From: Chlorobiaceae bacterium | GTDB lineage: Bacteria > Bacteroidota > Chlorobiia > Chlorobiales > Chlorobiaceae | Direction: 5' to 3' | DNA: 39,050 nucleotides | Assembly: GCA_013334925.1 (NCBI GenBank) | Contig: JAAXWP010000025.1 | Span: 1-39,050, forward strand | In this document: in pieces, positions 1 to 39,050 of the stretch | How the letters are laid out: each line of letters starts with the position of its first letter | How positions within the stretch are numbered: the first letter of the stretch is position 1 | The notes under the pieces: generated by a model | What the model was told of the DNA's origin: nothing | Database searches by the model: none | What the model saw: the letters and a program-made list of their open reading frames with translations, nothing else | Position numbers and translations under genes: made by a program

Positions 1-1372
1 TGAAGATATCACCGGTTTCGACCTGCTGCTCCATGAGCACCGCACCGTCGGCATCGACCACACGGATCACGCCATTGCCGGGAGCCATGAAGGTCTTGTC
101 GTGAGAGCCGTACTCTTCGGCCTTCTGCGCCATGAGGCCGACATTCGGCACGCTGCCGATGGTGGCAGGATCGAAAGCGCCGTTCTTGCGGCAGTCATCG
201 ACGATCTCACGGTACATGGTGGCATAGCAGCGATCGGGAATCATCGCCTTGGTGTCGTGCAGCTGACCATCGGGTCCCCACATCTTGCCGCCGTCGCGGA
301 CCACGACCGGCATGGAGGCGTCGATGATGATGTCGTTCGGAACGTGCAGGTTGGTGATGCCTTTGTCGGAGTCGACCATCGCCAGTGCCGGACGGCTCTG
401 GTAAACAGCCTGGATATCGGCTTCGATCTCAGCGCGCTTCTCTTCGGGGAGCGCCTGGATCTTGGCATACAGGTCACCAAGACCATTGTTCAGGTTGACG
501 CCGAGCTCGGCAAGCAGGGCGGCATGCTTTTCGAGAGCCTCCTGGTAGAATACGGAAACGGCGTGGCCGAACATGACCGGGTCCGAGACCTTCATCATGG
601 TCGCCTTCAGGTGCAGCGACAGGAGCGCGCCTGTCTCCTTTGCCTCAGCGATCTGGCTGGCATAGAACTCACGCAGCTTGCGGACGTTCATGACCGAAGA
701 GTCGATCACTTCGCCATCCTTGAGAGAGGTCTTCTCTTTCAGTACGGTCACTTCGTTGGCACCGGTAACATATTCGATCCTGACGCTGGTCGCTTTGGAG
801 ACGGTCACCGACTGCTCGGTGCCATAGAAATCACCCTCGGTCATGTGTGAAACGTGCGCTTTCGAATCGACATTCCACTGGGACATCCTGTGCGGATGCT
901 TTCTGGTGTAAGCCTTGACCGAAAGCGGAGCGCGACGGTCGGAGTTGCCTTCGCGAAGCACCGGGTTGACGGCGCTGCCAAGCACCTTGGCATAACGGGC
1001 CTGAATCGCCTTCTGCTCGTCGTTGGCCGGTGTTTCCGGGTAGTCGGGTACGTTGTATCCATGGTCCTGAAGCTCCTTGATGGCAGCCTTGAGCTGCGGA
1101 ATGGATGCGCTGATGTTCGGCAGCTTGATAATGTTGGCTTCAGGCTTCAGGGCAAGTTCACCGAGCTCGGCCAGATAGTCAGGCATCTTCTGCTCTTCGG
1201 TGAGGTTGTCCGGGAAATTGGAGATGATGCGCCCTGCGAGCGAGATGTCGCGGGTTTCAACCTCGACGCCGGTGCCAGCGGTGAACGCCTGTATGATCGG
1301 AAGCAGCGAGTAGGTCGCCAGCGCCGGAGCTTCGTCGATCTTCGTGTAGATGATGGTCGATTTGTTTGCCAT
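1..1372 (-). CDS. icd: Isocitrate dehydrogenase, NADP-dependent, monomeric type (partial)
   Basis: The enzyme interconverts isocitrate and 2-oxoglutarate plus CO2 with NADP(H). In green sulfur bacteria it is known to run in the carboxylating direction in the reductive TCA cycle. I translated the minus strand directly: the frame stays open from ATG at 1372 to the window edge, giving the first 457 residues of a protein usually about 740 long, so the C-terminal third is missing. The N-terminus begins [20 protein letters not shown], and the stretch [16 protein letters not shown] holds the substrate-binding Ser/Asn/Arg cluster typical of the monomeric family (as in Azotobacter). It is unrelated in sequence to the dimeric Icd. 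No clear Shine-Dalgarno site precedes the ATG. It lies 324 bases downstream of fabI on the same strand, with a probable terminator between, so it probably has its own promoter. Identification is strong. Confidence 0.93.
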
Positions 1373-1696
1373 ATCGGTATTTATTTTGGTCTTTGAGCTA
1401 AGGTAACGATGAGAGAAAACGCACAACGAACACTCCGGAAAAGCGAAAGCGCCGCTTTCCGGTCAAAGATCGGGCAGTCAGATACCGCCGTCAGCCTGAT
1501 GCCAGCACGACAAAGGCTTTCGATGAACTGCTCTTCCCGGTCATGGGAATACGATACTGAAAAACAAAAACTGAGACGCCATCCGGACAGAAGGCCTCCG
1601 GACGTAAAAAACCCCCTGCCCGGTACATACGGGCCGACGAGGCTATGAATGGAAAATTGGCGGAGGACCGGCACGAGACCGGTCCTGCCGGAAACA
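1373..1696. other. Intergenic region fabI-icd with hairpins
   Basis: This 324-base stretch has no credible gene; the short open frames on both strands show no family signature. It should hold the icd promoter and 5' leader (minus strand) and the fabI terminator. Besides the fabI terminator there is a near-perfect hairpin at 1435-1445 / 1453-1462 (CCGGAAAAGCG with CGCTTTCCGG, one bulged A), about 63 bases upstream of the icd start, which could be a leader structure. The 7-base repeat TCCGGAC, itself containing a 6-base palindrome, occurs twice around 1583-1603. Confidence 0.5.
1664..1686 (-). terminator. Probable rho-independent terminator of fabI
   Basis: Perfect 8-bp stem AGGACCGG (1664-1671) with CCGGTCCT (1679-1686) and a 7-base loop, 11 bases past the fabI stop. 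Read on the minus strand, a short AATTTT tract follows after six bases, so the U-tract is weak. Confidence 0.5.
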
Positions 1697-2578
1697 TCAT
1701 TTGGACGGATAAAACTCATCGAGGCCTACCCGCTGGGCAAGCTCTTTGTCATGAAGCACTTCATAAGCGAGCTTGATCATCGGAATGGTTGCACCCATCG
1801 AACTGTAACCACCATCGTGGAAAAGGTTCTGCATGGTCACCTTGCGGCTGAGGTCGCTCAGAATCGTCATGGTGTACTCGGCACACTCCTCTGCGCTGGC
1901 GTTACCGAGTGGAGACATCAGTTCTCCATAATCATACATCTTCTCGAAACCGGGGATACCGCTTCCTGCCTTGGTATAGGTCGGGCTCTGGGAGATCGTA
2001 TTGATGCGGATACCTCGCTGCGCAAGTCTCGGGCCGAAGCTGCGGGCGATCGACTCGAGCAGTGACTTGGCATCGCCCATATCGGAGTAGCTCCAGTAAT
2101 TACGCTGGGAAGCGATGTAGGAAAGGCCAACGATGCTGCCACCATCATTGATCGCCCCGTTCTTGAGCGCATAGGCGACAAGACGATGGAACGAGATGCC
2201 GGACACATCGAGCGTCCTCATGAACCACTCGTAGTTCAGCTCCTCGTAAGGAACCTGTTTGCGAATGTTCTGGGACATGCCAATCGAGTGCACGATAAAA
2301 TCGACCGGTCCCATCTTCTCCATGAGTTCCTTGAAGCAGTTGTCGACATCCTCGTTCTTCGAGGCATCGCAGATCAGAACCGGAGCGTTGCCGCAGGCGT
2401 CGGCGAGCTCCTGGAGATTGCCGAAGCGAATGGCCGTGGCAATATTGGAAATGGCGATCTCAGCCCCTTCCCGATAGGCATGGAGGGCAATCTGCCATCC
2501 AATACTGCTCTCATCGAGAGGTCCGAAAATGATTCCTTTCTTGCCTTTTAGCAGGCCATAGTGCGCTTTCTCGGACAT
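1697..2578 (-). CDS. fabI: Enoyl-[acyl-carrier-protein] reductase (NADH), FabI
   Basis: FabI catalyses the last step of each fatty-acid elongation cycle, reducing trans-2-enoyl-ACP with NAD(P)H in the cytoplasm. The 293-residue protein is a Rossmann-fold short-chain dehydrogenase. The nucleotide loop reads GPLDESSIGWQIA (19-31), the Bacteroidetes/Chlorobi version of the usual FabI start. The catalytic pattern aligns with E. coli Tyr146, Tyr156 and Lys163 as Tyr154, Tyr164 and Lys171 (Tyr-x6-Lys). The length is about 30 residues more than E. coli FabI, as in this group. The ATG at 2578 gives the conserved N-terminus LLKGKKGIIFG; no strong ribosome site precedes it. A TTGACA hexamer lies on the minus strand at 2640-2645 as a possible -35 box, but no good -10 is seen at the right spacing. 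It stands alone, not in a fab cluster. Confidence 0.95.
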   Translation of the reverse strand: MSEKAHYGLLKGKKGIIFGPLDESSIGWQIALHAYREGAEIAISNIATAIRFGNLQELADACGNAPVLICDASKNEDVDNCFKELMEKMGPVDFIVHSIGMSQNIRKQVPYEELNYEWFMRTLDVSGISFHRLVAYALKNGAINDGGSIVGLSYIASQRNYWSYSDMGDAKSLLESIARSFGPRLAQRGIRINTISQSPTYTKAGSGIPGFEKMYDYGELMSPLGNASAEECAEYTMTILSDLSRKVTMQNLFHDGGYSSMGATIPMIKLAYEVLHDKELAQRVGLDEFYPSK

Positions 2579-2753
2579 GGTATAAGCTTGTTCTTTTCAG
2601 AAATTGGGGTTTTACACCCGTTTAATGAGCATTCAAAGCTGTCAAGATACAAGTTTCCGGGCAATTGTTAAACAGTTCAGGCCAAAATTTCGAACCTCAG
2701 GGCGACGCTGAAAGCTGCCAGGAACAGGACCGGAAGAACTTTCCGCCGTGCGG

Positions 2754-2783
2754 AAAACCGCCGGAACAAAGATGCCGGCGGTT
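2754..2783 (-). terminator. Rho-independent terminator of the ArsA-like gene
   Basis: Perfect 9-bp stem AACCGCCGG (2756-2764) with CCGGCGGTT (2775-2783) and a 10-base loop, 13 bases past the stop at 2796. On the minus strand the stem ends in GGTTTTCC, so the U-tract is only four long. The stem itself is strong and G+C-rich. Confidence 0.7.
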
Positions 2784-2795
2784 CCGGAATGGAGT

Positions 2796-4097
2796 TCAGA
2801 TCTTCAGACGACGCATGGAGCGGAGCTTGTCGAGCACGTTCTTGTTGACGTTGAGTTCCATCTCCTCCTGTTCAGTGGGGTTATCCCTGAAAACCACCTT
2901 GAGCAGGTTGTCCTCCAGGATATACTTGTCCATTTCGAGGCTGTAGAGCGCTCTCGGCAGGGTGATGATCCTCTGGGCACGGTCGACGGTAACGATGATA
3001 TCGGTGCCCATACGGTCGACATTCACCTCTTCAGCGTCCTTGAGGAAGGGCACGCGGATGCAGAGAATTTCGCGATGGTCGGAGGTCATCTGGTTCTTCT
3101 GGCTTTCGATCCAGAAGTTCTTGCCCGAATAGAAAATCTTGTCGGCGGCCTGGTCCCCGAAAACGATCTGGCTGATGCCATGGAGCGCATCGGGGCCGAT
3201 CGGCTCGGTACGCTGCAGGTGGCAGCGGAACACCGGCGTCGGGTAGAACGAGTTGTCGATCTCCATCAGGTACTTGCTGTGAAGGTCCGCCCAGAATTCG
3301 AAATACTCGCCTACGGTGCGCGACGTCGGCAGGATCTTGTTGATCATGATGCCGTCGATGTTGATACCATAGAGATGCACGAAGGTGTAAGCACGCTTCG
3401 TCTCGAGAATCGAAAGCTTTTCCGGGTTCAGCACCAGCCTGAAGGTTACCTCCGGGCTGAGGATGAAGCGGTTGATATCCTCCATCTGCTTGAGCAGCAC
3501 GTTGACCTCGTTGAAGAAGTCGTCGTCAGGTATGGAGTTGCCCGAGAGCGGCCTGGCCAGCGAAGACATGCTCTTGTAGAGCTTGAAGAACTGCTTGCCC
3601 ATGTTGCCGCCGATGATGATTTCGGGATAGGCGAGCAGGCGAAGGGTATTGCCCGTCGGCGACGTGTCGAGCACGATCGCGTCCCAGCGACCGGACTGGG
3701 CTTCGTCGAGCAGGCGTGAAAGAGCGAAGATCTCGTCGAGTCCCGGCTGCGTGGTGAGCTCCGAAGCCATGCCACTGTCGATCCCCTGGTTCTTGTAGGA
3801 TGAGGAGACAAACTTCTGGAAGCCCGACATGTTCTTCTTCAGCTCATAGATCGTATCGACCTCGAGACCATAGAGATTCTTTTCGATCTTCAGCGGCTCG
3901 TTGCGGCCGATCTGCACGTCGAACACATCGGAGAGCGAATGGGCCGGGTCCGATGACATGATCAGCACCCGTTTGCCCTGACGGGCGAGCGAGACTGCAG
4001 TAGATGACGAAATGGTGGTCTTGCCGGTTCCGCCCTTGCCCGAGTAGATGATGATCCTTGGCTTGGACTGGTTTTCGGTTAAATCCCTCGACAGCAT
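2796..4097 (-). CDS. ArsA/GET3-family P-loop ATPase with C-terminal HSP20-like domain
   Basis: This is a cytoplasmic deviant-Walker ATPase of the ArsA (anion pump)/GET3 (tail-anchored protein) family, 433 residues. It has P-loop GKGGTGKTT at 20-28, switch I SSDPAHSLSDVF at about 48-59 and the second switch DTSPTGNTLRLL at 144-155. There is one nucleotide-binding half, so it would work as a homodimer. Residues about 345-433 form a small beta-rich domain like the HSP20/alpha-crystallin tail seen in bacterial ArsA-like proteins. The GET3 zinc CxxC motif and the ArsA metalloid-binding cysteines are absent (the cysteines seen are isolated), and there are no arsenic genes nearby, so a metal-pump role is unlikely. 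Substrate is unknown. The start is fixed by AAGGAG (4106-4111) eight bases before the ATG. Confidence 0.85.
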   Translation of the reverse strand: MLSRDLTENQSKPRIIIYSGKGGTGKTTISSSTAVSLARQGKRVLIMSSDPAHSLSDVFDVQIGRNEPLKIEKNLYGLEVDTIYELKKNMSGFQKFVSSSYKNQGIDSGMASELTTQPGLDEIFALSRLLDEAQSGRWDAIVLDTSPTGNTLRLLAYPEIIIGGNMGKQFFKLYKSMSSLARPLSGNSIPDDDFFNEVNVLLKQMEDINRFILSPEVTFRLVLNPEKLSILETKRAYTFVHLYGINIDGIMINKILPTSRTVGEYFEFWADLHSKYLMEIDNSFYPTPVFRCHLQRTEPIGPDALHGISQIVFGDQAADKIFYSGKNFWIESQKNQMTSDHREILCIRVPFLKDAEEVNVDRMGTDIIVTVDRAQRIITLPRALYSLEMDKYILEDNLLKVVFRDNPTEQEEMELNVNKNVLDKLRSMRRLKI

Positions 4098-4105
4098 GCG
4101 CTATT

Positions 4106-4111
4106 CTCCTT
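4106..4111 (-). promoter_or_regulatory. Shine-Dalgarno site of the ArsA-like gene
   Basis: AAGGAG on the minus strand, eight bases before the ATG at 4097. It is one of few strong ribosome sites in this half of the window and supports this start. Confidence 0.75.
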
Positions 4112-4187
4112 TGCTACGGCGTTAATGCGGGGTGAGATGTGACGTGCGAACGATACCCCTGACCCTGAAAGTATGATTTTTTCCGTG

Positions 4188-4772
4188 TCAGATAAAATGA
4201 ATCTTTTTCACGAGGGCCTCATCGAGCAACCGCATGTACTCCTCGTGTTCGATTTCAATGGCTCCAAGCAGCTCCAGATGCGGGTTCATGATCTGGGCGT
4301 CAAGCAGCCGGTAACCTCTTTCCCGGAGATGCCCTACCAGGTAACTGAAAGCGACCTTGGACGCGTTGGTATGCCTGAAGAACATCGACTCCCCGAAGAA
4401 GGCGCTGCCCATGGCGAGCCCGTAGAGGCCACCTGCAAGTTCATCACCCTGCCGGCATTCCACGCTGTGCGCAAGCCCTAACCGGTGCAGGCTGATAAAG
4501 ACTTCGATGATCTCCTCCGATATCCATGTTTCGTCCTCCATCTCTCTGGGCATCGAGCAGGCCCGGATCACCGATTCGAAATCGGTGTCGATCGTCACCG
4601 TGAAACGGCCTTCGCGAATGATGCGCCTGACGCTCCGCGAAGTCCTGAACGTATCGAGCGGTACGATCGCCCGCCTGTAAGGCTGGCACCAGCTGACAGC
4701 GCCATCCCGTGAGTCGGCCATGGGAAAGAAACCGTGATGGTACGCACGGATGACATCCTCGACGCGGATCAT
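4188..4772 (-). CDS. aat: Leucyl/phenylalanyl-tRNA--protein transferase
   Basis: Aat transfers Leu or Phe from aminoacyl-tRNA to proteins with an N-terminal Lys or Arg, marking them for ClpAP through the bacterial N-degron pathway. The 194-residue protein is near the short end of the family (E. coli 234). It carries the N-terminal signature YHHGFFPMAD (11-20), the WxxPxxR stretch WCQPYRRAI (28-36) and the diagnostic block FFGESMFFRHTNASK (125-139), which lies in the GNAT-like catalytic fold. Its ATG overlaps the stop of the upstream nitroreductase gene in an ATGA, so the two are translationally coupled. The gene ends 90 bases before the ArsA-like gene, with no clear terminator. ClpA/ClpS genes are not in the window. 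Confidence 0.93.
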   Translation of the reverse strand: MIRVEDVIRAYHHGFFPMADSRDGAVSWCQPYRRAIVPLDTFRTSRSVRRIIREGRFTVTIDTDFESVIRACSMPREMEDETWISEEIIEVFISLHRLGLAHSVECRQGDELAGGLYGLAMGSAFFGESMFFRHTNASKVAFSYLVGHLRERGYRLLDAQIMNPHLELLGAIEIEHEEYMRLLDEALVKKIHFI

Positions 4773-5368
4773 GATGATTCCCGCTGAAGCTGTTCCACGG
4801 TCACCAGCACATCGCCGACCTTTCGCTTCGGGACATGATGAATTCCATGCTGGTCACGCCAGTAGCGGATATCATCTCCTTTGTCGATCAGATCGATCAC
4901 GACCGTTTCTGCCGGACGACCGAGGGCGATCACCAGAAGTGTGGTCCACTGGTCGGGAATGCGGAGTTCCGCCATCAACCGGGTTCGATCGATAGCGCCG
5001 ATGATGCAGCCGCCAAGGCCCAGCTCGGCTGCGCCCAGCATGATGGTCTGCGCGGCTATACCGCTGTCGCAGGAGGCTCCTGCGGCATCTTCGTTACGGC
5101 ACAGCACAAGCAGAAAGGCCGTCGGCCGCTCCCCTTCTGCGGGACCTGGCCACTCCTTCAGGTATCCTGCCCATTTCAGGCAGTCGAACACCTTTCCTCT
5201 CTGCCCGGAATCGGTTACCGCCAGGTACCTGAGTGGCTGGCGGTTTGCCGCTGACGGAGTCATGGTGGCCAGTTCGACCAGATCACCGATGAGCTCCGTC
5301 CCTACCATGAAACGTTCATCGAACCGCCGTATACTGCGGCTTCTCGTCACCAGATCCCTGATACTCAC
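4769..5368 (-). CDS. Nitroreductase-family flavoprotein
   Basis: A 199-residue FMN-dependent oxidoreductase of the nitroreductase fold. Evidence is the N-terminal FMN-phosphate arginine region SRSIRRFDE (10-18), the segment TPSAANRQPLRY (37-48) typical of the FMN ribityl pocket, and the C-terminal glycine-rich part GLGGCIIGAID with a late IALGRPAE motif. The true substrate cannot be told from sequence; members reduce nitro compounds, quinones, flavins or cofactor intermediates. The start is GTG at 5368: GGGAGG lies 8-13 bases upstream, inside the end of the preceding glycosyltransferase gene, and only 3 bases separate that stop (5372) from this start. The gene is therefore part of a glycosyltransferase-nitroreductase-aat operon. 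Confidence 0.85.
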   Translation of the reverse strand: MSIRDLVTRSRSIRRFDERFMVGTELIGDLVELATMTPSAANRQPLRYLAVTDSGQRGKVFDCLKWAGYLKEWPGPAEGERPTAFLLVLCRNEDAAGASCDSGIAAQTIMLGAAELGLGGCIIGAIDRTRLMAELRIPDQWTTLLVIALGRPAETVVIDLIDKGDDIRYWRDQHGIHHVPKRKVGDVLVTVEQLQRESS

Positions 5369-5371
5369 AGC

Positions 5372-6412
5372 TCAGTCCCTCCCGTCTTTATCACGCCATG
5401 CGGCATCGGTGAAGGTACGGAGATCGTCCCACCTGCCCGAAGAGATCCATTCGGCGATATAATCCACCGTCCTGCGATAGTTGAGTGGCTGGATGCCCGG
5501 AAGACCGAGCCAGTGCTGCAACACATCGTGATCGAGCTTGTGCATGGCAAGCCCGTACTGCAATTCGATCATGGCCAGGGCATTAGACTCCTGTTCGATC
5601 TGACCATCAAGTGGACGCAGCAGCAGCTTCTTGCCGAGATGCAGGGCCTCGCCCGGCAGCTCGAATCCTGCATTGCATACCACACCGCCGCACTCCAGGA
5701 GGTCGCGGAGAAACCCTTCACGGGAATAGCCCCTGAAATGCAGATGACCGTCATCGAAATTGTCTTTCACCTTTCCGTAAATGTAGAAGTGAAACGAGTC
5801 GAACGGACGGACGAACGCATCGACATCCTCGATCTCCTCGAACGGAAGATAGACGAGAATTTTCCGTGGATTCTCAACCGTTTTTCCGGCCTGGTAGAGC
5901 GATTCGGGAATGACCGGCGGAAAGATCGGCTGGTTGAAGTGATGCCAGTGCAGACCTGCATTATAACGCGCAGGGGCAAAGTTCAGCAGGGTATACTTCT
6001 CGAACATGCTGCCCCGGGCAACCGGAATCCTGAAAGGAAATGCATACTGATGGCCAAAACCGACACTGGGCAGACCTTTCATCCGGGCGGCCATCGAGGT
6101 GACCGGTTCGAAATCGGTGATCACCAGATCGACACCGAATGTCGGCAGGTTCAGGACGTCGGTCATCAGCCTTGCCAGATCCAGCTGGAACATGGTGTCG
6201 ATGTAATTCATCCTGCCCCGATAGGTCACGAGCGTCAATCCCTTGAGTACGCGATAGGGTTTGAAGATCTCGATCTCCCGGAGCTCCTCCTCTTTCCTGC
6301 CGCTGATGACAACCTGCACTTCATGGCCGTCCTCCTTGAGTTTCCTGACCAGTTCCCTGCTTCGGCTGATATGACCGTTACCTGTTCCCTGGACACCGAA
6401 AAGGATCTTCAT
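5372..6412 (-). CDS. GT-B fold glycosyltransferase, MurG-like family
   Basis: A 346-residue protein beginning MKILFGVQGTGNGHISRS, the glycine-rich N-terminal loop with GNGH typical of MurG/UDP-glycosyltransferase-like GT-B enzymes. The C-terminal half has the nucleotide-sugar site pattern GGVVCNAGFELPGEALHLGK followed by QIEQESNA, where the last part resembles the acceptor/donor Glu-Gln motif of such proteins. It would transfer a sugar to a lipid or other acceptor on the cytoplasmic side; donor and acceptor are unknown. The open frame extends to a GTG at 6421 (three more codons), but ATG at 6412 fits the family start better. Neither has a clear ribosome site. It is the first gene of the operon with the nitroreductase and aat. 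Confidence 0.8.
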   Translation of the reverse strand: MKILFGVQGTGNGHISRSRELVRKLKEDGHEVQVVISGRKEEELREIEIFKPYRVLKGLTLVTYRGRMNYIDTMFQLDLARLMTDVLNLPTFGVDLVITDFEPVTSMAARMKGLPSVGFGHQYAFPFRIPVARGSMFEKYTLLNFAPARYNAGLHWHHFNQPIFPPVIPESLYQAGKTVENPRKILVYLPFEEIEDVDAFVRPFDSFHFYIYGKVKDNFDDGHLHFRGYSREGFLRDLLECGGVVCNAGFELPGEALHLGKKLLLRPLDGQIEQESNALAMIELQYGLAMHKLDHDVLQHWLGLPGIQPLNYRRTVDYIAEWISSGRWDDLRTFTDAAWRDKDGRD

Positions 6413-6498
6413 GCACTGCACTGTTTAAAACCGTAGGGAGAGCCTCATACTTTCACGGATGAACGAAAAAGGCCCTTGTCGTCGGTAAAAATACGATT

Positions 6499-8745
6499 TT
6501 ACGGTACAATTTTCAGATTGGCATACTGAACCATGAGCGTCTTTTCTCCGGCAGTCCTGAATCCGATCCTGACCTTCTGCTTTGCACCGCTTCCCTGCAC
6601 CTCGATGACCGTACCGGGACCGAAAATGGCGTGATGCACCCTGGTGCCTGCCCGAAGCGCGCTTTTCTGGCCGGATGCCGGTGCAGGTGCCGGTGATGCC
6701 CCGCCAGCAGGCCGCTGGACAGGAGCCGCCGGACGAGGGGCAGAGGGGGAGGTTCCGAAAACCGGGCGTCCCGCCATGGCCGAAGCCGCCACCTTCTTAG
6801 GACTCTCGGAAAGCTTCCTGCCGCCTTCGGTGCTGATGATATCGGGATCGATCTCGTTGATGAAGGTCGACCTCAGGCACATCTGGGGCTGTCCGTACAT
6901 GTACCGGCTCTGGGACCACGACAGGAAAAGTTTTTCCCTGGCCCTGGTGATGGCCACGTAAAACAGCCGCCGCTCCTCTTCAAGCTCCGAAGGCTCGTAA
7001 CTGTTGAGCGGGAACAGCTTCTCCTCCATGCCGGTGACGAACACCACCGGGAACTCGAGTCCCTTGGCCGAATGGACGGTCATGAGCGACACATAGTTGT
7101 CGGCATCGTCCGCCTCTTCGAAATCCGAAGCGAGCGAGATGGTCGACAGGAAATCGCCGAGCGAAGAGTTATCCGGGTTGTGGTCCGAGAAGTCCCTCGC
7201 CATGGAGAGCAGCTCCTGCAGGTTCTCATGCCGGGCGAGCGCTTCAGGGGTATTTTCGGCCTGCAGCAGCGACGGGATGGAGGTCATCTCGAACAGCAGC
7301 GAAAGCACATCGTAGGCGGTGCCCTCCTCGGCACGCTTCTTGAGCGTCTCGACGAGCGACGAGAACTCTTTCAGGGCATGGACGAGGCGTGACTGGAACC
7401 CTCCCTCCTCCGACCTGCGGATCGCCTCATAGAGCGTCATGCCGCCGGATTCGGCGAACTCCTTCAGCTTCGTGATGCTGACGTCACCGATCTTTCTCGG
7501 CGGAAAGTTGATCACGCGCAGCAGCGACTCGCCATCACGATCGTTCAGCACCAGGCGCAGGTAGGCCACGGCATCCTTGATCTCCTTGCGCTTGTAGAAC
7601 GAGACGCTGCCGAAGATGCGGTACGGAATGCGGCTCTGCCGCATCACATCCTCGATCACCCTCGACTGGGCGTTGGTGCGGTAGAAGATGGCGAACGCCC
7701 GGTAATCGTACCCTTTCGACAGGCGCATCGAACGGATGTACTCGGCGACCTTCTCGGCTTCGCGACGCTCGTTGTATGCCTCGATCAGCGTCAGCGGCTC
7801 ACCGGTACCTGCATTGGCCACGAGCTCCTTCTGGATCTGTCGCCGGTTGTTCCTGATGACATTGTTGGCCGCCTGCAGGATCGTCTTGGTGCTGCGGTAG
7901 TTGTCCACCAGCTTGATGAGCTTCGCCTCGTTGTAGTCGTCCTGGAAGTTCAGCATGTTGCTGATGTCCGCGCCGCGCCAGGAGTAGATCGACTGGGCGT
8001 CGTCACCCACCACGAAGATGTTGCGGTGCTTCTCCGAGAGCATCTTGGCCACCAGGTACTGCGCCCGGTTGGTATCCTGGTACTCGTCGATGAGCAGGTA
8101 TCTGAAGTAGTCCTGAAGCTGTTCGAGCAGTGCCGGTTGCTCGCCGAACAGCTCGATCGGCTTGATCAGAAGATCGTCGAAATCGAGCGCATTGTTCTCT
8201 CGAAGCTTCTGCACATACTTCTCGTAGACCAGAGCAACCTTCTGCTGCTGATAGTCCCCTGCATTGCGATGGAACTCCGGCGGCAGCACGAAGCTGTTCT
8301 TGGCCTTGCTGATCGTCGAATGGACAAGGTTGACCGGCAGGGACTCGGGAGAGATGTTCAGCTCCTGCATGCACTGCTTGACCAGGCTCTTGCTGTCGTC
8401 GGCATCGAAAATCGAGAAGTTGCGGTCGTAACCGATCAGATGGATGTAGCTGCGCAGGAGCCGGGCGAACACCGAGTGGAACGTGCCGATCCAGAGCGTC
8501 GACGAACTGCCCCGCTCCAGGATACCATCGATCCTGTGACGCATCTCCTTGGCCGCCTTGTTGGTGAAGGTCAGGGCGAGAATATTGTGCGGTGGAACTT
8601 CGTTGTTCCTGATCAGGTGGGCGATGCGGTAGGTGATGACCCTGGTCTTGCCCGAACCGGCACCGGCAAGCACCATCACCGGGCCTTCGGTGGTCAGGAC
8701 GGCTTCACGCTGGACGTCGTTGAGATCGCGGAGAAAATCTGTCAA
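6499..8745 (-). CDS. uvrD: ATP-dependent DNA helicase UvrD/PcrA (superfamily 1A)
   Basis: A 748-residue 3'-to-5' SF1 helicase acting in nucleotide-excision and mismatch repair and in clearing RecA or stalled polymerase. All motifs are present in order: Walker A GAGSGKT (28-34), Ia TFTNKAAKEM, II DEYQD (220-224), III GDDAQSIYSWRGA (247-259), IV with DNYRST, V TVHSAKGLEFP and VI VAITRAREK. A low-complexity Ala/Pro linker leads to the C-terminal Tudor-like domain (about the last 50 residues, from GTRVHHAIFGPGTVIEV), which in PcrA/UvrD contacts RNA polymerase. The only start giving the family N-terminus is TTG at 8745 (stop codon six codons upstream), and it has no evident Shine-Dalgarno. It is flanked by short intergenic gaps on both sides and is probably transcribed alone. 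Confidence 0.95.
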   Translation of the reverse strand: MTDFLRDLNDVQREAVLTTEGPVMVLAGAGSGKTRVITYRIAHLIRNNEVPPHNILALTFTNKAAKEMRHRIDGILERGSSSTLWIGTFHSVFARLLRSYIHLIGYDRNFSIFDADDSKSLVKQCMQELNISPESLPVNLVHSTISKAKNSFVLPPEFHRNAGDYQQQKVALVYEKYVQKLRENNALDFDDLLIKPIELFGEQPALLEQLQDYFRYLLIDEYQDTNRAQYLVAKMLSEKHRNIFVVGDDAQSIYSWRGADISNMLNFQDDYNEAKLIKLVDNYRSTKTILQAANNVIRNNRRQIQKELVANAGTGEPLTLIEAYNERREAEKVAEYIRSMRLSKGYDYRAFAIFYRTNAQSRVIEDVMRQSRIPYRIFGSVSFYKRKEIKDAVAYLRLVLNDRDGESLLRVINFPPRKIGDVSITKLKEFAESGGMTLYEAIRRSEEGGFQSRLVHALKEFSSLVETLKKRAEEGTAYDVLSLLFEMTSIPSLLQAENTPEALARHENLQELLSMARDFSDHNPDNSSLGDFLSTISLASDFEEADDADNYVSLMTVHSAKGLEFPVVFVTGMEEKLFPLNSYEPSELEEERRLFYVAITRAREKLFLSWSQSRYMYGQPQMCLRSTFINEIDPDIISTEGGRKLSESPKKVAASAMAGRPVFGTSPSAPRPAAPVQRPAGGASPAPAPASGQKSALRAGTRVHHAIFGPGTVIEVQGSGAKQKVRIGFRTAGEKTLMVQYANLKIVP

Positions 8746-8913
8746 AAGGACTGAAGGATTTCAGGTTAGCTGAGGGCTTGTCTGCCAATCCCGCATGAGC
8801 GGAAAATGCACAGGTGGAATTTCGTACAACTTTATCCCAATTACAAACCCCCCACTTTCAAAACAACAGGTACCCTTTCGAAAATCCCTGTCTGTCCACA
8901 TTCTTCATGATCA

Positions 8914-9660
8914 TTACCGTGCCAGGATCGACGCGGAGAAAGCGTAACCGGCACCGGGGATAGTTTTTATCGGAGACTCCCGTTCACCGGAAATTTTCCT
9001 GCGGAGTCGATACACCAGAGCATTGAGCGACACGTAGCCAGATTTGTCTTTCTCGTAATGCAGCAAGTCAAGCAGATACTCCCTGGACACAACGCTCCCG
9101 GGTTTCATGGCAAGTCCCTCAAGAAAAGCGAGTTCTTTCCTTGTCAGCGAAACACTTTCACCAAATGGTGTTACGAGGCTCATCCCCGCCCTGATCAGTT
9201 CCCATCCGCAATCGGGAGGCGAGCTGTTTGGTATCGCAGCGGAACCATTCGATCGTGGAGCAAGACGCTGCATGAGTCCAGCGGCAGCTGCGGCGAGTTC
9301 CCGCGGATCGAACTGCCTGGGCATGATGACGTCAGCGCCTGCCTCATATGCTTTGAGCCTTTCGGCCAGTGAAAGCCTGTCCGAAACGAGAAGCAGCCGA
9401 CAGATCGAGTCCTTGCGCAGGGAGCTGACCAGAACCAGGCCATCCTGATCGGGCAGATCGATATCGACAATAGCCAGATCATACACCTCGTCTGAAATCT
9501 CCTTGAAGCACCCTAAGGCTGACGATGTTTCGATCACCTCGTATTCCCTGCTCCTGAGGCAATTGCCCATAACCTCGCGCAGAGCCTTGTCTGGTTCGAT
9601 AACCAGAACCTTGCGGGTATTGACATTTGCGGAGCGAATCCTGCATGGGGGAGTTTGCAT
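8914..9660 (-). CDS. OmpR/PhoB-type response regulator, atypical receiver
   Basis: A 248-residue two-domain protein: a receiver (about 16-135) and a winged-helix DNA-binding domain (about 155-245, ending in the KTIPGAGYAF wing typical of PhoB/OmpR). The phosphoacceptor Asp66 in VDIDLPDQDG and Ser93 are present. The usual acidic pair near the start is replaced by Glu22-Pro23 (IEPD), and the conserved Lys of the KPF motif is Arg115 followed by Gln (MPRQFDP). So Mg2+ binding and phosphorylation may be altered. No histidine kinase lies in the window, making it an orphan here. It would be a DNA-binding transcription factor; its targets are unknown. AGGA is only three bases before the ATG. Confidence 0.88.
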   Translation of the reverse strand: MQTPPCRIRSANVNTRKVLVIEPDKALREVMGNCLRSREYEVIETSSALGCFKEISDEVYDLAIVDIDLPDQDGLVLVSSLRKDSICRLLLVSDRLSLAERLKAYEAGADVIMPRQFDPRELAAAAAGLMQRLAPRSNGSAAIPNSSPPDCGWELIRAGMSLVTPFGESVSLTRKELAFLEGLAMKPGSVVSREYLLDLLHYEKDKSGYVSLNALVYRLRRKISGERESPIKTIPGAGYAFSASILAR

Positions 9661-9992
9661 GATTCCTGTAGTTATTTGTCTTGATTTATGTCACAGCAAC
9701 CGTCATCGAGTTCAGGAATGGACATCAGCCATGCAGACTGTTGGGGGCTGAACAAGAAACAACACTGGATGAAAATTTTTCGGGTTGTGGAAAATCCGGA
9801 CTGCGCAGGCACTTGAATCTCAAGCGTATCGAGACCCGAAAGCGTTCTCGTCGCTGTTGCTGTGCTCATGATGATCGAGGCTCACCACGTGCTCATGAAA
9901 GCGGAACCCGGCTGAAATGTGGTGGTAAAAATGCATGACACGGAGGTTTGGGGGTGAACCTGGAGCCGGGCAAAAGGGATAAAAGTGAGGTT

Positions 9993-10010
9993 CAGGCTGA
10001 CATCAGCCTG
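9993..10010. repeat. Perfect 8-bp inverted repeat, operator-like
   Basis: CAGGCTGA, two bases, TCAGCCTG. No T-run follows on either strand, so it is not an intrinsic terminator. It lies about 330 bases upstream of the response regulator start and 140 bases past the pterin dehydratase gene, and it could be a binding site for a dimeric regulator. Confidence 0.4.
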
Positions 10011-10058
10011 TTGCAATGACAAACATAGGGAAATTACCCGACTTTTACGACAGAACCT

Positions 10059-10098
10059 CAAAAAACCCCGATCAGGAGGCTAACGGCTCCCCCCTGAT
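10059..10098 (-). terminator. Rho-independent terminator of the pterin dehydratase gene
   Basis: On the minus strand, ATCAGG... pairs with ...CCTGAT (arms 10071-10079 and 10089-10098, with one mismatch region), followed by CGGGG and then six T (10060-10065 complement). It lies about 55 bases past the stop at 10152. Confidence 0.7.
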
Positions 10099-10151
10099 GC
10101 ACCTTTGCCGATGCACTGCCGAGACATTTCGAGCAGCAACCCCACCAACGG

Positions 10152-10484
10152 TCAGAGGCGGTCTGTTTTGGCCGCCATGATGACATCGTTGAGATGCAGG
10201 CCATTGATCGCATGGGTCCACCAGGAGACCGTCACCTTGCCCCATTCGGTCATAATGACCGGATGATGCCCCTCGGCCTCGGCAAGTTTGCCGACCTTGT
10301 CGGTGAATTCCATGGCTTCAATGAAATCGTTGAACTTGAAAACCTTCACCAGGTGCTTCACGCCATTCTCTTCGACGACGTTCCAGTCAGGGATGTAGGA
10401 CTGATGGGTCCTGAACTCCTCTTCGGCCATAGGTGTTGCCGTACCTGAACAGGGAACACAGTGTTTTGCATCGAGATCTGTCAT
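10152..10484 (-). CDS. Pterin-4-alpha-carbinolamine dehydratase
   Basis: This small cytoplasmic enzyme (110 residues) dehydrates 4a-hydroxytetrahydrobiopterin and regenerates pterin cofactor; homologues also serve folate/molybdopterin salvage. The active-site block [21 protein letters not shown] (from residue 71) holds His73-His74-Pro75, Trp89 and His91, and the ending [11 protein letters not shown] is typical. The open frame could begin at 10577, but that adds a Cys/Arg-rich stretch unlike the family. ATG at 10484 has GGAGG seven bases upstream and gives the normal length. No aromatic amino-acid hydroxylase gene is adjacent. Chlorobium species are known to make glycosylated tetrahydrobiopterins (limipterin, tepidopterin), which gives a plausible pterin context; that link is inference. 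Confidence 0.92.
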
Positions 10485-10491
10485 GCGGGTT

Positions 10492-10496
10492 CCTCC
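10492..10496 (-). promoter_or_regulatory. Shine-Dalgarno site fixing the pterin dehydratase start
   Basis: GGAGG on the minus strand with a 7-base spacing to the ATG at 10484. It argues against the longer frame that starts at 10577. Confidence 0.75.
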
Positions 10497-10679
10497 ATCG
10501 GGTTCATATGGGTTTTGACGAACTGCATCAAGGGGACCTCTGCACATTGAACATCGGGAAGGTCGAGAGAGTTGCATTCCTGAAGATCCGAAGCTCGAAT
10601 ATTACAGTGAATTGCCTGTTACTTCTTCTTATATTCATCATCAGGGACTTTTGCCAGCACTAACAGTTTGTTCAACCCC

Positions 10680-12140
10680 ATGTTTCCTCTTGTCTACGAA
10701 ATCAATACGAGAGTTTGGCTGAAGGAACTCTCGGACAGACTGGGCAGGCTCATCACTCTTGAGGATGTGCCCAAAGAGGAGTTCGAGTTCTTCAGGGAAG
10801 CTGGATTCGATATCATCTGGCTCATGGGAGTCTGGAAACCGAGCCGGTACAGCGCAGCCATCTCGGCATCACACTGTGGTCTCAGAACCGATTTTCTGGA
10901 ACATCTCAAGGATCTGCATCCCGATGACATCGTAGGATCGCCCTATTCGATAACAGCTTACGAAGTCAACGAAGCGATCGGAGGAAGCAAGGCCGTCAAG
11001 GCATTCCGTGAAAAACTCGCCACCATGGGCATCCGCCTGATGCTCGATTTCGTGCCCAACCACATGGCGCTTGACAACCGCTGGCTCCCGGAACATCCCG
11101 ACTACTTCATCACCATGTCGCGGCATGAACAGTGCCAGGATCCCCGCTCCTGCTATGAATATGTCAGGGGCAAGTACCTCGCTCATGGCAAGGACCCCTA
11201 TTTTCCGCCATGGACCGATACCCTGCAGCTCAACTATGCCAATCCGGCAACCCATGAGATGATGATCCACAACCTGCTGCATATCAGCGATCTGTGCGAT
11301 GCGGTCAGGTGCGATGTAGCCATGCTGATTCTGAAAGATATATTCAATACGACCTGGGGCAACCTCGGCGGAAGAATGACCGATGAGTTCTGGCCCAAGG
11401 CCATACAGGCCGTCCGGCAACGGCATCCCGATTTTGTTTTCCTGGCCGAATCCTACTGGAACCGTGAGTGGGAGCTGCAGCAGATGGGATTCGATTTCAC
11501 CTACGACAAACCGTTTTATGACTTGCTGGGCAGTTCGCCGGTCAATGTTCCGAAACTGAAAGGACATCTGCAGGGAGAATGGGAGTACCAGAAAAAACTC
11601 TGTCGTTTCATCGAAAACCACGACGAGATCCGGGCTTCGGAACGATTTGGGCCAAACCATGCCGTGGCGGCGCTTGTCCTGCTCACCTCGCCCGGTATGC
11701 ATCTGGTTCATCAGGGACAGCTGACCGGGTTGAGAAAAAAAATACCCGTCCAGCTGATCCGTCACTCAAAGGAGCCGGCACACAAGGCGCTGCTCCATCT
11801 CTACCTGATGCTTTTCGCTTTCCGCTCGGAACCGGTCTTCCAGGAAGGAGGGCTCGAATGGCTCGAACTGAATCCAAATGGCGACTCGCTCTGTTTCGGG
11901 TACTGCCGTTCCTTACCTGACACGGTCGCTTTCGTTCTTGCCAATTTTTCAGCGACCGGCATCGAAACGAAGCTTACCCATCAGGCGGTTTCCGGCCTGA
12001 CCGAAAAGCTCCTGACAACGTTCACCACGAGATTTCCCGATCACCCCCATGATCCGACGATCACGGACTCGACCATGAACATTCGACTCGCTCCGCACGA
12101 AGGAGTCCTCATCATGGGGCATCGGAACCTCCCCGGATGA
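10680..12140 (+). CDS. GH13 (alpha-amylase family) glycoside hydrolase
   Basis: A 486-residue TIM-barrel enzyme of glycoside hydrolase family 13. All four conserved regions are present: I DFVPNH (123-128), II with Arg210-Cys-Asp212 (nucleophile Asp212), III with the acid/base Glu257 in FLAESYW, and IV ENHDE with Asp315. It should therefore be catalytically competent on alpha-glucans, probably on stored glycogen or maltodextrins since no signal peptide is seen, so it should be cytoplasmic. It is not GlgB, TreS or a classical secreted amylase by its start PLVYEINTRVWL; the exact substrate is unknown. The open frame could start at TTG 10668, but ATG 10680 fits better. The stop overlaps the next gene's first ATG (ATGA at 12137), suggesting coupling. 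Confidence 0.85.
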   Translation: MFPLVYEINTRVWLKELSDRLGRLITLEDVPKEEFEFFREAGFDIIWLMGVWKPSRYSAAISASHCGLRTDFLEHLKDLHPDDIVGSPYSITAYEVNEAIGGSKAVKAFREKLATMGIRLMLDFVPNHMALDNRWLPEHPDYFITMSRHEQCQDPRSCYEYVRGKYLAHGKDPYFPPWTDTLQLNYANPATHEMMIHNLLHISDLCDAVRCDVAMLILKDIFNTTWGNLGGRMTDEFWPKAIQAVRQRHPDFVFLAESYWNREWELQQMGFDFTYDKPFYDLLGSSPVNVPKLKGHLQGEWEYQKKLCRFIENHDEIRASERFGPNHAVAALVLLTSPGMHLVHQGQLTGLRKKIPVQLIRHSKEPAHKALLHLYLMLFAFRSEPVFQEGGLEWLELNPNGDSLCFGYCRSLPDTVAFVLANFSATGIETKLTHQAVSGLTEKLLTTFTTRFPDHPHDPTITDSTMNIRLAPHEGVLIMGHRNLPG

Positions 12141-12652
12141 CCATGTGCACGACACCACCGGAACCTATTATCCACCATTCAGCAGAACTCCCCGACCATC
12201 CGCTCCATCAACTTTCAACTGCACCGATGCCATACCATATCGACACCATCGCCTGCCAGACCACCCGTCCCATCGATATCATCGATATCACTGCGGAGGT
12301 ACGATCCGCCCTTGAAAAAAGCGGACTGAAACAGGGTACCGTCACCGTACTCAGCCGGCACACGACCGCATGCATCAACATCAACGAACAGGAGACGCGT
12401 CTCGTCCAGGACATGATCACCTTCCTGAAACGTCTGGTTCCCAGGGATGGCGACTATCTCCACAACCTCGAACCGATCGACGGCCGTGACAACGCGCACT
12501 CCCACCTGCTCGGGCTCTTCATGAACAGCACTGAAAGCATCCCGTTCGCCGATGGCAGGATGCTGCTCGGTGAGTGGCAGTCGATCTTCCTCATCGAGCT
12601 CGATGGCCCGCGCAAGGAGCGTCAGGTCCTGGTCCAGATCCAGGGAGAATAG
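12137..12652 (+). CDS. YjbQ/UPF0047-family protein
   Basis: Up to 171 residues; the conserved domain starts at about residue 31 (MPYHIDTIACQTTRPIDIID). The family hallmarks are present: SRHTTACININEQE, the HSHLLGLFMNSTESIPF block with metal-binding His, and a C-terminal GEWQSIFLIELDGPRKERQV. Members (E. coli YjbQ, annotated as secondary thiamine-phosphate synthase) have weak thiamine-phosphate synthase activity, and their true role is open. Two starts are possible. ATG 12137 overlaps the upstream stop in an ATGA, as in coupled genes, but adds a 30-residue Pro/His-rich tail; ATG 12227 gives the usual length of about 140. Neither has a ribosome site. A strong hairpin follows the stop. Confidence 0.82.
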   Translation: MTMCTTPPEPIIHHSAELPDHPLHQLSTAPMPYHIDTIACQTTRPIDIIDITAEVRSALEKSGLKQGTVTVLSRHTTACININEQETRLVQDMITFLKRLVPRDGDYLHNLEPIDGRDNAHSHLLGLFMNSTESIPFADGRMLLGEWQSIFLIELDGPRKERQVLVQIQGE

Positions 12653-12656
12653 ACCG

Positions 12657-12682
12657 GTCAGGAACCGCAAACGGTTCCTGAC
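12657..12682. repeat. Perfect 11-bp hairpin between yjbQ and dxs
   Basis: GTCAGGAACCG, loop CAAA, CGGTTCCTGAC. It starts four bases past the YjbQ stop and about 60 bases before the dxs ATG. There is no T-run on the plus strand, so it is either a weak terminator, an mRNA-stabilising hairpin or a leader structure for dxs. Confidence 0.6.
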
Positions 12683-12742
12683 GGTTACATGAGCTGGTTC
12701 CCGCACCTCCATCTCAGGCTAATAATCATTTCACACCGATTT

Positions 12743-14671
12743 ATGGCAGCTCCATACACCACTTCGCTTTCGCAGGCCTATCCATTGCTCTCCGGAATCA
12801 GCGGCCCGGAAGACCTGAAAAAACTCTCGATTCCGGAACTCGAACGGGTAGCAGCCGAATGCCGCAAACGGGTGATCGAACTGGTATCGATGAATGGAGG
12901 GCACTTCGGCTCCAGCCTCGGAGTCGTAGAGCTGACCGTTGCCATGCACCACGTCTACGACAGCCCTCGTGACCGGATCGTCTGGGACGTTGGCCACCAG
13001 GCCTATGTGCACAAGATCCTGACGGGCAGAATGGCGGAGATGCACACAAACCGTCAGTATGGAGGCCTCGCCGGCTTTCCGAAACGAACCGAGAGCCCCC
13101 ATGACGCATTCGATACCGGTCATGCCTCGACCTCGATCTCGGCGGCGGCCGGGCTTGCTGCAGCACGCGATCTTGCGGGAAGAGACGAAAAAGTCATAGC
13201 GGTCATCGGAGACGGCAGCATGACCGGAGGTATGGCCTTCGAGGCTATGAACCATCTCGGCGACATCAAATCTGATGTACTGGTGGTGCTGAACGACAAC
13301 CAGATGGCGATCTCGCCAAGTACGGGCGGCCTGAAAAACTACCTGGTCAACATTCCGCTGAACAAGACCTACAACCGCCTGCGCAAGTTCGTCTGGGACA
13401 GCATCTCGCTCCTGAACAATGAACTCGGTGATACCGCCAAGAGCACCGTACACCGCATCGAGGACGGCATAAAGGCCGCCTTCACTCCCGGTGCGTTCTT
13501 CGAGGCGCTGGGATTCCGCTACTTCGGCCCGATCGACGGACACAACATGGAGCAGCTCGTCCGGGCGATGCGCGAAATGCGTGCACTGCCTCATCCGAAA
13601 TTGCTGCATGTGATCACCACCAAGGGCAAAGGGTTCAAACCTGCCGAGGACAACCAGTCGAAATGGCACGCCAGCACCGGCGGGTTCGATATCGAGACCG
13701 GCAAAAACCTGAAACCATCGGGCAAACCGGCGCCCCCCAAATACCAGGAGGTGTTCGGAGAGGCCCTGGTCGAGCTCGCCCTCAGGGACAGCACAATAGC
13801 GGCCATCACCGCCGCCATGCCGAGCGGCACATCACTGGATCTGTTCCAGAACGCCATCCCTTCGAGATTCTACGACGTCGGTATCGCCGAGCAGCATGCC
13901 GTGACCTTTGCCGCCGGCCTGGCCGCCGGCGGGTTCAAGCCGGTCTTCGCCATTTACTCGACATTCCTTCAGCGGGCTTACGACCAGCTCATCCATGACG
14001 TAGCCCTGCAGAATCTGCACGTCGTGTTCGCCATCGACCGGGCAGGCCTTGTCGGTGAAGACGGCCCAACGCACCATGGTGCGTTCGACCTCTCGTACCT
14101 GCACGCCGTTCCGAACCTCGTGATCATGGCGCCCGGTGATGAGCAGGAGCTTAGAAACATGCTCTACACGGCTCTTTACGAAGTGAAAGGGCCGGTTGCC
14201 ATCCGCTACCCGAGGGGGAGCGGAACCGGCGCACTGCTGCATAAGGAGTTCACCTCCCTGCAGGTCGGCAAGGGCCGGATACTGCGTGAAGGCTCCTCGC
14301 TGGCCCTTCTGGGTATCGGCACCATGACCAGTCGGGCCATGGAGACCGCGGAGCTGCTTGCGTCAGGAGGTCTCGATCCGATGGTCTGCGATATGCGCTT
14401 TCTCAAACCCCTGGATGAAAAGCTGCTCGACAAGGTCGCTTCGCAATGCCATCATATCGCGGTCCTGGAGGAGAACAGCGTGATCGGTGGACTTGGCAGT
14501 GCGGTCGTCGATTACCTCAATCGCAGACATCCTGGCGTTCGGGTTGCAACCTTCGGTCTGCCCGACGCATTTGTGACGCATGGCGACATGAACGCGCTGT
14601 ACCGGGAGGTAGGTCTCGATGCAGTGAGCCTGTCGGACAGAATCCGGCAGTTCAGGGATCAGGAAGCGTAA
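12743..14671 (+). CDS. dxs: 1-deoxy-D-xylulose-5-phosphate synthase
   Basis: DXS condenses pyruvate and glyceraldehyde-3-phosphate to DXP with thiamine diphosphate. It is the entry step of the MEP isoprenoid pathway and supplies DXP for vitamin B6 and thiamine. In a phototroph with chlorosomes this feeds carotenoids, chlorophyll tails and quinones. The 642-residue protein is full length: the N-terminal His54 in NGGHFGSSLG, WDVGHQAYVHKILTGR, the ThDP/Mg2+ motif GDGSMTGG (156-163), then the transketolase pyrimidine domain with YDVGIAEQHAVTFAAG and its catalytic Glu, and a C-terminal domain with AIRYPRGSG. The frame could extend to ATG 12689, but ATG 12743 gives the family N-terminus. No clear ribosome site is seen. 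Its last 13 bases overlap the end of convergent pgpA. Confidence 0.96.
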   Translation: MAAPYTTSLSQAYPLLSGISGPEDLKKLSIPELERVAAECRKRVIELVSMNGGHFGSSLGVVELTVAMHHVYDSPRDRIVWDVGHQAYVHKILTGRMAEMHTNRQYGGLAGFPKRTESPHDAFDTGHASTSISAAAGLAAARDLAGRDEKVIAVIGDGSMTGGMAFEAMNHLGDIKSDVLVVLNDNQMAISPSTGGLKNYLVNIPLNKTYNRLRKFVWDSISLLNNELGDTAKSTVHRIEDGIKAAFTPGAFFEALGFRYFGPIDGHNMEQLVRAMREMRALPHPKLLHVITTKGKGFKPAEDNQSKWHASTGGFDIETGKNLKPSGKPAPPKYQEVFGEALVELALRDSTIAAITAAMPSGTSLDLFQNAIPSRFYDVGIAEQHAVTFAAGLAAGGFKPVFAIYSTFLQRAYDQLIHDVALQNLHVVFAIDRAGLVGEDGPTHHGAFDLSYLHAVPNLVIMAPGDEQELRNMLYTALYEVKGPVAIRYPRGSGTGALLHKEFTSLQVGKGRILREGSSLALLGIGTMTSRAMETAELLASGGLDPMVCDMRFLKPLDEKLLDKVASQCHHIAVLEENSVIGGLGSAVVDYLNRRHPGVRVATFGLPDAFVTHGDMNALYREVGLDAVSLSDRIRQFRDQEA

Positions 14672-15129
14672 GGAAGGGTTGGAAACAGCAGCATGACCAG
14701 GCGGACCGAAAGGTTCGCCAGCACGCCGGCCAGAAGATCGTCGGTCATGATACCCCATCCCCCGGGGAGATGCTGCACCCTGTCGACGGGACCGGGTTTC
14801 CAGATATCGTAGAGCCTGAAAAAAAGAAACGAGAACAGTACGGTGAGCGGAGCCGCAGGAAGCAAGAGAAGTGCCACCCACTGACCTGCAAGTTCATCGA
14901 TCACGACTGCAGACGGGTCCTTTCCGTACTCCTTTTCCATCGATCCACCAGCCCAGACACCGACCAGCGAAACAACGGCGATCATCGCGATAAAGAGTTG
15001 GGGAAGCATAAGTGCCGGCACGAACAGATAGAGCAGCGCACCAGCGAGACTGCCGAACGTGCCTGGAGCGAACGGGATATAACCGAGGCCGAACACGCTG
15101 CCGGCCATTTTCGCGAAGAGAGCACTCAT
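14659..15129 (-). CDS. pgpA: Phosphatidylglycerophosphatase A
   Basis: An inner-membrane phosphatase that converts phosphatidylglycerol phosphate to phosphatidylglycerol. The 156-residue protein has the family motifs GLGYIPFAPGTFGS (14-27), DPSAVVIDELAGQW (about 71-84, with acidic metal-binding residues), RLYDIWKPGP and the late GGWGIMTDDLLAGV block, with four hydrophobic segments. Its ATG is four bases after the stop of pgsA, which makes its substrate, so the two form an operon of consecutive steps. GGAAGGAAG lies about 13-21 bases upstream. The 3' end overlaps convergent dxs by 13 bases. Confidence 0.92.
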   Translation of the reverse strand: MSALFAKMAGSVFGLGYIPFAPGTFGSLAGALLYLFVPALMLPQLFIAMIAVVSLVGVWAGGSMEKEYGKDPSAVVIDELAGQWVALLLLPAAPLTVLFSFLFFRLYDIWKPGPVDRVQHLPGGWGIMTDDLLAGVLANLSVRLVMLLFPTLPYAS

Positions 15130-15133
15130 GGAA

Positions 15134-15730
15134 TCAGCGGCTTCCTTCCGTGTTACGGATGGCGAGATTCCAGTTGCTGACCAGATAGGAGACGCCGGTC
15201 CATACAGTAAAGAGTGTGATTGCCAGCATCACATAGTCCAGATAACCTGAGGTGAGGATGGCGTTCATGACCGACGCTACGCCTTTACCAAAGATCTGAT
15301 CCTCCCTGAGCAGGATGAAGAGCATGACGACGTAAGCGAAGATGTTCTGCGCCAGAGTCTTGTACTTGGCCTCTTTCGAGGTCACTACCGGTCGGTCCCG
15401 ATATTCGGCATATACCCTGAGCACCGTGATGAGAATATCCCGGAAGGCGACGAGCAGCACCATCCAGAGGGCGATATATCCTTGCCATACATAAAGCAGA
15501 AAGGCGGAGGTGATCAGGAGCTTGTCCGCAAGCGGATCGAGAAAGGCTCCGAGACGGGTGGTCTCCCCGTATTTTCTCGCATGATACCCGTCATAGGCAT
15601 CCGTTAGCGAGGCAACGGCAAAGACAACGACACCGACCAGCTTGTACCAGGGGTCCTTCTGCAGCAGCAGCGCGACAAAAACCGGCACGAGGAGAATCCT
15701 CAATGTCGTCAGCTGATTCGGTAAAGTCAT
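15134..15730 (-). CDS. pgsA: CDP-diacylglycerol--glycerol-3-phosphate 3-phosphatidyltransferase
   Basis: PgsA transfers the phosphatidyl group from CDP-diacylglycerol to glycerol-3-phosphate, giving phosphatidylglycerol phosphate in the inner membrane. The 198-residue polytopic protein carries the CDP-alcohol phosphotransferase signature DG-x2-AR-x8-G-x3-D-x3-D as DGYHARKYGETTRLGAFLDPLAD (from residue 47). It begins MTLPNQLTTLRILLVPVFV, the typical PgsA start, with about five membrane segments. It is the first gene of the pgsA-pgpA pair. Phosphatidylglycerol is a known structural lipid of photosynthetic complexes, so this pair is likely to be essential. Confidence 0.93.
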   Translation of the reverse strand: MTLPNQLTTLRILLVPVFVALLLQKDPWYKLVGVVVFAVASLTDAYDGYHARKYGETTRLGAFLDPLADKLLITSAFLLYVWQGYIALWMVLLVAFRDILITVLRVYAEYRDRPVVTSKEAKYKTLAQNIFAYVVMLFILLREDQIFGKGVASVMNAILTSGYLDYVMLAITLFTVWTGVSYLVSNWNLAIRNTEGSR

Positions 15731-15762
15731 GTCCGTTCAGAAAACCATTGATTGGGGCCTGT

Positions 15763-15787
15763 AAAAACATCGCCCGGAGCACCGGGC
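15763..15787 (-). terminator. Rho-independent terminator of mutS2
   Basis: Minus-strand stem GCCCGG with CCGGGC (15772-15777 and 15782-15787) around a 4-base loop, followed after four bases by five T. It lies about 57 bases past the mutS2 stop and just upstream of pgsA. Confidence 0.65.
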
Positions 15788-15843
15788 ACTCGTCGGCACA
15801 AGATAAGGTATTGAAATCTGATTGTCAATGCATACAGGTGGAG

Positions 15844-18237
15844 CTACTGCAGTTCGACCACCGTAACCCCGGCTCCGCCTTCAGACCAGTCGCCGAGCCG
15901 GAAGCTTCTGACGCGCCGATGCTGCTTCAGGAACTCCGCCGTCCGCAGGCGCAACGCGCCCGAACCCTTGCCGTGAATGATCGTGCCGGTCGGCATGCGA
16001 TGCATCACGAGACTATCGACGAAACGGCTCACCGCCTCGATGGCTTCGTCTCCGGTCATACCTCTCAGGTCGAGTCGCGTCGATTCGGGAGATGAGGCCT
16101 GCACCGACCATGCGGCAGCCTTTTTCGGCTCATCGCCCTCCCGCTTCAGCTTGCGCTCCTGCCCCTTCGATATCTTTTCGAGACCCCTGAGCGAGGTGGT
16201 CAGGCGGAAGTTTCCGCAACGTACCACGACCGATTCCTCCTGAACCGATTCAACCTCGCCTGTCGTGCTGGTGTCGGTCAGGCGCACGAGATCACCCGGG
16301 CGGATCGTCCGGTCAACCGATGTTTCAGCTGCCTTTTCCCTGGAGAGCTCCTCCTCGCCGGATGAAACCTTCCGCTTCATCGCCGCCATCCTCTCACGTG
16401 CGCGCTGCTGTGCTCCCTGGTCCTCGGGCTGCTCCTTCACCTCCTTCAGGAGATCACGCAGCTCCCGCCGGGCATGTTCGAGCTCCTTCTGAAGATCGCG
16501 CAGTCCGCGAGATTTCAGTTCACGCTTTGTCCGCTGAACCTCGCTCTTTTCCACCCTGACGCTCTCCTTCAGAGCATCGAGAGCCGCCCGGTCAGCCTCC
16601 AGCTGCGTCGACAGTTCACGGTTCCGAACGACCGAAGCCCTGAGATCATCGATCATCTCCTCCAGTCCTGCGTGGCCCTGACCGACAAAGCCCTCGGCTT
16701 TCGAAATCACCGAATCAGGAAAGCCCATGCGTTTCATCATGGCAAAAGCAAAACTGTTCCCCGGCAAACCCTTCTGGAACCTGAAGGTCGGTACAAGGCC
16801 GGCCCGGTCGAACTCCATCGCGCCGTTCACCACCCCTTCGCGGCGATGGGCATAGACCTTCAGATCACCGATATGGGTGGTCACGATGGTCTTCACTCCC
16901 CGTTCGAGCAGCTCCTCGATCACCGCGCGAGCAATCGGCCCGCCCTCTTCGACATCGGTACCGGCGCAAAGCTCGTCGATCATGGCGAGGCTTCCCGGTT
17001 CAGCGTGTTCGAGAATATGGCGGATAGCCGACAGGTGCGAGCTGAAAGTAGAAAGGTCGTTCTCGATGGACTGCTCGTCACCGATCTCGATAAACACCCC
17101 GGCGAATGCCGGAAACACCGAGCTCTCGCTGCACGGCACGAGGTAACCATGGGCAAGCATGCAGCTCAGGAGCCCAACCGTCTTCATGGCGACCGACTTG
17201 CCGCCGGCATTCGGGCCCGAAATCACCAGCACCTGCTCGTCATGGCCAAGTTCGAGATCGAGCGGGAACACCTTCTCCTTCGTCTCCCGATGTGATATGA
17301 GCAGCCACGGATGGTACCCTCTGACAATCTTCAGCCGCCCGCCCGCAGAGATTTCCGGCAGGTTCGAGGCGGTGTCCACCGCAAGCCTGGCACGTCCGTA
17401 AAGCGAATCGAATCCTGCCATAAGCTCCTGATTGTGAAACACGTCCGGCAGCTCGCTCCTGACTATGGCCGAAAGCTCTTTCAGGATGCGCTCGATCTCC
17501 CGCCGCTCGGCGATTTCGAGCTCCTGGATCCGGTTGCTGGTCTCGAGGGATTCGGCCGGTTCGATGAACACCGTCTGGCCGGTCTGCGAATAGTCCTGGA
17601 CATACCCGGGAAGTTTGTACTTGTATTCGACCCTCATGGCCAGCACCTGCCGGCCGTTCTTGAGTGCAACCGTGTCCTCCATGAGCCATCCTTCCGACTG
17701 GCACCTGCGGAGGATTCGCTCCATCTTGCGCCTGAGCGAGCTTCTGGCTTCGTCGAGATCCCTGCGTATCATGTAAAGGCCGTCGCTGGCCGTGTCGCGA
17801 ACGCGGCCCTGATCATCGATGGCACTGCTGACGGCATACTGGATGCTCTTCTCGAGCCAGAGCCTGATCGTGTAGTCGTTGAGCTCAGGGAAAAGTTCTC
17901 TGCTTGAGAACATCGCCTTGCGGAGCTGGGCAGAGCTCTGCAGCAGGTGAAAGATGTCGAGCAGCTCGAACGGTTCGAGCCAGCTGTCTGCGGCCTCGAG
18001 CTTGACGAGCAGGTTCCGGGTGTCGGGCAGATGGCCGAACGGCAGCGGACGTCCCTCGAGCAGGAAATTTTTCAGCTCGAGCACGCGCAGCAGCTCCCGG
18101 TGCATCTCATCCTGTCCGAACGGAGCCTGCAACCCGAGCAGGAGATCCTGCCCCATGGGTGAAAGACAGAATCCCGCAGCATGCGAGGCGATCTTGTCGA
18201 ATTCGAGTTTGTTCAGTACGACACGGTTCGTTGGCAT
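15844..18237 (-). CDS. mutS2: MutS2 ATPase/endonuclease
   Basis: MutS2 is a MutS-family ATPase not involved in mismatch repair. It suppresses recombination in some bacteria and in Bacillus also splits collided ribosomes. The 797-residue protein has a core/lever region, Walker A GPNAGGKS (341-348), signature and Walker B region with MIDELCAGTDVEEGGP, then an Arg/Glu-rich coiled coil (about 510-620), a KOW-like beta segment and a C-terminal Smr nuclease domain (about 715-797) starting LDLRGMTGDEAIEAV with the HGKGSGALR motif. All parts are intact. The start ATG 18237 has GGAG five bases upstream. It diverges from pdxJ. Confidence 0.95.
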   Translation of the reverse strand: MPTNRVVLNKLEFDKIASHAAGFCLSPMGQDLLLGLQAPFGQDEMHRELLRVLELKNFLLEGRPLPFGHLPDTRNLLVKLEAADSWLEPFELLDIFHLLQSSAQLRKAMFSSRELFPELNDYTIRLWLEKSIQYAVSSAIDDQGRVRDTASDGLYMIRRDLDEARSSLRRKMERILRRCQSEGWLMEDTVALKNGRQVLAMRVEYKYKLPGYVQDYSQTGQTVFIEPAESLETSNRIQELEIAERREIERILKELSAIVRSELPDVFHNQELMAGFDSLYGRARLAVDTASNLPEISAGGRLKIVRGYHPWLLISHRETKEKVFPLDLELGHDEQVLVISGPNAGGKSVAMKTVGLLSCMLAHGYLVPCSESSVFPAFAGVFIEIGDEQSIENDLSTFSSHLSAIRHILEHAEPGSLAMIDELCAGTDVEEGGPIARAVIEELLERGVKTIVTTHIGDLKVYAHRREGVVNGAMEFDRAGLVPTFRFQKGLPGNSFAFAMMKRMGFPDSVISKAEGFVGQGHAGLEEMIDDLRASVVRNRELSTQLEADRAALDALKESVRVEKSEVQRTKRELKSRGLRDLQKELEHARRELRDLLKEVKEQPEDQGAQQRARERMAAMKRKVSSGEEELSREKAAETSVDRTIRPGDLVRLTDTSTTGEVESVQEESVVVRCGNFRLTTSLRGLEKISKGQERKLKREGDEPKKAAAWSVQASSPESTRLDLRGMTGDEAIEAVSRFVDSLVMHRMPTGTIIHGKGSGALRLRTAEFLKQHRRVRSFRLGDWSEGGAGVTVVELQ

Positions 18238-18433
18238 AGGTTCTCCATGGTGATCGATCTTGACGCCCCTTCGAGGGCACCCCGTGAAGATAAAAATAAT
18301 AAGGAAATCAGCTCAGTGGAGAGCTTGTCGGGAAGCATCGTGCAGACGCTTTTCTTTTTTTTCACGATCTTTTGTTACTCTTAAAGACTATTGCATTTAA
18401 CGAACGTATAAAGGAATCAGAGGTAGTACGAAC

Positions 18434-19147
18434 ATGAGACTGGCAGTAAACATCGATCATATCGCGACCCTGCGCAACGCAAGAAACGAAGGAGACCCCG
18501 ACCCGGTAGAAGCCGCGCTTCTGGCCGAACGGAGCGGCGCATCGGGCATCGTCTGCCATCTCCGGGAAGATCGACGCCACATCCGTGACAACGATCTCGA
18601 ACGAGTCCGTGCGTCTATCAGAACCAAACTGGATCTCGAAATGGCGATGACGCCGGAAATGCAGGCGATCGCCATCCGTACCCGTCCGGAGCTGGTCACC
18701 CTCGTGCCTGAAAAACGCGAGGAGCTGACGACCGAAGGCGGATTCGCCATCAAAACATTCTTCGAACCTCTCGTCGAGTTCATCAAGCCGATCCGTGACA
18801 ACGGTATCCTGGTGAGCATGTTCGTCGAGCCGGAAGAGGAGGCTATCACCCTTTCCAGAGAGGCTGGTGCCGACATCGTCGAACTGCATACCGGCCCCTA
18901 TTCGCTCTGCAAAACCGAAGCGGAGCACGAGCGGGAGCTTGAAAGAATCCGTAAAGCCGCCCGCTTCGCCCGTTCAGCCGGGCTTGCCGTCGTCGCAGGC
19001 CATGGCCTGAACGTCAGGAACATCGCGCCGTTCAGGGAGATCACCGAAATCGAAGAGGTCAGCATCGGCCATGCGATTATCGCAAGAGCGGCCTTCATCG
19101 GCCTGCCTGCAGCCATCGGCGAGATCCTCGACCTCATCAGGCGCTGA
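18434..19147 (+). CDS. pdxJ: Pyridoxine 5'-phosphate synthase
   Basis: PdxJ closes the pyridine ring of vitamin B6 from DXP and 3-amino-2-oxopropyl phosphate. The 237-residue TIM-barrel protein is full length: [17 protein letters not shown] at the start, the [13 protein letters not shown] motif with catalytic His/Arg, catalytic Glu in [18 protein letters not shown] and the phosphate-binding GHGLN. It uses the product of dxs, encoded 4 kb upstream. It starts a tight run pdxJ-rdgB-uppP with 3-base and overlapping junctions. An AGAGG stretch lies about 13 bases before the ATG. A TTGTTA / ATTTAA pair 17 bases apart just upstream may be a promoter, weakly supported. Confidence 0.95.
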
Positions 19148-19150
19148 CGG

Positions 19151-19879
19151 ATGGGTAACGACACCGGAAACGCACCAGGCAGCAAGCCATCTGTTGTCAT
19201 CGTACTCGCTACCGGCAACCGTGACAAGGTTCGGGAGCTTCAGCAACTGCTCGCAGGCATCTGTCCAGGAGTTATCGTCCACTCTCTTGCCGATCTGGGT
19301 CTTGCACCAGAGATTGACGAAACCGAAGCGACCCTGGAGGGTAACGCACTGCTCAAGGCCACCGAAATCTACCGTCTGGTCGGGCGGCAATTCGAATGGC
19401 TGATCGTACTGGCTGACGATACCGGTCTCGAAGTCGATGCCCTTGGCGGCGCGCCGGGAGTCCGATCGGCACGCTACGCCCCAGTACCCGGCGGCGGCGC
19501 TCCATCTTACGATGACAACGTGCGCCATCTGCTGCAGTCACTCGCAGGCGCCGAAAAACGTACCGCACGCTTCAGGACGGTCATTGCCCTGAAAGGCCGG
19601 TTGCCGGCCTCTGACGGCGATATCGTCGAGATCGAAGAGAGCGTGGAAGGTCGCATCGAAGGAACGATCACCCTGGAACGGCAGGGATCAGCCGGCTTCG
19701 GTTACGATCCGGTTTTCCTGCCGGCAGGTTCGGCAAAAACCTTCGCAGAAATGACCCTTGAAGAAAAAAACGCCATCAGTCACCGTTCCCGGGCGGTAGC
19801 CTGTGCATCGAAACGTATCGGCGAACTGCTTTCGAACTCTGGACTGACACCATCAACACCAACCAGCATCACTCCATGA
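19151..19879 (+). CDS. rdgB: XTP/dITP diphosphatase (non-canonical purine NTP pyrophosphatase)
   Basis: This house-cleaning enzyme hydrolyses dITP, ITP and XTP to monophosphates, keeping deaminated purines out of DNA and RNA. The 242-residue protein has the family motifs VLATGNRDKVRELQ (18-31), ADDTGLEVDALGGAPGV with the catalytic Asp, SARYA, GFGYDPVFLP and SHRSRA. A short Gly/Asn/Ser-rich N-terminal tail and a Thr/Pro-rich C-terminal tail extend beyond the usual length of about 200. It starts three bases after pdxJ and its stop overlaps the uppP ATG (ATGA at 19876), so the three genes are probably one operon. Confidence 0.95.
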   Translation: MGNDTGNAPGSKPSVVIVLATGNRDKVRELQQLLAGICPGVIVHSLADLGLAPEIDETEATLEGNALLKATEIYRLVGRQFEWLIVLADDTGLEVDALGGAPGVRSARYAPVPGGGAPSYDDNVRHLLQSLAGAEKRTARFRTVIALKGRLPASDGDIVEIEESVEGRIEGTITLERQGSAGFGYDPVFLPAGSAKTFAEMTLEEKNAISHRSRAVACASKRIGELLSNSGLTPSTPTSITP

Positions 19880-20724
19880 ATCTGTTCCAGGCGATCATTC
19901 TTGGCATCGTTCAGGGGCTCACCGAGTTCCTGCCCATCAGCAGTTCGGCCCACCTGCGGTTCGTGCCGGCACTTCTCGGCTGGGCAGATCCCGGAGCGGC
20001 ATTCACGGCCATTATCCAGATCGGTACCCTGCTGGCTGTGCTGATCTACTTCGCCAAAGATATCGTCTCGATCGCCGGAGCCGTCATTTCGGGATTGATG
20101 CGTGGCAAGCCACTGGAAACGGATGAATCGAAAATGGGGTGGATGATCGCAGCGGGTACGCTCCCGATCGTCGTTTTCGGACTGGTCTTCAAGCACCATA
20201 TCGAAACGACCCTGCGTTCACTCTACATCGTCAGCGCATCCATGATCCTCCTTGCCATCGTGCTTTCGATCGCGGAGTGGCATGTGCGCAGGAGAACCGA
20301 CGAGGGGCTGCGGGGAAAATCGATCAAAGAGGTGACCTGGCTGGACGCAATCGTCATCGGCTTGGCACAGGCGATGGCGCTCATACCGGGCTCATCCCGT
20401 TCCGGCGTGACCATCACCGGGGGGCTGTTCATGAACCTCGACCGTGAAACTGCTGCCAGATTCTCCTTTCTGCTCTCCCTGCCGTCAGTGTTTGCCGCAG
20501 GCATTCTGGAGCTCTACCAGACCAGACAGGAGATCATGGCATCCTCGGACAACTTGCTCAACATCGCCGTGGCCTCCCTGTTCGCGTTCATCGTCGGCTA
20601 CCTCTCCATCGCCTTCCTGCTGAGCTATCTCCGCCGTCATACGACCACGATATTCATCGTGTATCGACTGTTGGTCGGCACCTCACTGCTCGTGCTCATT
20701 GCGTCAGGAAAACTCCTGCCCTGA
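19876..20724 (+). CDS. uppP: Undecaprenyl-diphosphatase
   Basis: UppP (BacA) dephosphorylates undecaprenyl diphosphate, recycling the lipid carrier for peptidoglycan and O-antigen synthesis. The 282-residue polytopic inner-membrane protein has both active-site motifs, GLTEFLPISSSAH (14-26) and PGSSRSG (171-177), and about eight hydrophobic segments. Its ATG overlaps the rdgB stop. A G+C-containing hairpin (TTTCTGCCC with GGGAAGAAA, one mismatch) follows near 20735-20755 but lacks a T-run. Confidence 0.96.
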   Translation: MNLFQAIILGIVQGLTEFLPISSSAHLRFVPALLGWADPGAAFTAIIQIGTLLAVLIYFAKDIVSIAGAVISGLMRGKPLETDESKMGWMIAAGTLPIVVFGLVFKHHIETTLRSLYIVSASMILLAIVLSIAEWHVRRRTDEGLRGKSIKEVTWLDAIVIGLAQAMALIPGSSRSGVTITGGLFMNLDRETAARFSFLLSLPSVFAAGILELYQTRQEIMASSDNLLNIAVASLFAFIVGYLSIAFLLSYLRRHTTTIFIVYRLLVGTSLLVLIASGKLLP

Positions 20725-20791
20725 GCGCGGATTTTTCTGCCCTTCGGGAAGAAACGTCCTGCAACTTTCTGACCCGAAAAATTATTGTCAA

Positions 20792-20822
20792 TTGATAAAG
20801 CCGGGTGGGAAAATTTTATTAT
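20792..20822 (+). promoter_or_regulatory. Candidate promoter of the PHP gene
   Basis: TTGATA (20792-20797) and TATTAT (20817-20822) 19 bases apart in an A+T-rich stretch, about 40 bases before the PHP start. The spacing is longer than ideal. Confidence 0.3.
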
Positions 20823-20863
20823 ATACAGAGATAGCTAATACACAAAAATCCAAACGTTGGGCC

Positions 20864-21730
20864 ATGCCATACAGCTCGTCAGGTGTAGGGCATAATGGCT
20901 TTGATAAGGCAGACTTACATATACACACCAAATGTTCGGATGGAATCTTTACACCGGAAGAGATTGTCCAGAAGGCGGTTAAGGCTGGCATTAAGGCAAT
21001 CAGCATAACCGATCATGATTCTGTCGCAGGTATTGACAAAGCAAAGCCATTAGCACTCGAGACAGGCGTCGAGCTTATTCCTGGTGTGGAAATGAGTTCC
21101 GCCTACAAAGGATATGACATCCATATCCTCGGTTATTTTTTCGATTATCAGCATTCCGAGCTGAAACGCTATCTGGACCACTGCCGTCGTCTTCGCACCG
21201 AAAGGGCTGAGCGAATGGTTCAGAAACTGGCAAAAATGGGCGTGAAGATCGAGATTGAACAGATCATCATAAAAGCCCAGAACGGCAGCGTGGGGCGACC
21301 GCACATAGCGGCCGTGCTCCAGGACGGAGGTTTTGTCAAAAGTTTCAGTGAAGCGTTCAGCAAGTACCTGGGTTCGCACAGCCCGGCGTACGTCAAAAGC
21401 ATCGAGACCCATCCGGGCGAAGTCATCCGACTGATCAACGAAGCTTCAGGGCTCTCATTCCTTGCGCATCCTGCGCAGAACGTACCTGACGAGATCCTCA
21501 AGCAGCTGATCTCGTTCGGACTTGACGGGCTGGAGATCATCCATCCGTCACACGATACGTACCGTCAGAACTACTACCGTGAAATCGCCAACGAGTATTT
21601 CCTGCTCTTTTCCGGCGGCTCGGACTACCATGGCCTGAAAGACCACGAGGACACATTCGGACAGGTCTGGATTCCGTACGAATGGGTCACCAAGATGAAA
21701 AGCCGATTGTTCCCGGTGACCAAGGGATGA
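20864..21730 (+). CDS. PHP-domain phosphoesterase, TrpH/RNase AM-like
   Basis: A 288-residue PHP-fold metallophosphoesterase similar in length and layout to E. coli TrpH (YciV, RNase AM), which removes 5' nucleotides from short RNA or 3',5'-bisphosphates. Metal-binding motifs in order are DLHIHTKCSDG, ITDHDSVAGI, IPGVEMS, GRPHIA, LAHPAQ and SGGSDYHG; all expected His/Asp/Glu residues are there. It has a single PHP domain, with no polymerase parts. The open frame runs back into uppP (20699), but the added residues carry no domain and ATG 20864 suits the family. No clear ribosome site is seen. The activity assignment to RNA is inferred from family. Confidence 0.87.
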   Translation: MPYSSSGVGHNGFDKADLHIHTKCSDGIFTPEEIVQKAVKAGIKAISITDHDSVAGIDKAKPLALETGVELIPGVEMSSAYKGYDIHILGYFFDYQHSELKRYLDHCRRLRTERAERMVQKLAKMGVKIEIEQIIIKAQNGSVGRPHIAAVLQDGGFVKSFSEAFSKYLGSHSPAYVKSIETHPGEVIRLINEASGLSFLAHPAQNVPDEILKQLISFGLDGLEIIHPSHDTYRQNYYREIANEYFLLFSGGSDYHGLKDHEDTFGQVWIPYEWVTKMKSRLFPVTKG

Positions 21731-21768
21731 TTAATTTGAGGCCACATTCTGAAGAATCGGTCAAGTTT

Positions 21769-21777
21769 TGCTATACT
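21769..21777 (+). promoter_or_regulatory. Candidate extended -10 promoter of the mla operon
   Basis: TG-C-TATACT matches the extended -10 consensus TGnTATAAT. The -35 region 17 bases upstream (CTGAAG) is weak, as is common with extended -10 promoters. Transcription would start near 21784, directly before a hairpin and T-run. Confidence 0.4.
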
Positions 21778-21792
21778 TGCACCTGCAAAACA

Positions 21793-21820
21793 CCGGTCGA
21801 TGACCGGATTCGGTTTTTTT
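21793..21820 (+). terminator. Terminator-like hairpin at the mlaE start
   Basis: Perfect stem CCGGTC (21793-21798), loop GAT, GACCGG (21802-21807), with seven T at 21814-21820. An alternative stem ACCG-GATT-CGGT abuts the T-run directly. It may terminate the PHP transcript or attenuate mla, because the first possible mlaE start codons begin at the end of the T-run. Confidence 0.55.
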
Positions 21821-21821
21821 G

Positions 21822-22640
21822 ATGACCAGACGCCGAGACCCTATGTCGATGCCCCTTATGAGGACTTATGGAGAGCAGACGATCCTCCGCATGAAGGCGT
21901 TCCTGCTGACGATGCAGGAATTTTTTCTGTTCGCGCTCAGATCGTTCGTGACCATACCGCAACTCAAACGCTACTGGCGGGATTTTCTCGACCAGGCGCT
22001 CATCTGCGGCGTGGAGTCGATTCCGATCGTACTGGTCAGCTCGATCTCTATCGGAGGTCTCATGTCCATGGAGGTTGGCAACCTGCTCGAAGAGTTCGGA
22101 GCCAAAACCATGCTGGGGCGCTCCACCTCTAATGCGGTCCTGCGTGAGCTCGGTCCTCTCCTTATGGGCCTGATGCTCGCCGCCCGGTACGGATCAAGAA
22201 ACGGAGCTGAACTCGGTGCCATGCAGATTTCGGAACAGATCGATGCACTGCGCGCATTCGGCACCGACCCCATCGCAAAGCTCGTCATGCCGAGACTCAC
22301 GGCGGCACTGGTGATGTTCATTCCGCTTGTCGCGCTGTCCGACTTTGCCGGACTGCAGACGGCGGCCCTCGTCGCCCAGTACTACCACAAGATAGATCCG
22401 GGAATATTCTGGAATTCGATCTACCCGAGGCTCGCGCCTAAAGACTTTGTCGTCAGCTTTCTGAAAGCTCCGGTCTTTGCTATCCTCATCACTCTCGTCA
22501 GCAGTTTCAACGGCTTTTCGGCCCGGGGAGGAACTGCCGGCGTCGGCAGATCAACTATCAAGGGAATCGTCGTTTCTTCGGGACTGGTGCTCGTCGCCAA
22601 TTTCTACGTCTCGAAGATCATACTCGATATCATGCATTAA
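21822..22640 (+). CDS. mlaE: MlaE-family ABC transporter permease
   Basis: The permease of an MCE/Mla lipid-transport ABC system in the inner membrane, moving phospholipids between inner and outer membranes. At up to 272 residues it has the family core LRELGPLLMGLMLAARYGS followed by GAELGAMQISEQIDALRAFGTDPI, and about five membrane segments; the sequence ends in FYVSKIILDIMH. The start is uncertain: ATG at 21822 directly follows a T7 run, and further in-frame ATG codons lie at 21843, 21858 and 21891, none with a good ribosome site. The next gene starts one base after its stop, so mlaE-mlaF-mlaD are one operon. Confidence 0.9.
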   Translation: MTRRRDPMSMPLMRTYGEQTILRMKAFLLTMQEFFLFALRSFVTIPQLKRYWRDFLDQALICGVESIPIVLVSSISIGGLMSMEVGNLLEEFGAKTMLGRSTSNAVLRELGPLLMGLMLAARYGSRNGAELGAMQISEQIDALRAFGTDPIAKLVMPRLTAALVMFIPLVALSDFAGLQTAALVAQYYHKIDPGIFWNSIYPRLAPKDFVVSFLKAPVFAILITLVSSFNGFSARGGTAGVGRSTIKGIVVSSGLVLVANFYVSKIILDIMH

Positions 22641-22641
22641 G

Positions 22642-23376
22642 ATGATCGAACTCAGGAACGTCACGTTGAAATATGGCGAGAAACTGATTCTCGACAAGGT
22701 TTCGATCAAGGTGCAGGACAACACCATCAAGGCTGTCCTCGGCCCCAGCGGTGTCGGCAAGAGCACCATTATCAAGCTTATGCTCGGCCTCATCAAGCCC
22801 AACAGCGGACAGGTCTTCGTCGACGGCGTGGACATCACCCCGCTCAAGGAGACCGAGCTCTACCCGATCAGGCGCAAGATGGGCATCGTATTCCAGGGTA
22901 ACGCCCTGTTCGACTCCATGACCATCAGCCAGAACATGAGCTTCTTTCTGAGGGAGAACCTGCGCCTGCCTGATGAAGAGATCTCCGCGCGCGTCAGTGA
23001 TCAGATCCGTTTTGCCGGCCTCGAAGGCTACGAAGACCAGTTACCGGAAAGCCTGAGTGGTGGCATGAAAAAGCGCGTCGCCATCGGCAGGGCGCTGATC
23101 TTCAATCCTAAAATGATCCTGTTCGATGAACCGACGGCAGGTCTCGACCCGGTCAGCTCCAGGAAAATCCTGAACCTCATCGCTTCCCTGAAAAAAACCA
23201 ACGATCTGGGTGCCGTGTTCGTCACCCACATCATCGATGACGTCTTCGCCATAGCCGACGAGGTGGCCGTCCTTTACCAGGGAAAGATCATCTTCGACGA
23301 CAAGACGGAGAATCTCCACAGCTCTGACCATCCATTCATCAGGTCGATCCTGTCTGACAAGATCCTCGAACTTTAA
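22642..23376 (+). CDS. mlaF: MlaF-family ABC transporter ATP-binding protein
   Basis: The cytoplasmic ATPase of the Mla lipid transporter, 244 residues. It has Walker A GPSGVGKST (34-42), a Q-loop in VFQGNALFDS, signature LSGGMKKRVAIGRAL, Walker B MILFDEPTAGLDPVS and the switch His in VTHIIDDV. The GMKKR form of the signature motif is typical of MlaF-type ATPases. The frame is open upstream inside mlaE, but ATG 22642, one base after the mlaE stop, gives the normal N-terminus MIELRNVTLKYGEK. Confidence 0.94.
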   Translation: MIELRNVTLKYGEKLILDKVSIKVQDNTIKAVLGPSGVGKSTIIKLMLGLIKPNSGQVFVDGVDITPLKETELYPIRRKMGIVFQGNALFDSMTISQNMSFFLRENLRLPDEEISARVSDQIRFAGLEGYEDQLPESLSGGMKKRVAIGRALIFNPKMILFDEPTAGLDPVSSRKILNLIASLKKTNDLGAVFVTHIIDDVFAIADEVAVLYQGKIIFDDKTENLHSSDHPFIRSILSDKILEL

Positions 23377-23400
23377 TATTTCAAGATCCCGAACAACCGT

Positions 23401-24279
23401 ATGAGAAACCCGAAAGAACTGAAATGGAGCGACCTTAAAACCGGCATTTTCTTCGTGCTTGGTATCGGTTTCGCGGCCTATCTCGGCATGGTGATCGGAA
23501 AGAACACCAGTGTCTTCTCCGGCGTGACGACTATCAAAATCATGACGAGAAATGTCGATGGCCTCGCGGAGAACAACTTTGTGGCCGTCTCCGGCAAGAA
23601 GATCGGTACTGTTTCGAGCCTCAATTTCACGACCCGTCACGACTCGCTCTATGTTGTCGCTGACCTCAAGCTGCGCAACGAATTCGCCAGTCTGGTCACC
23701 AGGGATTCAAAGGCTTCTATCCGGTCGCTCGGCGTGCTCGGAGACAAATATGTGGATATCACTGCCGGTAACGGCGCTCCGGTCAAGGAGGGTGACTTCA
23801 TCCGGCTTGAAGAGGAGGGCGGTATGGCAGCCCTCGCCTCCAACGCAACCCAGACCCTGGAAAAGATCAACAGACTGCTTGACAACCTGAACAGCGGCAA
23901 AGGTCCTGCCGGACGCCTGATCTCCGATGAGAAAATGGGTAACGAGCTGCAGTCGACCATGTCCAACCTGCACCAGACCTCGGCCCAGCTCTCGAAATTC
24001 AGCACCGAGCTGTCAAGCGGCAAAGGCCTGCTCCCGCGCCTGGTCAACGACAAGTCGCTCGCCGACAATACGGTACAGACCATGCAGAATCTGAAACAGA
24101 CCTCCGCTGAGGCTGAGACCATGCTCAAATCGATGAACAGCAGCCAGAGCAGCTTCGGCAGACTGAACTCCGACCCGGCCTTGTACAACAACCTGAACAG
24201 GACCATGGTGTCGCTCGATTCGCTCCTGATCGACCTCAAGAAAAGGCCGAACAGATACGTGCGTTTCACCCTCTTCTAA
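23401..24279 (+). CDS. mlaD: MCE-domain lipid-transport substrate-binding protein (MlaD family)
   Basis: The periplasmic, inner-membrane-anchored part of the Mla system, 292 residues. One transmembrane segment (about 14-33) is followed by a single MCE domain (about 40-125), with the pattern VDGLAENNFVAVSGKKIGTV and SLGVLGDKYVDI. After it come three copies of a 41-residue repeat whose core (G/P)RL..D..L..N...TM..L lies at arginines 172, 213 and 254; they should form helices or a coiled coil reaching across the periplasm. The C-terminus KKRPNRYVRFTLF resembles the ending common in Bacteroidetes/Chlorobi MCE proteins. It follows mlaF by 24 bases. MlaB and MlaC partners are not adjacent. Confidence 0.9.
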   Translation: MRNPKELKWSDLKTGIFFVLGIGFAAYLGMVIGKNTSVFSGVTTIKIMTRNVDGLAENNFVAVSGKKIGTVSSLNFTTRHDSLYVVADLKLRNEFASLVTRDSKASIRSLGVLGDKYVDITAGNGAPVKEGDFIRLEEEGGMAALASNATQTLEKINRLLDNLNSGKGPAGRLISDEKMGNELQSTMSNLHQTSAQLSKFSTELSSGKGLLPRLVNDKSLADNTVQTMQNLKQTSAEAETMLKSMNSSQSSFGRLNSDPALYNNLNRTMVSLDSLLIDLKKRPNRYVRFTLF

Positions 24280-24295
24280 CCATACCCGCAGAACG

Positions 24296-25435
24296 ATGAG
24301 GGCGTTCAGAACACTCATATCATCCCTTGCTGTCGTGGCGGTCCTCCTGACCGCCCTGACAGCGAATGCAGCTTCCCGCAACTTTTCCGCTCTCGACCGG
24401 CTGATGCGGCAGGCTGTTGCGGACAGCGTATTCCCCGGCGCCAGCATAGCCGTAATCCAAAACGGCAGAATCGTCTACCACAAAGCATTCGGGCGGATGA
24501 CCTATGACCGCAACAGCGCCCCGGCAGACACCACGACGATCTACGATGCCGCTTCGCTCACCAAAGCCGTCGTGACGACAAGCATCGCCATGCAGCTGAC
24601 CGAACGGGACTCCCTCGACATCCACGCACGGGTGAGCAGCTTCAGGCTCGGTTTTGGAGCTGGCGGCAAAGAGGGGCTCACCATCGAGCAGCTCATGCGG
24701 CACACTTCGGGACTCCGTGCACATACCTATTTCGCCAGAAGCTGCAACACCGCCGACGAGCTGTTCAACGCTATCGACCGGGATTCGCTGGTCTATGCTC
24801 CCGGATCGAAAACGGTCTACAGCGACCTCAACTTCATGCTGCTCGGCAACATCGTCGAAACGGTCACCGGCAAAAATCTTGCATCAAACTTCAGTGCCCG
24901 TTTCAGCGGACCGCTCGGCATGAACTCGACCATGTTCAACCCGCCACCATCGATCATGAACCGGATCGCCCCGACCGGAGAGGATGGCGTTTGGACCCTG
25001 CCAAGGCCCCGTCCCCTGGTCAACGATCAGAACGCCGCCCTTCTGGGAGGCATTTCAGGCCACGCCGGGCTGTTCACCACCACTGGCGACCTCTCCCGGC
25101 TGGTACTCATGCTGATGAACGGAGGAGAACTGAACGGGAGGAGATATCTGAAAGCTTCGACCGTCGAAACTTTCCTGCAGCCGAACAACGCTTCCCGTGC
25201 ACTCGGCTGGGACCTTGTCACCCCTGGCGGCAACTCCTCTGCCGGCCACTACTTCTCCACCTCGTCATGGGGCCATCTCGGCTTTACCGGTACCAGCATC
25301 TGGGTCGATCCTAAAAGGGAGCTTGCGGTCATCCTGCTCAGTAACCGGGTGTGGCCGTCACCGGACAACATCAGGATCAGGAAGTTCCGTCCGCTTCTCC
25401 ACGACACCGTCGTCGAGTGCCTTGGCAACCGCTGA
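24296..25435 (+). CDS. Serine hydrolase, beta-lactamase/D-Ala-D-Ala carboxypeptidase (class C, S12) family
   Basis: An exported 379-residue protein with a clear signal peptide (1-25, cleavage near TANA/A). Catalytic motifs of the penicillin-recognising fold are present: S-x-x-K as Ser87-Leu-Thr-Lys90, Y-x-N-like Tyr175-Ser-Asp177 in VYSDLNF, and the third motif in the WGHLGFTG region (His-x-Gly). Members include esterases, peptidases and AmpC-like enzymes; the substrate cannot be told, but cell-wall or ester hydrolysis in the periplasm is likely. It starts 16 bases after mlaD, so it is probably co-transcribed with the mla operon. There is no evidence that it gives antibiotic resistance. Confidence 0.87.
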   Translation: MRAFRTLISSLAVVAVLLTALTANAASRNFSALDRLMRQAVADSVFPGASIAVIQNGRIVYHKAFGRMTYDRNSAPADTTTIYDAASLTKAVVTTSIAMQLTERDSLDIHARVSSFRLGFGAGGKEGLTIEQLMRHTSGLRAHTYFARSCNTADELFNAIDRDSLVYAPGSKTVYSDLNFMLLGNIVETVTGKNLASNFSARFSGPLGMNSTMFNPPPSIMNRIAPTGEDGVWTLPRPRPLVNDQNAALLGGISGHAGLFTTTGDLSRLVLMLMNGGELNGRRYLKASTVETFLQPNNASRALGWDLVTPGGNSSAGHYFSTSSWGHLGFTGTSIWVDPKRELAVILLSNRVWPSPDNIRIRKFRPLLHDTVVECLGNR

Positions 25436-25482
25436 CGAGTTAGTTTCAAAAAGCGCTATTCACAAACAGAACAGAGACAATC

Positions 25483-26985
25483 ATGCCAGAACCACGAAAG
25501 CGGTCCATCACAATCGTTACCCCGGCAATATGGCTCGCACTTGGCATGGCTTGGAGTGTCGCCGCACTGCAGTACCCGTTGTTCAATGAAAATCAGAACA
25601 CCAAATTCCTGCATGCAGCCTCGAAAACCGGATATGGTTTTCTGGCCAACGACTGGATGGCGGGAACCATCGATCCTCTTCCGGCTTTCACATTACTCAT
25701 AGAAACCCTGTTCAGATTACACGGCATCTGGCTGGTATATCTCCTCTTCCCGGCCCTTGTCGCCATTCTCATCTGGTCTCTGACCAGCATCGCTGATCGC
25801 CTCTATGGCATCAGGCGGAACCTTGCCGCCATGGCGCTGTTTCTCGGATTGCTTTTCGTCGAGCAGAAAAATCTCCAGCTCGGTTTCGGCACCCAATACC
25901 TTATCGGGCACTATTTTCAGCCTTGTGTTTTCGGGGTACTGATTCTACTGGCCATTGAACGGTTCCTGGAGGAGGCTCGCCTGCAGGCCTCGGCACTGCT
26001 TGCAATCGCGGCAGCATTTCACCCGGCTTACATGCCTGCGGCATTGCTGATCCAGGGAAGTTTCACCGCACTGACGCTGTTCCAGGATAAACGGATCACC
26101 ACGGCTTCCGTCCTGCCGCTACTGCTGTTCGTAGCTCTGTCCGCACCTCTTGTAATCCGCTACAAGCTGCTTTTCGGCTTCACAACTCCGCAAATTGGCG
26201 CGGAGGCGATGAGTATCCTGTCAAACCAGAGGATTTCGACACACACCAAGGTGAGAAACTGGCTGAACCTCGAAGACTATATCGGAATGGCCATCATCGT
26301 AGTGTCAATGATCATGGTGCGCAAATCAAGGCTGTTCTGGATCATGGCACCCCTGGCAGCAGTGATCGCCGTTTCGGTTCCATTGCTCTATTTCATCTAC
26401 TGGCCATCGCTCGAAGTGCTCACTCCATGGAGAACATCGGTCATTCTTCTGCCGCTCGCCTACACCATCCTTGCCGGCTGGTTCGCATCACGTTTCATAC
26501 CGCTCATGGAGCGGAATCGATTCGTCAGAAACTTCCTGTTCGCAGTCGGCGCTATCGCAATCACCCTTCCGGTACTCTTACATCTGAAGGAGCAGGTAAA
26601 CCTGCTCACGAACCCGGCAAACACTCCTGAATCTGCGGTCATGCGCTTCGTTCGTTCACACTCGGAGCAACAGGATATCTGGCTGATTCCCACACGGGAG
26701 GGGCTGTTCGACTCGTTCAGGCTTGAAACGGGCTCCCCGATCCTGGCAAACTGGAAAACCCACCCATACAAGGACAGTGAAATTATCGAGTGGTACCGAC
26801 GCAACAAGGCGGCGGAATCTTTCTACGAACAGGCGACAACGGCCACCGGTCCGGCACTGCTTCGCGAACTCGGCAAAAGGTATGGAATCACCCACGCGGT
26901 AGTCCGATCAGACGTGCCGACCAAGCTCTACACAGGCATGAAAGTCTGCTGGCAGGACACCCATTACAAGGTGTTAGGGCTTTGA
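25483..26985 (+). CDS. Polytopic membrane protein, possibly GT-C-like
   Basis: I do not recognise a specific family. The 500-residue protein has about ten hydrophobic segments (from residue 8 to about 370) and a soluble C-terminal part of about 120 residues (from AVMRFVRSHSEQQDIW). The first loop holds acidic residues in FLANDWMAGTIDP and conserved-looking aromatics, and the architecture (many helices, early acidic loop, soluble tail) recalls GT-C glycosyltransferases or related sugar/lipid-handling proteins, but no signature proves it. It begins 47 bases after the serine hydrolase and faces crtU, whose end is 15 bases away. Location should be the inner membrane. Confidence 0.75.
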   Translation: MPEPRKRSITIVTPAIWLALGMAWSVAALQYPLFNENQNTKFLHAASKTGYGFLANDWMAGTIDPLPAFTLLIETLFRLHGIWLVYLLFPALVAILIWSLTSIADRLYGIRRNLAAMALFLGLLFVEQKNLQLGFGTQYLIGHYFQPCVFGVLILLAIERFLEEARLQASALLAIAAAFHPAYMPAALLIQGSFTALTLFQDKRITTASVLPLLLFVALSAPLVIRYKLLFGFTTPQIGAEAMSILSNQRISTHTKVRNWLNLEDYIGMAIIVVSMIMVRKSRLFWIMAPLAAVIAVSVPLLYFIYWPSLEVLTPWRTSVILLPLAYTILAGWFASRFIPLMERNRFVRNFLFAVGAIAITLPVLLHLKEQVNLLTNPANTPESAVMRFVRSHSEQQDIWLIPTREGLFDSFRLETGSPILANWKTHPYKDSEIIEWYRRNKAAESFYEQATTATGPALLRELGKRYGITHAVVRSDVPTKLYTGMKVCWQDTHYKVLGL

Positions 26986-27000
26986 GAAGCCGAAAACGGC

Positions 27001-28947
27001 TCAGGCGAAGATGCCCTGCATGGGCACGATAGGCAATGAACGCTGGCTAAGCGACTCTCTGGATGCTATAGCGTTGGCGGCCATCCGTCCGGTAAACGCC
27101 GCCGCCTCCATGAGAAATACCGGCGCTTCGGTGCCCACCCAGTCGCCTGCAAGAAAAAGATTTTCGAAGGGCGTTTCCACTCCAGGCCGGGTACGATGGT
27201 CACCGGGAGCCCATCGGGAAAAATTGGACTGCATCATGAAAATCTCATGCCGGATGGTGGCATTGCGCGTTTCGGGGAACAACGCATGGAGTTCACGGAG
27301 CATGGTGTCGCGAATCTCAGGTTCGGGCCTGATCTGTTCGGGTGCGACGGCATAGGCGTGCAGCTCCGCCACACAACCGCCGGTTCGCTTCGCCCAGCCG
27401 ATGAAGGGCTCCTGGAAGCTCGAATAGAGCGTGATCGAATCGGTATAGGTGTATCCAGAGACCGTGTAGAACGGGAACTTCGCTGCCCTGATCGGACGAT
27501 CGAGCCAGATCCGCCAGACCGCATAGGGATCAGCCTCTCCGAGAGCTGACAGCCGGCTGCCGAACGCTGGCGCCGCCGCTCCGGCATCTTTGAGCAAGGC
27601 CTTCGATCCTCTCACATTCGTCGCCACGACACAGTAGTCGCATGAAAGGCTGTCCGGGCCAGTCTTTCCCATTGGTGAAGCAACTCCAGCCTGCCGTTCG
27701 AGCACCAGAAGATCGCTCTCCTCCCGAACCGACAGACGAGCGAGTGGTGCGCCGGGAGGACCGCTGACCACACGCCCGTCAGCATCGAATCGTCCTTCAT
27801 GGCAGGGGCAAAGGAACCCTCCTGTCTCCGGCTCAGGCCTGACCGGGCACCCCATATGCGTACATCGAGCATCGAGAGCGATCCAGTTTCCGCCTTTGCG
27901 GGCAACGAGAACCGGCACGCCATCCTCGCTCTGACGGAACAGCCAGCCGGAAGCCGGAACTTCACCCTTCTGGACCCTCGCAACCGGTGCAGCCCCGTTG
28001 CTCGAAGCTCCTTCGAGGCGAACAGAGACTACCCTGCCGTCCTGAACCTCGACTCGCTCAGCTTTCGTACCCTTCAGCACCCGCACTCCGGCAGATTTCA
28101 GCTTCCGCTCCAGCGGGTCGATGAGGGCGCTCATGCAATCACGGGTCGTAATCCTGAAGCCGAGGCCTTCGGGACTACCCATGAAATAGAAATGGAAATA
28201 ACGCAGAGCTTCAGCCGCCGAAAGCACCTCCATGCGGTTCATGGTCGCATCGGCGAAAGGATGCAGCACCGTCTCGATAAAGGCCGGCAGGACCTCGCCC
28301 TGACGGCAGTAGGTCATGAAGTCGATGTTGTCATAGTCGTGGAAGGTCCGGTCGTACTGGTAACGGAACATGCCGATGACCGGCCAGAGTCCACGATACT
28401 CCTTCAGGAACGAGGCGATATCGAGGGTTTTCGATTGCCCGACGACCGACAGGATATTGAAGGGAAAGAGCTTCGGCGTCTGCCCGTAGACCTCGAGTGC
28501 CCGATCGTTGAACAGCACCGGATACCCCGGCGAAGGACTGAACATTTCGTCACCGACCCCGGCCGATGCGAACATCTCGTTGAGGTTGTAGTACTGATCG
28601 AAAAATCCATGGAAACCGTGCTCGACCGGAAATGTCTCACCGAGAGCATCGATGTTCCAACCGGTGAGTTTGCCACCCAGCGCCGGAGAGGCCTCGACCA
28701 GGGTGACCTCGAAATTCCTTCGCGCCAGTTCGAGCGCCGCACTGATACCCGCGAGTCCACCGCCAACGACCACCGCCTTTTTCGGCTCCTTCAGGCGCTC
28801 GGGAAGGGACGACTCACTCCCGTCTCCGCCAAAGAACGCTTTCCTCGGCTGATAATACCCGACCAGACCCGCAGCCCCGGCGGTCACCACGCCAGCACCG
28901 ATACCTGCACGTTTCAGGAACTGCCTGATGAACTCGCGTCGCTGCAT
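27001..28947 (-). CDS. crtU: CrtU-type carotene desaturase/methyltransferase with inserted Rieske domain
   Basis: In Chlorobi CrtU turns the beta-ring of gamma- or beta-carotene into the aromatic ring of chlorobactene or isorenieratene, the chlorosome carotenoids. The 648-residue protein has an FAD dinucleotide-binding motif VGGGLAG (61-67) and the CrtU-like block VEHGFHGFFDQYYNL (108-122), and ends with the FAD contact region NLFLAGDWVGTEAPVFLMEAA. A Rieske [2Fe-2S] domain interrupts it at about 330-412: ligands Cys362, His364, Cys380 and His383, plus Cys367 and Cys382 that form a disulfide in bc1-type Rieske proteins. The N-terminus QRREFIRQFLKR followed by a hydrophobic stretch resembles a twin-arginine signal or anchor. 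No ribosome site is clear. It could be another FAD-dependent amine-oxidase-like desaturase; the symbol rests on the Gly-Phe-His block, not on a search. Confidence 0.78.
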   Translation of the reverse strand: MQRREFIRQFLKRAGIGAGVVTAGAAGLVGYYQPRKAFFGGDGSESSLPERLKEPKKAVVVGGGLAGISAALELARRNFEVTLVEASPALGGKLTGWNIDALGETFPVEHGFHGFFDQYYNLNEMFASAGVGDEMFSPSPGYPVLFNDRALEVYGQTPKLFPFNILSVVGQSKTLDIASFLKEYRGLWPVIGMFRYQYDRTFHDYDNIDFMTYCRQGEVLPAFIETVLHPFADATMNRMEVLSAAEALRYFHFYFMGSPEGLGFRITTRDCMSALIDPLERKLKSAGVRVLKGTKAERVEVQDGRVVSVRLEGASSNGAAPVARVQKGEVPASGWLFRQSEDGVPVLVARKGGNWIALDARCTHMGCPVRPEPETGGFLCPCHEGRFDADGRVVSGPPGAPLARLSVREESDLLVLERQAGVASPMGKTGPDSLSCDYCVVATNVRGSKALLKDAGAAAPAFGSRLSALGEADPYAVWRIWLDRPIRAAKFPFYTVSGYTYTDSITLYSSFQEPFIGWAKRTGGCVAELHAYAVAPEQIRPEPEIRDTMLRELHALFPETRNATIRHEIFMMQSNFSRWAPGDHRTRPGVETPFENLFLAGDWVGTEAPVFLMEAAAFTGRMAANAIASRESLSQRSLPIVPMQGIFA

Positions 28948-29042
28948 GATGGTTCAGGGAAGGATTGGTGGCGAATTGACGTTAACCTTTATATTTGACA
29001 ATAAATGCAAATAATGCAGTATCCACAAACCCCTTGCGGCTC
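28948..29042. promoter_or_regulatory. Divergent promoter region crtU / queG
   Basis: Only about 95 bases separate the two divergent starts, and the middle is A+T-rich. On the plus strand TTGACA (28995-29000) is a perfect -35 hexamer, but no convincing -10 follows at 16-18 bases. On the minus strand TATAAA (complement of 28989-28994) could be a -10 for crtU with a poor -35. The two promoters would overlap. Confidence 0.35.
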
Positions 29043-30023
29043 ATGCCCGGTTCAGACCAAGTCATGATGCTCCCGATCCCGACATCCTGTAAAGAGACGA
29101 TCAGAACCAAAGCGCTTGAGCTTGGATTCTGTGCCGTGGGATTCAGTGCGCTCATTCCACAGCGCGAAGCCATGACACGGCTCAGGGAGATGGTGAGCGA
29201 GAAGCGTCACGGTGAGATGCGTTACCTCGAAACCGGCATAGCCGAAAGGGACAACCCCGAACTGCTCCTGCCGGGAGTCAAAACGGTACTCTCAGTTGCC
29301 ATAGCAGGGCCTCACCGCAAACAGCTGCAGGACGAGACGAACGGAATATTCTCCGGACACGCCACCGTTCCGGATTACCACCGGGTGGTAATGGAGCTTC
29401 TTCGGCAACTGCTCGACTTCATCCGGAGCGAAGTTGGCACCCCAGTCAACGGCCTCGCCTGCGTCGACGGGGCTCCTGTGCTTGAAAAGGCCTGGGCGGA
29501 GTCGGCTGGCATCGGCAGGACCGGCAGAAACACCCTCCTCATCGTACCCGGAGCCGGCTCCATGATCTTTCTCGGGGAGTTGCTGCTCGATATCGAAATC
29601 GAACCGGACAAGCCGCTCGACTGGGATCCCTGCGGCAACTGCAGCGCATGCCTCGACGCCTGCCCCACCGGAGCCCTCGTCGCCCCCGGAAAGCTGGACG
29701 CGCGACGCTGCATCTCCTACCTGACCATCGAACTCAAACGGGAGTTCACGGAGAGCGAAACCGGCATGACCGGCCCCTGGCTTTTCGGCTGCGACCGATG
29801 CATGGAGGCGTGCCCCCACAACCAGGCAAGGCGCATCCGGCCCCATCCGGCCTTCATGCCGTCCGAAGAAATCCTCGGACTCACTGCCGAAAAAATCCTC
29901 GAACTTACCGGTTCGAGCTTCAAAAGACTTTTCGCAGGCACCACCGTCATGCGCCTCGGACTGAAACGGCTGAAACGCAACGCCCGGGCCGTGGTAAAGA
30001 AAAAAGGGAACGCATGGACGTGA
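29043..30023 (+). CDS. queG: Epoxyqueuosine reductase
   Basis: QueG reduces epoxyqueuosine to queuosine in tRNA, the last step of queuosine synthesis, using cobalamin and two [4Fe-4S] clusters. The 326-residue protein has the catalytic Asp142 in VDGAPVLEKAWAESAGIGRTG, first cluster cysteines 197, 200, 203 and 207 (CGNCSACLDACPTG), second cluster cysteines including 250, 253 and 257 (CDRCMEACPHN), and a short helical C-terminus; the HEAT-like extension of longer homologues is absent. Start choice is uncertain: ATG 29043, 29064 and 29067 are all possible without a clear ribosome site. The frame upstream of 29043 begins at TTG in what looks like a -35 box and is unlikely to be coding. queE lies 5 kb away. 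Confidence 0.9.
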   Translation: MPGSDQVMMLPIPTSCKETIRTKALELGFCAVGFSALIPQREAMTRLREMVSEKRHGEMRYLETGIAERDNPELLLPGVKTVLSVAIAGPHRKQLQDETNGIFSGHATVPDYHRVVMELLRQLLDFIRSEVGTPVNGLACVDGAPVLEKAWAESAGIGRTGRNTLLIVPGAGSMIFLGELLLDIEIEPDKPLDWDPCGNCSACLDACPTGALVAPGKLDARRCISYLTIELKREFTESETGMTGPWLFGCDRCMEACPHNQARRIRPHPAFMPSEEILGLTAEKILELTGSSFKRLFAGTTVMRLGLKRLKRNARAVVKKKGNAWT

Positions 30024-30080
30024 TGGACGGTATGGACTGCATGGAGAAGATGGAGAAGCAAATATGCATAGCACATAACT

Positions 30081-30107
30081 GTCATCCTGAACAAAGTGAA
30101 GGATGAC
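30081..30107. repeat. Dispersed palindromic repeat, copy 1
   Basis: Perfect 8-bp stem GTCATCCT / AGGATGAC around a 10-11 base loop (gaacaaagtga). It belongs to the same family as the copies at 37003, 38480 and 38708, and lies between queG and the DUF456 gene. As a single-stem copy it may act as an mRNA hairpin. Confidence 0.75.
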
Positions 30108-30145
30108 AACCTTTACAACAATTTACTGGGTCTGAACCTCCTGAC

Positions 30146-30631
30146 ATGGAAACGACCATTCTTCTCTGGATAGCCGCAGCGCTCCTGATCATCGCCGGAT
30201 TCGCAGGGCTCGTGCTGCCTGCCCTGCCCGGGCTGCCGCTGGTGTTTCTTGGACTGCTGATGGCCGCCTGGATCGAGGGCTTCGCCTATGTGGGCTGGGG
30301 AACCATCACAATCCTGGCCATTCTGACCGGTTTTGCCCTGCTGGTCGATGTGCTTTCGGGGTTACTCGGCGCAAAACGCTTTGGCGCAGGAAAATCGGGT
30401 ATGACGGGGGCTGCGCTGGGAACAGTTGTAGGTCTCGCCTTCGGATTGCCGGGCATCATCATCGGCCCCTTCATCGGAGCAGTACTCGGCGAACTCTATG
30501 CGCACAAGGATCTGCGCTCAGCCAGCACAGCCGGCCTCGGCGTCTGGATCGGCATAGCTATCGGCATCGCAACCCGCATCGCCGTCGCCTTCATCATGGT
30601 TGGAGTGTTCCTTCTGGCGAGGTTTGTGTAG
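30146..30631 (+). CDS. DUF456-family membrane protein
   Basis: A 161-residue inner-membrane protein, nearly all hydrophobic, with about five segments. The start TTILLWIAAALLIIAGFAGL, the PALPGLPLVFLGLLMAAWIEGF stretch and the glycine-zipper part GAALGTVVGLAFGLPGIII are typical of DUF456. The GxxxG-rich helices are like those of small-molecule or ion-passing proteins, but no function is established for the family. It follows queG by about 120 bases containing a palindromic repeat, so it may or may not share its transcript. Confidence 0.83.
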   Translation: METTILLWIAAALLIIAGFAGLVLPALPGLPLVFLGLLMAAWIEGFAYVGWGTITILAILTGFALLVDVLSGLLGAKRFGAGKSGMTGAALGTVVGLAFGLPGIIIGPFIGAVLGELYAHKDLRSASTAGLGVWIGIAIGIATRIAVAFIMVGVFLLARFV

Positions 30632-30660
30632 AGGTTACAAACATAAGCTTGTTCTCCAAC

Positions 30661-31053
30661 TTAAGGTTCTCGCCATTGCTCAAGCCTTCTGGATTCTGTA
30701 TTAAATTCGATTTCGCCCATTGGGAAGTTGTAATACCAATTAATGATGTATTTAGAAACTATGACCTTTTCAGGGCTGCCCAATAGGCTCTCAACATCTT
30801 GCTCAATCATTCCTCTTCGCAACTGACGCCAATTCTTTATATCGTGCCAATTTCCAGACTTGATCATGGTAGTCCTAGGTGCTTCTTCAGCTTGAACGGG
30901 TTTGGCTTCCAGCGCAGCAACCCGTTGCTGCAAATTTTGAATGCTGCTTTCAAGTTGGGCAATCCGCGCCTCGGATGACGGTTCCGAATACGCTAAACTC
31001 GGAGCTATAACAACAACACTACAGACTGCCATCTTTAATAAATGGTTTTTCAT
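30661..31053 (-). CDS. Secreted coiled-coil protein with BamE/SmpA-like C-terminal domain
   Basis: A 130-residue protein of unknown function. It has a signal peptide (1-23, cleavage near LAYS/E), a short leucine-heptad coiled coil at about 29-51 (ARIAQLESSIQNLQQRVAAL), a linker, and a C-terminal part from about 75 (WRQLRRGMIEQDVESLLGSP) whose pattern RxGM...V..LLG.P resembles the SmpA/OmlA/BamE fold. There is no lipobox cysteine, so it should be periplasmic rather than a lipoprotein. Its DNA is clearly more A+T-rich than its neighbours (42% G+C over 60 counted bases, against 60% in a line of the DUF456 gene), suggesting later acquisition. No ribosome site is obvious. Confidence 0.75.
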   Translation of the reverse strand: MKNHLLKMAVCSVVVIAPSLAYSEPSSEARIAQLESSIQNLQQRVAALEAKPVQAEEAPRTTMIKSGNWHDIKNWRQLRRGMIEQDVESLLGSPEKVIVSKYIINWYYNFPMGEIEFNTESRRLEQWREP

Positions 31054-31490
31054 CTTGTGTCTTTATTATTAATGGAAGCCCAAAAGCAGAATGCACTCAC
31101 TCGTGCATTGGCATGTCATGCTTCTATGGATACCGCCGGAAATCATATACAAGGCCACTTTCTGAATAATATCACTTTCAACTGAACAACTGACGCAAAA
31201 CAACAGAACCCGTATAAATAAGCGTTATAAAAGGGAGTGGTAAACCGACAGGAGAAACCATTCCAAAAAAAAGCGGGGATGAGCTCCCCGCTTTTTCTGT
31301 CGTATCTAACTTTGCCAGCTGGATTCGTTTTCGATCGTCGTGATCCCGATTCATCGGGAAAGGCGGACGGAGCGGAGAAACCGGAGCGTACACGGAGTAC
31401 GTGAGGATTTCGAGCACCAATCAAGCCGCTGAAGCGGCGCGAGTATCAGAGCGAAGCAATCAACCCGCGCAACAGGCTTCACACGGTTTA
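31054..31490. other. Intergenic region with bidirectional terminator and clustered hairpins
   Basis: About 437 bases without a supported gene; minus-strand frames over 31143-31424 show no family features. The left half is A+T-rich and should hold the promoter of the secreted coiled-coil gene. The middle has a strong terminator. The right part (31346-31441), just past the purH stop, has three short hairpins in a row: TCCCGAT-TC-ATCGGGA, CGTAC-ACGGA-GTACG and GCCGCT-GA-AGCGGC. Confidence 0.5.
31265..31296. terminator. Strong bidirectional rho-independent terminator
   Basis: Perfect 8-bp stem AGCGGGGA (31272-31279) with TCCCCGCT (31285-31292), flanked by eight A on the left and five T on the right. 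On the minus strand it can end the purH transcript, about 200 bases past its stop, with eight U. Confidence 0.85.
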
Positions 31491-33065
31491 TCAGTGTTTG
31501 AAGTGGCGCATCCCCGTAAACACCATCGCCAGATTGTTCGCATCGGCTGCTTCGATCACCTCGTTGTCGCGGATCGAGCCACCCGGCTGGATGACGGCGG
31601 TCACGCCGGCCTCGGCGGCGGCAAGCAGGCCGTCGGCGAATGGGAAAAATGCATCGGAAGCCACGACGGAGCCCTTGAGGTCAAGACCGACTTCAGAGGC
31701 TTTCCAGCGTGCGATCTTGGACGAATCGACACGCGACATCTGCCCCGCGCCGACACCGAAGGTCTGGCGGTTCTTGACGTAGAGGATCGTGTTCGACTTG
31801 ATGTGCTTGGCGATCTTCCAGGCAAACATCAGGTCGTCGAGCTCGGCCCCGGTCGGCTGGCGCTTCGTGACCGTCTTCAGGTCCTCCCTCGAAACGATCT
31901 TGCTGTCGCGCTCCTGCACGAGCATACCGAACGGCGTGGACTTGAACTCCCAGCCGCTCTTCGGCATAGCCTTCTTCAGGAGCACCAGGCGGCGATCCTT
32001 TTTCTTCATGAGCATATCGAGCACGCCCTCTTCGTAACCGGGAGCGATGAGAATCTCGGTGAAGATTTCGTTGACGGCGTTGGCCGTCTCCATGTCGAGC
32101 GGACGGTTGAAGGCGATGATGCCGCCGAACGGTGCCTGCGTATCGGTCGAGAAGGCACGGCGGTAAGCTTCGCAGAGCGAGGATGCCTGGGCGACGCCAC
32201 AGGGGTTGGTATGCTTGACGATGACCACCGACGGCTCTTCGCCACGGAACTCCTCGATGATGCCGGTCGCGGCGGCGATATCGAGCATGTTGTTGTAGGA
32301 GAGCTCCTTGCCGTGCAGCTTCTCGAAGAAGTCACCAAAGGAACGGTTGCCGTTGCCATCGTTCATCCTGTAGAAACCGGCATTCTGATGCGGATTCTCA
32401 CCGTAACGCATGTCGAGCTCCTTTTCGAGCTTCAGGGTCATGGAGGCCGATGCTTCGCCTGCCATTCCGGCGGCGTTGGCCATGTAAGCGGCGATAGCCG
32501 TATCGTAACGGGAGGTCAGGGCGTAGACCTTTGCTGCAAGTTTAAGACGGGTGGCCCTTGTCGTCGCACCGCCATTGGAGCGCATCTCTTCGAGCACGGT
32601 CACGTAATCGGCCGCGTCGGTGATCACGGTCACGGACTCGTTGTTCTTGGCTGCGCTGCGGAGCATGGAGGGACCTCCGATATCGATGTTCTCGATGGCG
32701 TCCTCGAAGGTCACGTCCGGTTTGGCGACCGTCGCTTCGAAAGGATAGAGGTTGACGGCGACGAGGTCGATGAACTCGATACCATTGTCCTGTGCTGCCT
32801 TCTGGTGCTCGGGATTCTCACGCACGGCAAGCAGGCCGCCGTGGATTTTCGGATGGAGCGTCTTGACCCTGCCGTCCATGATTTCCGGGAAGCCGGTGAT
32901 CGTGGAGATCGATGCTGCGTCGATACCCGCGTCCTGGAGGGATTTCAGGGTACCGCCGGTCGAGAAGATCTGGACGCCCATCGAAGCAAGTTCACGGCAG
33001 AAATCAACGATACCGGTTTTGTCGGAAACGGAAACGAGCGCCCGTTTGATGACAGGATCAGACAT
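31491..33065 (-). CDS. purH: Bifunctional AICAR formyltransferase / IMP cyclohydrolase
   Basis: PurH does the last two steps of IMP synthesis: formyl transfer from 10-formyl-THF to AICAR and ring closure. The 524-residue protein is full length. The N-terminal MGS-like cyclohydrolase domain (1-190) has [34 protein letters not shown] and NLYPFE; the C-terminal transformylase has LRYGENPHQ-like [21 protein letters not shown], the catalytic KHTNPCGVA and [10 protein letters not shown]. purN diverges 0.7 kb away with the PH-domain gene between. A complex hairpin with eight U precedes the start by about 50 bases. No strong ribosome site is seen. Confidence 0.97.
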
Positions 33066-33115
33066 GGTAAAGAATTTGGTTACGATTGCGTAGCTGTTAA
33101 AGGCGGGAATTTAAC

Positions 33116-33180
33116 AAAAAAAATCAGCATTCCCCCAGGAACACCGGAAAGGCGCTCACTCCGGCTGTTGCCCGGGGAAT
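33116..33180 (-). terminator. Branched terminator between the PH-domain gene and purH
   Basis: On the minus strand the outer arms ATTCCCC (33174-33180 complement) and GGGGAAT enclose an inner stem CCGGA/TCCGG, followed by GCTGA and eight T. It lies past the PH gene stop and about 50 bases before the purH start, so it is either the PH gene terminator or a purH leader attenuator. Confidence 0.6.
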
Positions 33181-33197
33181 ACCTGAACAGAAGCGTG

Positions 33198-33575
33198 TTA
33201 CCTGAGCACGTAGCTGGCCAGCACACTCTGTACCTCGTAAATGTTGAGCTTTTTGTTGAACTGCTTCTGAATCGGCGCTTCCGTGCTTGAAATCCATATT
33301 TTCAGCTCGGCATCGAGGTCGAAGGTTCCGGCAGTCTCGACGCTGAAATGGGTGATGCTCCTGTACGGAATCGAGTGATATTCGACCTTGCTTCCGGTCA
33401 GTCCCTGTTTGTCGACCAGCACGAAGCGCTTGTCGGTGAAGACAAAATAGTCACGAATGAGCTGATAGGCGTGTTCAACCCTTTCTCCGGGCGCGAGAAT
33501 CTGGCTGAACTCCTCCTGAATCCTGGCCGGATCTATTTTCGATGCATTGCCAAGCATACCATCGAGCAATCCCAT
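33198..33575 (-). CDS. PH-domain (YvbH/DUF1696-like) protein
   Basis: A 125-residue cytoplasmic protein matching the bacterial pleckstrin-homology-like family. The pattern LAPGERVEHAYQLIRDYFVFTDKR (from residue 27), LVDKQGLTGSKVEYHSIPY and ITHFSVETAGTFDLDAELKIW is typical: a single seven-stranded beta barrel plus a C-terminal helix. Function is unknown; members oligomerise in rings in structures. The start is well fixed by AGGAGGT four to five bases before ATG 33575, the strongest ribosome site in the window, suggesting good expression. The gene diverges from purN. Confidence 0.88.
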   Translation of the reverse strand: MGLLDGMLGNASKIDPARIQEEFSQILAPGERVEHAYQLIRDYFVFTDKRFVLVDKQGLTGSKVEYHSIPYRSITHFSVETAGTFDLDAELKIWISSTEAPIQKQFNKKLNIYEVQSVLASYVLR

Positions 33576-33626
33576 ACTACCTCCTGTATCTGCAGCTTTT
33601 TGTTTTCTTCAATATAATAGTATCGA

Positions 33627-33642
33627 GCTGCCCGCGGACAGC
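33627..33642. repeat. Imperfect palindrome in the PH-gene promoter region
   Basis: GCTGCCCGCGGACAGC: arms match at seven of eight positions around CCGCGG. On the minus strand it lies just upstream of a TATTAT/GATACT -10-like stretch, so it could be an operator for the PH gene or purN. Confidence 0.3.
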
Positions 33643-33743
33643 AACAACAATATAGAAGATGTCCCCTATTTACACTTTTGAAAAACATGCTGGATGGGTG
33701 CATATTAGTGAAACACTTTCAACCCATTGCAAGCAGTACCTGA

Positions 33744-34343
33744 ATGGCTGATAACATCAAACGACTGGCGGTGTTCTGCTCGGGAACAGGCTCCAATTTC
33801 AGGGCGCTGTTCCATGCCATCCGAGACCGGGAGTTGCCCGCCGAAATCGTGCTGTGCCTTTCGAACCGTTCCGAATGCGGTGCTTTCGACTTCGCACGTG
33901 AGCAGGGCATGGAGACTATGTTCATATCCGAAAAGCAGTTCGGTTCGCCGGACGATTTCGGCAGAGCCATGCTCGGTGCGCTTCAGGAGCGAAACATCGA
34001 ATATATCCTGCTTGCAGGTTACATGCGCAAGGTCCCGGATGCTGTCATCGAAGCCTATACGGACCGGATCCTGAATATCCATCCCGCGCTATTGCCAAAA
34101 TTCGGCGGAGCTGGCATGTACGGCATCCACGTCCACAAGGCGGTCATCGCTGCCGGCGAATCCGAAAGCGGCGCCACGGTACACCTGGTGAACGAAGAGT
34201 ACGACAAGGGGCGAATCCTGCTGCAAAGCAAGGTCGCCGTGCTTCCGGGTGACACACCAGAAACTCTCGCCGAACGGGTACTCAACTGCGAGCACATCCT
34301 TTACCCCGACGCACTCGAACAATTCCTTGCTGGAAAACTATGA
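33744..34343 (+). CDS. purN: Phosphoribosylglycinamide formyltransferase
   Basis: PurN transfers formyl from 10-formyl-THF to glycinamide ribonucleotide, the third step of purine synthesis. The 199-residue protein is full length, with the phosphate loop FCSGTGSNF (11-19) and catalytic residues Asn111, His113 (in NIHPALLPKFGG) and Asp154 (in NEEYDKG), plus the substrate segment SGATVHLV. Its stop overlaps the queE ATG (ATGA at 34340), so purN-queE-GT2 are likely one operon. The upstream region has ATGTCCCCTA about 75 bases before the start, also seen before nfo. Confidence 0.95.
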   Translation: MADNIKRLAVFCSGTGSNFRALFHAIRDRELPAEIVLCLSNRSECGAFDFAREQGMETMFISEKQFGSPDDFGRAMLGALQERNIEYILLAGYMRKVPDAVIEAYTDRILNIHPALLPKFGGAGMYGIHVHKAVIAAGESESGATVHLVNEEYDKGRILLQSKVAVLPGDTPETLAERVLNCEHILYPDALEQFLAGKL

Positions 34344-35002
34344 GCGACGGACAACGCATCCTCATCAGCGAGATCTTCCACTCCATCCAGGGAGAGTCGT
34401 CCTTCGCGGGCTGGCCTTGCGCATTCATCCGTCTCGCCGGATGCGGACACGGTTGCAACTACTGCGACACGACCTATGCGGAGAAAGACGGGGTGCCGAT
34501 GACCGTGCCGGAGATCGTCGAAAAAGCCCTGGCCTTCGGTGCCCCATGCGTCGAGGTGACCGGTGGCGAGCCGCTGCTCCAGGACGGCGTCTATTCCCTG
34601 CTCGAAGCCCTGTGCAATCGGTGCGAACAGGTCCTGCTCGAGACCGGCGGGTTCCTGCCCGTTCATGATGTCGACCCGCGTGTCCGGATCATCCTCGACG
34701 TCAAAGCGCCTTCGTCCGGAGTATCGGCAGAAAACTGCCTCGAAAACCTGCCTCTCGCCCTGCGATCGCCCGATCGGTTCGAGTTCAAGTTCGTGCTCGC
34801 CTCCCGGGAGGACTACCTCTGGTCGAAGGAGTTCATTTTCAGCCACCGGCTTGCCGGAACCTGTACGATCATCTTCGGAGCGGTATTCGGCGTGCTTGAA
34901 CCGCAACTCCTCGCAACATGGATTCTCGAGGACCGGCTGCCGGTCAGGATGCAGCTGCAGCTCCACAAGTACATCTGGAATCCCGACACGAGGGGGGTGT
35001 GA
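34340..35002 (+). CDS. queE: 7-carboxy-7-deazaguanine synthase (radical SAM)
   Basis: QueE rearranges 6-carboxytetrahydropterin to 7-carboxy-7-deazaguanine in the queuosine pathway, using S-adenosylmethionine and a [4Fe-4S] cluster. The 220-residue protein has the C-x3-C-x2-C motif at Cys35, Cys39 and Cys42, the substrate/start region EIFHSIQGESSFAGWPCAFIR, the GGEPLLQ motif and the typical ending LQLHKYIWNPDTRGV. It overlaps purN by four bases and is followed one base later by the GT2 gene. With queG at 29 kb the window holds an early and the final step of the pathway; queD, queC and queF are not here. Confidence 0.95.
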   Translation: MSDGQRILISEIFHSIQGESSFAGWPCAFIRLAGCGHGCNYCDTTYAEKDGVPMTVPEIVEKALAFGAPCVEVTGGEPLLQDGVYSLLEALCNRCEQVLLETGGFLPVHDVDPRVRIILDVKAPSSGVSAENCLENLPLALRSPDRFEFKFVLASREDYLWSKEFIFSHRLAGTCTIIFGAVFGVLEPQLLATWILEDRLPVRMQLQLHKYIWNPDTRGV

Positions 35003-35003
35003 G

Positions 35004-35990
35004 ATGATTGCGCTCTCCGTCATCGTTCCGCTTTTCAACGAGCGGGAGTCGCTTCCCGAGCTGAAGCGCCGGCTGTTCGAAGCGCTTGACGATGTGCAGC
35101 TACGCAAGTGCCTTGGTGAGGAAAAAGAGGTCGAAGTGATCATGGTGGACGACGGTTCGACCGACGGGTCGGCGTCTGTGGTAAGGGAGATGATCGCCGG
35201 ACGCCCCGAGATCAGGCTGATCTCGTTCAGGAGGAATTACGGAAAAACCGCAGCCCTGTCGGCAGGATTCAGCGCAGCGTCAGGAGAATTGGTCATCACG
35301 ATGGATGCCGACCTGCAGGACGATCCGCAGGAGATCCGGGCACTCGTGCTGAAACTGCAGGAGGGCTACGACATGGTGAGCGGCTGGAAGCGGGAACGTC
35401 AGGATCCGTTGTCGAAAACCCTACCATCGAAACTATTCAACTGGACAACGCGCCTGTTCAGCGGCATTCCCCTGCATGACTTCAACTGCGGCCTGAAAGC
35501 TTATCGCCAGGAGCTCGTCGCTTCGCTCGACCTGCATGGAGAGATGCACCGATACATCCCGGTGATCGCGCACTGGCAGGGTTATCAGGTGACGGAAATT
35601 CCGGTGAGGCACCATCCGCGCAAGCACGGAAAAAGCAAGTTCGGAACGGCAAGGTTTTTCGCTGGCCTGTTCGACTTCCTGTCGGTGATGTTCATCACCC
35701 GGTATCTGCGACGTCCCATGCACTTTTTTGGCATGATGGGTCTCGGCAGCTTCATGACCGGCCTCTGCATCAGTCTCTGGGTAACCCTCGACAAGCTGCT
35801 CAACCACCGGCCAGTCAGTAATCGACCGATCCTGTTCCTCGGCATCCTGCTGATCATTCTCGGTGTTCAGCTCTTCTCTACCGGACTGCTTGGCGAGATG
35901 CTCTCGCTTAGGCCTTCAAAGCCTACCGATTTCTCCGTGCGCGAAACAGCAAACCTCAGCGATGAGATCGTTCGAAGACTGGAAGCGTAG
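35004..35990 (+). CDS. GT2-family polyprenyl-phosphate glycosyltransferase (GtrB/DPM-like)
   Basis: A 328-residue membrane-anchored glycosyltransferase that would load a sugar onto a polyprenyl phosphate carrier. The GT-A domain has SVIVPLFNERESLPEL at the start, DDGSTD (49-54) and the metal-binding DADLQDDP (101-108), then NCGLKAYR and HPRKHGKSKFG, as in ArnC/GtrB/DPM1 relatives. Two transmembrane helices lie near the C-terminus (starting around MHFFGMMGLGSFMTG and ILFLGILLIILGVQL). The start ATG 35004 is one base after queE and has a G-rich AGGGGGG nine to fifteen bases upstream. Sugar and acceptor are unknown. Confidence 0.9.
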   Translation: MIALSVIVPLFNERESLPELKRRLFEALDDVQLRKCLGEEKEVEVIMVDDGSTDGSASVVREMIAGRPEIRLISFRRNYGKTAALSAGFSAASGELVITMDADLQDDPQEIRALVLKLQEGYDMVSGWKRERQDPLSKTLPSKLFNWTTRLFSGIPLHDFNCGLKAYRQELVASLDLHGEMHRYIPVIAHWQGYQVTEIPVRHHPRKHGKSKFGTARFFAGLFDFLSVMFITRYLRRPMHFFGMMGLGSFMTGLCISLWVTLDKLLNHRPVSNRPILFLGILLIILGVQLFSTGLLGEMLSLRPSKPTDFSVRETANLSDEIVRRLEA

Positions 35991-36098
35991 CGGATCGTCC
36001 GGGTTGAAACGGTTGAAAGTGGCAACGCCGACGAGCGGTTCGAAAAGGAAAGAGTAGTTTGTTTAGTTTGTTGTGAATGTCCCCTAATTATCAATTAT

Positions 36099-36944
36099 AT
36101 GAAACGAGTCGGCGCACATGTCAGCATCGCCGGTGGCGTTGAAAACGCCCCGCTCAATGCCCGTGAAATCGGCGCGAAGGCCTTCGCCATGTTCACCCGT
36201 AACCAGCGCCAGTGGCACTCCGCCCCCCTGACCGCAGTATCGATCGAGGCGTTCAGGAATAACTGTGCTGAAGCCGGATTCCTTCCGGAACATATCCTTC
36301 CGCACGACAGCTACCTTATCAACCTCGGCCATCCGGAACCTGAAAAGCTTGAAAAGTCCCGTCAGGCATTCATCACGGAGATGCAACGAACCGAAGCACT
36401 CGGCCTCGTCATGCTCAACTTCCACCCCGGGAGCCATCTGAACCTGACCAGCGAGGAGGAGTCGCTCGGCCTGATCGCCGCTTCGGTGAATCTGGCGCTC
36501 GAGGCAACCAGCGGTGTTTCCGCCGTCATCGAGAACACGGCAGGACAGGGCAGCAACCTCGGGTTCAGGTTCGAACAGATCGCCCGGATCATCGAGCAGG
36601 TCGACGACAAATCACGGGTTGGAGTCTGCCTCGATACCTGCCATCTCTTTGCCAGCGGATACGACATCCGGACGCCGGAAACGTTCGACGCCATGCTCGA
36701 CGAGTTTGATCGCGTAATCGGCATCAGCTTCCTGAAAGCCATGCATCTGAACGATGCCAAGCAGAAGCTGGGCAGCCGTGTCGACCGGCACGCCTGCATC
36801 GGCAAGGGAATGATTGGAGAGGAGGCGTTCGCGCACATCATGCGTCACCCGTCACTCGAGGAGAAACCACTCATCCTGGAAACTCCGGACGCAGATGGAT
36901 GGGCCGAAGAGATCAGGATGCTCTATGGATTTACGGGGGAATGA
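36099..36944 (+). CDS. nfo: Endonuclease IV (apurinic/apyrimidinic)
   Basis: Nfo cuts 5' of abasic sites in base-excision repair and needs three zinc ions. The 281-residue TIM-barrel protein retains every metal ligand at the same numbering as E. coli Nfo: His69, His109, Glu145, Asp179, His182, His216, Asp229, His231 and Glu261. Signature stretches are [24 protein letters not shown] and [19 protein letters not shown] 36099 starts the usual N-terminus [13 protein letters not shown]. The upstream A+T-rich stretch with TTTAGT/TAATTA 17 bases apart may be its promoter. Confidence 0.97.
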
Positions 36945-37002
36945 TAAGGAACATTATTACTGCTGCCTCAGAAAGCCACCCGGAAATTCCGGAGAAAGGT
37001 CT

Positions 37003-37089
37003 GTCATTCTGAATGAAGCAAAGCGAAATGAAGAATCCATCGTATTACGAAACAATGAGTTCTGGATTCTTCGCTCCACTCAGAATGAC
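37003..37089. repeat. Dispersed palindromic repeat, copy 2 (inverted pair)
   Basis: Left arm GTCATTCTGA...GAAGAATCCA (37003-37039) and right arm TGGATTCTTCG...TCAGAATGAC (37063-37089) are inverted copies of one unit separated by 23 bases. It lies between nfo and ftsX, which converge. Confidence 0.8.
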
Positions 37090-37207
37090 ATCATCAACTA
37101 CCTTCTGCCTGACAGAAGACTGATCGCTTCATTGGCCATACCATTATGGACTGAAGGAACAACCACATGAAAACCGACCATAGCGGTGTCCCCTTTGTAC
37201 GTTTTCT

Positions 37208-38080
37208 TCACGCTGATCTCAGGAACCTTCCCACAGAGAGGCTGCTGCCAAAAATACCGAGCAGAAGACCGAGCAGAATCAGCCCCGGATAGACGATCAG
37301 CGCGGATGGATGCATGATCTGGTAGATTCCCGGCTCGTAACGCAAGAGGGCCTGTTCAAAAATCAGGTAAACGCCCAGAGCGGCAAGAGCTCCCGATACC
37401 AGCCCCTGGACAGCACCTTCCACAAGGAAAGGAAAACTGATGAACCAGCTGGTCGCACCCACGAGCCGCATCGTCTTGATCTTTTCACGGCGTGCGTACA
37501 TGGCAAGCCTGACCGTATAGGCGTTCATGACAATGGTCGCAAGCGCGATGACGCCACCGATACCGGCGGTGATCAGGGTAAAAATCCTCGCATTGCGTTC
37601 GATGGCTGACAGATACTCCTGATTGTACCTTATGTCGAGGCCGTAGTCGAGTGATGAAATTTTCTGACGGATCCGGTCGATACCTTCCGGTTCGGAATAG
37701 CCGGGCCGGATGACCAGTTTGGCCGAACGTGGCAACGGATTGACTCCGAGAATGCCGACGACATCTTCACCGAAGTCACGGGCGAAACGCACCGCTGCAG
37801 CCTCCTTCGAAATGTAGGTCACCCCGGCAACCCCCGGGATATGCTTCATCTGTTCAGTGAGAGCGGCAACCTGTGATTCACCGGTAGCCTCGCTGAAAAA
37901 GACCTCCATTTCGATGCGAGACCGCACCTCCTGGATCAGATCGTAGAAACTCAGAGAAACCGATCCGAACAGGCCAAGCAGCACCAGAGAGAAAAATCCG
38001 ATGACCATCGTAACGGCTGCCGGCATTTTTGCCCGACCGATCCCTGAAAACCCTTCTTTAATACTGTATGCTAGATCCAT
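37208..38080 (-). CDS. ftsX: Cell-division protein FtsX
   Basis: FtsX is an ABC-type inner-membrane protein that activates peptidoglycan hydrolases at the division site when paired with the ATPase FtsE. The 290-residue protein has an N-terminal transmembrane helix (about 20-45), an extracellular domain (about 55-165, with IEMEVFFSEATGE and YISKEAA) and three C-terminal helices typical of the FtsX/MacB fold, including MNAYTVRLAMYARREKIKTMRLVGATSWFI. ftsE is not adjacent; the next gene upstream is divergent tRNA-Ala. There is no Shine-Dalgarno; the mRNA upstream of the ATG reads CCTCCT. Confidence 0.93.
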   Translation of the reverse strand: MDLAYSIKEGFSGIGRAKMPAAVTMVIGFFSLVLLGLFGSVSLSFYDLIQEVRSRIEMEVFFSEATGESQVAALTEQMKHIPGVAGVTYISKEAAAVRFARDFGEDVVGILGVNPLPRSAKLVIRPGYSEPEGIDRIRQKISSLDYGLDIRYNQEYLSAIERNARIFTLITAGIGGVIALATIVMNAYTVRLAMYARREKIKTMRLVGATSWFISFPFLVEGAVQGLVSGALAALGVYLIFEQALLRYEPGIYQIMHPSALIVYPGLILLGLLLGIFGSSLSVGRFLRSA

Positions 38081-38146
38081 AGGAGGAAAATTTAGACCTT
38101 TTAACGTTTTTTTTGGCGAGTCATATCAAAGAATCGAAAAAAGCTG

Positions 38147-38175
38147 TTGCAAATCAAAGTTTTTTTTCGGATAAT
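38147..38175 (+). promoter_or_regulatory. Promoter of tRNA-Ala
   Basis: TTGCAA (38147-38152), exactly 17 bases, GATAAT (38170-38175), then about 14 bases to the tRNA 5' end. It is the best sigma-70-like promoter in the window. Confidence 0.7.
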
Positions 38176-38189
38176 TAGACCATCAAATC

Positions 38190-38262
38190 GGGGCTATAGC
38201 TCAGTTGGTAGAGCATTTGCATGGCATGCAAAGGGTCAGGAGTTCGAGTCTCCTTAGCTCCA
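38190..38262 (+). tRNA. tRNA-Ala (anticodon GGC)
   Basis: A 73-base cloverleaf: acceptor GGGGCTA with TAGCTCC (one G-U), D stem GCTC/GAGC with AGTTGGTA loop, anticodon stem TTTGC/GCAAA with loop ATGGCAT (anticodon GGC at 38223-38225), T stem AGGAG/CTCCT with TTCGAGT loop, discriminator A at 38262. The CCA end is not encoded (CAA follows), so it must be added. A strong terminator follows directly. Confidence 0.97.
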
Positions 38263-38263
38263 C

Positions 38264-38292
38264 AAAAAAAGCGCAGGTAACTGCGCTTTTTT
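38264..38292 (+). terminator. Rho-independent terminator of tRNA-Ala
   Basis: Seven A, stem GCGCAG, loop GTAA, CTGCGC, then six T. The A and T tracts extend the stem, so it can act in both directions. Confidence 0.9.
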
Positions 38293-38479
38293 CATTTCCG
38301 GCAATTTCACCCCTTCTTTCAGCGAACAGCGACATCCCCTTGAGCACCCAGAGTGCGCTATAACCCGGGAGCGCCGAGCGCCTGCTCGGCATCTTCACAA
38401 ATTGGCTCGTATCGACCAGGCTCACTTCGCTTTATTACTCCAGCAACATCATGTCACAAATGAACGCCAGGCACCTTCT

Positions 38480-38565
38480 GTCATCCTGAACGAAGTGAAG
38501 GATCCATCTCCTTTTCATGAAAGGGGTTATGGATTCTGATCCTGACAGGTCAGGATCAGAATGAC
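38480..38565. repeat. Dispersed palindromic repeat, copy 3 (inverted pair)
   Basis: Left arm GTCATCCTGAACGAAG...GGATCCA (38480-38506) and right arm TGGATTCTGA...AGAATGAC (38530-38565). The right arm itself is a perfect 14-bp hairpin (38533-38546 / 38549-38562) with a two-base loop. Confidence 0.8.
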
Positions 38566-38656
38566 ATTGTCTGTTGTCATAGGTTATGATCTTTATTACC
38601 GGCATTAAAGCCGTAGCTTCAACTGTACCTGACTGCTTTTTCGATGAGATAAAGAT

Positions 38657-38887
38657 GAGGCTGTCTCAGAAGGGATTTACATATGTATTTTGCGTTTGTT
38701 CCTGAATGTCATCCTGAATGAAGTGAAGGATCCAGAATATTTAGGACCGCTTCATAAGCGATAGATATATAAAGCCTTACGAGATACTGCTGGATTCTTC
38801 GCCCGACTGTGTCGGACTCAGAATGACAAAAAAAATGAACGAACTGGCGTCAGTAAGCGGCTCTGTTGGTCCTTTTGAGACAGCCTC
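38657..38887. mobile_element. 231-bp MITE-like element with 17-bp terminal inverted repeats
   Basis: Left end GAGGCTGTCTCAGAAGG (38657-38673) and right end CCTTTTGAGACAGCCTC (38871-38887) match as inverted repeats at 16 of 17 positions. The element has no transposase gene. Its interior carries copy 4 of the palindromic repeat. Ends of this GGCTGTCTCA type are familiar from insertion-sequence families, but I cannot name the parent. No target-site duplication is evident. Confidence 0.65.
38708..38827. repeat. Dispersed palindromic repeat, copy 4 (inverted pair, nested)
   Basis: Left arm GTCATCCTGAATGAAG...GGATCCA (38708-38734) and right arm TGGATTCTTCGCC...TCAGAATGAC (38791-38827) with 56 bases between. 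It lies wholly inside the 231-bp element. Confidence 0.8.
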
Positions 38888-38898
38888 GTTCCCGGGTT

Positions 38899-39050
38899 TC
38901 AGCCCTTGCCTGCTCCCCGCACGGCCCTCGTCACCATGAAAATAATTCCGACCAGCAGCGACGCTGCCAGGCCTGCGCCGATATTCAGCCCTGCGGCGAC
39001 GACAACCGTCTTTGCCGGTAACACGACAACGGCCCCGGTCAACGGCGTGG
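38899..39050 (-). CDS. C-terminal end of an unidentified membrane protein (partial)
   Basis: The minus strand is open from the window edge to TGA at 38899, giving about 50 residues: a hydrophobic helix (VVVAAGLNIGAGLAASLLVG and on) followed by the basic tail TRAVRGAGKG. The codon use is like that of neighbouring genes. It is the end of an inner-membrane protein. I cannot assign a family from this fragment. Confidence 0.6.
   Translation of the reverse strand, partial: TPLTGAVVVLPAKTVVVAAGLNIGAGLAASLLVGIIFMVTRAVRGAGKG

Follow-up and report, generated by a model that had tools for sequence, protein, structure and literature searches.

Structure of the element and its surroundings

Within the window, by which we mean the whole 39,050-nucleotide stretch of Chlorobiaceae DNA that was analysed, a tRNA-Ala gene (38190-38263) is followed, 393 bp after it, by the start of a short palindrome-ended element (Table 1). 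The element lies just downstream of a minus-strand reading frame (38899-39048) that runs off the contig, and its closeness to the tRNA gene looks incidental. Immediately behind the tRNA (38264-38293) stands a hairpin with a T tract that looks like an ordinary terminator; Rfam matches there are weak and sub-threshold. An earlier note, made from the sequence alone, had described near-perfect inverted ends of 17 bp, a lack of coding capacity and an inverted-pair repeat in the interior. All of this holds on closer analysis: the ends pair at 16 of 17 positions and span 231 bp, there is no convincing gene in 38657-38887, and the arms of the inner pair recur without the shell at 38479-38566 and partly at 30080-30107. 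The latter is a single TGTCAT-tagged arm, and an inverted pair of such shell-less REP units is also found at 37002-37090. Compared with the description in excerpts of PMC3733652, the inner part of the element has the tag, AT-footed palindrome and inverted pairing of a head-head dimer of CGTC/TGTC REPs.

Table 1. Features at and around the element (window coordinates)
Feature	Position	Strand	Basis
Whole shell element (MITE-A copy), 231 bp	38657..38887	+	Sequence, genome matches, copy alignment
Left terminal inverted repeat GAGGCTGTCTCAGAAGG, 17 bp	38657-38673	+	Sequence and genome end-pattern count
Right terminal inverted repeat CCTTTTGAGACAGCCTC, 17 bp	38871-38887	-	16/17 pair with left end
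Left arm of inner TGTC-tagged REP dimer, TGTCATCCTGAATGAAGTGAAGGATCC	38707-38733	+	Alignment; class by comparison with excerpts of PMC3733652
Right arm of inner REP dimer, inverted partner GGATTCTTCGCCCGACTGTGTCGGACTCAGAATGACA, with CCCGACTGTGTCGG tip	38792-38828	-	Sequence, alignment
Left edge of decayed MITE-B host repeat	38636..38656	+	Last 20 bases: 19 match intact MITE-B
Right edge of MITE-B host repeat, GTTCCC	38888..38893	+	18-bp palindrome GCCGAGCTGGGGCTCGGC absent between edges
REP dimer of inner-pair class, without shell	38479..38566	+	Sequence comparison

A dispersed family with a composite interior

The 17-bp end pattern, with up to two mismatches, occurs 44 + 44 times in this genome (G000) as against 2 + 1 times for a reversed control, and a 261-bp query made of the element and short flanks has 59 genome matches at E ≤ 0.001, many of which cover its whole length; the element is therefore not a chance arrangement. 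In its inverted ends, short length, lack of a transposase gene and many dispersed copies it resembles a MITE, and the earlier interpretation as a MITE-like mobile unit is upheld by the many dispersed copies with inverted ends and no gene. Ends never found paired at 200-300 bp would have spoken against mobility, and in this genome the search proposed in the earlier note finds pairs at the element's own distance many times.

An alignment of 25 copies from this genome, from which partial copies such as L027, L037, L046, L047, L049 and L057 were omitted and in which L040 duplicates L039, comprises 19 long copies (219-241 bp) and 6 short ones (147-148 bp). The long copies are 73% to 98% identical to the copy in the window. 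All 19 carry the inner REP pair at the homologous place, and elsewhere in the genus there are genomes with composites like the window element at ~70-73% identity; the inner pair is thus an integral part of the element, and a composite unit in which shell and inner REP dimer were amplified together is secure. The earlier note had left two options, of which the inner repeat as part of the element stands and a recent jump of one repeat into the other does not. Lone REP dimers such as that at 38479-38566 do occur, but a jump of the inner repeat into the shell at the window locus is refuted by the long copies and can be given almost no credence; an ancient jump in an ancestor is possible.

The tip of the left REP arm is TCCCGACTTGTCGGGA-like in 6 long copies and of a short, ACGAAGTG-like type in 13. 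Judged from the alignment, the 148-bp form arose from the TCCCGACTTGTCGGGA-tip type through a deletion between CCCGACT repeats and subsequently spread, and its presence at six sites suggests that the shell moves with a changed interior. Tandem 7-bp repeats (ACTTGTC; L039, 1194-1270) directly adjoin a 148-bp copy. A second family, MITE-B, is represented by seven aligned copies (five of 243-244 bp, one of 239 and one of 134). Its ends are those of MITE-A, but its interior, which holds GGGAGCGCCGAGC..CAGCTCGGC as an inverted pair together with GCCGAGCTGGGGCTCGGC, is different. The unit is therefore defined by its ends rather than by what they enclose.

Some elements stand in the place of hairpins

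In intact MITE-B the order is ..GATAAAGCT GCCGAGCTGGGGCTCGGC GTTCCCAGG.., the middle segment being a palindrome of 18 bp. At three sites an element occupies exactly the place of this palindrome: the window copy (L001, 231 bp), a 148-bp copy (L042) and a copy of MITE-B itself (L056), with flanks that match intact MITE-B at 19, 18 and 14 of 20 bases on the left and 9, 11 and 11 of 12 on the right, respectively. REPs of this class have the form TGTCAT-hairpin-ATCC, and at four further loci (L023, L033, L043 and L048) the feet TGTYRT and ATCC directly flank an element and the REP hairpin is gone; the feet carry one change in L023 and one in L048, and the intact context of L043 is seen at L030 and L026. 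A 20-bp palindrome has been lost in the same manner where L091 retains AATAACGGAG GGCGGACATTCCTGTCCGCC ACATGGCGGGTT and L052 reads AATAACGGAG, MITE-B, ATTCAATGGCGGGTT. It is the comparison with intact homologous repeats of this genome that reveals the replacement of a palindrome; for an empty-site comparison, no usable relative of two phage-borne copies was found.

A replaced hairpin is thus recognised at 8 of 32 G000 elements (4 REP hairpins, 3 MITE-B palindromes and the 20-bp palindrome). Against replacement, none is recognised at the other 24 sites in this genome, the right flank of L052 agrees only after a 3-base shift (3/12 ungapped), and that of L043 agrees at only 7/12. The feet are enriched at element boundaries when compared with 19 shifted positions, in a test made on the same data after the sites had been found by reading alignments: TGTCAT, with one mismatch allowed, abuts 11 of 88 G000 boundaries (shifted-position mean 0.47, maximum 4), TGGAT 5 of 88 (mean 0.16, maximum 2) and GGGAAC 4 of 88 (mean 0.37, maximum 2). 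In G018 neither TGTCAT nor TGGAT is found at any of 38 boundaries, and CGGAG abuts six of them (control 0). At a minority of sites there is thus good support for an element that takes the place of an existing hairpin and keeps the bases just outside it.

Target duplications, which the earlier note had proposed to look for, did not turn up: a direct flank repeat of 3-9 bp is present at 0 of 32 G000 elements. Among 88 distant elements, direct repeats are at the level of shuffles except at n=4 (3 vs 0.73, p 0.025), and inverted-complementary flanks exceed shuffles at n=3 (21 vs 10.3), n=4 (13 vs 5.2) and n=5 (9 vs 2.5, a count reached in 0/2000 shuffles). In G000 such flanks number 11 vs 5.0 at n=2 (p 0.0035), and from n=3 upwards there is no excess. 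Since copies within one family are not independent, these p-values are too small. Inverted-complementary flanks are expected if it is the top of a stem that an element replaces, with the foot left in place; the paired A/T flanks seen elsewhere could be due to selection on terminators for their A and T tracts. AAAA abuts 67 of 282 boundaries in the distant loci (control mean 7.95, maximum 26), and of the features of a terminator the stem is present, with A/T tracts at many distant copies and none at the window copy. As RNA, the window element folds far better than shuffled sequences (z -5.94); Rfam gives nothing over 38657-38887 up to E = 1.

Shell ends in other genomes

The window element is matched in at least 24 of 61 genomes, its own included, and among the matches listed nearly all outside G000 cover the inner REP pair only. 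Of the 21 genus genomes, 20 contain the end itself with at most one mismatch, and it is most frequent in G000 (82) and G018 (54); the control gives 0 in these genomes, except 1 in G010. A scan of GTDB genomes located the exact end in at least 117 stretches, and among the 80 titled stretches listed most are from Bacteroidota and the others from Chlorobiota, Bacillota, Chloroflexota and Spirochaetota. In 54 of the 117 listed stretches, and in 0/117 after shuffling, the end is accompanied at 40-600 bp by a second, inverted one (≤3 mismatches in total), and 48 stretches of viral contigs carry the end. Of 394 genomes of the phylum, 10 have an exact-pair pattern at 121-151 bp, 8 at 90-120 bp and 7 at 152-182 bp; such patterns were found in 2 of 340 genomes of one class, both already known, and in 9 of 43 genomes of a sample chosen for having an end.

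Several genomes hold multiple copies: 27 of 119-121 bp in Bacillus methanolicus PB1, 15 of 108-109 bp in Flavobacterium soyae, 12 of 107-123 bp in an Anoxybacillus and 9 in a Chloroherpeton assembly (8 of 131 bp, one of 135). Paired shell ends at short distance occur in Bacteroidota, Chlorobiota and Bacillota around differing inner repeats. The interiors are mostly unrelated between groups, and many contain an inverted-pair repeat (e.g. TGTCATTCCCACGAAAGTGGGAATCC, GTCAGCCTGAGCGGAGTCGAAGGC, CTTTGCGTCTTTGCG, CTCTGTGTAACTCTGTG), so the nested arrangement of the earlier note is general. In G705 (L341, L347 and C395:13456-13587) one copy measures 136 bp and three measure 108 bp; the difference is a GC-rich palindrome in mid-element, which adds another example of a palindrome set at the apex.

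Proposed mechanism and alternative explanations

We propose, with a probability of about 0.6, that the window element is a non-autonomous, MITE-like shell around a REP dimer that replaces hairpins and is mobilised in trans by a putative enzyme. This enzyme would recognise the shell ends and cut a hairpin or cruciform, once extruded, at its foot, where the element would then be joined. It would thus arrive without target duplication, the resident hairpin being swapped out, palindrome for palindrome, and repeated swaps would lead to nested palindromes. More broadly, we speculate that several phyla share a structure-directed mobile system. In it, palindromes would be exchanged foot for foot for palindrome-ended elements, shells, REPs and the hairpins of terminators would serve as interchangeable modules, and each further swap would add to the nesting of intergenic palindromes; this may be the missing route by which CGTC-type REPs spread, a tentative extension that we do not hold with confidence.

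It is also possible, though we consider it rather unlikely, that the element is an ordinary MITE of a palindrome-preferring DDE insertion sequence, lost or outside the sampled loci, and that the hairpins disappeared later through palindrome instability. Inverted ends, the absence of a gene and a burst of copies would all be expected of such a MITE, and palindrome-targeting insertion sequences exist, as with IS1111 and REPs in the available part of PMC10969869. The families DUF772 (PF05598) and DDE_Tnp_1 (PF01609) are absent from G000 and G018, the genomes richest in ends, which removes either as a resident parent and fits a parent that was lost. The lack of target duplication among the 32 elements of this genome stands against this origin, as do the three sites that have lost one and the same palindrome exactly, which would require repeated and precise second events. 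The full insertion sequence with the same ends that the earlier note had suggested looking for was not encountered in 80 genome loci or in the DUF772 loci of the genus. In the 80 genome loci, end pairs 600-3200 bp apart enclose ordinary genes and nothing that makes a credible transposase unit (proteins judged by eye); the other 37 genome loci and 48 viral loci were covered for short pairs only. An IS1182/IS5 origin was rejected, as the DUF772 elements of other genus members begin with TAGGGCCTGCTGAA or AGGGCGTCTCTAAAAAG and not with shell ends. In Paenibacillus oryzisoli (L105, 2607-4727) two shell ends form a 42-bp hairpin with a T tract beside an IS110-like gene (by eye); this gene was discarded as a parent, since it lies next to the hairpin instead of being enclosed by two element ends.

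A single-strand Y1/HUH (RAYT-like) transposase acting on hairpins would account for the absence of target duplication, and GTAG-class REPs are tied to RAYTs, with scar-free excision of REPINs reported in the portions of PMC3733652 and PMC3116915 at hand. This genome has 8 Y1_Tnp matches. Against such an enzyme, none of 30 Y1 loci of the genus is flanked by shell ends on both sides, as a RAYT/TIRtron would be: L283 and L286 have a one-sided end, L291 has an end with 3 mismatches, and the rest have none. The number of Y1 genes does not track the number of ends (rho 0.13), Y1 is absent from 3 of 21 genus genomes that still have ends, and CGTC REPs have no linked transposase according to excerpts of PMC3733652. 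We therefore regard a Y1/HUH mobilisation as distinctly unlikely. Four Y1_Tnp genes of 325-339 aa, one of them at locus L301, lie on a single 44.6-kb contig of G000 (C59, 20690-43004). Several species (L283, L284, L286, L288 and L282) share a short Y1 gene that is bordered by CCCCGGACTGAAGTCCGGGGC-type palindromes and situated near a gene that is zwf-like by eye; two of these loci have one shell end, to one side of the gene. Less probable still is that the element is not mobile as such and is a functional hairpin cassette, a bidirectional terminator, copied through recombinational segment replacement. The strong fold and the AAAA outside distant boundaries favour such a cassette, and in the consulted sections of PMC2884548 the small variable loci of E. 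coli commonly undergo segment replacement; however, copy flanks are mostly unrelated, ends are sharp, and a single Bacillus genome holds 27 copies and a single Flavobacterium genome 15.

Relation to known systems

CGTC/TGTC REPs are mostly head-head dimers with no transposase linked to them (Di Nocera et al. 2013, PMC3733652, in excerpt), and the same excerpts report, for A. variabilis and H. neapolitanus, larger palindromes that enclose REP dimers. The inner pair of the present element resembles these REPs in its TGTC tag, AT-starting stem, ATCC tail and facing units; in contrast to what the excerpts describe, one shell end recurs here across phyla around different REPs, and the shell itself replaces REP hairpins. 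MITEs, as treated in part of PMC10969869, are likewise short, geneless, intergenic and present in many copies with inverted ends, whereas here there is no target duplication, no parent IS was found and palindromes are replaced. The clustered pneumococcal BOX, RUP and SPRITE elements (per the same part of PMC10969869) also lie within one another and are terminator-like, but their sequences differ, and they come to lie so by insertion, as opposed to the replacement described here. REPINs share the use of REP doublets as mobile units; they are RAYT-mobilised, and a comparable shell is not described in the available text of PMC3116915. In the small variable segments of E. coli one short segment, palindromic units included, replaces another in place, but in the excerpts of PMC2884548 these are defined by strain alignment and ascribed to recombination, without elements of defined ends. 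Within the literature searched, including parts of PMC3733652, PMC3116915, PMC2884548, PMC10969869 and PMC12306157, we found no description of the shell end sequence or of hairpin replacement by such elements.

As CGTC-type REPs are reported without a dedicated transposase in the available portion of PMC3733652, a shell with one conserved end that carries these REPs and also lands in their hairpins, its ends and target feet being known, offers a defined handle on their manner of spread. Genomes with 15-27 very similar copies are places to seek movement and the enzyme. Replacement instead of insertion would also explain the frequently nested, mosaic look of intergenic repeats.

Lengths of the elements

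Element lengths cluster at 98-101, 109, 118-120, 128-131 and 140-141 bp, and a period of 10.1 bp fits the 46 length states between 90 and 165 bp best (p 0.0025 by jitter). Seven newer length states disagree with this period (V -0.29; pooled p 0.0045), and an independent sample yielded no new families for the length test (2/340 genomes matched, both known). Helical phasing is not claimed, because the newer states went the opposite way; the ~10-bp periodicity is a possible lead. Three further loci agree with the period (109, 109 and 130 bp), and those of 109 bp may be relatives of a known family.
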